A stretch of DNA of 64,000 bases, taken from Watersipora subatra (taxonomy: Eukaryota; Bryozoa; Gymnolaemata; Cheilostomatida; Watersiporidae). The notes beneath the pieces were generated by a model, which did no database searches, was not told where the DNA came from, and saw only the letters and a list, made by a program, of their open reading frames with translations. The stretch lies in NCBI RefSeq assembly GCF_963576615.1, contig NC_088712.1, positions 53,239,114-53,303,113 of the forward strand. The letters are read 5' to 3'. The translations under genes were made by a program, and so were the position numbers. This document shows positions 1 to 64,000 of the stretch, one piece after another. The number at the start of each line of letters is the position of its first letter. Position 1 is the stretch's first letter.

Positions 1-519
1 CTGAAGCGATTTTAGCCAGGTTAGTTTAAATTTTCAATAGATGAGCATGTCGGGGTGTTCATTATCACAATCAATATTTGCATTTTTAAGGGATTGTTTT
101 AGCTGAGTCCATTCCATGATCGCAATATGGGCATGCATATAAAGTTTCAGAATGGTTGCAGGTTAATACTGGTAATGAAGTTAAAGGCCCATCAGTTTTA
201 TCCATACATGATTCATATCAAGACTAAAGTGGCATTAACTACATGCAGCATATTGGTTCTTTACACAAAGGTAATATGAAGTAGCGAATTGCATAAAATT
301 ACCTATTGCTGATTTCTAAAAATCACATATAGGAACGTATTATTGTTTATATAATCTACCAGTATATTAATGTTAATATAATCTATCGGCATACAAGTGG
401 CTATATAATCTACAAGTATTTTAGTGTTTATATAATTTACCAGTATACTATCGTTTATATATGTACCTATAAATATATATACATGTATATATATACATAT
501 ATAGATGTATGTGTATATA
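1..519. other. AT-rich intergenic DNA, no gene seen
   Basis: No coding signal is visible. About 330-460 holds a decayed tandem repeat built on a phrase like 'tataatctaccagtat', and 460-530 is a TA-rich microsatellite. The stretch ends where the Helitron-like repeat begins. Confidence 0.5.
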
Positions 520-2144
520 TAAATATATATATAGGCCTATATATTTCTCACAGTTTGTTTTCTGTCGTCTGTCCTTCGGTATGTCCAGCTATAGTTATTA
601 AAACTTTGGAACTGAAATTTCACATTCCGCTGGACTTAGCTCAAGAAAATTGCGACCATAGTTTCGCAATGAGACCACGGAAGCTCTTACAATTCATCGC
701 TTTCACTACAAGGTGTATACATCCTTTTTCTGTTTTCTCACCCAAAATGACGTTTTAATTGAAACTCTATGAACTCTTTTAGCTCTATGAAATGCGATGC
801 TCTTTTGTCCTCGCCGTACTAGAGCTAATTTGTTTTCAGCAAAACGATATCAACAATAGATTCTCTCGAAGTTCAAATTTGTCGATTGTTGTACTGATAA
901 CGATGAAAAAACAATTTTAATTGGGTTTTCTCAGTTTGTAATAATTGTATCATTACAAAATCATCACATTTCTTAGTTTACATAATTGCTATTTATTTCA
1001 CATCTACATTTATTTGCCGTCCTAATTTATTTCAGTTGCTTCAAAGATTTTTTCCCAGCCACACTACATTTCCTTAATTCTGATAATAGCGCAATAATTT
1101 ATAGGTATTTCCACGCTAAATGAATTGTATTAACTGTATGAAACACTATGCTTTTTGTTCATCTTTGCCATACTAGGGCTAAATTGTTTTCCACCAAACG
1201 ATACCAAGAATAATTTTCTTCTAAATTAAAATTTGGCGATTATATCTCAGTTCATCTTCATCCGTTATGGTAAAAATGGATTCGCAAAGAGATAGGTGAA
1301 AAGATTTTAGTTAAAAGTTTACTAATATGAATACGAAAACATCTTTCAAATATGTTTTAGCCATAGACCTATTAACTATACTATAACTATCAACTATAGT
1401 TATATCATCATAGTTATAATGTATTATTATAGTTATTATTAACTATAGAACTATTAACTATAAGTATTATTAGCTACTAGCTCTATGGTTTTTAGTTAGG
1501 TAAATTCATAGCGGTATAAGTTTATGTTACACGTTTGTCTTGAAGGTAATAACTCTGCACATAGTACATTGTAATGTTACATCTTTTTGCAGATCATACC
1601 CACAAAATGCACTAATATTGTTTCGTTAACACATTGTTAACATTGGTTAACATATTGTTTTCTTACTATTTTTTTAATGATGATGCTGATTTTTAACCGG
1701 CAGTTATTGCATTAGATAATTACTATGGGTTTCTATACTTCTATATGATATTTTCGCCTTATGATGCCGACACTGAAACGAAAATCATATAATCGTATAG
1801 CAAGTGATTTTTCATTGTAATCATATCAACACAGACTATATTTAGCCATTACTTGCTAATGATTTTACATTTGAACACATTTACAGTTTTGTTTTTCCTC
1901 TTAATTTATTTCAACAAAACACTTCTCTCATGATATGAATTCTAAAAGTTGTAGTTGATTGAAAAAGCTTGAAAACCTTTACAGCTGTTTTTTTTCTCTT
2001 AATTCATTTGAACTTGACAAAAATATTTTCTCTTGATATGAAGTTTGAAAGTTAAAATGGTAAATGTTGTTATATGTTAAATAAAAATAAATTTTCTATC
2101 CAAAGACTTTTTTATTACCCGGGCAATGCCGGGTAGTACAGCTA
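520..2144 (+). mobile_element. Helitron-like non-autonomous element (copy H1)
   Basis: The left end near 520-600 has the family's 5' signature: TA-rich start, 'ctcacag', then a 'gtctgtcc' phrase and 'tccagctatagttatt'. The right end at 2117-2144 forms a CCCGG/CCGGG hairpin followed about 11 nt later by CTAG and a T. A terminal hairpin just before CTRR is the Helitron 3' signature, and insertion between A and T fits. No Rep/helicase coding is present, so it would move only with help. Two internal blocks (about 785-945 and 1130-1260) are diverged copies of each other. Related copies occur at about 28.45, 29.9-31.25, 36.2-37.5, 38.6-39.0 and 41.2-42.3 kb. The superfamily call rests on the ends only. 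Confidence 0.5.
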
Positions 2145-2289
2145 GTATATATAATTACAACAGGGATTCTACTATATTATAAAATAACACAGTAATACAA
2201 TATATATATATTTGTATATATATATGTATATATAGAGTTGTACATAAAATCCTTTCCCTCGTCTTTCAATTGCCATATATATTTACATA
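2145..2289. repeat. TA-rich microsatellite spacer
   Basis: Mostly TA dinucleotide runs (about 2195-2240) between the Helitron-like 3' end and the Penelope-like fragment. No gene is seen. Confidence 0.4.
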
Positions 2290-2481
2290 GATTTTAGTAT
2301 CGATTGGAAAGTAATAAAAAGAGCTAAGGCCTGTCAGAATGGTGTTTCTAAGTGCAATCTATGCTTAACTGAGAAGTATTTTATAATTTTCCAGCCTTAC
2401 ATGGCTGATATAAGTGATATAGTAACGTCCTGTAGACACGTCACCAAATTTTACTTATCTAAGGCTAAGCTCACCAATTAA
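2290..2481 (+). pseudogene. Penelope-like element fragment: GIY-YIG endonuclease C-terminus
   Basis: Read from 2290 to a stop at 2479-2481, the 63 codons contain 'CNLCLTEKYFII' and 'TSCRHVTKFYLS'. These align closely with the C-terminal part of the GIY-YIG endonuclease of the larger Penelope-like element at 13.5 kb ('CNLCLYEKFYIIY', 'STCRHAGKFLLS'). In these retroelements the endonuclease follows the reverse transcriptase and nicks target DNA for priming. Only the tail of the domain remains and no reverse transcriptase lies upstream, so this is a 5'-truncated relic. A hammerhead-like motif follows about 70 bp downstream, the expected order for such an element's 3' end. Confidence 0.65.
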
Positions 2482-2545
2482 CCAATTTAGTAGCTAGGCT
2501 TTTATACTTGATTTGACCAAGTATTATACACAAGCACTTCACAAT

Positions 2546-2594
2546 AGCATCTGATGATTACTGCATGCATCATGAAACTTTAAGTAATAAACTG
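2546..2594 (+). ncRNA. Hammerhead ribozyme-like motif, probably decayed
   Basis: The hammerhead core boxes appear in order: CTGATGA (2551-2557), GAAAC (2574-2578), then a short ACT-TTA-AGT helix III and the predicted cleavage site after GTA (2586). Helix II is poor (only about TGC/GCA pairs) and helix I is weak. The motif is homologous to the better versions at 13.34 and 15.78 kb, so it looks like an old copy with doubtful self-cleavage. Confidence 0.45.
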
Positions 2595-3237
2595 TTGCTA
2601 AAACTTTTTCCATCTTTGTATTTATATATATATATATTTATATATATATAAGATATTATCGCAATATATATATATATATAAATATATATATATATATTTA
2701 TAACAGCCCTCAAATGGGCTCTTTGCACTAAATGTACTCAGTTTCAAACGCTCTGCGTTGGTCTCCGAAGGAGGCGTGTTTACAGAGCTTGAGAGTTTTT
2801 GAGCTTTTGTACATAGATTTTAGATTGTTGCACTCGAAATATAAAGCAATATATTTTTGCATTTGTGGAATTCTTTTTAAAATTGATTTTGTTGAAAGAT
2901 TGTTGTAATAAATCATTGATAATATCACTCTGTTGCTGTCATTGCGTCTACATCACTTCTCCAGTACTCGGTGAAAAGCGTTTTATGACTCTTGTCTAGA
3001 TAAGAGAAAGTTAATCAAACTGTCAGGTAAATATAAACACATTGTGTTGCACTACGTCAATAGGACATAGGAGAGCAATCCTAGGTAATTATGTTGGTCA
3101 CTGTTTCCTTGTCTCGAACCTCTCTGACTATTTACCAAATAACCTTAGGTTCAAACCCTCTCAGCTGACAAGGAAGGTCATGCTCTGGCACCCAGCCTGA
3201 TCAAACGGAAGGTAGGATTTCATCTATGGTTCTGAGG
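2595..3237. other. Upstream intergenic region of the VWDE-like gene
   Basis: About 2615-2705 is a TA microsatellite. The rest is low-complexity AT-rich sequence without a supported reading frame, and leads into the likely promoter of the next gene. Confidence 0.4.
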
Positions 3238-3243
3238 TATAAG
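3238..3243 (+). promoter_or_regulatory. Possible TATA box of the VWDE-like gene
   Basis: TATAAG stands 61 bp upstream of the first ATG (3299). That would put transcription start near 3265-3275, leaving a short 5' UTR. This is inferred from spacing only; TATA-like words are common in such AT-rich DNA. Confidence 0.25.
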
Positions 3244-3298
3244 TAAGGCAGGCCAAAGATATTTCTCTCATTCTGACGGTAGGCGACTATCGCGTACA

Positions 3299-3648
3299 AT
3301 GGCATCGTATATGGCATTTGTATATTGTGTATCACTTCTTTCGCTTATTGCCAGTAAGTACGCACTTGAATTATTATACTCAAAACATGGAAAACTAGTC
3401 AACTGTGGTTTTATTGTCACGAGGTGTTCATCAAGCGAACAAATGCTTTTGTTTTAATCTATTTGTCAAATTGGTATGTTCAATATACATTGGAGTTATT
3501 TAATGCGCTTATATGAGTTTACACTGCTAAGATTTTACAAAAAAATTTTTTTAAATAGATTGTGTCTCTGCTTCGGATCCATGTCTATCTACAAATCACC
3601 TTGAGTTGGACCAGCCTGACAGGAGCACTGCAATCACCTTAAAGAAAG
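3299..3648 (+). other. Exons 1-2: signal peptide and N-terminus
   Basis: Residues 1-19 (MASYMAFVYCVSLLSLIAN) form a hydrophobic secretion signal. Exon 2 continues with a short cysteine-containing stretch. Exon 1 ends at a normal GTAAGT donor, while exon 2 ends AAAG before GCAAGT (3649), which is a consensus GC-AG intron donor. Confidence 0.75.
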
Positions 3649-6600
3649 GCAAGTATCACAATAAGTTTATTACGTAATACAAAAGGTTTATTAAATAATG
3701 TAATAGGTTTATTAAGCAACTCAACAGGTTTGCTATAAGACCCTTTAATGGGATGAGGTCACCATAAGGTCACCATATTCTTATTGACCCTCTAGATATT
3801 CTAGACATTCTATTTTCTGCCCGCCAAGCAAACAGAGTTGTCCGGCAGACTTATGAAAGGCTGTAAATATTAATAATATTTTTTGAAGCTCTTTGGAATC
3901 AATCCGGTCCTATTTCCTGACACATATTAGTGAGATTACAGATAGCGGCTTGTTAATGGAATCATTGGTTTTACTCAGGCCAAACGGGTAGATCAGATGA
4001 GACCTTAACCAAAAATTGGTACAAGTTCACAAGCGGGGCAGGTGGAGAGATCCCTACAAGTGTACCAAATGCTGGCCAGTGCAACTCTAGAAAACCTGTC
4101 TGGCTGAATGGTGAGTCACACTTCTCTCTTGTTGAACTAAAATCTGTTCACCTTCTTTTTGTTTGTTTCGGCAGCTATCAATAGTTTAATTGGTGAGCTA
4201 ATATGGTATTGACCTTTGACCCATTATCTCATGCTTCAGGTACGCAACCCCCTCTTGATGGCAATATCCACACGTTGAACCTTTGCTACTCCCTGAGTGC
4301 ATATGACCCTTGTGGAATCAGTCTGCAGATCAGGGGCAAGCATTGCTTGCACGGAATCGTCTATGAACTGCTGCCGACCACCTCTGCTAATAGCTCACAA
4401 GTTATCACTGGAGCCAGTTATTGTGCAGGTAAATACTATACTGACCTACTTTTATGTCAAGACCATCAACTGCTCCTTTTGCACCCTATAAGCTCCTTTA
4501 AAAGTCTCAAATGCAGTGGTGCAGTAAGGAAAGGCTTAGTACATAATGGATCCTTACAAAAAATAAATTTTTCTGTTCAATTTTTATAAATTATTTTGTT
4601 ATAAATTTTTCTGTTTTTCTGTTTTTTCTAGTCTTTAAATTTAAAAAGATTTTTCATATAAAAAATATTTTTGTATAGTATGTTGTATATTTTTATCGTA
4701 TACAATTTGCTTTATGCACAGCACTTTAAAGAACAAAGAATTTATATAAAAAGTTTCTAACTCACCAAATTTGCTAAGGCTCATTTCATTTCTTTGCAAA
4801 GTTTGTATTTTGTCATTTCAGTCAGCCCGTGCTTCAGTCTGTCCATTAAATGCAGCTACATGTAGGTGTTTGCACCGATAGGTATAAGAGGACACAACTC
4901 CATTATGTAGATCTTAATTTGATTTATTTATTTATTTTTTAGGAACAGAGAAACTTTGTCCAATAGGCATGAGCTCTAAGACCGGTTTCACGCCCAACTG
5001 CTATGTAGGTACGAACATCCTCCAAACCGCTAGTGAGGGTACTCAGCCTAATAGTGGTTATCTCCCTCTATGGCTAAGTGCAACTCTACTGGTCGTCTTA
5101 CGCTTTGAGATTTAATTCAGCGAGCTAAAATATCTCTATTGCTTTTCCTGTAATCTTTGCTAGAGTTAATTGTAACATTTAGTAGTAAGTTCTGTTTTAT
5201 AAAGAGATATGCTTTCAATGGACAGCAAATGGAGATGGGTGTATTTGCGTCTGGTTTTAACTAATGCATACCTTTTGTGATTTTTTATAATTCAGTAGAT
5301 AATGAAAATAAAGTGGTCTTAAATCGCCAACTCTCCACTTGCTGTCTCATTGTTTGCAAATACAATATAAGAATCACAGAATTAGGAATTACAAAGGTTT
5401 GCGAAGGTGAGTTGAAAAAACTAAATAAAGCCACAGATTTTATTCAAAATTTCTATCTCCACAGTATCTAGACTAAAAATTAAATAAGATATTAACTATT
5501 TCACTTCATTTTACATCAATTTGTCCTATACTTTATGATACAAAATAATATAAAATAATGATATAAAAAACTATATTTTTACAGTATTACACTAGTACAC
5601 ACTATTATTATTATTATGTTTCCAACTTCATAGTTCAGGCTTAACAAGTCACTTCAAATTTGAAAATGAATAAAAATGGCCCCCCAGGTCACATGACTTG
5701 TTGCAAACCAATCAAATTCGGTTTCATTATGAAACTAAAAATCAATGTTTCTGGCAAAAGTGGAAGTTTTTTACTCGAATGCATATTTAGGGTAGGTCAA
5801 CTATACAGAACTCTTGTTACTTATTTGTCGCATGGGGTAAGTGCCAGTTATTCAAAATTTGCTTCACCTATAAATTTTAAGTCAAATTTAATTATCACCC
5901 AAAGCTTTATGAATGATCAGCTTTTAAAAAATCATCAAAGGATAATTTCGCTGACCTTCAGGCCTGTACCATTAGCAAGGAATTATTTCTACGAACCAAT
6001 CAAACATCAGCTACTGGGTGTGGGTTTAGTTTATTACCTAAAGGTTTATGATAGATTCCTCTGACGCTGCTTAAATAACATTGGACTGATCTGATTGGAT
6101 ACCATTTATGCCTGGTCATTTTAAAGTTTGTCATATAAAGTGGCAGTTCAGGCCTGGGTGACTGGAACTTTATAAATTGTACTGCATGCAATTGTTTATC
6201 TAAAATTACATTTCATACTTGAGCATGTTCTTTGTATAAAAATAATATTTATTACTTCATTGGCAATAATTTCATTTCAAACAGAAATATTTTCCCAATC
6301 CTATCAATTCAAAATATAATGAAAATAAGGCTCACAAAACATTTATGTTTATATAATATATAAATATAAAAGTTTTGTGAGCCTAGCAATTATCATGAGA
6401 TCTGATGAGTGATGTATGACCATCACTAGGTTTATAAAAAGCATGACTAAACAATCTACCTGTTAGCAAGCATTAACATACAGTGTTGCTGTTAACAGCA
6501 ATTGTTAATACGAGCAAAATTTGAGTGACCTGGAGCACAGGCTAGATGCAATTTACATCAATAAGTAAAAATAATGGTCAACATGGTGACCAAAGTTATG

Positions 6601-9600
6601 CAATCATGTTTAACACACCCTTTCTTTGACCTAGTTAGTCTTGACTAGTCATTCCATGAGCCACATTCAATGAATAGTTGGTATATGACCTTTAAAACAT
6701 TTCATACAGCCAGAATTCTTCTCTCACACCGCAAGTAACAGTCGACATAGACAACCAGGAATACATGTATATGTTTGGTACTTTGCAATACAACTCGTTA
6801 GCATATCGAATGCTTCAATTCATAAATTACATCATACACGGTCTTTCTCATGAGTCAATCAACTTGCATGATTTAGTTTGAACTTGTATGATATTAATTT
6901 TATTTATACATGTTTATGCATACTCATAAAATAATATTTATATAGATGTTTTATTATAGCGCTTTATTATATCCAATTATCTATATTATGTTCTCAGCTC
7001 CAACTGTGTCGAAACAACCATTTCTTGATTTGATACCGACCAAAGATTCCTTCAGATTTGAGTGCATTCTGGGAAATGTTGAACCTCAGTAAGTGTTTAA
7101 CTCTGTGCTGTCATTTATGAGGAAGCCTAAGTCGTAATTGTTGTTGATTACTATCAAAAAATTTTTTTAATCGTTTGAGTATGGGAATGGCGACTGTACT
7201 TTAACACCAATCATTGTTATTTTACATAGACATTGACTTTATTTACAAAGGTCAATGTCGTTCAGAGAAAATTAGACCATGAGACAAAAACCACAAAATA
7301 GTAAATTGAATTATGGGTGTTGAAAGAAAAGCATTTTTGCATAGCGCTTTTCTATAATGTAAATTGGTAAATGATAAATTGTCTACCTTAATCTACTCAT
7401 AAGCCTGTTCCTTCAGGTAAACTGATTCTTATGTAACTGCAGCTGTGTGATCTTTCTTCTCTAAATCAATTTCATTGTATTAGCTATCAGTTGTTGACCC
7501 TTATGCTCCTCTACTAGTGTCCTCTTGGCTCCTTTCCATCACTGATGCATCGCCTATAACCCGAGAGGATTATATCTACCTGAGTTGTATATGCATTATA
7601 AGTATGTTATGAAATAACTTACATTGATTTCTTTAGAAATGTTTAATGGATGTACTGTATTAACAGGTTTCCTAACTTGAGTAGATAACTCCATAGGGTG
7701 GTAGAAGCTTGTGCGTTCAGATGATTCTCCAGCAGAATATGAACTATAAACCAGATTGCTGATTGAATTATAGCTATCTCTGTGAATCTGGTATTTAGGG
7801 CACTGTACAAGGTCACGTGGAAGTTGGGCTATGACACGATACACGAGGAAGAGCTGCAGTTTGGTGCAAAAACTTCTGTCCTCCAGGAGAATATGCTAAG
7901 CTTACCTCGACAAACTGTTCTCGGCAAAAATGTGAGTATCTAGTTTATCTAAATTAGTCTTAAACATTTTCATTCAAATTAATACATTTTGCGCTAACAT
8001 ACATATATGTATTTAATTTATGTTAACATCTCACACAGCAACATTTATATAGAATGCGTTTGTTTAGTAATTTTAGTTTTGTGTTTTATAAACTGCTACA
8101 CATTAGTGTAACATAACGCCATCACTGATCTCTGGACGGCAACATTTTTTAGTAATTACTTGTGTTTACAGTCCTTGTTTTTAAGGCACAAAGGAAAAAA
8201 ATTATTGTAACCCAAATCTGCTGGTCTGAACGCTTTTTAGTTTTAAAATATCATGTGATGATAACTCTCATGACATCTAAAATTCTCTCAATTATATTGC
8301 CCGTTAAGTAGAACAAGGATCCAAAAATCCAATCACAATAATAATAATAATGATCACCATAATAATCATCACAATAATAATAATCGTTTGACCTAATGCG
8401 ATCTTGTTTCAACGCTTCAATTACCACATCAAATCCTTTGTTTCTGTTCCTATACTTTTTCGCAAGCCTCATTCTCATTGGGTCATCATTATCTAGCTAA
8501 CTTCCTTCTCATAGCCTTTTCTTTTTTACTCTACTACTTTACTCTAATCTGGTTTTATATTTTTTAACTTCTGTTGCAGCTTTCCATGCTGAGTTTCCGC
8601 CGTGTTTCCGCTCCCCATCCCCACTTAACCCACTGTTACAATTTTTGTTCAAGCCAAGATGGTATCATTTAGTTCTGTGATACTGTTGATCTCAACACAA
8701 TCCAATACCATGTCAATCTGTTTTTCTTCTTGCATAATCTTGCCTCTCTAAATCTGTTTAAGATTTCTTAGGTTTATTCGGTCTCTAGCTAACCTACTTT
8801 GGTCATCTGTTATCATTTTTACAAGTTCTTTCTCCTTCTCTGGATCTGGGTTTCTTACAGTTCTCATCGATATCTGTTCCTCTGACTCATTCCACTCATC
8901 AGTTCTCTGAATAGTGGAATGAGTCAGAGGAACAGTTATTTTCAACTTTTAGCTTAAAATAACTTTTAGTTTAAAATAAACTAAAAGTTCATTTAAATCA
9001 TCTCATTTTTAAGCATCTCATCGTTTTAAACCGTTTTTTAATTATGAGAGTAAAATCATCCCATAATTAAAAAATTAAAAAATAGTATAGATTAGTATTA
9101 TTATAATTATTAGTATTGTTATTACTAATTTATCCCAACTAAGTTGGGATTAAGTAGTAATAACAATACTAATAATAATCTAATAACAGTAATAGTAATA
9201 ATAATGATGATAATAATATTTATTATTATTGTAATGAATCATTGAGCAAACAACTCAACAGGAACTGTTTAACATTATCAGAAAGGACCTGTTTACCTCA
9301 GTATAGAACTTGGACAGAATAAAGTGTAATCAACAGCACGAGCTGAGAAATTTATCTAATAACAATAGTAATTACTTTTAGCTATATTAATAAATATTTT
9401 TATACTCATATTGTTAATTTCAGTTTTGTAAAGCCAACCTGTCTAGCTCATACCTACTTGCCAAATGACATGCACTAGCAGGTTTCTTTGCACCAAATGA
9501 CATGCACTCGCAGGTTTCTTGGCACAAAGCATTGTGACCTCTAAAGGACAGACCAAATGGCAGGCACTCACAGGTTTCTTTGCACAAAGCATCGTAACTT

Positions 9601-12600
9601 TTAAAGGACAGAATTGTCATGGTCTACCATAATAGTCAGATTAAGTTGCTCATGTTTCCAGCATTTAACCAACTCATAGTAACAATGCTCATTTTAGCTG
9701 ACCTGTGCTGCCCGTGGGAGATATATCAAGGAACCAAAAGATCACTGGGGAGCTCCGCTTGCTAGCGATCCATTCTTTGTTGGTATAGAGGTAAGTGACA
9801 TCTCAGTGACATTGCTACCGTTCCTTATCATAGGCACCATAAAGTGAACATCTCAGTGACATTGCTACCGTACCTTATCATAGGCACCATAAAGTGAACA
9901 TGTCAGTGACATTGCCACCGTACCTTATCATAGGCACCATAAAGTGAACATCTCAGTGACATTGCCACTGTACCTTATCATAGGCACCATAAAGTGAACA
10001 TCTCAGTGACATTGCCACTGTACCTTATCATAGGCACCATAAAGTGAACATGTCAGTGACATTGCCACCGTACCTTATCATAGGCACCATAAAGTGAACA
10101 TCTCAGTGACATTGCCACTGTACCTTATCATAGGCACCATAAAGTGAACATCTCAGTGACATTGCCACTGTATCTTATCATAGGCACCATAAAGTGAACA
10201 TCTCAGTGACATTGCCACCGTACCTTATCATAGGCACCATAAAATGAACAGCCTAAGTTTATATTGTAGTCTATCCTAATAGTGATTGTATCTGTTGTCT
10301 TTTCTAATTACTCTCTGACTGTCTCCCTTCATCTCTCCTGCTTCTAAAGTTATGCTTTTTTCTGAGTTATTATCCATATCTACTAGTTACCATTTAATAA
10401 GTTTTATTTTTCTTTGTAATTGCCGTTTGCTAATTTTCTGTTGTTTTTTTTTCTCTTTTTCTAACTTTCATATTCGTTAGTTTGTTGTAGTTGTCAGCTG
10501 TCATTTGCTTATAGTAGTTGTCAGTTGCCATTTGCTTATTGTAGTTTTCATTCTCCAAATGCCACAACCCTTTACCTTTTTTATATTGACACTGAGTATT
10601 AAGGTTATTTTAGTCTTTATCAGGTTATCAGCCCATCATGAAAATGAGGGTCAACTGCAGAAAGCACATTTTAAAATGAATGCCAAGTCATATGCATCAT
10701 CTTAGCACTGCTGCGTACATGCCGCCTCAACAAGCTTTAATCTAGTAAAATAGAATGTGTTTTATTACTAACAGCACCTTTAGACATTCTACTTTTGTTT
10801 TTTTTTTAACAGGTATCAGACGCTAGTGGATTGCCTCTGTATCTTCAGTCTAACACTCTCGTTCTGCCAGAAAGTGAAGATAATCAAATTATAGACATAA
10901 GATCAACGATCCCGGTGAGGTGCGATCCGCTGACAACCCGACTTACCGGCAAGGACTGTAAGATAGTAATAGCTATAAGGAATGACAACTCCATGGACCA
11001 TAAACCTCTCAGGTAAACGTTATAACTGATGTGAATATAGTGGTCTTCTGTTGAATTCTTCTGCTGATAAGGTGAGCCGAGGTTTATTTGAACTGTTTCC
11101 AAGTTCACTGGCAACAGCAATCACATAATTGGTAAGCGAGATGTCAGAGTAGCATTTGCTTCTGTGACATCATAGCATTTGATTGGTTATGTACATCGTT
11201 CAAAGAATGTACGCTTGAAAGATTGAACTTAGCTAAGATGTGAAAGTGTAATGTACAAGTCAGTTTAATTGGTGTGTTCAAAATACCACATACAGAGTGG
11301 GAATCTTGTCTTGATTTTTATTATTTGTAAAATGACGAAGATTTCCGGTATTTCCACTTATCTTAGACTGTGACCAAAGTGCCTAAATGGGACGACTCTA
11401 CTGCAGGGCTGACTAAAATCAATCACCGGATAGATTATGACAAGTCGATCAGGTGATATTTGGTGGCAAAAGCTTTGTTTGTTCTGCTGTATTGTGTACA
11501 AGGTCATCTTACTTGTTGAGCATTACAAGCAATGGTTTTATTGAAGCATCACAAGTGAAGGGTTCACATATATTATCAGGAAAGCACTGAGCTGCTCTTG
11601 TGTCAAAGTAATTGTTACACTGGTGTCACAGAAACATGTTAATATATATACAGGTGACACGGTGACATGTTATTCTATATACATGTGTCACAGTGACATG
11701 TTATTACATGCACGGGTGTCACAGTGACATGTTATTATATACACAAGTGTCACAGTGACATGTTATTATATACACAAGTGTCACAGTGACATGTTATTAT
11801 ATACACAAGTGTCACAGTGACATGTTATTATATATACAAAAGTGTCACAGTGACGTGTTATTATATACACGGGTGACACAGTAACATGTTATTACTATTT
11901 ACATAGGTGTAACAAAGGAGTGGTGGAGCAGCTAAAACTGGCCACTTGCAGTGTGACTTTAACTCCAGACAACTGGTACATGGGTCAGTCAATATCCATC
12001 AGAGCAACTAAAGACTTCAAATATGATGGTGAGAGAGAGCGGGTCATAGAGTTCAACATGACTGAGGGACCTGGTAGGAGTATATGGGACGGATATGTAC
12101 CCCACCCCATACAGGTACGGTTGTTAGAAGTGGCGCAATTGTTTGATGAAGCCTTGTTAAGCATCTGGCCCTGGACTCCACGAGCCATGATCATATATAT
12201 ATATATATATACAGTATTTTATTGTACTTGCTAAGGCTGCTGTTTCGCAATTACTTAGTGTTTTTGTAACGACCTTGTATTTCTTGAAGTGAATGTGTAT
12301 TTTTCACAATAAAAGATTGTACCTGTAAGCTATTAGCTTTTTGTTTGTAAGTAGCCTTTCCTAGTTTGATAATCAGTTTCATCACATGGTATTTGCTGAC
12401 ATTTCAGGTGGTGACTGAGGATTTCCTAGACAAGAGAGCCATGTGCTCATCAGTGAATGACCCCCACATGACCACATTTGATGGCCAGTAAGTATCATTC
12501 TGTGGTGTTGTTTAGCAAGGTGTGCAGGTGCTTGTTATGATTTGCCTTTTATTGCTCGGACTCCAGCATTCCTCATCACACCAATGACTTATTCAAGAAT

Positions 12601-13265
12601 AAATAAACTTTGGCTTGAAGCTAATAAATCAGCTAATACCTGTTTGCACGAGGAGTTGTCTCACTGAACTGTTGTACCAGCTGAATTCCTGTACAGCCTT
12701 GAGATTGAAACAAAATAAATGTACTGAACATCTTCATTCATGAGACAGTCCTTGACTTACACGTGTTTGTTGATGAATTGAATGGAAGTAAAAAGGAGGA
12801 ACAAACTAGTTCAGCCATACTAGAGCCCTGATAATTGAGAGCTCAGCATTCACTTAGCGCAAATGACATTTTAAATTCACTCCAAAATGCCAAATTCTTT
12901 GAGCGATTGTCAACCACTCAACTACTATGTTAATCTTTGCACGATATTGACTTTTTTATCCACTTCTTCTTGTACTTCTGAGAATAGTTTAGTTCAGTCC
13001 CACTGGTCACACTATTACTGGTTTGCTAGTTTATGGACATGTGACTTCTGTGTTTGCAGCCGATGGAATAATTACTATGAGGGAGAGTTTGTTCTCTACA
13101 GACACACAGAGCTGCCATTTGAGGTATTTCTACACATACAGTACATATAGTATTATGAGTGTCTCCTTTAGTTTTCTTGACGATGTTATCAGCACTTTGT
13201 TTGTTCTGACATGCTATGGTAACTTACTTTTGTTTCAGAGTTGAACAGGCACTAATTATTACTCC

Positions 13266-13296
<31 letters not shown>

Positions 13297-15930
13297 ATAA
13301 AATTGAGTAAAAATGAAAGTTAAAGTTAAGTTTAAAACAACTTTATTACTAATAGTTTCATATTGCCATGCAATAATCATCAGATAAAATTGTTAGCACT
13401 GAAAACGACTTATATATAGATGGAAATAAAAGCGTCGGTCTTAAAATACCTAAATACACCACTGATACGTAGGATTAAAATTAGCAAGCAACACGATTTA
13501 AAGCCTCAACAATGCAGAAGTTTAAAAGTTAAGTCTTAAAATTGCTTAAAAGGAATTTGCCAGCATGTCTACATGTTGAAACTAGTTCGCAGCGTTTGTT
13601 TAAGGTAGCAATGTTAGGATTGTATATAATATAAAATTTCTCATACAGACATAGGTTGCATCTGCCTGTGGTCTTGTTGTATGATGTAGCTCTTTTGACT
13701 ATGCTCCACTTGATGTTATATTCTATGCCTTGGTCTTTTAAGGTCCATATGTGCTTACTGAGCTCGGTGCTTGATCTTTTCTCTACATTTCTAAAGGTTG
13801 TCATATGATTGTAATAGCGTAGTTTGAATGTGGTGTCAGTCAATCCTATGTAATGTTCGTCCGCAGATTGATCATTGGTGGTGACTGTCGCCTTATATAT
13901 AATTGACTTGCTCAGGCACTTTCCTTGTAGTGGGCAGCCATTCTTATGTCGGCAGGCAGTTGCATTCTCTTGGTTCTGTAGTTATAGGGGTCTCATTGTG
14001 ATGCTGCAGCAATCTGGTATTATGAGCGCTAATGATACTGCTCACATTGTTCATACAGCTGTAGCTTAATTTCACAAAGTTTCTATTGAAGATCTTACGA
14101 AGAGCGTGTGATTTAGGGAACTCTGTGTCCAGGATATTAAAGAAAATCTTACCGATGTTATTAGCTACATTTTTGCTGAATGGCGGGTTGTACCATAGTA
14201 TCGGTCTTCGTCTGGTATTCTTGTCTCTGTTTTGCGCATTGTTTGTCGGGGCAGGCTGAAACACAAGCTTGTGTTTGTGTCCGCTTAGATTGAGTGCCTG
14301 CTGGTATATGTCAGTTTCGGTGGTAAATGTGGAGTTGTCTGATGACAGGCTGCTCAGTCTCCTATTTATACCTAGTGGTATGTTGTTTATTACTCCAAGT
14401 GGATGATTGGACTTGGCGTGTACATACTGTGGATGTGTATTTGGCTTGTGGTAAATTCTGTGTATACCGGTCGTCAGGTTTAGGTTTACATCTAAGAAGT
14501 TGGCCACCTTTTTGTTCGCCGATACAGTTATGCGTAGTCCGTTCTTGTGGAAGATAGAGCAGAGTTTTTTCTTGATTTTCTCAGCTTCTCTTGGGGTCTT
14601 GTTGGTTATTCCTAGGCCGTCATCTCGATATAAACCGAAAGTGTTGCCTATCTCATCTTGGATCTGCTTGAGTATATAGGCTCCAACCAGCTCACAGCAT
14701 TCCGCCCCATCATAGCTTCCCATAGTAATGTCAAATAACTCATTGCAGGTTTTCTTTTGCCATGGTGTATTTTGGCTGAACAGCAATGACTTTTTGGCGT
14801 GCATAATAGTGTTTATCTCATCTTCTGATATTTGCGTAACGGAGGATGCAAAATTTAGTGCGTCATTCATCAGTTGTTGTGTGATTGAAGGATAAAATTC
14901 AACCACGTCAAACTCTATAAATGTGTAATTGTTCTTGTTCTGGATATTGTTGAACCAGTTCAACACAGCTGTAGTATTCCTCCATTGGTGAATTTCGAGT
15001 TTGTGATTAATGTCTTTGTTGATTCGTTGCAGGATGATCTTACTAACTTTGCCAATCTCTGACTTGGTCGGATTAATCAGACGGCATGTTGGATTATTTT
15101 CGAAGTTAGCCTTATGATCTTTCAAAGTGATATAAGCTTCCCTCTCTGCAATAGTGTTGATTCTGTTACTTAAATCTAATTCGTCTGTAATGGTCTTGGC
15201 TTCGCTATTGATACCTGTGATAGTGTCTTTGTCTGCTTTCCTGTAATTAGTTGTTATGTTGTTCTTAAGCAGGGCTTTGTAGTTGTCCACCTCCAGTTTG
15301 TAATAGTTGTTGGATTTATCAGCTGGCACAATTAGTTTGTCACAGTTGGTGATATTATCACGAATATCACTGGATAGTTTACTCTGAAATTGACATCTAA
15401 CTTTTCTAAATTTGATGTTTCGTATCATGCACATTAGCTTGGTTTCAAAAGTAGACAGGTCTGGAATATGTGGTGGTGATTTACGAGATCTAAAACCGTA
15501 TGTGTTTTTCTTGCTTGTGTTTGCTTCTGGGTGTAAATAGAAGAAGGCCTTCCATCGCATTCGCTTGCAGAAGTCCTCAGTTCTTTCTATCAGTTTCTTG
15601 ATGTACTGTTGATCTGATGCAATAGGTATATTCTTGGTCGAATAACTAAACTTGGTAGCTTCCATAACAGCAAGATCTGAGAAAGTGCTCAACGATAGGA
15701 GCTCGTGTATACAGTAGATGCAGTATGAACAGTCTCTTGCATGAAAGTGCTCAATATTAAAATAGAGCGATGTAAAATTTTATCTGACGATTATTGCATG
15801 GCAATATGAAACTATTAGTAATAAAGTTGTTTTAAACTTAACTTTAACTTTCATTTTTACTCAATTTTACATCGCTCTATTTTAATATTGAGCACTTTCA
15901 TGCAAGAGACTGTTCATACTGCATCTACTG

Positions 15931-15961
<31 letters not shown>

Positions 15962-18900
15962 ATACATATACTTTTGTATATATACATTGAAATTTATCAT
16001 ACCTAGAACTAAAATCAGAGTGCTCAAAATAGAATAAAGCAGTATAAATTAGTAGAGAATTAGATAGTGTACTTATCTTTTGTCAGCTACTGGCAGTTTC
16101 TTGCTTACGCAATCATGAGGTTGAGATTTACAGCCTGATGATTGCGGAAGCAAGAAACTGACAGTAGCTGACAAAAGATAAGTACACTATCTAATTCTCT
16201 ACTAATTTAATGTATATGAACATTATATATATACATTAAATTAGTAGAAAATTTAATGTATATATAATGTAAATGTACATATTAAATTTATATATATATA
16301 TACATTTAATATGTACATTTACATTATATATAAATTTGATGTACATATATATTATATATACATTAAATTTATTTATATATATATATATATGCTTAAACAT
16401 AGATATACTATATATATACATGTATGTGTGTTTGTTATATATAAATGGTTGTGGTTTGTCTTCCCTTGTAAGAGCATCATATATTTCTCATAATTTCCAG
16501 GTAAGGTCATTTTATAAGAAATGCTCAGCTCGCTCAACAGTTACTTGTAACTGCGCTGTGGCAGCGAGGGCGGGTGATGATGTCATCATTGTGGATCGAT
16601 GTAATAGCATGGGAGATATTAAGATTTTTGGTAAGTGTCACAAAGGATGTTGCTGAGCTTACCTATGTCGTGTATGAATGGGGTGATGGAATGGTAGTCA
16701 ACAAAACAGGAAATTAGCCTAAACCTTTTGATTAATTAATGAATAAACATAACTTTTTTCATAAAATGTATTCACAAACCTACATAAAAGCATATGGTAT
16801 GTTTTTCTTTGCTTTGTAAGAGTAACAAAGCATTGAGTCAGCATTATGTGTCCTTCGTGACCCTAACATCTGTGGTGTCACTAACAACTTTGATAGAACT
16901 GACTGATGTGCCTTAACCATTGGTCTAATGGTGTATTGTGCAGTTGCAGGGGCAACATTTAGAAGACAACTCCTACCTAGGCTGCTTTACATTTATTTGC
17001 ATATCAGGTCCAGACAAAAAGGTGGAGTATAACTTGCTAAGAACTCGGACAATCTCAACTGATGACATCATTTCCCCTAATTTCAGGATATACGCTGTTA
17101 ATGGCGGCCGTGAATATCATGTAAGTAGATTTCTCAATCTCTTTGGTAACTCATTTATCGCTGTAAGACTTGGTCCTTTTGAACTGGTTCAACTTTCTAA
17201 TAATATTTATACTTAACATGTATGTATATGGCTCTAGTATATGGAAGCGTTATGCAAATAATATATGTATATTTTTGCTATACAGTAGACGCCGCTACAA
17301 CATAAATGTTTACGTTACAGAGACTTTCTGTTATACGAACAATAAAATACATGTGTATTGCCTAATTCGTTCCAGAATCTTCTCAAACTCATCCCTTTGG
17401 CCTTGCAAATTGGTAAACACTAAACTTAACTTTTTGATTTAATGAGTCTGCAGTAATTTGTGTTATTGTTGGTTTGTATCGACGATTTTTACCTTTTATC
17501 TTTTCATCTTCACTCAGTTTACGATTAATGATTCGAATAATTTCACGTTAGGGGGAGCGAACACCTGCAATGTCAATTTAATTTGATTTCTTTCCCTTTT
17601 ATGTCCAGCAAGGTCAAAGTCAAAACTGCAAAGATAAAAAAAAGTTATAGTTTATGTCTGATATATATATGCCGTTTTCTCTCCCAAATGAAGCAAGCGT
17701 GAAAATAGTACTTTTAAAGCTAACTTAAGCACTCTCATTATTTGAATTGAAATTTAAAACTTGTCCCGACTTGACGCTCTATGTTAGATAAAATTTCAAA
17801 CATAAACGTAAATTCCTTATGTTATAGGGGCGTCTACTGTAGCTCTATGTAATGACTCTACTATACTGGTAGCTCTATGTAATGACAAATACACTGGTAG
17901 CTCTATGTAATAACTCTACTATACTGATAGCTTTATGTAATGACTTTAATATACTGGTAGCTCTATGTAATAACTCTACTAAACTGGTAGCTCTATGTAG
18001 TAACTCTACTATACTGGTAGCTCTATATAATAACTCTGCTATACTGGTTGCTCTATGTAATAACTCTACTATACTGGCAGTTCTATGTAATGACTCTACT
18101 ATACTGGTAGCTCTATGTAAGGATTCTACTATACTGGTGGCTCTATGTAATTACTCTGCTATACTGGTTGCTCTATTTAATGACTCTACTATACTGGTAG
18201 CTCTATGTAATGACTCTACTATGCTGGTAGCTCTATGTAATGACTTTACTATACTGGTAGCTCTATGTAATGACTCTACTATACTGGTAGCTCTATGTAA
18301 TGACTCTACTATACTGGTAGCTCTATGTAATGACTCTACTATACTGATAGCTCTATACAATGACTCTGTTATACTGGTTGCTCTATGTAATAACTCTACT
18401 ATTATACTGGTAGCTCTATGTAAGGATTCTACTATACTGGTGGCTCTATGTAATTACTCTGCTATACTGGTTGCTCTATTTAATGACTCTACTATACTGG
18501 TAGCTCTATGTAATGATTCTACTATACTGGTTGCTCTATGTAATAACTCTACTATACTGGCAGTTTTATGTAATGGCTCTACTATACTGGTAGTTCTATG
18601 TAATGACTTTACTATACTGGTAGCTCTATGTAATGACTCTACTATACTGGTAGCTCTATGTAATAACTCTACTATACTGGTAGCTCTATTTAATGACTCT
18701 ACTATACTGGTAGCTGTATGTAATGATTAGGCTATACTTACAGCTTTAAGTAAATTTTGGTGTTGGGTCTTTGTAACACACATGTGTAATTCCTAATCGC
18801 GAACAGATATACTTCCCTCACGGAGCGATGGTGAAGGCACAGCTTACAGGGGGTGGATTTGCTCAGTTTATGAACCTCTGGATAACCCCATCACCCGCTG

Positions 18901-21900
18901 ATTTCAATAGAACTACAGGAATGTGCGGTACTTTCAATGGAGACAAGAGTGAGGACTTGAGGATGAGGGATGGCTCAGTTTACACAGGCCCAGGGGCGGG
19001 TTTTGGACAACAGCCTAAGGATTTCAGCAAACACTGGAGGTGTGGTCTAAGAATTGACAAATATATCAATGAAGACTACTGATTTGTTGGCTGCATGAAA
19101 TCTGACAATGCAAATAATGGGAACATGCTGTATATATACTTACTAGGTGAATACCCGGCCTTGGGTGGGCAATAAAAAAGTAGTTGCATATGAAATTAGT
19201 TTTTAATTGGCTAAGTTTCTTAACCCAATGAATTTGATTAACATAAGCTAGTCTAAGTCTATAAATCTCATAGCTTGTCATTTGTTGGTCTGTCGTTCGT
19301 TCATGTGTCCAGTTATAATGATAGAGTTTTAGGAACAAAAAGTCTACTTACCAATGGATTTTAACTCTGAACCTCCTGGTCTGCAGACAGGCATGCTATC
19401 CATTAGACTACACATCCAACTGGCATTGCTCTAGAATAATTGTGCACATACTTATGCACCTGCTAATCTTTAATGCCGACTGGATAAAATAGCACACTTC
19501 ATGCTTTTGCTAGCACGCTTGAAGATCATGATTCCGTGAGAGATCCTGACGCAATCTTTCGTCCTAACGCTAGCTTCACACACGGCTCTTATTATAGGAA
19601 AGATTTATATTAGCTGAAGTTATTCAAATTCATTCGGTAATAATAGTGAAATCTTTACTATAATAAGAGCCGTGTCTGTCCCACTGAAGCCAGTGTTAGG
19701 AAAATTGATAGCGTTATGATCTCTCACGTAATCATGATCTTCAAGCGTGCTAGCAGAAGCATGATGCGGGCTATTTTATCCAGTTGGCATTAAAGATTGG
19801 CAGGTTCATAAGTATGTGCACAATTATTATATAATATGGCCAGTTAAATACCTAATCAATTGGATAGCTCGCCTGTTTGCTGAACTGTAGGTTCAGAGTT
19901 CACATTTAGTGGGAAGTGGATTTTGCACTCTTAAAACCCTATCACTATAACTGGGCACACGAACGGCAGACCAACAAGCAACAAACACTGAGATTCAGAT
20001 TATTATATTAGCCTATCGAAATATCCCTTTGATTAGAAGAAATGAATTAACAATAGCTAAAGGTTCGACTGCTTACTGTCACCCTATTTTGAAATTTTCA
20101 GGGACAGTCTATTTGAAACCTAAAAATGTCACCTTTGTTCATTCACAGGTCAAATTCTTTTCCATCAGTTCAACTAATATCATATTAAAGTCAGCACTTC
20201 AAGCTGACATAAACACCATTACCATCAGCTTTGGTTTCCTTTCAGAGTTGGTGTTGATGAGTCGATATACAATGGGCAAGTACCAGCCCACTCGACCACT
20301 TACAAGAAACAGTACTGCAGTTGCGTAAAGCCTCAGGGACCTGCTCCTGCCGAGGAGTATCTCGACTGTCAAATGAATTCTGATGCTCAAAGGTATAAAA
20401 CTTGCAAGCTCCGCATAGCCTTTGGCCTTTTCGTCTAACATAACTAATAGTGGTTTAAACCGAGTCTTGTACCAAATGCCTACTTGTATGCATTTTCTGT
20501 TGCGTTCCTTTCTGTATTTGTTGTGTAGTCATTTTTTGAGTGAACCACAGCATTGCTCTGTTCTATAACTAATAACTCTACAAGAGCATTGCTGCTGTCT
20601 GGAACCAGTTAGTCTTATATTCGTACTTTTATTTTTATAACTAGAGCTCAACTAGTTTCTGGGTAGTTGTGTCCTCCTGATATCAGTAGCTCTCAATATG
20701 ATCAACTAGCCCTAAACCCAGTACCCCTTATAAAGGTTGTTTAAAGTTCTCCTGCACTAGTGGCTTTCAAAATAAGTGTGATATTTTATTAGGTTAATTA
20801 AAATAATACATATTTAATAATAATGTAGTATAATAATATATGAAAATGTTTGCTTTTTATTTTTATAGCGGAACTGTTAAATTTTGACAAATGAACTTTG
20901 AAACAAAATAGAAAAAACCATGATATCATCAGTTTGGCTTTTTGTTGATATTTTAACAGGCTTGATATTCCTTTCCATAGCTGTCCAGTTGGTTTAGACA
21001 AGTTAAACAACGTTAGACAACGTTAAACAATGCCTTTCAGGTTTGATCAACCTAATTTAATCTGCTCTACTGAATTTATTCTGTAATCGCTACATATTAG
21101 TCTATAAACAAGCCATTCCTATTTTATGCTTAGTCCAAAAAGAATTTAAACCAACTAAGTTTACTGCATTGTATGTAAGTCGCTGGTAAGCGCTAACTTA
21201 ATTTGCTGTTGAGGAGTTGCATTCACAACGCAATCGTGTTAAACAATAACAAGGGTGAACTCTTATGTTAGAAAATAGGCTTCAGCATTTCAGATACCAT
21301 GTGGATGAGACAGCAGCTCTATAGAGTAAATGAATAGCAACTTATCATTGCCAAAAATATTTCTATGGGTTAATCTATTAACACAAAAGCAATGAGACAA
21401 CATATATTGTTAATCAACACTAATGCAATACTGTCTTTGCTAAAATGATTTCAGCAGCCACACATTCTATTTTTATTAATGACTGTAGCTGTAAACACCC
21501 AACTAGAGATCATTACATCTTAGTCTAGGCATATACATGTACAATAAGTTAGATAAAAAACAGGTGACCACAACTCCTATTGCTTCTCAGCCATTAACAC
21601 GCCAAACTACACCAACTTGTTGTTTGGGTTATTATTATGGCTGCATCATTTTTAAGGACCTTCTACACAAAAATTGAGTACAAGATGAAAAAGCATCGAA
21701 GAAATCAAAGTAAAAAAAATGAGTGGTGTGCTGGAAGCAATGGGCTAGTAGCGCAAGTAACGCTGCTACCTATTTCCCCTTTTTTTAACTTTTCCACACC
21801 TCTCATCCACCTTCGCAGAATGTCTGTGTTCAGCATTAGTTATTGCCTCCACTTCCTTAGTATTTATCTGCTCCTGTACTTTGTAACCCGTTAGAATTGT

Positions 21901-24900
21901 GGCATAAAATATTTGATTGTTCTCACGCAGGTGCGACCAGCGAGGTGAAGATATCACCAACAAGAACTTTGAGTACAGTGCTGGGGTTCCTAAGAATGCC
22001 AAAGCATTTGAATTCGACCCCAACTTCGATCCTCCGGTAAGTGCGGAAATTGACATTGGAGATGCTAGTAAACAATAAATATAGTTGAATAAAATTGAGA
22101 AATCATGTGGTTAGCTAATGGTGATGCATAGAGATTGCTGAGAACTGGAGACTTCAGAAAATAAACAAGAGGAGGTTACTCCTGTCTTAAGTAGCAAAGA
22201 TGCATGAGAAGTTTTGTGGTGCCTTTTAACTTTACTCATAAATCTGACAAGAAATTATTGATTCTCTGAGCTGGGCGTGGGCTTATCTGGCTGTCATTTG
22301 GGTGTCCAGCCTGATTGGTTTCCACTGTAAAGTGCAAACAGTCATACCTCAACATAGCTTAATGCGCTCGGAAACCGAACTCGTATGTCAATTCTTTCAT
22401 ATCTCAAAGCAAGTTGGTCTACATAAAATAACTAAATACAAATTAATTCATTTCTAACCTATAAAAAACACTTAAAAACACCACCTATGCTCACAAAGTA
22501 AAAAATACCTATCTATTGTTATGATCTGCAAAAAAAATGTAACATTATTATTTAAAGTACCGTATAGAGGTCTTACCTTAGGGACTGATTTAGCAGCTAA
22601 CCGCGGTGTGAAAGGGACATGGCGATAACATATTTGGTAGGCTAAATTTTTGTGATATTACGTAACATAGACTTTAAATTAAACATAAATGAACTTAGCT
22701 TACTATAAACACACTTAAAATAGGTTTTAATCTTACGTTACACTAAACTTAATTCTAATTTTGTATTCATTTTCGGCTTTTTACTTTTCTTCTTTTGTCT
22801 CACCTTCACTTTTAGTCGGTCAATTTAAAACTTTCAAAACTGATTGATGAGAAAGACTGGGGAATGCTGTTCTCATATCCTATCTTCTAGCATACCCATC
22901 CACTTAGCTACTACGTCACGAACCGTCTGATATGTTTGTATCTCAAACTTGTCTCGTATCTCAAAGCAGAGATTTGCTCGGAATTTTCTTTGTACCTCAA
23001 ACGCATCTTATATCAGAACACTCATATGCTGAGGCACAGTAAACCATCAGCTATAAATCGTTGTCTTTCTCATATGCTATCTTTACTTGTTTTACAGACA
23101 CCCACTTGGCCAACACCTAGTGGCTGGACTAAAGCTAATGCAACCAAATTCTGTGAAGACTTCCTTACCAAATCCAAAGCCTTCCAAGCGTGCAACGATA
23201 CTTTAACGATCGATGAAGATGTTGATATGTGTGTTGAAGACATCAAGGTGATTATTTTCAATAACTATTCCTGCAGCATGTCAGCATGTGCTTATCAATG
23301 TCAGCGTGTGCTTATCAATGTCAGCATGGGCTTATCAATGTCAGCGTGGGCTTATCAATGTCAGCGTGTGCTTATTAATGTCAGCGTGTGTTTATCAATG
23401 TCAGTGTATGCATAACAGTCTAAAAGCGTTTTTTTGCTGCTTTTTTCATTATGGTAATCATCAATTTACAATTTACAAAGAATTTCTCGAGCTTATGTTT
23501 GGCATGTTTGTAGTATCTGATGAAACTGAATTAATATTTAATAAAATTATAAATTAAATTCTATAGATTTTGAGCTCTGAGTAGTTATAACTATTTTGTA
23601 ACATGTACTTTAATCTATGGTGTAAAGTGATGTAATGCGTGGTTTAACTTATCGGGCTGTCAGTTTCTCATCCAGTTTCTCAATCTCAGCATCTCCGTTT
23701 CTCCTCATACCATAAGTATGTTTGTTAACCTACATATTCTACTTTTGAGAAGGCATACTTTTTAAAAAGTAAATTCTGATATAAATTTATTTTACTAAAA
23801 TAAGGGATTAACGCTTGTTTATTTTTATGCCATCTTTAAAAAATACACATTTACTAGTACGCAGAGCTTAGCTCTAGCTCTAATCTGTATTATCAAGACC
23901 GATGTCTAAGTATATTGTGTGTTTACATAGACCTTCCCTCAAGTTAGCCTTGACCTTCTCTAAATATTGCTAAGTCTATCTTTCTCTTATGTTATTTCTT
24001 CTCAGCAGAGTAACAAACACTCTGGAAAAACTCACTAAGAAGATAATAGTACCTGTAAAACGCTATGTTAATTTTACTATAATGTTATTATTTTACCTGA
24101 ATATTTAGGATTTGGTCCATAAGAAGCATGTCCGTAGGAGTACTGAGAAATATTGGATAGGTTACAAGTGTAGTCGAATGTTTGCAATAAAATATATCGA
24201 CTTTGTTAGAGAAACGTGGGAACATAACATAATAATAATAGAAATAAAATAATATTAATACTATAATAGTTATTATTAATAGTTACTATATTATTATATT
24301 ATATTAATAACTATTAATGTTATAATAATATTATCATGTAGTAATTTGTCCAACCATTTATTGGATTTTAGTGGCTAACTGTTGCACTTTTTTTCTTTTT
24401 TCTGTTTTATGATTCTTGGATGGCATAATTTGGAAAACATTTCTGTTTAAAATAAAATTATTGCTACTAAAGTAAAATGTAAAACATATTTATATATAAT
24501 GTTATGTATAAAGTACCACTCATAGATATATTTGACTTCAAAGTACATGTATAATTGTGGTAACAATAGGATAATGACAAAGGTTACTAACCAAACTCGG
24601 GTATGATTGCAACTTCATAAGGCTGCGGTATTTGTGTTACTCCTGCACAACCTTCTGTCAGCGTTGTGTCTGGCAAGGAAGGGTGCACAACCTTCTGTCA
24701 GCGTTGTGTCTGGCAAGGAAGGGTGCACAACCTTCTGTCAGCGTTGTGTCTGGCAAGGGAGCGTGCACAACCTCCTCTCAGCGTTGTGTCTGGCAAGGGA
24801 GGGTGCACGACCTCCTGTCAGCGTTGTGTCTGGCAAGGAAGGGAGAATCAGCTAAAGGTGTAGAGAAGAGCTTCTTTCTAGGTTTGAGCGACTGTTGAAT

Positions 24901-27900
24901 GATTTACTTTCTAGATAAAGTCTAACTTTACTTGTACTTACAGCTGTCTGATGGAGTGGAGTTTGCTATGGCTGCCCTCGCTGCCTTCAAAGAGAAATGT
25001 TTAACAGAACTCTCTAAATATCCTGACACCCCGTTACCAATGGATGCCTTCTGCATTAATGAGTGTAGTGGAAATGGTAAGCACTTGACGCCTCTTTACA
25101 ATTAATAGAGGTAATATAAGATGGCTCTATGGTCTAGTAGATAAATGGGGTCTAAGATGGCTCTATGGTTTAACAGATGAATGCAGTCTAAGATGACTCT
25201 ATGGTTTAATAGATGAATGTGGTATAAGATGGCTTTATGGTTCAATAGATAAATGTGGTATAAAACAATTCTATAGTCTAATAAACAACTGTGGTATAGT
25301 ACGGTTCTATAGTTTATAAGATGATTGTAGTGTAAGTCGATTCTATGGATTAATAGACATAAATATATGTGGAGAAAGACAAGTCTGTGATTCAAAGGAG
25401 TAAAGTGGTAAAAGATAGTTTGGTTGTCAAATAGATATAAGCAATAGTGGTTCTATAATTTTATAATACTTTCAAACTCATCTCATAGAGGTCTCATGAT
25501 GTATTTCCTGTAATCTGCCAGGAAGCCTGATAGAAGTGTAATATTATAGCAAAAAGTGCCATGCTGTTTGAATGCACCGGAATAAAAAAAGACTTGTATT
25601 AGCAGTGATCTTTTCTATGTAATCGCAGCTTCTCTCTGCTTTAATTTTATCTATGAAGACATTTTGTTAAGAGGAATTTTTTTGTTTGACTAAAGTATCA
25701 TGACTAAACACGACACATAAGTGACCAGGAGGTGAAAGGTTAGAATCTTGCCGTACTACTTGTGATTAGAAAACACTGTGTTACATACTCCACAGGTGAT
25801 TGCATAGACGGAGAGTGTGTCTGTTTCACTGACTATGCAGCTGAAGATTGCAGTTTGAAAAAGAGTGACATTCCCAATGTCTATTTCACCCCACCGTGTG
25901 ACGTTGCAACAGAAGCGTGTGACATTGCCGAAGTGTATGGTGATGGTTTCGTTAAGAGCACCGACCTGATCTGTACTTTCCAACCTGTAGAGGCAAGATA
26001 TTTATCCTTACTGTGGCCGCTTCCTTTAACTGTCTGTTAACTCTATGCCACAAAACGTTAGCTAGATGTGACCAGATAGCCACCACTTGTCCATTTTATA
26101 GCAGCCTTTTAACTTCGTGTGGTTACGTTTAAACTTATTATAAATCATTGGTAACACAATTTAAGTAGATGTAGGTGTATCCGCTAATAGATGTATCCGC
26201 CAATAGATGTAACCTCTAATAAATGTATCCGCAAACAAATGTATCCTCTTATGGATGCTTTCCGTGAATAAATGAACCTGCTAATAGATGTATCCGCTAA
26301 TAGATGTATACGCTAATAGATGTACCCGCCAATAGATGTATTTGCAGTATCTGTTAATAGAGCCAATTTATCTGAAAGGTTGGCTTGCAACAAAATTCAC
26401 ATTACAGCTATTTGGTATTAAAAGGTTCACCATGTCTTTCTCTGCTGTGTTGCAAGATCAAAATATGTAGAAATGTGATTACAAGCTCTTAAAAGCTCAA
26501 AAGCGAACAGTCATCATGCAAACGGTCATAGGTTGGCATCTTTATTTTGATGACGTATTCAACTCGACGTAGTTATTGTTTTGACACGTGATGTTATTAT
26601 GTGAATCGAAAGTCCAATAAAAGGCTCAATATAAAACGTCTCATAGCACTAGTTTATGACAAACACTTCGGGTTCTACTGGAAAGCCTTTATCAAATCTA
26701 GATGCTTGCTACTTTTCAGTTTCGTTTCGGCTTAATCATCTAGTCATAATCTGATCATGTGTCTCATATTTCCCGCCAAATGGCACGAAAAATCTCTGCA
26801 GCATTTTTCAGCCATCTCAGGTTTCCAACAGGCTCTTCATATTCATCAGAGGATGATAGGCACCCTTTCGAGCTAAGGTTAAAAAATTAAACTGATTTTT
26901 ATGCTAAGTTTTGAGACATCAGTGCTCAGTGGCAGCATTACAATGATAATAAAATAAAAGCGTAACGACAATAGACATGGTTTTATTGAATGCATGAAGT
27001 TTATTTGTGAAAATATTTCAAAGAATGAGGATGCATGAAAGTGTAAACAGAAGCCATCGTGTTCAACGGCGTCACATTTGAGCCGTTTTGAGAGGGATTC
27101 CAACCTATGACCATTCTCGTGATGGCATCGATTACTTGTTCGTTTTTTAGTTTTTAAGAGCCGATAATCACATTTCCACATATTTTGAACTTACAACACA
27201 GCAGAGTAAGACATGGTGAACTTTTTGATGCCAAATAACCGTAAAGTAAATTTTGTTTCAAGTCAACCTTTAACAATTTATCGTAATCATTTTGGAGTGT
27301 TCAAATTTTACTCAACTACAGAGAATATGTAAATATAATGGCATCATCTTGCTTTATACAATAAGCTACTTTAGGAATCAATTCTGTTCATATACATGTA
27401 AGCTAGCCCTAAAATTGATTCTAGATTTTATCTTGAGAGTAATAAGTAGACATCAGATGGTATTTATTAAAAACTCTACATGTGTTACACAGTTCTATGT
27501 ATATATAAGTCTAAGACAAAATCAGTATATAAATTACAGACTTATTTTCTGCGAATGCTAAAACTTAGTTAAACTTATATCTATAAAGTATCTATACCAT
27601 GAACTTAATTAAACTTATATCTATAAAGTATCTATACCATGAACTTAATTAAACTTATATCTATAAAGTATCTATACCATGAACTTAATTAAACTTATAT
27701 CTATAAAGTATCTATACCATGAACTTAATTAAACTTATATCTATAAAGTATCTATACCATGAACTTAATTAAACTTATATCTATAAAGTATCTATACCAT
27801 CAACTTAATTAAACTTATATCTATAAAGTATCTATATCATGAACTTAATTAAACTTATATCTATAAAGTATCTATACCATGAACTTAATTAGACTTATAT

Positions 27901-30900
27901 CTATAAAGTATCTATACCATGAACTTAATTAAACTTATATCTATAAAGTATCTATACCATGAACTTAATTAAACTTATATCTATAAAGTATCTATACCAT
28001 GAACTTAATTAAACTTATATCTATAAAGTATCTATATCATGAACTTAATTAAACTTATATCTATAAAGTATCTATATCATGAACTTAATTAAACTTATAT
28101 CTATAAAGTATCTACACCATGAACTTAATTAAACTTATATCTATAAAGTATCTATACCATGAACTTAATTAAACTTATATCTATAAAGTATCTATACCAT
28201 GAACTTAATTAAACTTATATCTATAAAGTATCTATACCATCAACTTAATTAAACTTTTATCTATAAAGTATCTATACCATGAACTTAATTAAACTTATAT
28301 CTATAAAGTATCTATACCATGAACTTAATTAAACTTATATCTATAATGTATCTATACCATGAACTTAATTAAACTTATATCTATAAAGTATCTATACCAT
28401 GAACTTAATTAAACTTATAACACACACAGAAATAAACAACCAGCCTTATTTAAAAGTTAAAATGGTGAATGTTTTATATGGTGATAAAAAATAGATTTTT
28501 TGTGCAAAAATTTTTGATTACTCGCGCAACGTTGAGCATTCAGCAAATTCTATGTAAACTTTTAAAGAACTCTATTAAAAAAATAGACAATCTAATACAG
28601 CCATTGAGCAACTCTACACTCTGGTGTGAGTTCCAACCAACTTTATACAGACATTTGACAACTTCATGTGAGTAGGAAGAAATTCTCTGTGTACATTGTA
28701 CAACCAGCTCTTGACAATTTCATGTGAGTAGGAAGAAATTCTATGTGTACATTGTACAACCAGCTCTAGTTAGATGTTGCACAATTCTATGTTGGTACTT
28801 TTCGGTTTGTGTAAATATTATCTAGTTTTATCTAATTTTACGCAGGTAAGCGAAGGCAAGCTGAAATTAACTGGGCGTGAAACAGAAGTTCAGGCATCAT
28901 ATGAAAACTTTGCTCAGGTGAGATGTCCTGTAGGCAGAGCTCGGTCAAAGAGAGATGCAAAAACACCTCCTGCTGGTCAGCAAGCTGTATCCGTGTCTAA
29001 CATCAAAGGTGCAAGATCCAGCAATCACATTGTGTATACGCAATACAACTCTCTCTGTCAGCTGTGTGATATGACTACATACAAGTGTACTGTTAGGGTG
29101 AGTATATTTCACCATCTCTCTTTTGTAGTATCTGTCACCAAATTGTCAAAAAAATGTTAAATTATTGCTAGCTTTGAAGAACAAGTTATAGTCATATGAA
29201 ACTATGCCCAAAAGTACCTGATTAATCAAATTCTATTGTAGTTTCAACTTTACAATTGCAGGTTATCGCTATAACACCTTTGTTGTAGGCCAACATGTGT
29301 TTGATTGAGGGTTTCTGCTACAATACTGGAGACAAGTCACCTGAATCTGAGAAAGGAACTCAAGGTGCTTGTGATCCTAATAAGTCTCAGTTCGCTTGGC
29401 AGTATCCTGAAGGTAGGGATAATAAAGACCATAAACTCCTATTGTGTCTACAGCATAATCTGTTGAATACCGTTCACATAGCTGAGGTGTTCTGACCAAT
29501 ACTTAGAAGCCAGTACTTTGGAGTTATGCGCTCTAGCCAATATATAGACATTCACTTCTCGAGTCTAACACACAGATTTTGTAAACCAGTCAGTTGTAGT
29601 ATTTCTGAAGTGTTCGTATTGTTCATGTTTGTTATACTGTTGCTATGTATACTTTGCAGATACTGGTCTACCAACTTGGGCCATCGGAGTCATCGCTGCT
29701 GGTGGCACTTTGACACTTATGACAAGTGCATTAGTCCTCTACAAAACAGTTTGTCGATCACGGTAAATATAGTTTCTCTTTTATATATATAGATATATTT
29801 AAAAGTATAATATTAATAATATTAGTTAATTTAAGTTAATTTAGAAAATATAAATCTATATATATCTATATATATATATATAGATATACATATATATATA
29901 TAGATATATGTATATATATACAAACAAAAATACAAATACTGAGACTTACTATAAATCTCAAACTGTGTAGTTCAGTATGTCTGCTATAGCTATTAAATTA
30001 TTGGAATGAAGAACCTGTATCGCGGAAGATTTGATCTCGGAGCCTCCCATTTGCCAGGCAAAAGCCTTACCAATTAAGCTAAGCGAGATTGAGGGATTCC
30101 ATGGGCAATATATGTCACTATGTGGGTGAAAATATGCCACTGCTCTCTGTTATGGCGCTACGTCATTCTATGTTTTAGTAAGAGTCGTAGATAACTAGCT
30201 TACTTAAAGCACATAAATTACACAATTTTTTTATTAAATATTTCAATACATCAGAGTCTTGGCTTCCGAATGAACCTATATTCAATACACAAAGAATAAT
30301 AGAACTATGAAAAACGGGGTGTCAAAAGTACATCCTGCAAAAAAACACTTGGTTCAGGTACTCAAAATGTGGCGTCATAATTCTCATTTAGCCTTAGGTC
30401 GTCGATCCCTTTCGCTGCCTTTGAGGTTGCGTTTTTCTGTGACAATCGGTGCTGTTAAACCCGGAGAGCGCTAACAATAAACTAAGATTCTAGGTAATCA
30501 ACAATGCCCGCGATCGTGATAACGCCCTACTAATACAAACACACGTTCTGGGTTAATTAATTATGCTTCAATAAATGTACTGTCGTTGATAAAGGTAATG
30601 AAATCACATCGATTAAATTATGACCTGCGGTTGCGTCGCCCTAGGACTAAATGTCAAGCGCACTTTCGCGAGATCACGCGATGCTTGAAATTAATTAGTC
30701 TCAGTCGTCACCCGTATCATCGCATTAAAAATAAAGAGTTAGTGCATAATATCATCGGAAAAATATAGCATGGTTCTTGGAGTCTGAGGTACTTATCATA
30801 GAAATAATATGTACATGGAGAACTAATGACACTGATTCCTTTGTCATCTTCATTGGTTCTCTGAAGTTGTCCTACCTTCGCCTGCCACTAGCGTCATTAT

Positions 30901-33900
30901 CGTCACTTTCGTAGTTGATAAATAAGCGGTAAGAGCACACAACAACGAATATGAGAATTGTGACGTCACAATTTTCGAGGCTATGCCGGTAAACTTTTTC
31001 GCGGTAGAGCTCTGGGGAAATCCTATAAACACCAACCAATGCCTGTCTCACCATGACAAACAATAGCTCATTCGAAAGCCAAGACTCTGATGTATTGAAA
31101 TATACAATAAAAAATTATGTAATTTATGTGCTTTAAATTAGCCATTGGAAATATGCCAGGCTAATGACAAGTAGCATATTTTATAAGCTGACTTTATAAG
31201 TGTGGCAATGCTATCACTGCTTATAAACTAATTGTTAATACCCGTGCAACGCAGTGAATTCTGCTAATGTATTTATAAATCTCAGTATTGTGCACCCAAG
31301 CCATATAAGTCATTCATTACATACAGATACTCGCACTTAAAGCATTGACAGTTACACGTAACTAACGGAACAATTATTAAACTGTCTGCAAACAGGGCAG
31401 TTGTTTTAGCAAAGGTAAGCTAACCTTTACCAGCTTATGAGGTAAGTTACTCAAATTCTTTGGGTAATTATTTCATGAACCGGACCAATGCCGGGCACTC
31501 AGCAAAGGGCATACACTTCAATAGGAGTAGATAGATGTGTCAAGAACATATACTAGCAAGATCAGCAACTTACAATCCACTGACATGCATTGCCTTGAGT
31601 TCTCTAAAACCAGCGATAGACTTCAAGTCGCTTGCATAAAGAAATAAAAAAACTTTTATAGCATGAGATGAATGGCGAAATGGTTGTATGGTGGAGCCAA
31701 CGGAGGTAACTGAGTCAAGTAATGAGTCAACTGTATCAGGCAATGCTCGTCATAATGCATTAGACTCTTGTATTCTTTCTAGCCTTTGACCTCAAAATGT
31801 TGCACAATCCTTAAGCCGCGTGTACACAAGCTGACAATCACCTTTTAGTGCAACTCCCTAGCACTTTTGACTGACCTGCAATGCTGATAGAGATAACATG
31901 TCTAAATATGTTCACTATTCCTATTGGTTATTCATATATCACAAAAAATGAGAGAATTTTTATTGACTTTCAGAAAGTGACACCGAGCTTGTTTTTGTCT
32001 AACAAGTAAAACTCTGCATTCCATCTTCTCTGGTTGGTTATAACAACTGAACAATCATCTGCACTTTCAACAAGTTCTTGTTGTCCTTGTAGTGAGTAAA
32101 ATTGGTAATAACAGTGAAGATGTACATGTAGTTTAGTTGAGTAAATGTACATGTATACTTTATTTCTGTAAGGAACTCAACTTATGAAAGCCGTTTAGGG
32201 AACAAACTGACGCTATGCAGTGACACTGACCTGTTAGAAAAGATAGAAAAAGCAAACGATAGAAAAATCAGTAGAAAAAGCTAACAGAAATAATATGGAT
32301 GAAGTTCAAAAATTTGATAATTTGCCGTGGCACACCTGACAATCTCCAGCGACCCACTAGCCTGCCGCAGCGCTAGTACTTTTAATATTGTCTTCAAGGG
32401 TAGCCATGTGGGTATAGCTGAGATTTCTTTGTGCATTACATGTGATTATGTAGCTGTGCGTGTCAGATCTGATCCTGTATTTATTTTGTTTTATTTTAGG
32501 GCTAAAGTTGTCGCCTAACGCCATAAATAGGCCATTCCAGCTGCTAGTATCAAGCGTAATGCTCTTTCCCTACACAAACTGAATTTTTTTGTAACATTTA
32601 TTTGCTCCAAATGTCAGAGAAACTTTTGCCAGATTATCCAACACCACTTGCGCTGGTTCGGAGAACACGGGCTTAATAGCATCAACAATGTCATTTCCCT
32701 CTTCGTTTTTCAAAGACTACTTTGTGTGCATGTTTTATTATTTTTTATACAGTTTAGACTACCGGTATCAATTGCTAGACTGCGTGTTTAACACAGGGTC
32801 AAATATTAGCTTTATTTAGATATCAATAAAGTGTTGCTTTACGATTCCAGCTTTTGTTCTCTGCGAGTCAAACGTATGTAGCTTAACATAACTACATTCC
32901 TGTTTCATATTGCTAAGGGGATGATAGAGACATGGCACATTTTATCTGCATGCATCATGGTGATCAAACGTACTTGTTTTATTAAGTGTAGTTCACCGGC
33001 ATGTCACAGGCTGTACAAACAACACGCACACAAGTGTTCACACACAAACACTATTACACACGCACATGTTCACACATACGCACATACACTAACACCGCAA
33101 ACAGATGTTCACACGCACACACACACACAAGCAAATGTTCACAAATACATGCATACATGTGCACGCACAGATGCGTGCACACACACAAATGCCCAAACAA
33201 ACAAAAATGCACACAAATATGCGCATACACGCAAACATACACATACACAAATGTTCACACACGCCCGCACACACGTACACAGACATGCACACAACCTGCT
33301 TTAGATAACAAATAAAGAAAACTGACACATTTTACTTGCACAACACAGACTTTCCAGACATCACAGCATCAATTCAAACGCTTCTTTCTAGATCATCTGC
33401 ATTGATGTCTAGAAGCATATGATCATCGCTTCTAGACATCAGACTTCTAGTGTGATCAACTAGAAGTCTGATGTCAACTAGTTCTCTGCACTTTATTCCA
33501 GGTGTTATATTTGAACTCCAACCAATCAGCAAAAGCGATGTTCTTGGCCGCAGTGTAAAGCCAAGATTATTTGGCACACCATGGCAGGTTGTGTGGCACA
33601 CCATATCAGGCTGTGTGGCACACCATGGCAGGCTGTGTGGCAGACCATAGCAGGCTGTGTGGCACACCATAGCAGGCCGTGTGGCACACCATAGCAGGCT
33701 GAGTGGCACACCATGGAAGGTTGCGTGGCACACCATGGCAGGTTGTGTGGCACACCATGACAGGTTGTGTGGCACACCATGGCAGGTTGTGTGGCACACC
33801 ATGGCAAGTTATGAAATTGGATTTACCCCATTGATTCAGGTTGCCAGCAGTCGACTCCGTGACGTTAGGTGATCAAATAGCATCTGTTTGATCAGTTGAA

Positions 33901-35613
33901 TTTTCGTGTTTGTAAATCTTGTTAAGGTTACATTTCAAGAAAACTGCAAGTATTTCATGTTTTGCTGTTTAAGTTCAAAAACTATTTTTATTTAATTTGT
34001 ATGCATTTAAAATTTAAATATAAATAAAAACATGGGCATCGACCGTAATCCTGCTTAAAGAGTTATTTCCCCATTTAACGGCTCCTCTGCGAGTAAAGTC
34101 TCCAAATAATATAAATTATCTTTGCCAGTTACTTGCAAAGGGAGTCAAGTCACTGCTTTAAACTTCATGTTGCAGTTTATTGTAATCAATTTTGTAATTT
34201 TGTTGGTTTTAGATTCAAATGCCAGCATTATCCATGCGTTTCCAGTAGCAGCATCATTGCAACTCTGTTCTGTTTAGCGAGCTCTGTGGGTAATAGGTCC
34301 ACCATACCTGATCTCCCAGTCGGCCATTTTTGACACTCTGGGCTCTCGTTTGATCTGGAAGGCCATACGACCTAAATACGTTTCTTTCGGAAATACACAT
34401 TCATTATTCCTTGATTTGATTGGTCGTCTTATGGAGCCTTCTCTACAAAAGAAATAAGTTTTTTAAAAGTTTTTCTTCTCTGTGGGTCTGTGAAAGTTGT
34501 TGTGTGATTGAACGTACTACAACCACTCTACTAACCAAAGATGCTCATAAAAAAGCTGAAAGTAGTGAGAAGCTTCCACAAGACTTCAGGTGAATATATT
34601 AGTTGATGTGAAACATTTTAGATAGAATTTGAAACAGTTCAAAAAATAGCGGATTAAATGAAACTACATTAAAATGGTTAATTGGGAATACAACCGTATG
34701 CGCGCCACCTATGAAGCCACCTACAATAATCCTGTATTTAATATAATCATATTATATTAATAATCATATATTTAATATTAATAATCCTATAATAATATTC
34801 ATGAAATATATATACAACATGTAACCAGTTTTAACCAGTTTAAACCAGTTGTAACTTGTCTCAACAAGTACATGAATACAGAAGCTTTGTATAATTTTAA
34901 TACTCAGACTATCTTCTACATGTTTTTTTATTCACTAATCTTTGAAAGCAATACCGTGGCTGTTATCTTGCTCAGCAGGGTTAAATATCAATGATTTTTT
35001 TCACTAGATGCTATTTTAAGAAATGAATTCTTAAAGCATCAAAAATGATTAAATTTATACTGCTTGAGAAGTAGAAATGTCAAACTTTGGAAAAAAACTT
35101 CAAAAGAATTTAATGGATGGCTAGATAGAAAAAATTAACATCAATTGCCATTTGCTATTGTTTCAGCAATACAAAGCGGGTTTCAGTGAGTGAGAGTTTT
35201 ATGCGATTACAATGATTAAAATTCTAACTTGCAAACAATAAGATGAACATCGATAAAAATTGTACATTCAAAATGATATATAACTTTCTCGCAGTCAAGT
35301 TGATCATATTGGGCTTATTGAGCCCTAAAGTTAGCGTATGAAAATGATAAGGTGACTCAACACATTTGCACATGGCTGTATTTGTTAGGCAAACAATATA
35401 TCTGTTTTTATGTTCACCTTGTAAAATTTGCTGTGATATATTATATATATTTTACATATACTATAAACTATATATTATATTTTAGTGCACTCTTTCTGAT
35501 TATGTGATACTATATATTATATAATATCAGTGTATATCATATAACGTTCTATCAGCTATCATTGGTTAATTAGTCTTGTCACGCCCTCTTTCAGGGAGGA
35601 CAGTCTGTATTAA
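3299..35613 (+). CDS. VWDE: VWDE-like protein: D8C, VWD, EGF-like, single-pass membrane protein (25 coding exons)
   Basis: Exons read: 3299-3353, 3559-3648, 3979-4110, 4240-4428, 4943-5008, 6998-7088, 7799-7931, 9698-9790, 10813-11012, 11907-12114, 12408-12487, 13060-13123, 16501-16630, 17008-17120, 18807-19039, 20246-20392, 21931-22036, 23098-23247, 24944-25076, 25796-25992, 28846-29097, 29289-29412, 29660-29762, 34497-34589, 35595-35613. All phases join and total 3201 nt (1066 residues plus stop). The domain order (signal peptide, D8C, VWD, EGF-like) is that of the VWDE family, extracellular proteins whose VWD modules support multimerisation or adhesion. Unlike the many-EGF vertebrate VWDE, this model has one EGF and a C-terminal transmembrane helix. 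The start is the first ATG, giving a good signal peptide. The last two exons are least certain: they fit phase and splice sites but are short and lie beyond a 4.7-kb intron. The function is inferred from domains. Confidence 0.85.
3649..3978. other. Intron 2 (GC-AG type)
   Basis: This 330-bp intron has a GC donor and a TTTTACTCAG acceptor. Nothing else was recognised in it. Confidence 0.6.
3979..4428 (+). other. Exons 3-4: D8C (uromodulin-type) domain
   Basis: Residues about 62-154 carry the D8C pattern: 'WYKFTSGAGGEIP', a Cys, 'PVWLNG' at the exon junction, then spaced cysteines (NLCYSL, DPCGISL, KHCLHG) and 'YELLP'. D8C modules occur N-terminal to VWD or ZP domains in uromodulin, GP2, OIT3 and VWDE, where they help ligand binding. 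Both flanking introns are phase 1, as expected for a shuffled extracellular module. Confidence 0.7.
4429..4942. other. Intron 4, no feature recognised
   Basis: AT-rich intronic sequence of 514 bp with a T-rich acceptor tract ending TTTTTTAG. Confidence 0.5.
5009..6997. other. Intron 5, no mobile element recognised
   Basis: AT-rich sequence of 1989 bp. A 134-codon open frame at 5660-6064 has no splice context or recognisable motif and looks like chance. Confidence 0.45.
7089..7798. other. Intron 6, no feature recognised
   Basis: GTAAGT donor and GTATTTAG acceptor. The 710 bp between shows no clear repeat or gene. Confidence 0.45.
7932..9697. other. Intron 7 with perfect hairpins
   Basis: About 8320-8390 is an (ATC/ATA)-rich microsatellite. 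A perfect 23-bp stem (8874-8896 with 8913-8935, 16-nt loop) and a second AT-rich palindrome (about 9106-9178, centred on ATCCCAACT/AGTTGGGAT) are present. About 9455-9600 holds 3-4 diverged copies of a phrase containing 'aggtttctttgcac'. No gene was found. Confidence 0.5.
9795..10250 (+). repeat. 50-bp minisatellite, about 9 copies
   Basis: The unit runs from AAAGTGAACATCTCAGTGAC to TAGGCACCAT with exact 50-bp periodicity and few substitutions. It starts within a few bases of the exon 8 donor (9791), and its first copy overlaps the donor's GTAAGTGACATCTCAGTGAC context, so the array may have grown out of the intron's 5' end. Confidence 0.85.
11013..11639. other. Intron 9, unique part
   Basis: No repeat or gene recognised before the minisatellite that begins at about 11640. 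Confidence 0.4.
11640..11896 (+). repeat. 31-bp minisatellite, about 8 copies
   Basis: Repeats of GTGTCACAGTGACATGTTAT plus TATATACACAA. Each unit contains the palindrome TGTCACAGTGACA. The array runs up to the acceptor of exon 10 (exon starts 11907), so it occupies the branch point/polypyrimidine region. Confidence 0.8.
12488..13059. other. Intron 11, no feature recognised
   Basis: The 572 bp show no clear repeat. Confidence 0.4.
13341..13389 (-). ncRNA. Hammerhead ribozyme (type I), sense to the Penelope-like ORF
   Basis: On the minus strand, TTTAT-CTGATGA-(TATTGC ATG GCAATA)-GAAAC-TATTAGTA-ATAAA gives the full core. Helix I is TTTAT/ATAAA, helix II a 6-bp stem with AUG loop, box GAAA, and helix III ACT/AGT. 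The predicted cut lies after GUA (between 13347 and 13346 in plus coordinates). All invariant core bases are present. Hammerheads in Penelope-like terminal repeats are an established family trait. Confidence 0.8.
13529..13915 (-). CDS. GIY-YIG endonuclease domain of the Penelope-like element
   Basis: This segment reads 'IIYKATV', then 'HYIGLTDTTFKLRYYNH', 'STELSKHIWTLKDQ' and the C-terminal cysteines ('CNLCLYEKFYIIY', 'STCRHAGKF'). It is the GIY-YIG nuclease fold with its following Zn-finger-like Cys, as in Penelope-like elements, where it makes the target nick. It lies directly 3' of the reverse transcriptase but in another frame, so this copy is probably not autonomous. Confidence 0.75.
   Translation of the reverse strand: MSKSIIYKATVTTNDQSADEHYIGLTDTTFKLRYYNHMTTFRNVEKRSSTELSKHIWTLKDQGIEYNIKWSIVKRATSYNKTTGRCNLCLYEKFYIIYNPNIATLNKRCELVSTCRHAGKFLLSNFKT
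13944..15692 (-). CDS. Penelope-like reverse transcriptase ORF (582 codons)
   Basis: The frame contains reverse transcriptase motifs: 'FIEFDVVEFYPSI' (motif A-like, around residue 260), 'MGSYDGAECCELVGAYIL' (motif B region), 'LYRDDGLG' (catalytic YxDD, about 355) and 'NFLDVNLNLTTG'. It then has 'LWYNPPFSKNVANNIGKIFF' and 'KIFNRNFVKLSYSCMNN', conserved in this group just before the endonuclease. It would copy the element's RNA at a nicked target. The GIY-YIG part is read in a different frame downstream. The upstream ATG follows the 72-bp inverted repeat directly. The Penelope-like assignment is firm because of the endonuclease; the clade is not assigned. Confidence 0.8.
   Translation of the reverse strand: MSTFSDLAVMEATKFSYSTKNIPIASDQQYIKKLIERTEDFCKRMRWKAFFYLHPEANTSKKNTYGFRSRKSPPHIPDLSTFETKLMCMIRNIKFRKVRCQFQSKLSSDIRDNITNCDKLIVPADKSNNYYKLEVDNYKALLKNNITTNYRKADKDTITGINSEAKTITDELDLSNRINTIAEREAYITLKDHKANFENNPTCRLINPTKSEIGKVSKIILQRINKDINHKLEIHQWRNTTAVLNWFNNIQNKNNYTFIEFDVVEFYPSITQQLMNDALNFASSVTQISEDEINTIMHAKKSLLFSQNTPWQKKTCNELFDITMGSYDGAECCELVGAYILKQIQDEIGNTFGLYRDDGLGITNKTPREAEKIKKKLCSIFHKNGLRITVSANKKVANFLDVNLNLTTGIHRIYHKPNTHPQYVHAKSNHPLGVINNIPLGINRRLSSLSSDNSTFTTETDIYQQALNLSGHKHKLVFQPAPTNNAQNRDKNTRRRPILWYNPPFSKNVANNIGKIFFNILDTEFPKSHALRKIFNRNFVKLSYSCMNNVSSIISAHNTRLLQHHNETPITTEPRECNCLPT
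15708..15934. repeat. Perfect 72-bp inverted repeat around the antisense hammerhead
   Basis: 15708-15779 is identical to the reverse complement of 15863-15934 in all 72 positions. The 83-nt spacer is the hammerhead plus an A/T-rich segment. It belongs to the 5' end of the Penelope-like element. Confidence 0.9.
15778..15826 (+). ncRNA. Hammerhead ribozyme (type I), antisense copy at the element's 5' end
   Basis: Same structure as the 3' copy but on the plus strand: core CTGACGA (15784-15790), 6-bp helix II with ATG loop, GAAAC (15808-15812), cut after 15820. CTGANGA tolerates C at the fourth variable position, so activity is possible. It sits exactly in the loop of the perfect 72-bp inverted repeat. 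Confidence 0.75.
16046..16208. repeat. 71-bp near-perfect hairpin
   Basis: 16046-16116 pairs with 16138-16208 with two mismatches and a 21-nt loop. The arms are mixed sequence, not simple repeat. It could be a small fold-back MITE; no clear target duplication is visible. Confidence 0.8.
16209..16440. repeat. TA-rich palindromic microsatellite
   Basis: Repeated 'ttaatgtatatataatgtaa' phrases in both orientations form several AT palindromes, followed by pure TA runs, just upstream of the exon 13 acceptor. Confidence 0.6.
17283..17839. mobile_element. TA-flanked MITE (Tc1/mariner-type ends), 557 bp
   Basis: The ends CAGTAGACGCC and GGCGTCTACTG begin inverted repeats of about 35 bp (second half 'taaatgtttacgtt' against 'aaggaatttacgtt'). 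The element is bounded by TA on both sides (17281-17282, 17840-17841). No transposase is encoded. It lies in intron 14, and the 30-bp minisatellite starts immediately after it. Confidence 0.8.
17842..18738 (+). repeat. 30-bp minisatellite, about 30 copies
   Basis: The unit is TAGCTCTATGTAATGACTCT plus ACTATACTGG. Because 30 is divisible by three and the unit lacks stops in one frame, the array yields a 282-codon open frame of 'LVALCNDSTI' repeats. That frame has no splice or start context and is taken as an artefact of the repeat. It fills most of intron 14. Confidence 0.9.
19140..20010. repeat. Large imperfect fold-back made of Helitron-like 5' ends
   Basis: Left arm about 19270-19585 and right arm about 19660-19990 are reverse complements at roughly 80-90%, centred near 19630 ('cacggctcttattatag'...'ctataataagagccgtg'). 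Both outer parts carry the Helitron-like 5' signature ('gttggtctg', 'tccagttataatgatag') and a tRNA-like block ('ctgaacctc...catgctatcc'). It lies in intron 15 and would form a long hairpin in the pre-mRNA. Confidence 0.7.
20393..21930. other. Intron 16, no mobile element recognised
   Basis: AT-rich sequence with no inverted-repeat ends or tandem array that could be made out. The open frame at 21637-21894 has no supporting signals. Confidence 0.4.
22339..23040. mobile_element. Tigger/mariner-type MITE, about 700 bp
   Basis: Starts CAGTCATACCTCAACATAGC and ends GCTGAGGCACAGTA, with imperfect terminal inverted repeats. Inside both ends are phrases like 'cgtatctcaaagca' in opposite orientation, a layout common to CAGT-ended, TA-targeting elements. 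No transposase frame remains. It sits in intron 17, ending 57 bp before exon 18. Confidence 0.55.
23274..23413 (+). repeat. 20-bp minisatellite, 7 copies
   Basis: Tandem TCAGCGTGTGCTTATCAATG-type units, starting 27 bp after the exon 18 donor. Confidence 0.85.
23414..24640. other. Intron 18, AT-rich part
   Basis: Contains an AT-rich palindromic stretch (24228-24335, ATTATTAATA motifs). No gene seen. Confidence 0.4.
24641..24846 (+). repeat. 40-bp minisatellite, 5 copies
   Basis: Unit AGGGTGCACAACCTTCTGTC plus AGCGTTGTGTCTGGCAAGGA. It is GC-richer than its surroundings. Three overlapping open frames here (24607-24898) are by-products of the repeat. Confidence 0.85.
24944..25992 (+). other. 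Exons 19-20: EGF-like domain and following module
   Basis: Residues about 793-822 read 'FCINECSGNGDCIDGECVC' then 'FTDYAAEDC', a six-cysteine EGF-like fold split by a phase 1 intron. Exon 20 continues with paired cysteines ('TPPCDVATEACDIAEVYGD') and 'STDLICTF', a segment found after the EGF in VWDE-type proteins. Exon 20 ends either at a GC donor (GAG, GCAAGA at 25993) or six bases earlier at a weaker GT donor. Both keep frame, and the GC site matches consensus better. Confidence 0.75.
25105..25420 (+). repeat. Degenerate minisatellite, about 36-bp unit
   Basis: Diverged copies of 'taagatggctctatggt' plus 'ctaatagatgaatgtggta', with later copies more eroded. Located in intron 19. Confidence 0.65.
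26165..26350 (+). repeat. 16-bp minisatellite, about 10 degenerate copies
   Basis: Repeats of 'taatagatgtatccgc' with variable spacing in the first half of intron 20. Confidence 0.7.
26373..27273. mobile_element. Long-TIR element with 9-bp target duplication (Mutator-like fold-back)
   Basis: About 170-190 bp at each end are inverted repeats (TGAAAGGTTGGCTTG against TTAAAGGTTGACTTG, continuing through 'ttcaccatgtctt'...'aagacatggtgaa'). The flanks carry the direct repeat CAATTTATC at 26364-26372 and 27274-27282. A 9-bp duplication with long TIRs is typical of Mutator-like elements. No transposase frame was found, so it is non-autonomous. It lies in intron 20 of the VWDE-like gene. Confidence 0.7.
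27570..28420 (+). repeat. 40-bp minisatellite, about 21 copies, highly uniform
   Basis: Unit GAACTTAATTAAACTTATAT plus CTATAAAGTATCTATACCAT with exact 40-bp period. Most units differ by zero or one base, which points to recent expansion or homogenisation. Confidence 0.95.
28430..28545 (+). mobile_element. Helitron-like 3' fragment
   Basis: 'aaagttaaaatggtgaatgt' then 'gattactcgcgcaacgttga' match the last 110 bp of copy H1 (about 2050-2144), including the eroded terminal hairpin. The 5' part is missing; the 40-bp minisatellite abuts it. Confidence 0.5.
28654..28768 (+). repeat. Tandem duplication of about 56 bp
   Basis: Two copies of 'ttgacaacttcatgtgagta' through 'gtacaaccagctc', differing at a few sites, lie about 80 bp before exon 21. 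Confidence 0.8.
28846..29412 (+). other. Exons 21-22: stalk with furin-type site and cysteine cluster
   Basis: Exon 21 (residues 871-954) contains 'RARSKRDA', a furin-like R-x-K-R cleavage site at about residues 903-906, followed by 'CQLCDMTTYKCTVR'. Exon 22 adds 'ANMCLIEGFCYN'. Cleavage here would release most of the ectodomain or leave a disulphide-linked two-chain form; that is inference. Confidence 0.6.
29660..29762 (+). other. Exon 23: transmembrane helix
   Basis: Residues about 1000-1022, 'WAIGVIAAGGTLTLMTSALV', then 'LYKTVCRSR', form a single hydrophobic helix followed by basic residues. This is the stop-transfer topology of a type I membrane protein. Confidence 0.8.
29763..29934. repeat. 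TA/TAGA microsatellite
   Basis: 'tatatatagatata' runs at the start of intron 23, in front of a Helitron-like copy. Confidence 0.6.
29935..31255 (+). mobile_element. Helitron-like element (copy H5), split by a MITE
   Basis: The 5' part (29935-30203) shows 'taaatctcaaactgtg', 'tctgctatagctattaaa' and a tRNA-like block ('tcggagcctcccatttgcca'). The 3' part (31137-31255) ends with 'aatacccgtgcaacgcagtg', the eroded terminal hairpin. Between them lies a complete TTAA-flanked MITE. The host copy is therefore older than the MITE. Confidence 0.55.
30208..31132. mobile_element. TTAA-flanked MITE, 925 bp, with about 70-bp TIRs
   Basis: The ends AGCACATAAATTAC and GTAATTTATGTGCT lead into inverted repeats running to 'cagagtcttggcttccgaat', about 70 bp with a few differences. 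TTAA stands on both sides (30204-30207, 31133-31136). TTAA targeting is typical of piggyBac-type transposases; none is encoded. The interior is GC-richer than the flanks. Confidence 0.8.
31256..33020. other. Intron 23, no firm feature
   Basis: About 31430-31500 contains another eroded Helitron-like hairpin phrase ('ggaccaatgccgggcactca'). On the minus strand 32101-31970 is open to a stop with AATAAA about 10 bases beyond, but no upstream exon of matching phase was found. Confidence 0.35.
33020..33300. repeat. CA-rich microsatellite
   Basis: Imperfect ACAC/CACAAATG repeats. Open frames on both strands here are low-complexity artefacts. Confidence 0.8.
33403..33470. repeat. Two adjacent perfect hairpins
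   Basis: TGATGTCTAGAAGC (33403-33416) pairs with 33428-33441, and CAGACTTCTAGT (33440-33451) pairs with 33459-33470. The two stems are back to back and share two bases. Confidence 0.8.
33570..33812. repeat. 22-bp minisatellite, about 11 copies
   Basis: Unit GTGTGGCACACCATGGCAGGTT. The central GTGTGGCACAC is almost palindromic. Three overlapping open frames across it are repeat artefacts. Confidence 0.9.
33813..34496. other. End of intron 23, no feature recognised
   Basis: Ordinary AT-rich intron sequence. The acceptor for exon 24 follows the pyrimidine-rich stretch at 34471-34490. Confidence 0.4.
34497..35613 (+). other. Exons 24-25: cytoplasmic tail and stop
   Basis: Exon 24 (34497-34589) reads 'CCVIERTTTLLTKDAHKKAE' and 'SSEKLPQDF'; exon 25 (35595-35613) adds 'EDSLY' and TAA. 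Both keep the phase 2 reading from the transmembrane exon and have AG/GTGAAT and CTCTTTCAG splice signals. An alternative in-frame acceptor 27 bases upstream of exon 24 (after 'ttttaaaag') would add nine residues. These short exons are inferred from phase and splice sites only. Confidence 0.55.
34590..35594. other. Intron 24, AT-rich, no feature recognised
   Basis: Contains tripled 'aaccagtt' phrases near 34820-34855 and TA-rich stretches (35440-35530). No gene. Confidence 0.4.
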
Positions 35614-35670
35614 CTACAGTTATGCGCTGACAGAACTGCTGCTACTCCCTCATCAGTGACACTGATCAAT

Positions 35671-35842
35671 TTTACCTGCTCCACATGTCACTTTGAGCAT
35701 ATTGATATTCAGTATCGTAGTAACCATCTCTGTCGTTATTATCATGAGGAGATAGCTCCGCACGCAGTAATAAATGGTCACCAATAGGTGTGTAAGTTAG
35801 CGGCAGAACACAAGGGAAATCATTGCATCTGGTTTTTTCCTT
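35671..35842 (-). CDS. Candidate terminal exon of an unidentified minus-strand gene
   Basis: A TTTTGCAG acceptor precedes 57 open codons from 35842 ending with a stop at 35671-35673. The product reads 'KEKTRCNDFPCVLPLTYTP', then an acidic, tyrosine-rich tail ('DNNDRDGYYDTEYQYAQ'). An alternative is splicing at the GTAAAA donor just before the stop. Its phase matches the exon candidate at 37728-37836. If real, the gene ends tail-to-tail, 58 bp from the VWDE-like stop. No family was recognised, and AATAAA was not seen nearby. Confidence 0.35.
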
Positions 35843-36204
35843 CTGCAAAACAAGCATTATTTGTAAGGATTCATAGAAATGTGAAATATAACTCAAGTGG
35901 GTCTTTGGAGAGGTTGCTGACAAGAAATAGGATGATAGACCTAAAGATTATATGTTAGTGCACGTGTTTGCTGGAGCATTAGATGACAAGGAGTTTGGCA
36001 TTGACCGACATATAAGAGCAGGTGGTTAGACGGCCTATGAATTTCAAATGAATTTAAAATTCCTTGGCTTGTCAACAACCACATTATTAGCTACTAGTAT
36101 CCTGATAGTATAGGGTGCAGTGTGGTATCATCAGGTGTAACAACATTATGTACATTTATTCGGCAACGCCAGTTGGTGATCAGTTGGTGAAGTTATTAGA
36201 GTGT
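35843..36204. other. Spacer with SINE-like phrase
   Basis: About 36095-36150 has the 'ctactagtatcctgatag' phrase shared with the SINE-like unit at 40.83 kb. Otherwise unremarkable. Confidence 0.35.
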
Positions 36205-37481
36205 CTTGGGACAGAAAATTTATTTTTATTCAACATATACAACATTAACCATTTTAACTTCATATCATGAGCAAAATCTTTTATGTGCAGTTCAAATGAA
36301 TTAAGAGAAAAAAGAAGAGAACTGTAAAGTTTTTTTAACTTTTTCTAAAAACTGTAACTTTTAAATTTCATATCATGAAATAAGTGTTTTGTTGAAATAA
36401 ATTAGTTGAAAAAATGAAACTGTAAAGGTGTTTAAATGTAAATGTTAAACCGCTAGCAAGTAATAGCTAAGTACAGTCTGTTTTACGACGATTACAATGA
36501 AATATTATTTGGTATACAACGATATGATTTTAATTCATTTCAGTGTTGGCATCATAAGGTGAGAATATTGTATAGAGTGGTATTTAGAAACCCATAGTAA
36601 TTATCTAATGCGGTCACCTCCGGGTAAAAATCATCAAAATCATCATCATTAAAAGTAACAATACAATATGTTAACCTTAGTAACCATAGTTACCTACAAT
36701 AACTTTAGTGCATTGCGTGGTTTTGATTTGCAAGAACATGTAACATTACAATGTAATACATGCAGAGTTTTTACCTTTGAAACAGGCGTGTAACATAAAT
36801 GCTGAATCTAACTTAAATCAATTTAGCTTATTAAACACACTTGAAGGAGGTTTGAATAAACTTTTTAAGTTGAGTAAAATTTAGTTATTAAAATAAAATT
36901 AATATAAAATAAAATAATTAGTAAAATAAGTTCACTAAAATTGAGTAAATTTTAGTGAACTTCAAACTTTTAAACTAAAATTTTATCCCTTACCTGTTTG
37001 CGAATCTGTTTTAACCATAACAGATAATGCTGAACTGAGATAGCGGCAAAATGGCAAATCGCCATTTTTGTTATTTTGTCATAATCAGTACAACAATCAC
37101 CAAATTTTAATTTCGAGAGAAATTATTGTTGATATTGTACGACGAACACAAATTTACCCTGGTATGGAAAGGACGAAAAAGCATTGTGTTTCATAGAGTC
37201 AGGCGAAAAGTATTTTATAACAGGGGCATTGTAACTCTTGGGCACAATGCATCCATTAATACGTGATAGCGTGTGCAATTGAGAAAAGAGTATACTGTAT
37301 ATGATCAGAGCGATAAAATTCTAAGGACTGTGAAGCTCAGTGGTTAAATGAGTGGTTAGAAACCATCTCCACGAGTTCAAATCCAGCACGAAGCGAGCTT
37401 TTCATTCCAAGATTTTAATAACTATAACTGGACACACAGAATCACAGACAGACGGACAGACACTGACATTTATATATATAG
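36205..37481 (-). mobile_element. Helitron-like element (copy H2)
   Basis: The reverse complement begins TCTATATATATAAATGTCAG after an A (right edge near 37481) and carries the tRNA-like block at 37330-37400 (A-box-like 'agtggttaaatgagtgg', B-box-like 'gagttcaaatcc'). It then follows copy H1 in sequence ('cccatagtaattatctaatg', 'tcatatcatgaaataagtg'). The terminal 3' hairpin is missing. Confidence 0.55.
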
Positions 37482-37727
37482 ATTGAATGACAATTCATCA
37501 GTCACATTTTACCACTAGTTTTCATATTTTCCTCTTTTATGTAAATGTAATCATAACTCCTTTCCATTGCACTTCACTTTTTTGTAAACACAGCTCAAAT
37601 AATTTCTCAAATTTGTTTGGATTTTGAAAGCTGTCAGCATGCTCCCAACAAACTAAGGACAGCTTTTGATATGAAAACGAAGACTAACCTGATAAGAGCA
37701 CTGCTGAAGCAGGTTTCTAGTAGCTAC

Positions 37728-37836
37728 CGCTTTAGTGTCTTTTATTAAAGAGATCTGTCTTTGTGGGCCGACTGGCAGCGCTGTCAGCCTACCGTAGGGC
37801 TCAGAGATATGAAGTATCACTGGTTCAGTACTTGCC
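37728..37836 (-). CDS. Candidate internal exon of the unidentified minus-strand gene
   Basis: A CCTGCAG acceptor and a GCG/GTAGCT donor bound 109 nt, open in the frame reading 'ASTEPVILHISEPYGRLTAL' and 'PVGPQRQISLIKDTKA'. It ends in phase 0 and would join the exon at 35842 without breaking frame. No domain was recognised, and no further 5' exon could be assigned. Confidence 0.3.
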
Positions 37837-38629
37837 CTGCAGGTAAAAGAGGAACCTTTACTGTAATAAGACCTGTGTCCACCCGTCTGAAGCAACAATT
37901 GGAGAGAGAAAGATTGTATCATACAAGGTTCAAGCTCGTGACATTCGACTTAGCAGCCCGACACATACAACGGAATAATTGTGCAGATAGTTATTGTCTA
38001 TGCTATATTGGCACTCCTGACGCTATAGTACAATGGGCTGCCAGGATACTATATATAGATTACTATATCAGCAATAATACTAAAACAGTATGAAAAGGTT
38101 TACAAGCTTACAACTTAATGAATATGAGTACATCTATGGGTAGCTCTATAGAGATGTGCATGTATCGTCTGACAGTGCAACGGTTTCAGGGCCATGAAAC
38201 AATTAGAGAGGCTAAGCGATTAACATTCATTTAGAAATGTATAATTTTCATTCAAATTAGAAAGGAAAAATATAACAAGCATAAGGACAAATAAATCCAA
38301 TATGTGTGACCTGCAGCACAAAAATCATTACACTTTAATCATCCAAGCTCGAAAACCCAGCTGATATAGCAGTCTGGGTAATTTCCATGTTACAAACAAT
38401 TAGCTGATGATACATAGTCATAAACAACACACGTTTATGTCATACCAGCACCCTGGCAGACCCACGCGCCCTGAGAGATTGTCAGATGTAATAACTAAAT
38501 GCACAATTATTCTGATGCGTGGCACGACAATCAATTGGTGCAGGTAAAAGAGTGTAAACTCTACAAAACTGGAAGTATTTGATTCCATTGAAAAAAGTAT
38601 TTGTAGAAGCTCTCATTATAGTAAAAATT
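37837..38629. other. Intergenic or intronic DNA, SINE-like fragment
   Basis: About 38440-38545 matches the SINE-like family ('ccagcaccctggcagac', 'gcacaattattctgatg'). Nothing else was recognised. Confidence 0.35.
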
Positions 38630-38968
38630 AGCCAAATTCCGGCATTGTATGGGTAATAAATAATTACCCAATGAATTTGATTAACTTACACGGTATGTTA
38701 GTAGTCAGAATATTTACTAAAACAATAGCCGTATTTGAAGCCAGCTTAATAATCGTAGTATTTTAACTCATGTGATGAATGTCATCGCAATCACCACTCA
38801 ATCAGTTGGACATCGTAGTGCAATGGAAGATTGCTGGTCTGCAGAGATTGATGTTCGGAAATCAAACCTTCTACGAAGCGAAGTTTCTATGTCAAAACTG
38901 TCGCTATAAATGGACAAATGGACGACAGACCAATAAAAGACAAAAATTGAGATTTATATATAGATTAC
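38630..38968 (-). mobile_element. Short Helitron-like copy (H3)
   Basis: The right end has the family 5' start in reverse ('gagatttatatatagat'), preceded by 'ggacgacagaccaat' and a tRNA-like block ('gcagagattgatgttcggaa'). The left end retains 'ccggcattgtatgggtaat', the 3' hairpin region. Confidence 0.5.
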
Positions 38969-39149
38969 TACGTACGATGATAAATGCCAACCTTCTTGTG
39001 GTTTCTTGATCATGCGGTTTGAAAATAGACCTTCTGGTAATTCTAGCACCTTTCTGAAGATTATTTGTGTTCACTTGCTCATAAAAAACAGATTAAGAAT
39101 CAAGTGTCTTCCTAGGAAAGTTGTACTTTATGCTAGATTTTCATGGGCT
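38969..39149. other. Spacer, nothing seen
   Basis: No repeat or gene recognised. Confidence 0.3.
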
Positions 39150-39395
39150 TGGTTAAAGAACTAAGGCTAAAGAACTAAGGTTGAAGTTAAGGAACTAAGG
39201 CTAAAGAACTAAGGCTGAAGTTAAGGAAATAAGGCTAAAGAACTAAGGCTGAAGTTAAGGAACTAAGGCTAAAGAACTAAGGCTGAAGTAAAGGAACTAA
39301 GGCTAAAGAACTAAGGCTGAAGTTAAGGAACTAAGGCTAAAGAACTAAGGCTCAAGTTAAGGAACTAAGGCTAAAGAACTAAGGCTCAAGTAACT
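39150..39395 (+). repeat. 34-bp minisatellite, about 7 copies
   Basis: Unit GGCTAAAGAACTAAGGCTGA plus AGTTAAGGAACTAA. The unit is itself built of the near-repeat 'aactaaggct'. Confidence 0.9.
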
Positions 39396-40191
39396 AAAGA
39401 GTGACTGATGAGGGAAAGAATACTTCAGTCCAATAAGACACGTATGCAGGTAGATAAAAACTGCAGAGAAAACTAAGAAAATATGACATCAATGTCACAG
39501 TTTGTATTTCACAACGCAATCATTGTTTTTTACCAGATGCTTATGATGTGAGTAATTAAAAGTTGTCTTCACCTACAATAGTATTGTATTTATACTCATA
39601 TATACAATGGGTAGATTGTTTCACGTCATAACTGCATTGTAAATGCTATAGAGTTATCAGATATTTATCTTTGTAGCTACGGTATAGCCGTGTTGAAAAT
39701 CTTGATTGAAAAATAATAAAACTGACAATTGCAGATAAAAAATAAATAAAACTTATAATAGTTTTATAGCATTTAGTCATAATTTTAGCTCCGACCGCTT
39801 AAAGAATGTTAAATAATTTAGTTGTAATTTGACCCTAAGTTATATTATATTAACAATATTATATTACGTTATAAATTTAGTGTAATAGTTTAAATAACTT
39901 TCTAATACTTATTCTAATCATGAAATCATTTCAGCACCTCACATGTTAGCCATAGCTCAAAACGGAGGACAACTCTTAAAATATCTGAGCTTTAAGAGTT
40001 GTCGCATCTTTCGGTTTATATTTGCTTCAGTTCAACTTAATAAATTATTAACCTTTTAAAGTGTAATTGTCTTTTCTCAAAAGCGAACCAGTGTAAAGGC
40101 TTGCTAAGTTTTATGATTGTTTAATTAGAAAAGAAATAATTGAATACGAAGAAATTATTAAAAAATGATATTTTGTATACTACCTTAATGT
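39396..40191. other. AT-rich spacer
   Basis: Contains one short hairpin (CAACTCTTAAA...TTTAAGAGTTG, about 39971-40002). No gene. Confidence 0.35.
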
Positions 40192-40413
40192 CTATATCAA
40201 CAATTTTGCAAAATAACCTAGCAACTTGTGATACTCTTTCATTTCCTTCACATCTCTTCCCAACTTTTCTGTCTCACGCTGTGATAGGGTTAGCTCTCGC
40301 TCGTGCTCAATTTTCAGCAGGTTTAGAGAGTTCTCCCTTTTTCTCAGAAAAGCTTCTTGCCTGCGCTGATGCAAAGTGATCGTTCTGTTTTTATACCCCA
40401 GAGATAACGACAT
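40192..40413 (-). CDS. Hypothetical coiled-coil ORF (73 codons)
   Basis: From ATG at 40413 (context GCGCCATG) the frame reads 'MSLSLGYKNRTITLHQRRQE', then a heptad-rich charged helix ('AFLRKRENSLNLLKIEHERE'). The composition is unlike the AT-rich noise around it. It might be a first exon of a ciliary or coiled-coil protein, but no convincing donor or partner exon was found. Function unknown. Confidence 0.3.
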   Translation of the reverse strand: MSLSLGYKNRTITLHQRRQEAFLRKRENSLNLLKIEHERELTLSQRETEKLGRDVKEMKEYHKLLGYFAKLLI

Positions 40414-40825
40414 GGCGCGTGCGTTACTGGAAGACTTGAAAACATATAACAACTAGCGTATAGCCAACTATGAATACTAAAAATTGACAATGCACCCGGT
40501 GAATTCTTAAAATATTCTCGATAGCTGGATTATCCAATGTTTCAGCATATATTCGCTAAGGAATGTTTACAATATAGAGAAGCATTGTGCTTTAGGTTGT
40601 TTGAAGCTTGTATTGTTTAAATCAACCTAAAACACAATGTGTTTTAGGTTGCAATAAAATGTAGTATCTCATGAAATGTAATACGTTTCATAATATACTA
40701 CATTTCATTTGAAATGTAGATGTAATTAAAGCTAAAAGGAGACAATCGGGTAGACATACTTTTGTCAATACAAGGGTATCTCATTTCAGTATTTGGCAAC
40801 TTATTATGCAATACTACCTATTATG
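40414..40825. other. Spacer, nothing firm
   Basis: Contains a repeated 'gtgttttaggttg' phrase near 40590-40650. No gene. Confidence 0.3.
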
Positions 40826-41228
40826 TACACTAGTACCCTGGCAGTTTAATCTAGAAAGGTCATGACTTGGAATACCTATCTGCATATTTATTCAGGGAGG
40901 CAGTTGTGTAGCGTGTGTGTTAGAGTCTCAGTCTACTAAACTAAAGGTTGCGAGTTCAAACCTCGTACAATGCAACTTTTTTTCTAACATTCAGTCATAG
41001 CTTCGGAAAGACGAACTAGTATCCTGGCAGTCTGGTACGTTGTGAGAGATCAACATGTGAAGTACTTACACAATCATTCTGAATTACAGCAAGGTGGAGT
41101 GGAGCTGATGGTAGCAAGCTCGTCTGCTAAGTCGAATGTTCGAGTTCGATTCCCGTGTTGTGCAATCCATTTTCCAACATTCAGTTAAAGCTTCACATAG
41201 AAGGCAGGAAACACTCTCATCATAATAA
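40826..41228 (+). repeat. Two tandem SINE-like units with tRNA-like heads
   Basis: Each unit starts near 'actagtaccctggcagt' (40829 and 41017), has a tRNA-like segment with a B box ('gcgagttcaaacctcg' at 40948; 'cgagttcgattcccg' at 41140), and ends 'aacattcagtcatagcttc'. The two are diverged copies of one another. The arms do not fold into intact tRNAs, so they are tRNA-derived repeats rather than genes. Confidence 0.5.
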
Positions 41229-42287
41229 AGACTAGTGATATGCCCTGTGTTGCACTGGTATTAAAATCAGCTTATAAACAATGAAAGGTAATGTAGTTGC
41301 CTGGCACATTGCCAATGGGTAATTTGAGTAAGCTTACTAATAAGAGGGCCGTTACTTGTGTCACAACTGGGAGCGGTAGCGTTTTTTGCACCCATATAAT
41401 GAAATATATCGCCTAATGAATTCATCAAGCTTGTGTAGCTTAATTAGTAAGGGAGTAGACCGGCGAACGGGAGAGTCCGAGATCAAATCTTCTGCGATAC
41501 GGTTCGTCATTCCAAAATTTTAATAGCTATAGGCAATAAAAAGTCTTATGACAGAAAATTTATTCGTTTTTAGCCTATAACAACATTTGCCATTCTAACT
41601 TTCAAACTACATATCATGAGAAAAGTTTTTTGTGTAATTGAAATAAATTAGGAGAGAAAATAAAAACAACTGTAGAGGTTTTCAAACTTTGTCAAACAAC
41701 TTTTGAACTTCCTATAATGAGAAAAATGCTTCATGCAGGTCAAATAAATTTAAAAAAATAAAACGACTATAAAAAGGTTTAGATGTGAATGTGAAATAAT
41801 TAGCAAGAAATAGCTAAATTAAGTCGGTTTTGCTACGATTACAATAAAAGATGATTCGGTAATGACACAATTTTTATGAAGTGAAAAAACAAACTAAAAA
41901 CCCGGAATATGTTGAATTAATAATAGCAACTCGTGTGTAGAAGTGTGTGTGTATAAAAAGGTTACTGTTCCACCAGAAGCTATCCATCAAAACTCTGAAT
42001 ACAACAATACTGATACCTCTCGATACCGGTACAAATGCAAAATTAAGATATCTAGTTATCTACTGTCTTTGTTTGACTGAACGGAGAGACAATGTTGAGG
42101 CTCTTCCAAAGGAGACAATAGAATTGAAAAGAATTGGCCTTGACTCCAGATATAGTAATTAAACCTCACGAAAAATATTTCTCAACAGGGGCATGGTAAC
42201 GCGTGGCCACATCGGTAAAATAATCAGCATGCGTTTTAGCTGGACGCACCTACACACCAACACACCAACACTGAGAAATATATATAT
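41229..42287 (-). mobile_element. Helitron-like element(s) (copy H4, composite)
   Basis: The left edge is 'actagtgatatgccctgtgt', the reverse of the family 3' end. The right edge near 42287 is the reverse of the 5' start (TCTATATATATATATTTCTC). A second 5'-like block with tRNA-like sequence ends near 41530 and is followed directly by another 3' half ('gacagaaaatttattcgttt'), so two partial copies seem to be joined. Confidence 0.5.
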
Positions 42288-42453
42288 ATAGATTATTATG
42301 AAAGTTATCCAAACACTTCCGAGTGCATAATTAATCTGTCAGAAATCTAAATTGACATGTTGCAGATCAGGCTGTGTTATGCTATAACTATAATCTCTAC
42401 AACCATTTCATTCTAAAATTGGAGATACCTTGACATTCCCTTACTGTAGTCTG

Positions 42454-42620
42454 TTAAACAGAACCTCCACAGACATTAACAGAGCCTCCAAATATACTTT
42501 CAGTAATCTTAGCCTCACTCCCATCATTATGAGGTCGCTTACTGCTCCTCAGAATACTGCAAGACCTGCTGTAGTCTGGCATCACAGCCATCTGTGGTAG
42601 CCGCAGCGCTACAACCAATG
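42454..42620 (-). CDS. Candidate terminal exon, minus strand, unidentified
   Basis: A CTAATTTCAG acceptor is followed by 54 open codons and TAA (42454-42456). The product includes 'ALVVALRLPQMAVMPDYSRS' and 'EAKITESIFGGSVNVCGGSV'. Base composition is clearly higher in GC than nearby. It would need an upstream exon ending in phase 1; any such exon would lie beyond the LINE and BEL block. Function unknown. Confidence 0.25.
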
Positions 42621-43129
42621 CTGAAATTAGAAATCTTTGATATAGATAGTAATCGGTAGTGTAGCGTTGACTTATTCTAAAACAGTACTTTTGAGGGCAA
42701 CCACTTTAAGCAAGGAATACGTTTTCTTGATTGTTAGTGATTAATTCAATTTGAAAGGCTAGAGAGTTGCTCCCAATTACGAATGCACAATTAAGCAGTG
42801 CAAAGTTAATCAGTAACATTATTGAATATATAAATTAGCATCATAATATATTGGACTACAATCTCCTATTCTTTAAATGAGTCAATATGATACGAAGCAC
42901 AATATCGAACTTTATACCTACTATGTAAAGTATCCCAGGTGTTAAACAAACTATTTTAATAAGTAGCTTTCACAGCCTGTTACTGATACTACAAAATATG
43001 AAATAAATCTGCATCAAATTAATAACAGATACGATGTGAGGAAAAGGTTTTTTCTTGAGGCGCCCAATGAGCATTGAAAAAGTGTGGGAACACAATTCAA
43101 ACTTATATTTTTTCTTTTGATTAATTTCA
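42621..43129. other. Spacer, nothing seen
   Basis: AT-rich sequence without recognised elements before the LINE. Confidence 0.3.
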
Positions 43130-45152
43130 TGTCTCGTTTTTTTTACTTTTCTAAAGCGAGCATATCCCTAAGATCTCAGTTCTCTTAAAGTTCTAGGTCG
43201 AAAGATTGATAGAATTGACAAGTTTTCATAAAGGGAGTATATGTTCCTTTGTCTACCTCGTGTGGCGAGTTTTATTAATATCTGTAAGAAATGATGGTTC
43301 GAGTTGTTCAGCACATCACTTGATAGATAGCTTGTGTCTGGCAACTTTCCTCCTTTCTGATAGTGATCAAAAACCGGTGTCTTCTCTTATTTTCCTAAAG
43401 CAAACACAACACGTCAACATGATATAAAATGTAAGGCCTAATTTTGAACGGTCTCTAGTTTGTTAACATATTTTTTAATAGAATCCCATGATTGAAAAGC
43501 AAAGTCACTACAAGAGTTAACAACAGAGAAATATGCTACTTTCCTTGATGCGTATCTGCATCTTTTAAAACTCTACAAAACATAGATAACTGTCTGGTGG
43601 CTTTAGAAACAAAAACATCAAAATCAAACATTAATAACCCCATTATATTTCCTGTTGCAAAATAATTACCAAATAAGCGTGAGCGGACGCTTTCGTAAAA
43701 ACTTGACCATTTAAAAACAATTTAGTATCTGCCAGATGTTCACCACCAATTTTAACAAAAACCTTGTCAAAGATTTTGTTGTAATATATTACTATCAGTG
43801 TTGCAAATCAAAGCATTCTGAAGAATGACACAGCAAAAAAACTTGTGATGGTAACTCATTTATGTATAAAAGAAACAGCAGTAGCCCAAGAACAGATCTG
43901 TGAGGAACGCTCGATCTTACAGATCTCAATGATGATTCACACTCATCTACTACAACATTACTGTTTCCTTTTATGTAAAAAATCCTCAATCCAAAACCTA
44001 ATATTATCAAAGAATGCAATGTTTTTCAATTTAGTCATCATGGTTTACAGTATCAAAAGCCTTAGAAAAATCCAGTAAAATTATGTTAACAATCTTTCTG
44101 TTAACAATCTTTCCCTTATCTGTTAATGACAATATATGACCAGGCTTTTGTACCATCTGAGTCTCACAAGAGCGACTTGCTCTGAAATAATGTTGACTGA
44201 CAGAAAACAATTCATAAGCTTGAGCAAAGTCTTTGTATGAGGTAAAAGTATGTGTTCAGAGAGGTTGCAAGTGAAATATGTCAGTGAAATTGGTCAATAG
44301 TTATTAGGCTGATGTCGATCTTTTATTCATAAAGTGGTTTTACTCATGCTGTTTTCCGGATTGATGGAAGAACACTTTAAAACAGAATACGAAAACAGCT
44401 GTGCTAAAGATCAATATATAACTACTGCGAATGTTTCAACATAATTCCTTAAATTTTGTCTAGTCTGACTGCTTTTGAAGAAACAATAGCACTTAAGAGT
44501 TTTAGCAACCCGGCATCATCAGCTTGTAGATGTCTTTTAGCTACAGCCTTATTGTTCAGAAATATTTGTGTACAAGACTTGCTGTCATCAACTGTAACTG
44601 TAACTAAATAAGCATTAGAACATTCTGCTTCAGCTGCTGATATATGCACAATTGTCGCGCCATCATTTAGCTCAGGTATTAGATCTGTTTCATTGCTTTG
44701 ATACTCTCTTAAATACTTGTGAAAATGTTTAAAATTTTCACTTGGAAGTGGTTTAAAAATTGTTTGTTTAAAAAGTTTCTTTCCTGATGATGTCTATTCT
44801 GCTTGCAAAGCAGCTGATAAGGGTGTCGACTGTAATTAGATGGAAAATATGTTCATTTTCTTATACAATGCACATTGTCTCAGTAACTGTTTCTTGAGTT
44901 TTTCAGTGATCCATTTAAGACCCATAACCGTCCCATAATGTTTTTCAAGCACACACTGATTTTTTAAATCAAATGTGTGCTTACTTGATTTAAAAAGCAC
45001 ACATGATCATATGATCATCTAGGATCATAATTTGTTATAATTGATATAGTAAATTATGTTGCAGAGCTTATCTATTGAATCATTCTGACCAATAGCTTTT
45101 TCCAAAGCTTTTTCCCATAACTGAAAAACTTTATAAGCTAATTCGGTGTCTA

Positions 45153-45902
45153 TGTACCGTATGATCAGGTTTTCTGAGTTTGAGTTACAACTGATGCTTT
45201 ATTCTTGTAGAATTCACACAAAATTACACCGTGAAAACTAAAATATGAAATGCTATAAAATAGAATGATATAATGAACAATAAAAATAATGTGTGTTGAT
45301 TATAATAGATCCGAAGCAAGCAATAGTATGGCAAAGTTATTCAAAGATATCATGGAGCCGTGTAATGTCATGTAATGTCAAGAGCTTGTAGTATGCTTGA
45401 ATAAAACATGATAGTTTGATAAAAAATCACAGTAAAAACATATTGAAGTAAAACATAATAATATATTTATGTACCTTGTTGGCTCCTTTTCCTGGTCATA
45501 CAGTAGAATGGTTGTAGTATGTAGTAAAGTGTTCTTGTCCAGGAAAATATTATAGTATAAATGTAGTTAAAATCTCAAGCTAATTGTGACAATAAAGGCA
45601 TACAGCCATGAGCAAGCTTATTGATGGTTGTTGCTCCTTAGAATAAAATACTGACTAGTTCACAGTATCTGTGCTGACTTCTTTTATAAAAGGCAGTATA
45701 TGATTCATAGTTGTTAAAAATAAGCATACATTTGGTAAAAAACAAGTGCTGTCATAGAGGCAGCATCCTGGTGGTTGGTGATATCACTTTTATGGCTGTG
45801 ATGATTCTTTCAGTTTGGTTATTTTGTAATCTAATGGGTAAACATATTTGTTTTCTTAAAAGGTGTGATTATACATTTTGGGTAAATATCTTCAATCTTA
45901 CA
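45153..45902 (-). repeat. 3' LTR of the BEL/Pao element
   Basis: Direct copy of 52562-53306; begins TGTACCGTATGATCAGG and ends CAATCTTACA in plus orientation. Confidence 0.9.
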
Positions 45903-45927
45903 CTCCCACCTAAAATTTTAGTAAATT

Positions 45928-48900
45928 TTAACAAGTAGAAGCTTCGACTAAAACTACAACTTTATTGACTGGTCTTACAAGGCATCGTGGCTTGTCACTT
46001 GGATAACCTTTTGATCCGATTAACAATTTTACTGACCTGACCTCTCCATCATGAGACTGGTCTACACCAACTACACGTGCTAGAGACCAATCATTTCGCA
46101 AACTTTCTTCCTTTAATACATGAACAATGTCGCCAATCGCTAGTGGCTCGCGCTGCGCTGTCCACTTTTGCCTTGCTTGTAGTGTTTGAATGTATTCGCT
46201 ACGCCATCTGCGCCAGAATTCATTTGCAAGCTGCTGTATTGTGCGCCAACGCTTGTGAAAATAGATGTCTACATCTTCAAAATGGCTTGGTAGTAGTAGA
46301 GTGATTTTAGATTTCATAGTGAGCAGCATGTTTGGTGTGAGAGAAATATGATCATGAGTGACTGCGCCTAATGGCCTGCTGTTCATTACAGCCATGACCT
46401 CATAGAATAGAGTTCTCAAGTTAGATGTACTCAACCTCCTACCATACTTTTCTCCCATCCCCTTCAAAATGCTTCTAGCTGATCTGATGAGTCTTTCCCA
46501 GACCCCACCCATGTTACTTGAGAGTGGAGGATTGAAGGTGAATTTAATATGAAGCTTGTGGTTTAGCGGGCCTTCCATATTCTTAGCCAGGTCATTGAAT
46601 GCACCTACAAAGTTGGTACCTTGGTCGCACTTTATGGAAGAGACAGCCCCACGGATTGATATGAAGTTGCGTAAGGCATTAATGAAGCAGTCTGAGGTCA
46701 TGTCTTCTAGCGGCTCAAGGTGAACTGCTCTAGAGGACATGCAAGTGATAATGAGACCATGGCATTTTCTTTCTTTTCTACCATCTTTTTTGATAAAAGG
46801 GCTAAAACAATCTAGACCACAATGTGTGAAGGGTGGTACCTCTGAAAGTCTTTCAGCTGGAAGAGTTGCCATCTGGGGTGCATGTGGTTTGCCGTGGTTT
46901 CTTTTGCATGTGACACATTTGTTCAAGTATTTTAGTACATGTGCTCTAGCATTAACAATCCAAAAGCCTATAGATCTGATTTGTGCTAAAGTGTGTTCTC
47001 TACCTTGGTGCGCAGCTAGTTTATAGCAATGATCAATTATTAGTGCTGCAAGGTGACTAGATTTGGGTATGATGATAGGATGTTTTTCTTCAAAACTAAG
47101 CACAGTGCTTTCATGTAACCTACCACCTATCCTAAGGATGCCTTTATCATCCAAGAAGGGACTGAGTTTTATTAGACTACTTGGTTTGTTGATTTCCTGG
47201 TTGGATTCAAGACAATCTATTTCTGCTGAGAAATGCTCATGTTGGACTAGTTTTAAAATTGATTGTTGCGCCTTGTCAGTATCTTTGTGTACAGTTTTGT
47301 TTATGAGATGTTGTAGGGCTGCAATGCATGATACAGTTTTGTTCCAGGTGGAAAATTGGCTCAGGCGCTGATCAAATGTTATTGTATGAATGCTGAGTGT
47401 GGTTTTGAGTGTGGTGAGTGGTTGTTTGACCTCAGGGTCTTCAGGGTTAACAGTAAGCTGAGGTTGTGTAGGTAAGATTAAAGGCTCGTTCCATAAGAAC
47501 TTTGGGCCTGAGAACCAGCATGAGTTGATAAGAGTTGAGATGGCTGCGCCTCTGGACGCTAAGTCAGCAGGATTTAAGTCTGTGGGAACATGTGACCAGC
47601 ATTTAAGGTCAGCCAGTGATCTAATAGTTGCTATTCTGTTAGCGACATAAGTATGGTACCGCTCTGTGGTGTTGTGGAGGTATCCCAACACTACAGTAGA
47701 ATCTGAGTAGAAGTGGTTGGTGAGATTTGGAATAACCAGTTCTTCAGTGTATTTCTTTGTGGCAGGTGCAGCGCTACAGGCTGCCTGCAATTCCAATCTA
47801 GGGATTGTGACTTGTTTGATTGGTGCAACTTTTGCTTTACTAGCTAACAAAGCTACATGAACTCGGTTGTTGGTGTCAACTAGGCGTAGGTATGAGCAAT
47901 GGTCATGGCCGGTGGTGCTTGCATCAGCAGAGGTGTGTATCTGAGCTGATTTAAGCTTGTCAAATGTACTCGGTGTGAGGCATCTGGGTACTCGGATGTG
48001 GCTTACATTGATCAGATCTGATTTCCAGTTTGACCATCGCTTGAGAAGGGTTGGATCAAGATGAGCATCCCATTCAGAGTTGCTTTTGCATGTGTCCTGC
48101 AGAATCATTCTACCTTTAAGTGTGAACAGGGATATGAGACCTAATGGATCAAAGACTGATGCGACTGATGATAGAACACCCCTACGAGTGGCAGGTTTAG
48201 ATGGAACTTCATGTTTGAAAGTGAAATGATCGGTGTTTGTGTCCCATAAGACACCTAATGACCTTTCTGGAGGTAGTGGTTCGGATGTGAGATCTAGGTT
48301 GGCCAGAGCACTGGCAAACTCACTCCTGGGTAAAGCAGCCATGACTGCACGACTGTTTGAGATGATTTTGTGTAACCCCAGCTGTACTGTGGCACACAAA
48401 GATTGTTTGCTTGACTAGGTTTATGGCCTCTGTTTCACTGGAAACACTTGCGAGACCATCATCAACATAGAAGTCATGGTGAATGAAATGATGTGGTAGA
48501 AAATGATCTGGTGAGTGGAGTTTGTACTGGTCTGCAAGATAGCGTAGACCATAGGTTGCACATGCTGGAGATAATCTTGCGCCAAATAAATGAACTGTCA
48601 TTTTATATGTGATGGGTAAACCTTCCGAGTCATACCAAATGAAACGAAGGAAGTCCTGATGGTGGGTACTGACTTTGAACTGGTGGAACATCCTCTCGAT
48701 GTCTCCCATTATGGCTATTGGGTGAATGCGGAATCTAAGTAAAATGCCTTGCAAGTCATTCATGTGGCCAGGGCCTTGTAACAGAAAATCATTTAAGCTA
48801 ACCCCTCCCACCTTGGCAGCACAATCGAATACAATCCTAATTTTATCAGGCTTTTTGGGGTGAAATACACCAAAATGTGGTATGTACCAAGAAGTATCGC

Positions 48901-49843
48901 TTTCTGTTTGGACATGCACTGCTTCACCTTTAGAGATGATGTCATTCATGAATGTGTGGTACTGTTCTTTGAATGTTTTATCTTTGGCAAATCTTTTTTC
49001 AAGTAGTTTGAACCTGTGTAAGGCTGCATGTTTAGTGTTGATGGGGTGAGGTTTAGAATTGAACGGAAGTGGCATTGTTACTCTTTTGTTGGATATGATG
49101 GTTTGCTGTTTCATTATATCAAGGAATTGGACATCCTCAATAGATAATCCTGGGCTTTTGTCATGAGCATCATGGAGGTCAGTGTTAAATATGTCTATGA
49201 GTTTGCTCAATTCTTTATTAGGTTGTGGTGAACAGTTAAAATTTACAAATTGTCTTGCTGTAGGTTGATCTACTAATGTGGCTAGGGTTGTCTTTTTAGC
49301 ATGACCCATTATCTTCCATCCTATAGCAGTTTTGATAGTAAATGGTTCGTCATCTGAGTTGGAATCAATAATTTGCTGGGGATGATAAGCATGCATGAAG
49401 TTGTTACCTATTAGCAGACCAACAGGTATGTGATTGTGAGCTGGTAGGTCATTAGCAATCTCTACAAGGTGAGGCCATTGCCTTAGTTTGTGCTTCGTGG
49501 GTATTTGGCTCGAATTGATAGGAAGTTTCAAGTGTGAATAGCTTGGTGGTAAGTCATATCGCTGGTTGTCATTGTAAGCCCTAACTGTAAGGCCAAGAAC
49601 AATGTGTGAATCTATTGGTTTGCGTTCTGATGTCATGGTGGACATGTCAATGCTAGTGGGTATACATTCTGGTTCAATTTTGTTCATTGCTGCTTGTGTT
49701 ATGTATGTAGTATCCGACATGGAGTCGATCAATGCATAGACTAGAGTTTCTTTAGCGGGGTTTTTATGGGATGAAACCCAAACTGGTAATACCCATGATA
49801 ATGAGCTATTGGAGTCATGGAAGCTTGTATTATATGTGATCAC
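45928..49843 (-). pseudogene. BEL/Pao Pol region: protease, RT, RNase H, integrase (fossil)
   Basis: Domains in order: an aspartic protease-like segment ('VYALIDSMSDTTYI'), Pao-type reverse transcriptase ('YVDDGLASV', 'FHPKKPDKIRIVFDCAAK'), an RNase H-like segment ('IPRLELQAACSA'), an HHCC zinc finger before the integrase ('CVTCKRNHGKP'), the integrase core ('CGLDCFSPF', 'KCDQGTNFVGA') and a C-terminal domain typical of the family. The family call is secure from this set. Treated as a broken copy. Confidence 0.85.
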
Positions 49844-49867
49844 TTGTTTAGCTATACTTTGATCTAG

Positions 49868-52144
49868 TCATTGGAACTCTGGTTTCTCTGGAGCTTGAGG
49901 TTTTGCAGGTTCTTGTGTTTGCTGAGCAGGAGACTTATGTTGTGCCGGTTTAGTTTGTGCTTGGTTTGATTGTGGTTGCGTTGGTTTTGGTTGTGTTTGT
50001 TGACCTTGAACTCTCAATGTAGTATTTTGATTGCAGCTGGATTGAACTGGCCATATTTGATATTGACTATTTTGTGATTGTGGTGTGCTAGCAGGTGCAG
50101 TGTTGGCCCTCGTGTTATGAAGTGCAGATGGGCGATTTCCATTACATTGTTTGCACTTGGCCGGCTTGATGCATTGCCTGTAGCCATGTGATCCGTCTAA
50201 ACAAGTAAAGCAGAGGTGCATTTTGCGTAGGAATCCATGCTGTTCATTGATCGGTAATCTATTAATCACACCACATTCGGAAGTTGTATGGTTTGACATG
50301 TTACAATACAGGCACTCAGTGGTGCTACTTGTGTTACTTGCTCTTGTGATTGGTTGTGATTGTTCTTGCCTACTTTGCTGGGTGGCATAAGTTCGCCTTT
50401 CATTTCTACTTGGTCTTGTTTCTGGTTTAATAGATTCCATGAATATTGGGTTACAAGCAACATCTGTTTCCCTTGTCAGGAACTGAGTGAATATAGCAAA
50501 TTTGGGGAAGGCATTATGGCGATTGTGATAGTTTGTGGCATATCTAACCCATTTGCATATGATATAGTCAAGGAGCCTTGATATTATCTTTTTGTTTTCT
50601 CTGCTGTCATCAAGCATTTGCAACTGGGGAAACGATGTCTGAGCTGTTTGGCATTGGTTCAAGAAATCTGAAAACTTTCTTAATGCATCAGTGTCTTTGG
50701 GCCTTATGCATGGCCTGGTTTCAATCTTAGTCCTGAAAGCTTCAGCGACTGTGAAGGGATTGCCGAATCTTCTCTCCAAGGCAGCCCTTGCTTGTGTATA
50801 AGCATCCTGACCTGGGAGAAGGAAGTAACCCTCAACAGCCTCCAGAGCTTTGTCTTTTACATATCTCTTGAGATAATGCAGTTTTTCAATCATGGTGCAT
50901 TGTTTGTTGCCTACAAGGTTGTCAAATTCAAATATCCAGTCGGGATAGGTTATGGGGTTGCCATCAAAGATTACTGGTTCTGGAGGTGGCAGTCTGTTCA
51001 TATTGAATGCTGATGTTATTGCTTCAGCCAGCCCGTTTGTTACATGACTTATATTGGTTACATCATGAGGTGGGAGAAAGTGTTAGGTTCTTGGTATGAT
51101 AAAGGTTTAGATAGCTTTCTGATCATTACGTCACTAGGGATAGGAAGGTCAAGTTCTTCATCAGAGTCAGCATTGGATTGATAGACTTCGTCAGGCAGGT
51201 TGTTAAGATTTTGCATGTCAGGTTTGGGTGCTATTTTGATTGTTAATGTTTGATGTAGGCTGGGTATTATTTTGATCTTGAGTTGTTGTGGTACATTTGG
51301 TTTGATCTTTTGGCGGTGAATTGAGTGAGTTTGAATTTTGAGTATTTGGAAAAGCTTTGGCGTTGTCATTTAAGCCGGATGACATCAAAAGACCTGAATT
51401 GTTTTGCTCTTCTTCTGCAATCGCCTGCGCATAAACAGCAGCTTTACGAGTTTCTGCATGTAACTGACCCTGCAACTCTGCACTTTTTTTGGCGCTGTTT
51501 AGCTTAGCCAGCTGAGCTTCAATTTCCTCTTGTACATGTACTTTACTAGCCTTTAATTTAGCTTCAATCTCAGCGGCTGCGGCAGCAGCTTGTGTTTGCA
51601 TATATCTTAATTTAGAACTAGTGGAGCTGCGTACACTGGTAGCAACTGACGATACTTTAGTTTTGTCTGATAGCATGCTTTTTGCCTTCTTTTGTTTGGT
51701 TGTCATGCTATCCATCTTTTGGATTACCATCTCCATTAGCAGTTGTATATCATGTGTGAGCTTGCCTATAGCTTGGTTAATAACCTTATCTGGTTCATCA
51801 AGGGTTTTTCTGAACTGGTTATAAAGAGCATGAATGATTTTATTGCTGGTTTCTAGGTCCGTTTTTATGGTCTGTAATCTTTTCAAGTCAGGGTTTTGGT
51901 TTTTAATTTCAACAAGCAGTAGGGTGTTAACGTCACATTGAATTTTTATGGAGTCAAGTAGATTTTGCTTTGCTTTTTGATTAGCAATCCTTTTTGAATG
52001 ACGCTGTGCTTCATGCTCAGTGCTTGTGCTAGCTTCATTGTTTTGCATTTCAGGTACATTAGCAGTAGCTAGGGTAGACTGCTCCTCATGCTGTGAGGTC
52101 ACATCAACAGATTTTTCACTCATGGTTTGTTTGGTAGTAAACAA
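49868..52144 (-). pseudogene. BEL/Pao Gag region (fossil)
   Basis: The upstream part is a charged coiled-coil segment with an alanine-rich helix. The downstream part is the capsid-type region typical of Pao elements ('PPEPVIFDGNPITYPDW') with CCHC-like zinc knuckles ('CFTCLDGSHGYRQC', 'CKQC'), followed by a glutamine/proline-rich tail. Structural Gag protein; part of a broken element. Confidence 0.8.
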
Positions 52145-52561
52145 GTGACAAGGTCAACGCCAATAAAACAGTCGTTATTGCATAATAATCACAGCTTCAA
52201 CCAGTGTAAAAAGGGTTGTTTAATTTGTATCCTATTATGTGGGGTGTTTTATGTGAGTTTGCTAATTGCTTTAACGGTCAGCCAAGGTTGTGATATCACC
52301 AATCTCTCAAAGAAAACTTAAAAATTCTTTTAGATTATAAACAAACTTGAAAAATGAAATAAAAAACTACTCTTGTCTATTGTCAGAGTCAATATCCAAC
52401 CAAAATGACAGGTTTGCCTTTGCAAACATCCCAGTAGACAGTGGCGGTGTGTATGTGCTGTGTGTAACTTACAGTTTCTGTGCCGGTGTCTTCGCTGGGC
52501 TGCCTTTGCGTTGAGTTGTCTTCCTTCAATTGTTGAGTAGCCTTTCTCCACAAGTTTTCAC

Positions 52562-53306
52562 TGTACCGTATGATCAGGTTTTCTGAGTTTGAGTTACAAC
52601 TGATGCTTTATTCTTGTAGAATTCACACAGAATTACACCGTGAAAACTAAAATATGAAATAATATAAAATAGAACGATATAATAAACAATAAAAATAATG
52701 TCTGTTGATTATAACAGATCCAAAGCAAGCAATAGTATGGCAAAGTTATTCAAAGATATCATGGAGCCGTGTAATGTCATGTAATGTCAAGAGCTTGTAG
52801 TATGCTTGAATAAAACATGATAGTTGGATAAAAAATCACAGTAAAAACATATTGAAGTAAAACATAATAATATATTTACGTACCTTGTTGGCTCCTTTTC
52901 CTGGTCATACAGTAGAATGATTGTAGTATATAGTGTTCTTGTCCAGAAAAATATTATAGTATAAATGTAGTTAAAATCTCAAACTAATTGTGACAATAAA
53001 GGCATAAAGCCATGAGCAAGCTTATTGATGGTTGTTGCTCCTTAGAATAAAATACTGACTAGTTCAAAGTATCTGTGCTGACTTCTTTTATAAAAGGCAG
53101 TATGTGATTCATAGTTGTTAAAAATAAGCATACATTTGGTAAAAAACAAGTGCTGTCATAGAGGCAGCATCCTGGTGGTTGGTGATATCACTTTCATGGC
53201 TGTGATGATTCTTTCAGTTTGGTTATTTTGTAATCTAATGGGTAAACATATTTGTTTTCTTAAAAGGTGTGATTATACATTTTGGATAAATATTTTCAAT
53301 CTTACA
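52562..53306 (-). repeat. 5' LTR of the BEL/Pao element
   Basis: Direct copy of 45153-45902, about 97.5% identical. GTCTA follows at 53307-53311, matching the five bases before the other LTR. Confidence 0.9.
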
Positions 53307-54830
53307 GTCTACCTTGTCATATTGATAAGACTACTGTTTTACTTCTCTGCTCCGATGTTGATACATTTAATTTCTAAGAAACTGTGATAAGAGAGTGATC
53401 ACTGAGTACAGGTAGAGCAACAGTTATGTTTTGTATTACAGACATATTACTAAAAACAAGGTCCAAGGTAACCTTTGTCCTGTGTAGGCCGAAAAACACA
53501 TGAAGACAAGCCTGAGTTGAAAGTGATTGCAAAAATAGATCATGCAATTTTTTATTACCCTTGTGACTGAGTAATGTTCGATCCACAGATAAGAAATTAA
53601 ATTTTTTAGAAATCAATGACACTTCACTTATAAAGTTTGGCATCGACATGTAATCTCAATTACTTGGTTGTCTATAAGCACAAAGCAACAATAATTTTGG
53701 CTTTTGAATTTTTAGTTGAAGACTACTATCTCAGCAGAAATATCTCATCAGAGCTGGTTTACCACAATTAGATTATGAACACACACCACCACACCCCTGC
53801 TAACACCCTTTTGTCTGTCATTGCGAGAAAATTTAAAGTTGGATATGCTAAGCTCTCCATTTATGATATTGGATTCTAGCATAGCCTCAATCAGACAGAG
53901 AGTATTAATGTTTAAGTTCACTGCAGTCTCATATTCAATATCTACAATTTTATTTCCGCTTAACCTTTTGTTAGTGTACAGTATTTCTAATGTTGTGTAT
54001 TTGAAACCAGGATCAAACTTTTGATCATGAACATGGTTATTTTTATTAACACTTAGCTAAGCACACCGAATGATAGCTCCCTTCCTTATCGTACCCCTTT
54101 TTAAACTGTTGCTCTCTCTCTCACTAAGCGAGTTAGATTAGGGTATATAGGCCTATGGCATATAACTTTTCAAACTCTTCCATGGTTGTACACAAAGCTT
54201 TAGACTGCCCTATGGTTTTCCGTTTTTTCAGGCTCGCTTGAGAAAGTAGCTAGGTATGTATTTTTTCCGTGTTTTAATAATTTTTTATTTCACTAGAAGA
54301 GACTTTGACTTTAGCCAGATGAGCCTGTATCTTTAAAAAAATGCCCACCCAACAAAAACTACATTTCTAGCTTAAATATTCCTCTCCTGTATCTCCTTGA
54401 CAATAAAACTGACCCCCAAATCATCCACCGCCCGTGGAGACACATTAAAATGCACAGGACTACCATGTGTGTTCAATGTTTCCTCTATCTTTCTGGTAAG
54501 TTTTTCCAACGAACCAATTAATTTGCTAATTTCACCCTCAACATTATTTATCCTTGTTTCGATTTTAGTTACTCGTGAAAGAATTTTTTGGTATTGCTCT
54601 TACAGCTTGTAGCCTACAATACCAATGTATGGAACTGAGCTTTGCCGCTGGTGTAATTGTTGATTGTTCAGCAACTGAACACTTGTCATCAATCAAAAAA
54701 TCACATATATTAAACCGTAGCAAATGTTCACGCAAAGACTTTTTACAACCTCCACACTTGTCTTCTGTCATCTCTGTGATTGCCACCAGCCTCAACTCAC
54801 CAGCTAAGAACTATACACACTAAACAGAGC

Positions 54831-55272
54831 GGAAACTGCTTGTGAGCGTAATTTTTCATGAATGAATCATGAAAAATTATTTCGACATCACTGTTGCAGA
54901 TCATTTAAGTTAAAGTTAAGCTTCTAAAATAATAACTAACGAAATCTGTTATTTAAATAGCATCATGCATCAGTTCTGCGTTTAACAGCAGTAAGCCTAT
55001 AAATGAAACCTTGACCTCTGCTAAAATAAATCAGCTCATTCAAGAAAACGCGGAGAGCTACCAGTTTTTCGTTTTATCTGAAATTAAATAGGGTTATTAT
55101 ATCGACTCCAATTCTTCAATAATCTTCGGTCGGGAATAAGATTATATTTACGAAATTACCTGAATAGCAAAACACATTTATTATTCAGTGCTTTTGTAGA
55201 GTTTATGGGTGAGGGCTATTATAGTTTTTGAACTTTTTTTGTTTAGAATTTATGCATTGAAACACTAGTGTT
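54831..55272. other. Spacer between two LINEs
   Basis: AT-rich, no gene. It ends in a short palindrome (AACACTAGTGTTACCACTAGTGTTTC-like, 55260-55286) at the 5' edge of the next LINE. Confidence 0.35.
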
Positions 55273-57380
55273 ACCACTAGTGTTTCAATTGATGAACTAT
55301 GGAACATGTTCGAAAAGAGCTTTATCCAAGCTATTAACTTATCGGTTCCAACTAAAGAGATAAGGAATGAAAAACATTTGTGGTTGAATTATAGTATAAG
55401 GAGAAAATCTCGTAATCAGAAACGACTTTGGAAGAGGTTTAAACAATCGGGTGATAATTTTTTGTTGCAGAAATACAGAAATGAACAAAGGAAGTATAGA
55501 AAGAGTATACATGTAGCCAAAAATGACTATCTAAAAACTAAAGTTTTTGCACCATTGGAACAGGGTAATTCTAAACCCTTTTTTAGACATATTAAATCTT
55601 TGAAAACCAATACATCTAGCATTGAGTCTCTTGCCCAACCAAATGGCGAGTTGACAGAGAACTTGCCACAGATTACAAACCTGCTTAATGATTTTTTTCA
55701 GCAACAATTTTGTCAGTCTGAACAACTGTTGCATGTCGAACAGTGTGAAAACTGGGCCGCCGATATTACAGCCTTGGGCGTTTTAAAATTGATTAACGAT
55801 CTTAAAATCAAAAAAGCCCCCGGTCCAGATGGTATTAATGGTAATATGTTGAAATTACAGCCCGAAAAAACTGCAGACTGCCTAACTATTGTTTTTAACG
55901 AGTCATTAAGGCTTGGTAGAGTTCCCACAAGATGGAAAGAGGCTAATGTGGTACCCCTTCATAAAAAGGGCGACAGAACAGTTCCAGGGAATTACAGGCC
56001 CATATCACTGACAAGCATTCCATGCAAGATTATGGAACACATCATTTTGCATAAACTGAATAGCGAACTAGATCAAATAATTAGCACCTCTCAACATGGT
56101 TTCCGCGCTGGGCTCTCCTGTGAGACTCAACTGACATCTACCATTCACTCAATTGCAAAAGCTTTGGATAGAAAAGTGCCAACTCATGCTTTAATTTTAG
56201 ATTTTAAAAAAGCCTTTGACAAGGTCCCTCACATGTTTTTAATTAATAAACTGAAACGCTACAATCTTAGTCCTTTTTTAGTTGACTGGATTAAACATTT
56301 TTTAACCGGGCGAACTCAAAGAGTTACGATAAAAGGGGTAAATAGTGAGAGTCGTTGTGTTACAAGTGGGGTACCCCAGGGTTCTGTCTTGGGGCCTAGA
56401 TTGTTTTTATTGTATATTAATGATTTGTCTGAATGTGTTGATTGTAATATTAGTTTGTTTGCGGACGACACTATAGTTTATGCCTCAATTGATAATTCCT
56501 TTACTGTTGTCGACTTTCAGAATAGCATAAACGCTGTCTTCGATTGGTCTCAGAGGTGGAAGCTAGAATTTAATATTGAAAAGTGTAAGGTGATGTGTTT
56601 TTCAGGTTCTGCATGTTCTGACGACCAGTTGCCATATTTTTTAAATGGAAGTTTGTTACAGTTTGAAACCCATTCACTATACTTGGGAGTGTGGCTATCT
56701 AGTGACCTTTCGTGGCAGTATCACATCGATTGCAAAGTTAAAAAGGCCAGTCAAATGCTAGGATTTTTAAGGAGATCTATATCTAGTGCACCTAAAGCTC
56801 TCAAACTACTTGCATATAAATCCTTTATTAGACCTATTTTGGAGTATGGATGCCAGGTGTGGGACCCGTACAAGAGATACGAGGTTGACCAGATTGAGGC
56901 GGTTCAGAGAAAGGCTGTAAGATTTATTTGCAATGTTAAAGGTCGCGATATTGGTGTAACTGGCTTAATTAAAGACATGAACCTGGAGACGTTAGAGGAA
57001 CGTAGAACCAACTTGCGTAAATGTTTGTTATATAAAATGATCAGAGACGCCTGTTCCGAGTCTCCAGGAGCAATATCACACAAGTTTCCTGAGCTTTTTA
57101 GTAAAAATAAAAATGAAGATCATTGTACCACTAGAAGTCAGCGTGCCTCGCAGCCCATGAATTTAACCGCAAATAACAACAAGTACCATAATAGCTTCCT
57201 TCCGAGAACTATACGAGATATGAAACTCGGAGATATATATGTCATACAATAAGCTTTTTTATTTTTTGTTTTTGAGGTTGTAATTTTAGTCTATACTTTT
57301 GATTGTACAAACTTGAGGCCTGCACAATATATTCATATGAATATCTGCAGGATCTATTTATACCGATACCGATACCGATG
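55273..57380 (+). mobile_element. 5'-truncated LINE (CR1/L2/Jockey group)
   Basis: It begins inside the linker upstream of the reverse transcriptase and ends after a short 3' UTR with a 'taccga' microsatellite tail (57359-57378), the kind of simple 3' repeat used by CR1/L2/RTE-like LINEs instead of poly(A). The endonuclease and ORF1 are missing, which is the usual result of incomplete target-primed reverse transcription. The open frame suggests a young insertion. Confidence 0.75.
55306..57252 (+). CDS. LINE reverse transcriptase (648 codons, endonuclease missing)
   Basis: The reverse transcriptase domain spans roughly residues 160-450: 'KKAPGPDGINGNMLKL', 'WKEANVVPLHKKGDR', 'NYRPISLTSIPCKIMEHII', 'QHGFRAGLSCETQL', 'ALILDFKKAFDKVPH' (motif A), 'SGVPQGSVLGPRLFLLYIND' (motif B) and 'LFADDTIVYAS' (catalytic FADD). 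The C-terminal thumb/connection follows ('LAYKSFIRPILEYGCQVWDP', 'VQRKAVRFI'). Codons before the ATG remain open back to about 55270, so the ATG is only the first in a truncated frame. All catalytic aspartates are present. It would synthesise cDNA but cannot nick DNA on its own. Confidence 0.9.
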   Translation: MFEKSFIQAINLSVPTKEIRNEKHLWLNYSIRRKSRNQKRLWKRFKQSGDNFLLQKYRNEQRKYRKSIHVAKNDYLKTKVFAPLEQGNSKPFFRHIKSLKTNTSSIESLAQPNGELTENLPQITNLLNDFFQQQFCQSEQLLHVEQCENWAADITALGVLKLINDLKIKKAPGPDGINGNMLKLQPEKTADCLTIVFNESLRLGRVPTRWKEANVVPLHKKGDRTVPGNYRPISLTSIPCKIMEHIILHKLNSELDQIISTSQHGFRAGLSCETQLTSTIHSIAKALDRKVPTHALILDFKKAFDKVPHMFLINKLKRYNLSPFLVDWIKHFLTGRTQRVTIKGVNSESRCVTSGVPQGSVLGPRLFLLYINDLSECVDCNISLFADDTIVYASIDNSFTVVDFQNSINAVFDWSQRWKLEFNIEKCKVMCFSGSACSDDQLPYFLNGSLLQFETHSLYLGVWLSSDLSWQYHIDCKVKKASQMLGFLRRSISSAPKALKLLAYKSFIRPILEYGCQVWDPYKRYEVDQIEAVQRKAVRFICNVKGRDIGVTGLIKDMNLETLEERRTNLRKCLLYKMIRDACSESPGAISHKFPELFSKNKNEDHCTTRSQRASQPMNLTANNNKYHNSFLPRTIRDMKLGDIYVIQ

Positions 57381-58847
57381 CATAAAATATATATACTAGG
57401 ATAGTGTTCAAACGTAGCATCACGTTTATTCATAAAGCACTTAATATGTACTTCGCATGAAACAGTGAAAGTTATAGGTCAGTGACACTTGCATCTATGC
57501 ACAATTAGCAGAGTGTATAAGATATTGGGCACGATCTCAATTTTTGATGAGACTACAAGAAATTTACTATAAACAATTTACTATAAACAATTCGCGTTCA
57601 AACGTGTACATCATCTTCACAGCATTTACTGATATAGGCCTATCAAAATATTGTTGTAGTGTAATTGATTCTTCTTCTTTGTTTACTTTTTACACCTCTT
57701 TTAACGAAGAAGGGGAAGATCTTCATAAAGGCTTTTACTAAAATGTGTTACAATAAAACATCGTATATTAGTTAGTTCAGTCTAGTAGGAACATGAAAGG
57801 CATGAGAAAGCTATAGGCCTATGCAGAATTTTAAAAGATGGTGTTAATTTAGTCTAAGTTTTTTAGCAGTGCGTGGTAGAAAGCTGAAAAGGTAATGATA
57901 AGTGTGGCATGTTAAAGCTTTTGTGTGAAATATTGTTTGTATATTTGTAAAGGTCTCAATAACTTGGCCATATGAATAATTTAAACTTTGGATCTTAGTC
58001 TAAATTAACACCATTCCTGGTTTTTAAGAGTTTTGAATTTTGATTTAACCCTTCTCTAGCCATCGTTACTGAGAAATCTCACCCTCTTGCATTTTTAATT
58101 AACCTAATAGCCTGTGACTTAATTCTTTCAAGCACACCATAGAGTGAAGCATGTTCTTTACTCTATATGATTGAGGATTGACATGAACTTACTTCTAAAA
58201 CTGTACTTGAATGATTAAAAAATATGGTTAATTATAAAAATATATTGGGTAAAGCACACTGGCAACAATTCAAAGCTTACGTATAACATGCGTGCTGCAT
58301 GAAGATTTTAAATAATTGGTCTCAGCTACTGTTGATAAAGTTATTAGCTGGCACTAAATTGAAAGCATGAAACATGTTAAACATATTAAGTTCACTAAAA
58401 ATTCTTTCTTTTATTTATCTTTATATTGCCAACTGCAGTTTAACTGCTTAAAAGGCTGTATGTTCTAGAATGTAGGTGCATATGTCAGACAGTCTTATGA
58501 TGATAAAAAACTTTCAGATAGAAAGTTAGTGTTTTTACTTAAAGCTGTGAGTTGTTTTCTGTGGTTTCTTACCTAACGAAAACTGAAAATTCTGTATATG
58601 TCATACCTATTTTGTTCTATAACAATAACGATTTTATTATGCGAGCTCACATATACACAACTCAAACGTAAAAAGAATCCATTTAAGTTGGAGAAAATAA
58701 ATGAAGTTGTCTTGAGGGTTTTTAACTAACCTTTGAAATTGAAAACTGTGTAGCATCATAGAAATTAGTATTTAGGCCTAGATGGTATGGTGCTACAATT
58801 TTTGTCTTGCATAATGTGCTTGCACCTCATATTGAAAGAAATAATTA
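57381..58847. other. Intergenic region, no gene seen
   Basis: AT-rich sequence between the LINE and the palmitoyltransferase gene. It contains three TAGGCCTA palindromes (57635, 57814, 58773). Confidence 0.4.
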
Positions 58848-58940
58848 CTGTAAAACCTCTATTTGAGCGCCGTTTTAATTGAATGAATTATGAATTAGTT
58901 TTTAAAAAAAGCACCATGATGCTCAAATAGAGTTTGACTG
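58848..58940. mobile_element. Small TA-flanked MITE (93 bp)
   Basis: CTGTAAAACCTCTATTTGAG at the left and CTCAAATAGAGTTTGACTG at the right are inverted repeats, with TA on both sides (58846-58847, 58941-58942). It lies 52 bp upstream of the ATG of the palmitoyltransferase gene, so it may be inside its promoter or 5' UTR. Confidence 0.75.
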
Positions 58941-58992
58941 TAATTGTGACTCATTTGTTAATTATAGTTACAAAATATTGCAGAATATTACA

Positions 58993-61900
58993 ATGGCTAA
59001 GTCTAAGGGATGTTGTTCCATAGTCAATGTAATTTGCTCGTGTCTGACCTGTGGAGGCGGTCTCTATGTAGTTCGATTCATTCATACATTGCTCTCTGTC
59101 GCCATTCCTGCTAACCTCATGTACAACCGACATACAGGTAGGTTTAGACCTTTTTAAGCACAGTTTAGTTGGATGTTTGTGATTCTTATGTAGGCCTATT
59201 TGTGATTATTTTTATATATAACCGTTTTGCAGTCTTAACTGTTTCCTTCATCAGAAATGTGGCTTGTGTTCAGTTTTGGTAGATTTTGTATCTAGTAGTC
59301 AGTTAGTTTTCACTGCTATGTTTTTGGTTCTTATTTTTGGTTATTGTTAAATCTTTTAGATTGAAGTAAATAGGTGAAATAGCTATAGTTCTGTTTTTAT
59401 TCAAGTGCCACATTTAGACACTGTCATCTAAAAACCCTTTTGCTATTTTAGTTTTAAACCAATGGCTGGTGCGGCGTGAAGGAAACTATATTTATGGCAT
59501 TCTGTATATAGCGATTCTGTTGGCGTCCCTCATATTTTACTTTTGCGCCTGTCTGAAAAACCCGGGCTATGTTGATCAAGCTGTCCTCTCACATCTTGCT
59601 GAAGATGAGGTAAGCTGTTGTGAGATGCTTTGTATCATTGTAGACAATGGGCTATCACCTATAATTGTTGATGGACCCCAACTACACGTATGTATCTTCT
59701 AATACTACTGAAGTTTTAAACTAGTTATTAGGGCAGGTCAATTTAATGGTTTGCTTCAATAGATTTTCTACTAGCTTCTAAAATTGATATAGGGCATGCT
59801 GGTGAGTAAAGTGTGAAAGATTTTATTAAACACTCACATGAAAAGAGACGTTTTTTACACAAGCAAGTAAAGGTTTTAATTTTAGACTCGCTTGCTTTCA
59901 ATGTACTGTAGTCATCATGTTGGTTGACAGAAGAAATCTTGCTTAATGAAGGCTGGTTTCTGAGCCACAGTTTGTCAGTAAGTCTTAACCGCTCTTGCAA
60001 TATACATGTATGTACATACTTGTTCGATAGTCGAATTCGTTAGTCGCTAGTTGTCTTCTCGATATGAATATGTTGATTATTTTTAGCCTATCGAAACATC
60101 CGAAAATTATATATCGTTATCGAATAATAAAAATGAATAAAACCCGATAGTTTTGCAGATAGTTTTTATTGTTTTTTTTTGCAGATTTTCTTTTTCTCAC
60201 CCTCAGAGCCGTATAGTTTCACAGAGTCCTGCGACCAACAGAAGCATATATGGGAGCTCGCTCAATTCCAAACAAACAGGCCACGTCTACTATTTTTGTA
60301 TAAGTTATAATGGAAAGGCCGCAACATTAATCAACAAAAATTACTCCAATTGGCAGTCGCTTTAAAATTGATTGTTGTATCATACACCATTTGAAAGAAG
60401 ACAAAATTTCCCACAAAAAGCTACTAATAACTTTTTTGTAAAAATGTAAAGTAAATGCAAAAATGAGCGGTATTAAGATCGAGGTATGAATATTCCATTA
60501 GAGATCAATATGTCGATCGGGTTTGTTTGGCATCAAGCATTGTTGTTTCCAGTTTTTTATGCGGGTCTCTGTGAAACTATACGTCTTTGCCCATCCCTTC
60601 TCACAATCCTCGATCTTTTCAGGCACATGTGGTCATCTGGCTAGTAAAGTTGTACAAAAATATGGTATTAAAATGTTTTGAGAATTTGGAGTTATCTTTT
60701 CGATAATACGATAGTTTTACCAGCTGCCAAGTCACGCGATAACTATCGGTGAACTCTGCTGCTCATTGATAATTCGATGCTATCGATGAGACAACTCCAA
60801 CGATAGTCGATAACACCTTTTCAAACAGCAAATGCTATCCCTAGTACATACTACACCTTTTGTATCTATCATACAATGTATGTACATAATACAGCTGTTA
60901 TATCTGTCCTATCATACAATATATGTACATAACACAGTTATTATGTCTGTGAATATCTCTTTGATCATTTGTTTTGGCTAGGAGGAAGAGGAATTATTCA
61001 CACAAAGAAAAAGTCATAAATACTCTCCTGTCCACACCTCAGATCCATTGTTAGCTGATTGTATTGATGATGAACACAACAGGTTGGACAGACAGGCTGA
61101 CCAGGGCTCTATGGAAAATTTAAACAGCAGCAATTCAGCTGCAATCCTTCCTGCTGACAATATTACGGTAAACGAGGCTATGCCTATGAATTTATCTTTT
61201 ATTGTCTCCCACTCTGGTTGGTCATCAATACCATATTTTTATGCACACTTGTCACACTCATTTCTACTTTTACATGCTCACTTCCTGTATCTATTTGCTC
61301 ACTTCCTACTTCTATATGCTCACTTCCTACTCCCACATGCTCACTTCCTGTATCTATTTGCTCTCACTTCCTACTTCTATATGCTCATTTCCTACTCCCA
61401 CATGTTCACTTCCTGTATCTATTTGCTCACTTCCTACTTCTATCTATTTGCTCACTTCCTACTTCCATGTGCTCACTTCCTACTCCCACATGCTCACTTC
61501 CTGTGTCTATATGATCACCACATACACCCGTACTTATTTTCCAAGACAGTGTGAGTTTTCAAATGAAACATGCTGGTAGACCACAATATTCAAATTGCTT
61601 TGCCCACAATCACTGCATGAGTAATGGTTCGTGTTTACAGCAAATTGAAGAAAGCATCATCTCTCATCAGACAGAGGTCAGCGCTGCCAATTTAGTGCCA
61701 GACAGAACTTGCAAAATTTGTAAGATTCCGGTAAGGATGAATTTTGCTTACTAGTGCTACAGATTGTAAACTATTTCTGATCTACATAGAGGTAGTTTGC
61801 TAAAGAAATTGAGTTTTCCCAGTCATGTACCGGTGTTGCCAACAGCAGGCCTCACCAATATGTCTGAACTATCAGTATTACAGCATAGTGTAAGTTTACT

Positions 61901-63405
61901 AACATGCTCGGTTAAAACTGTGAGGGCTATTATATTACTCTCAAACATGAGTTTTCAAATGAGGGCTATCCTTGCACTGTGAACATTGTAGCAGATGTGT
62001 GCTCAAGTATGACCACCACTGCCCATGGCTCTCGGCTTGCGTCGGAGAGAAGAACCACAAATTCTTCTGGCTTTTCCTTTTGTTTATTAACATTGTCATT
62101 ATTTTCTCAGCCATCATCGCTGTGTAAGTTGTGTAATTGTCTACTCCTACATTCTAACATGACAATGTATTGCGAAACTATAAATTCACTTTTAATCGCC
62201 CCCAGTACGGCTGGGTGGAATGACAAAAGACTGAGCAGCCTTTTGAAAGGACCAGACAGGTGTTTGCCTTACGATGTTCTGTATGTATGTGTAGATTACA
62301 TGCCTTACTCTATAAAGTAAGGCATGAGTTCCAAACATGAGTTCCCATCTTGGATACGCACAAGTCGACTAGCAATTGTATTGACTGAGCCATCATTTAC
62401 TGGTGTCAGATATGAGTGTTACTGGCAGCATTCCTTTACATGTACAACCACATGCGCCACACCGTGACACTGTTAACATATTAATATTATTATTGTGTAA
62501 TAATAATAATATATTATTATTCAATATTCTATTTATAATCTGTTAATAGAACAGGTCTAAAACATTACACAAAGTATTCTATTTATTTTCTGTTGCCCGT
62601 TGTATGTGCGTTGTGATGATAGTGTATGTGTGTTGTGATGATAGTGTATGTGCGTTGTGATGATAGTGTATGTGCGTTGTGATGATAGTGTATGTGCGTT
62701 GCAAGAGCCTTGTATGTCCATTGCGCATGCATTGTATGCGCGTTGTACTGACCTAAGATGCACCGTTACCAAAATGTTTAGCTTTTTACAGGAAATTGAC
62801 GAGTCACAAAGTAGACCTACAGACTACTAGTTTCAACTTACATTATTGATTAGATTTCAAAATCACCTAATGTGTAGCTTTCTCCTAGCGTTGTGTAGCT
62901 ACTACATAAGATTGCACCTACCCATCACTTACCAGTGCATCCATTTTTTACCAGTACATCCATTTTTTCACCAATACATGTACATCCATTTTTCACCAAT
63001 ACATCCATTTTCACCAATACATCCATTTTCACCAATACATCCATTTTCGCCAATACATCCATTTTCGCCAATACATCCATTTTCGCCAGTACATTTGAGG
63101 ACAAAATACAGTGATTCCGATTAATAAACAATCATAAATTGTTATTGAACCATCAAAATATAAATCCTAATTAAAATTCTAAAACCCTTTTGCTTAAACA
63201 TGCAACTATTTCATCATGCACTCTTGCATTTGTTTCAGCAACCAATCAGAAGCAGGCACTGTGAAGATTGTAACAGATGTGTGCTCAAGTATGACCACCA
63301 CTGCCCGTGGCTTTCAACTTGTGTCGGAGAGAAGAACCACAAATTCTTCTGGCTTTTCCTTTTGTTTATTAACATTGTCATTATTTTCTCAGCCATCATC
63401 GCTGT
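58993..63405 (+). CDS. ZDHHC12: DHHC palmitoyltransferase, ZDHHC12-like (5' part, 5 exons, continues beyond window)
   Basis: Exons: 58993-59137, 59452-59609, 60982-61167, 61641-61730, 63239-63405, all in phase (746 nt so far). The protein S-acyltransferase moves palmitate from CoA to cysteines of membrane proteins, usually at Golgi or ER. Seen: transmembrane helix 1 in exon 1, helix 2 and '[10 protein letters not shown]' in exon 2, a polar loop in exons 3-4, and the zinc-binding DHHC domain from 'CKIC' (exon 4) through '[14 protein letters not shown]', '[18 protein letters not shown]' and helix 3 ('[20 protein letters not shown]') in exon 5. The NPGYV and QP(I/L)R(S/A)RHC phrases match ZDHHC12. 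Helix 4 and the TTxE motif would lie beyond 64000. The ATG choice gives a plausible start before helix 1. Confidence 0.85.
59610..60981. other. Intron 2 of the ZDHHC12-like gene: nested inverted-repeat element
   Basis: About 60020-60830 is an imperfect inverted-repeat element with ATCGATA-rich ends ('gttcgatagtcg...ttgtct' against 'agacaactccaacgatagtc'). Inside it, CCGTATAGTTTCACAGAG (60208-60226) is mirrored by CTCTGTGAAACTATACG (60566-60582). No transposase frame; the ends are approximate. Confidence 0.5.
61240..61520 (+). repeat. Degenerate minisatellite of 'tgctcacttcct' units
   Basis: Units of about 20-24 bp alternating 'tatttgctcacttcctactt' and 'cccacatgctcacttcctg'. Lies in intron 3 of the ZDHHC12-like gene. 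Open frames in all three phases are repeat artefacts. Confidence 0.75.
61975..62123 (+). pseudogene. Second copy of the DHHC exon inside intron 4
   Basis: 149 bp match 63257-63405 with about seven substitutions, and similarity continues roughly 80 bp past the GTAAGT donor. All zinc ligands and the DHHC motif are kept ('CEHCSRC', '[19 protein letters not shown]'), and three of the changes alter residues. The first 18 bases of the exon and its acceptor are not duplicated. The nearest AGs give the wrong phase or a stop, so it cannot simply replace or precede exon 5. It is best read as a partial exon duplication, either decaying or used through an unseen splice site. Confidence 0.75.
62124..62590. 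other. Intron 4 remainder
   Basis: About 62124-62205 is duplicated intron sequence carried with the extra exon copy. The rest includes a TA/ATT-rich palindrome (62480-62520). Confidence 0.5.
62595..62712 (+). repeat. 22-bp minisatellite, about 5 copies
   Basis: Unit TATGTGCGTTGTGATGATAGTG, degenerating at the right into 'catgcattgtatgcgcgttg'. Confidence 0.85.
62930..63095 (+). repeat. 18-bp minisatellite, about 9 copies
   Basis: Unit ACATCCATTTTCACCAAT with small length variants. Located about 145 bp before the DHHC exon. Confidence 0.85.
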
Positions 63406-64000
63406 GTAAGTTGTGTAATTGTCTACTCCTTCATTCTAACCTGACAATGTATAGCGAAACTATAAACTCACATTTAATTGTGGCTAGTTTGGCTGGTTGA
63501 AACAATGATATACAGCCCCCCAAGGATAGGCGAGGGCTATCATATGGGCAGGGTTTAATGATCGTTCTCTGTTCGGATTGTGCTAGCCTGGGTTTCGGAG
63601 CAAACACAACTCTCGCGGGGCGGTCGCGTTGCCTTGTTAGGTTTTGGAAAACACGACTCGCTGTTATCGTTTAATTAGCTCATTCAGTCAGTAGACCCCA
63701 CGATTCACAATAGCAAACGTTGAATTTCTACAATGTAGGGGTACTACCTAACCAAAATAATGGTTCCATGCAAAATAAAACATTTCAAATTACCTACATT
63801 TACTAATTTTAAAATTGGTAAAGATCGTAGTATATGCTTAAAGTTGAATATAATTTACCCAAAATTACCTGAACAACGACCTTTTTTTCCTAGTTTCTGA
63901 TCAATATTTTGCCACCCCTGATATAAAATGACAGTCTTTCATCGGTGTCACATTGTTTTACCTGGCCAATAAGATGGGACAGCAGGCAAAGCTGTGCAGT
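63406..64000. other. Intron 5 (open at window end), no further exon seen
   Basis: The first 80 bp are the segment shared with the duplicated exon's downstream intron. A GC-rich stretch at 63515-63700 has no open frame with splice sites. The next exon of the gene must lie beyond 64000. Confidence 0.45.

What the first reader, a model, noticed from the sequence alone, without database searches (positions are those of the whole stretch)
13299..15934. Penelope-like element with two hammerhead ribozymes in opposite orientation
Both terminal repeats carry a full hammerhead core with compensating helices: minus strand at 13341-13389, plus strand at 15778-15826. One is sense and the other antisense to the reverse transcriptase. 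A transcript spanning the element could self-cleave at its 3' end, while an antisense transcript could cleave at the other end. Hammerheads in Penelope-like elements are known; the inverted arrangement with a near-identical 93-bp repeat, inside a host intron, is less commonly spelled out.
Basis: partly seen in the sequence, partly recalled or inferred. Interest (0 to 1): 0.75.

Follow-up and report, generated by a model that had tools for sequence, protein, structure and literature searches.

The report
Retroelement copied inward from both ends
This is a Penelope-like jumping gene with two self-cutting RNA motifs facing opposite ways, most likely because each insertion is copied from RNA at both ends of the cut target, so its copies help show how these poorly understood elements integrate.

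Summary
The window element (13298-15934) carries a hammerhead on the minus strand (13335-13393) and one on the plus strand (15774-15832). Rfam misses both; a covariance model built without window letters finds them (60.4 and 53.8 bits).

The inverted pair is not a fixed device. Of 37 copies, 29 consist of two 3'-anchored arms joined head to head, with 29 different junctions. Of 28 copies with both outer ends typed, 27 have one end with a tail of about 65 nt and one end without; the 28th has a full and a 20-nt tail. The two arms of a copy resemble each other more than random arms do. Arm lengths agree within 5 nt in 6 of 29 copies, 0.46 expected.

Best explanation: both cut target strands prime reverse transcription, from two adjacent start sites, usually on RNA of one source, and host end-joining seals the cDNAs.

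Inverted pLTRs, one-sided tails and both-strand priming in vitro are published. I did not find the pairing rule or the same-source evidence in the papers I searched. Cleavage and the ribozyme's role are untested.

The parts
13298..15772 (-). Long arm of the insertion: one whole unit (2475 nt, called U; U1 = 15772, U2475 = 13298), 3' end outward at 13298 without tail
13335..13393 (-). Hammerhead of the long arm; predicted cut between 13347 and 13346
15776..15869 (+). Short second arm (U2382-2475), head to head with the long arm
15774..15832 (+). Hammerhead of the short arm; predicted cut between 15820 and 15821
15870..15934 (+). Tail (U1-65) on the short arm only, 3' end outward
15776..15779 (.). 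Junction of the two arms, 4-nt microhomology AATT
13947..15665 (-). RT-like frame from the ATG at 15665 (573 aa), contains YRDDG
13529..13981 (-). Endonuclease part (GIY-YIG-like pattern) in another frame; this copy's coding frame is broken
   Evidence: unbroken 710-aa frames in L017, L021, L030, L036
13265..13297 (.). TA-rich target at the untailed end
15935..15970 (.). TA-rich target at the tailed end

Best explanation
The element belongs to a young Penelope-like family that inserts mostly into TA repeats by two-sided target-primed reverse transcription. Both target strands are cut and the 3' end of each primes copying of element RNA. One copy starts just downstream of a leader segment of about 65 nt (this leaves the tail), the other just upstream of it (no tail). 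Both cDNAs run inward, usually on the same RNA or on RNAs of one source copy, stop at different points or at a shared template end, and are sealed by host end-joining. The result is two arms with their 3' ends outward, each ending in a hammerhead, so the inverted ribozyme pair is a by-product of integration. Shown from sequence: ends, arms, junctions, shared alleles, the ribozyme fold by covariation. Inferred: priming on both strands, use of one RNA, order of events. Unknown: whether the ribozyme cuts and what for; 61 of 65 arms were copied as one piece across the whole ribozyme, so their templates were uncut or resealed there.
For: 29 of 37 copies are head to head with 29 different junctions: 11 with 1-4 nt shared, 2 blunt, 16 with 2-42 nt inserted. 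Of 28 copies with both outer ends typed, 27 have one full tail and one untailed end, 0 have two full tails, 0 have none. L045 and L050, copies of other families, show one tailed and one untailed end too. Arms of a copy: 60 mismatches in 13,483 sites against a mean of 0.0108 for random pairing, 0 of 20,000 draws as low; 51 shared minor alleles against 9 conflicts. Arm lengths equal within 5 nt in 6 of 29, permutation mean 0.46, 0 of 20,000. In 7 copies with flanks other than pure TA the same flank stands on both sides. A short non-autonomous hammerhead element shows 16 of 16 adjacent pairs head to head. A Penelope protein cuts and extends both strands in vitro from two adjacent internal start sites that bound the tail (PMC11167929).
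Against: In vitro the Anolis protein showed no difference in start site between strands (PMC11167929), so it does not by itself predict the pairing rule. L016 has a full and a 20-nt tail. Five of 37 copies (L010, L012, L013, L014, L024) have one arm, L026 is chimeric at one end, and L031, L040, L044 could not be read to the other end. L017 has 3 sites where its arms carry different alleles that both occur elsewhere. Gene conversion between arms could also make them alike. L016 gave no flanking repeat. The copies were those most similar to the window copy, not a random sample; the tail rule in other families rests on two copies. One of the six equal-length cases is the chimeric L026.
Confidence: 0.7

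Rival explanations
1. One-sided priming followed by self-priming (fold-back) of the nascent strand, as proposed on an antisense template in PMC3846280.
For: Head-to-head palindromes and near-equal arms (10 of 29 within 35 nt); arms alike in sequence.
Against: Fold-back copying should reproduce the tail at both ends, yet 27 of 28 copies have it at one end. Most copies have clearly unequal arms and inserted bases at the junction.
Confidence: 0.12
2. The inverted structure is fixed and inherited, like the terminal inverted repeats of a DNA transposon.
For: Both ends are inverted repeats of each other and flank repeats exist.
Against: 29 different inner junctions in 29 copies.
Confidence: 0.02
3. 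Two separate insertions, the second landing inside or beside the first in the opposite direction.
For: TA repeats attract many elements here; a second hammerhead element lies at 16045-16209 in the window.
Against: In the junctions listed the arms abut with 0-42 nt between them and no TA target between; the outer flanks repeat around the whole pair; arms share alleles.
Confidence: 0.06
4. One reading: a selected arrangement in which sense and antisense transcripts each cut themselves at one end.
For: Hammerhead core intact in 61 of 61 arms that hold it whole; its 59-nt stretch ranks 12th lowest of 707 overlapping windows in variation.
Against: Arm lengths vary by copy; predicted 94-nt duplex would trap the ribozyme; the hammerhead fold is not the minimum-energy fold of either 59-nt piece; one-armed copies exist.
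Confidence: 0.1

Closest known systems
Penelope/Poseidon elements: Adineta vaga Pen2a (PMC3846280) and Anolis PAc (PMC11167929)
   Same: pLTRs, an inverted pLTR at the 5' side, a tail at the 3' end of one inverted pLTR, 8-10 bp target duplications, AT-rich targets, both strands cut and extended in vitro, two adjacent internal start sites that bound the tail
   Different: Tail about 65 nt here against 31 bp in Pen2a and 30-40 bp in Penelope; one tailed and one untailed end in 27 of 28 copies; the hammerhead lies 3' of the coding frame, whereas in PAc it spans the start codon
Minimal type I hammerheads of Penelope-like elements (Cervera and de la Pena 2014; Lunse et al. 2017; originals not held, known through PMC6155905, PMC7229834 and PMC7761336 passages)
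   Same: Core, minimal helix III, place in the pLTR; said to cleave possibly as dimers
   Different: Here two copies stand inverted, so a sense dimer cannot form within one transcript of such a copy (inference)
L1 twin priming (recalled, not searched for its own sake)
   Same: Both target strands prime and the product has an inversion
   Different: In twin priming the second start is internal and the pieces do not overlap; here both arms start at the 3' region and overlap in sequence
Animal retrozymes (PMC7229834 passages)
   Same: Type I hammerhead in short tandem repeats; L048 holds 259-bp repeats with such a motif
   Different: The window element has an RT-like frame and a minimal ribozyme

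Membership tests
Penelope-like elements | Reverse transcriptase of the Penelope type | tested here: inconclusive
   FDVxxFYPSI and YRDDG motifs conserved in six families of this genome; no Pfam, NCBIfam or PDB profile match to an RT; single-sequence fold useless, pLDDT 32. What the motifs mean is recalled.
Penelope-like elements | C-terminal GIY-YIG endonuclease | tested here: inconclusive
   IYxAxV ... YIGL ... FKxR ... NH pattern behind a cysteine cluster in six families; no profile match.
Penelope-like elements | pLTRs from tandem or inverted second copies, optional tail | tested here: met
   Inverted arms in 29 of 37 copies; same-strand tandem units in L030, L031, L036, L040 and L046, L048; tail.
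Penelope-like elements | Variable 5' truncation and target duplications | tested here: met
   Arms of 45-2632 nt; flank repeats in 7 copies, maximal match 14-16 bp in six and 23 in L037 with boundaries free to slide 6 nt; none in L016; pure TA sites cannot be judged.
Minimal type I hammerhead | Core and three helices, open at stem I | tested here: met
   In the pair count 90% of cells pair and 22 cells change on both sides, 0 of 500 shuffles; one measure, further pair types, is at chance (303 of 500). Rows were picked with a descriptor that asked for stems, so the percentage is biased upward.
Minimal type I hammerhead | Match to Rfam Hammerhead_1 (RF00163) | tested here: not met
   on seven loci lists none among the 150 shown of 167. 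Best genome match 24.8 of 34 bits, elsewhere.
Minimal type I hammerhead | Self-cleavage after GUA | not testable with these tools
   Needs in vitro transcription.
Terminal-inverted-repeat DNA transposon | Same inner structure inherited by all copies | tested here: not met
   29 different junctions in 29 copies.

The most novel reading that the evidence does not exclude
Penelope-type integration is a coupled reaction on one RNA. A protein dimer on the leader segment, which holds a conserved GCTCT...TTGAGCACT hairpin, cuts both strands of a TA site and starts one cDNA on each side of that segment, so each insertion gets one tailed and one untailed end, and both cDNAs run to the same template end. 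Short non-autonomous hammerhead elements of the same genome insert by the same two-sided reaction, and the ribozyme is kept uncut, or resealed, until copying is done.
Probability: 0.4. Interest if true: 0.72.

Novelty: new member of a known kind. Interest (0 to 1): 0.5.

Why it matters
How Penelope-like elements integrate is stated to be little known (PMC11167929 abstract). This family is young and leaves clean records: the ends, junctions and alleles of 37 copies read like reaction products. They point to priming on both strands from two paired start sites, usually on RNA of one source, and explain why pLTRs are often inverted and why a tail sits on one side. That can be tested in the published in vitro system and in any genome with young copies. 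They also bear on the ribozyme: templates were not cut, or were resealed, when copied.

Tried and rejected
Rfam search for the hammerhead: no hit. Protein family and PDB searches for the RT and endonuclease: nothing relevant (two weak unrelated Pfam matches). Search of plasmid records with the protein: no match. Structure of the window frame alone: pLDDT 32, not used further. Host exons: no Pfam match; PDB matches of one exon look unrelated. tRNA search, bacterial code: none. I considered a fixed TIR structure, nested insertion and fold-back copying; see rivals. I looked for arms ending at the ribozyme cut (U2426/2427): none ends exactly there; L022 ends at U2430, L023 at U2424, L042 at U2419, L032 at U2435, so run-off at a cut template is not a main route. 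Of 9 arms that reach the start of the unit, 4 stop at U2469-U3 (window, L017, L021, L036 right) and 5 go on into the previous unit (L030, L031, L032, L036 left, L040); I read the first as a possible RNA 5' end, post hoc and unproven.

Full report
What is there. The window lies on contig C5 of a 783.7-Mb genome without a name. Between 13298 and 15934 stands one insertion. Its coding strand is the minus strand. The long arm is one whole unit of 2475 nt (U), from U1 at 15772 to U2475 at 13298. At 15776 it meets a second, short arm in the opposite direction: U2382-2475 (15776-15869) followed by a tail, U1-65 (15870-15934). The two arms share AATT at the junction. Both outer ends stop in TA-rich DNA.

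The ribozymes. Each arm ends in a hammerhead core with stems I, II and a 2-bp stem III. The upstream copy differs at the variable base of CTGANGA. Rfam does not see them, and RF00163 finds nothing over its cut-off among 73 scored of 61,516 candidates in this genome. I therefore looked at six loci of other families, chosen by the protein (about 50-54% identity, 50-55%). The descriptor finds a hammerhead in 6 of 6; L049 has a different one (cut after GTC) that model R1 does not reach at E<=0.01, so 5 of 6 by model, and four of these loci supplied the model (L048 and L050 share one sequence). R1, which holds no window letters, finds both window copies with E 1.7e-12 and 8.8e-11. In seven sequences 90% of cells pair and 22 cells change on both sides, above all 500 shuffles; the count of further pair types does not exceed chance. 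Rows were found by a descriptor that demands stems, which favours pairing. Random sequences give 0 descriptor hits in 150 trials. Of 65 arms of the family, 61 hold the whole ribozyme; the core is intact in 61 of 61 and 57 of 61 are identical over 59 nt. That stretch ranks 12th lowest of 707 overlapping windows in variation. Neither 59-nt piece has the hammerhead as its minimum-energy fold, as often with such minimal forms (inference).

The protein. The window frame is broken near 13947-13981. Copies L017, L021, L030 and both arms of L036 have an open frame of 710 aa. Six families share YRDDG, FDVxxFYPSI and a GIY-YIG-like pattern, but no profile library recognises the protein, and a fold of the single sequence is worthless. 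Calling it Penelope-like rests on these motifs and on the architecture.

Inversion is the norm, and each inversion is its own event. I read 36 further copies (20, 16) plus the window. They came from the best-scoring places (40 scored of 637 candidates, 40 of 452, 72 of 3371), so they are the most similar copies and not a random sample. In 29 of 37 two arms meet head to head with 3' ends outward; the 29 junctions all differ: 11 share 1-4 nt, 2 are blunt, 16 carry 2-42 extra nt. Of the other eight, five have one arm only (L010, L012, L013, L014, L024) and three could not be read to the far end (L031 and L040 at the edge of the stretch, L044 at a run of N). L026, counted among the 29, continues at one end into a different hammerhead element.

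One tail per copy. In 28 copies both outer ends could be typed. In 27, one end runs on through U1-65 before the target and the other stops at U2475, give or take a few nt; L016 has one full and one 20-nt tail; none has two full tails or no tail (the left end of L033). The queries would have found copies with two tails or none. L045 and L050, from other families, show one tailed and one untailed end as well. Five leader segments share GCTCT...TTGAGCACT, which folds into a small hairpin in an alignment fold.

Same source for both arms. Within copies the short arm differs from the long arm at 60 of 13,483 sites; random pairing gives 0.0108 on average and never as low in 20,000 draws, also when L039 is left out. 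Arms share 51 minor alleles and conflict at 9 sites, 3 of them in L017. Arm lengths agree within 5 nt in 6 of 29 copies (5 of 28 without L026), within 35 nt in 10 of 29, against 0.46 and 1.6 by permutation. The simplest reading is that both cDNAs often ran to the same template end. Gene conversion between arms is a possible alternative for the sequence likeness, not for the equal lengths.

Target. Most sites are TA repeats. In seven copies with other bases in the flank the same flank stands on both sides (L011, L018, L025, L028, L037, L038, L043); lengths are uncertain because TA slides. L016 gave none.

Mechanism. The Anolis protein PAc cuts and extends both strands and starts at two adjacent internal sites that bound the tail; hammerhead mutants did not affect insertion in vitro (PMC11167929, parts 1-3 of 4 read). 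The arms here look like the products of such a reaction at a real target. What PAc did not show is that one insertion uses each start site once. A dimer with the leader hairpin between its two start sites would do this; that is my inference. Fold-back copying, proposed in PMC3846280 (passages, and section 6), should put the tail at both ends. The ribozyme's role stays open: 61 of 65 arms span it whole, so templates were uncut or resealed; no arm ends exactly at the cut.

What is known. PMC3846280 describes the inverted pLTR as typical, the tail on one of the inverted pLTRs, head-to-head as the most frequent arrangement, and 8-10 bp duplications. Hammerheads in Penelope-like elements, minimal and perhaps dimeric, are known (PMC6155905, PMC7229834, PMC7761336, passages). 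PMC8969392 and PMC12910113 were seen in passages only. I did not find the pairing rule or the same-source test in the nine searches made, which cover open-licence papers only; Craig et al. 2021, Cervera and de la Pena 2014 and Lunse et al. 2017 are not held, so the claim of newness is weak.

Beyond the finding. A short hammerhead element at 16045-16209 has 79-nt head-to-head arms. Of 56 genome matches from 40 scored of 513 candidates, 16 adjacent pairs within 2 kb exist and 16 of 16 are head to head. This suggests that non-autonomous elements use the same route.

Noticed in passing
window 16045-16209: Second, short hammerhead element with head-to-head 79-nt arms, 95% complementary; descriptor hit at 16135 on the plus strand; 16 of 16 adjacent pairs of its relatives in the genome are head to head.
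   Followed up: partly
window 2300-2618: Old 3' piece of another Penelope-like element: endonuclease-like end of a frame (by eye) followed by a hammerhead at 2541-2600 (R1 25.5 bits, E 0.0017), ending in TA repeat.
   Followed up: partly
L048 4431-5201; also L013 7230-7395 and L024 5600-5800: 259-bp tandem repeats with a hammerhead like that of animal retrozymes; the same motif stands next to TA repeats beside two one-armed copies.
   Followed up: no
L026 1990-2300: The right arm passes from this family into a different hammerhead element before the TA target, as if the template had switched.
   Followed up: no
L046 867-988: Another head-to-head pair of hammerheads found by model R1.
   Followed up: no
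L036 174-5294 and L039 249-3839: Two nearly whole units, and two arms of about 1.76 kb, standing head to head as long palindromes.
   Followed up: partly
L044 around 1887-2085: Run of N where the arms should meet; an assembly gap or a withheld stretch.
   Followed up: no
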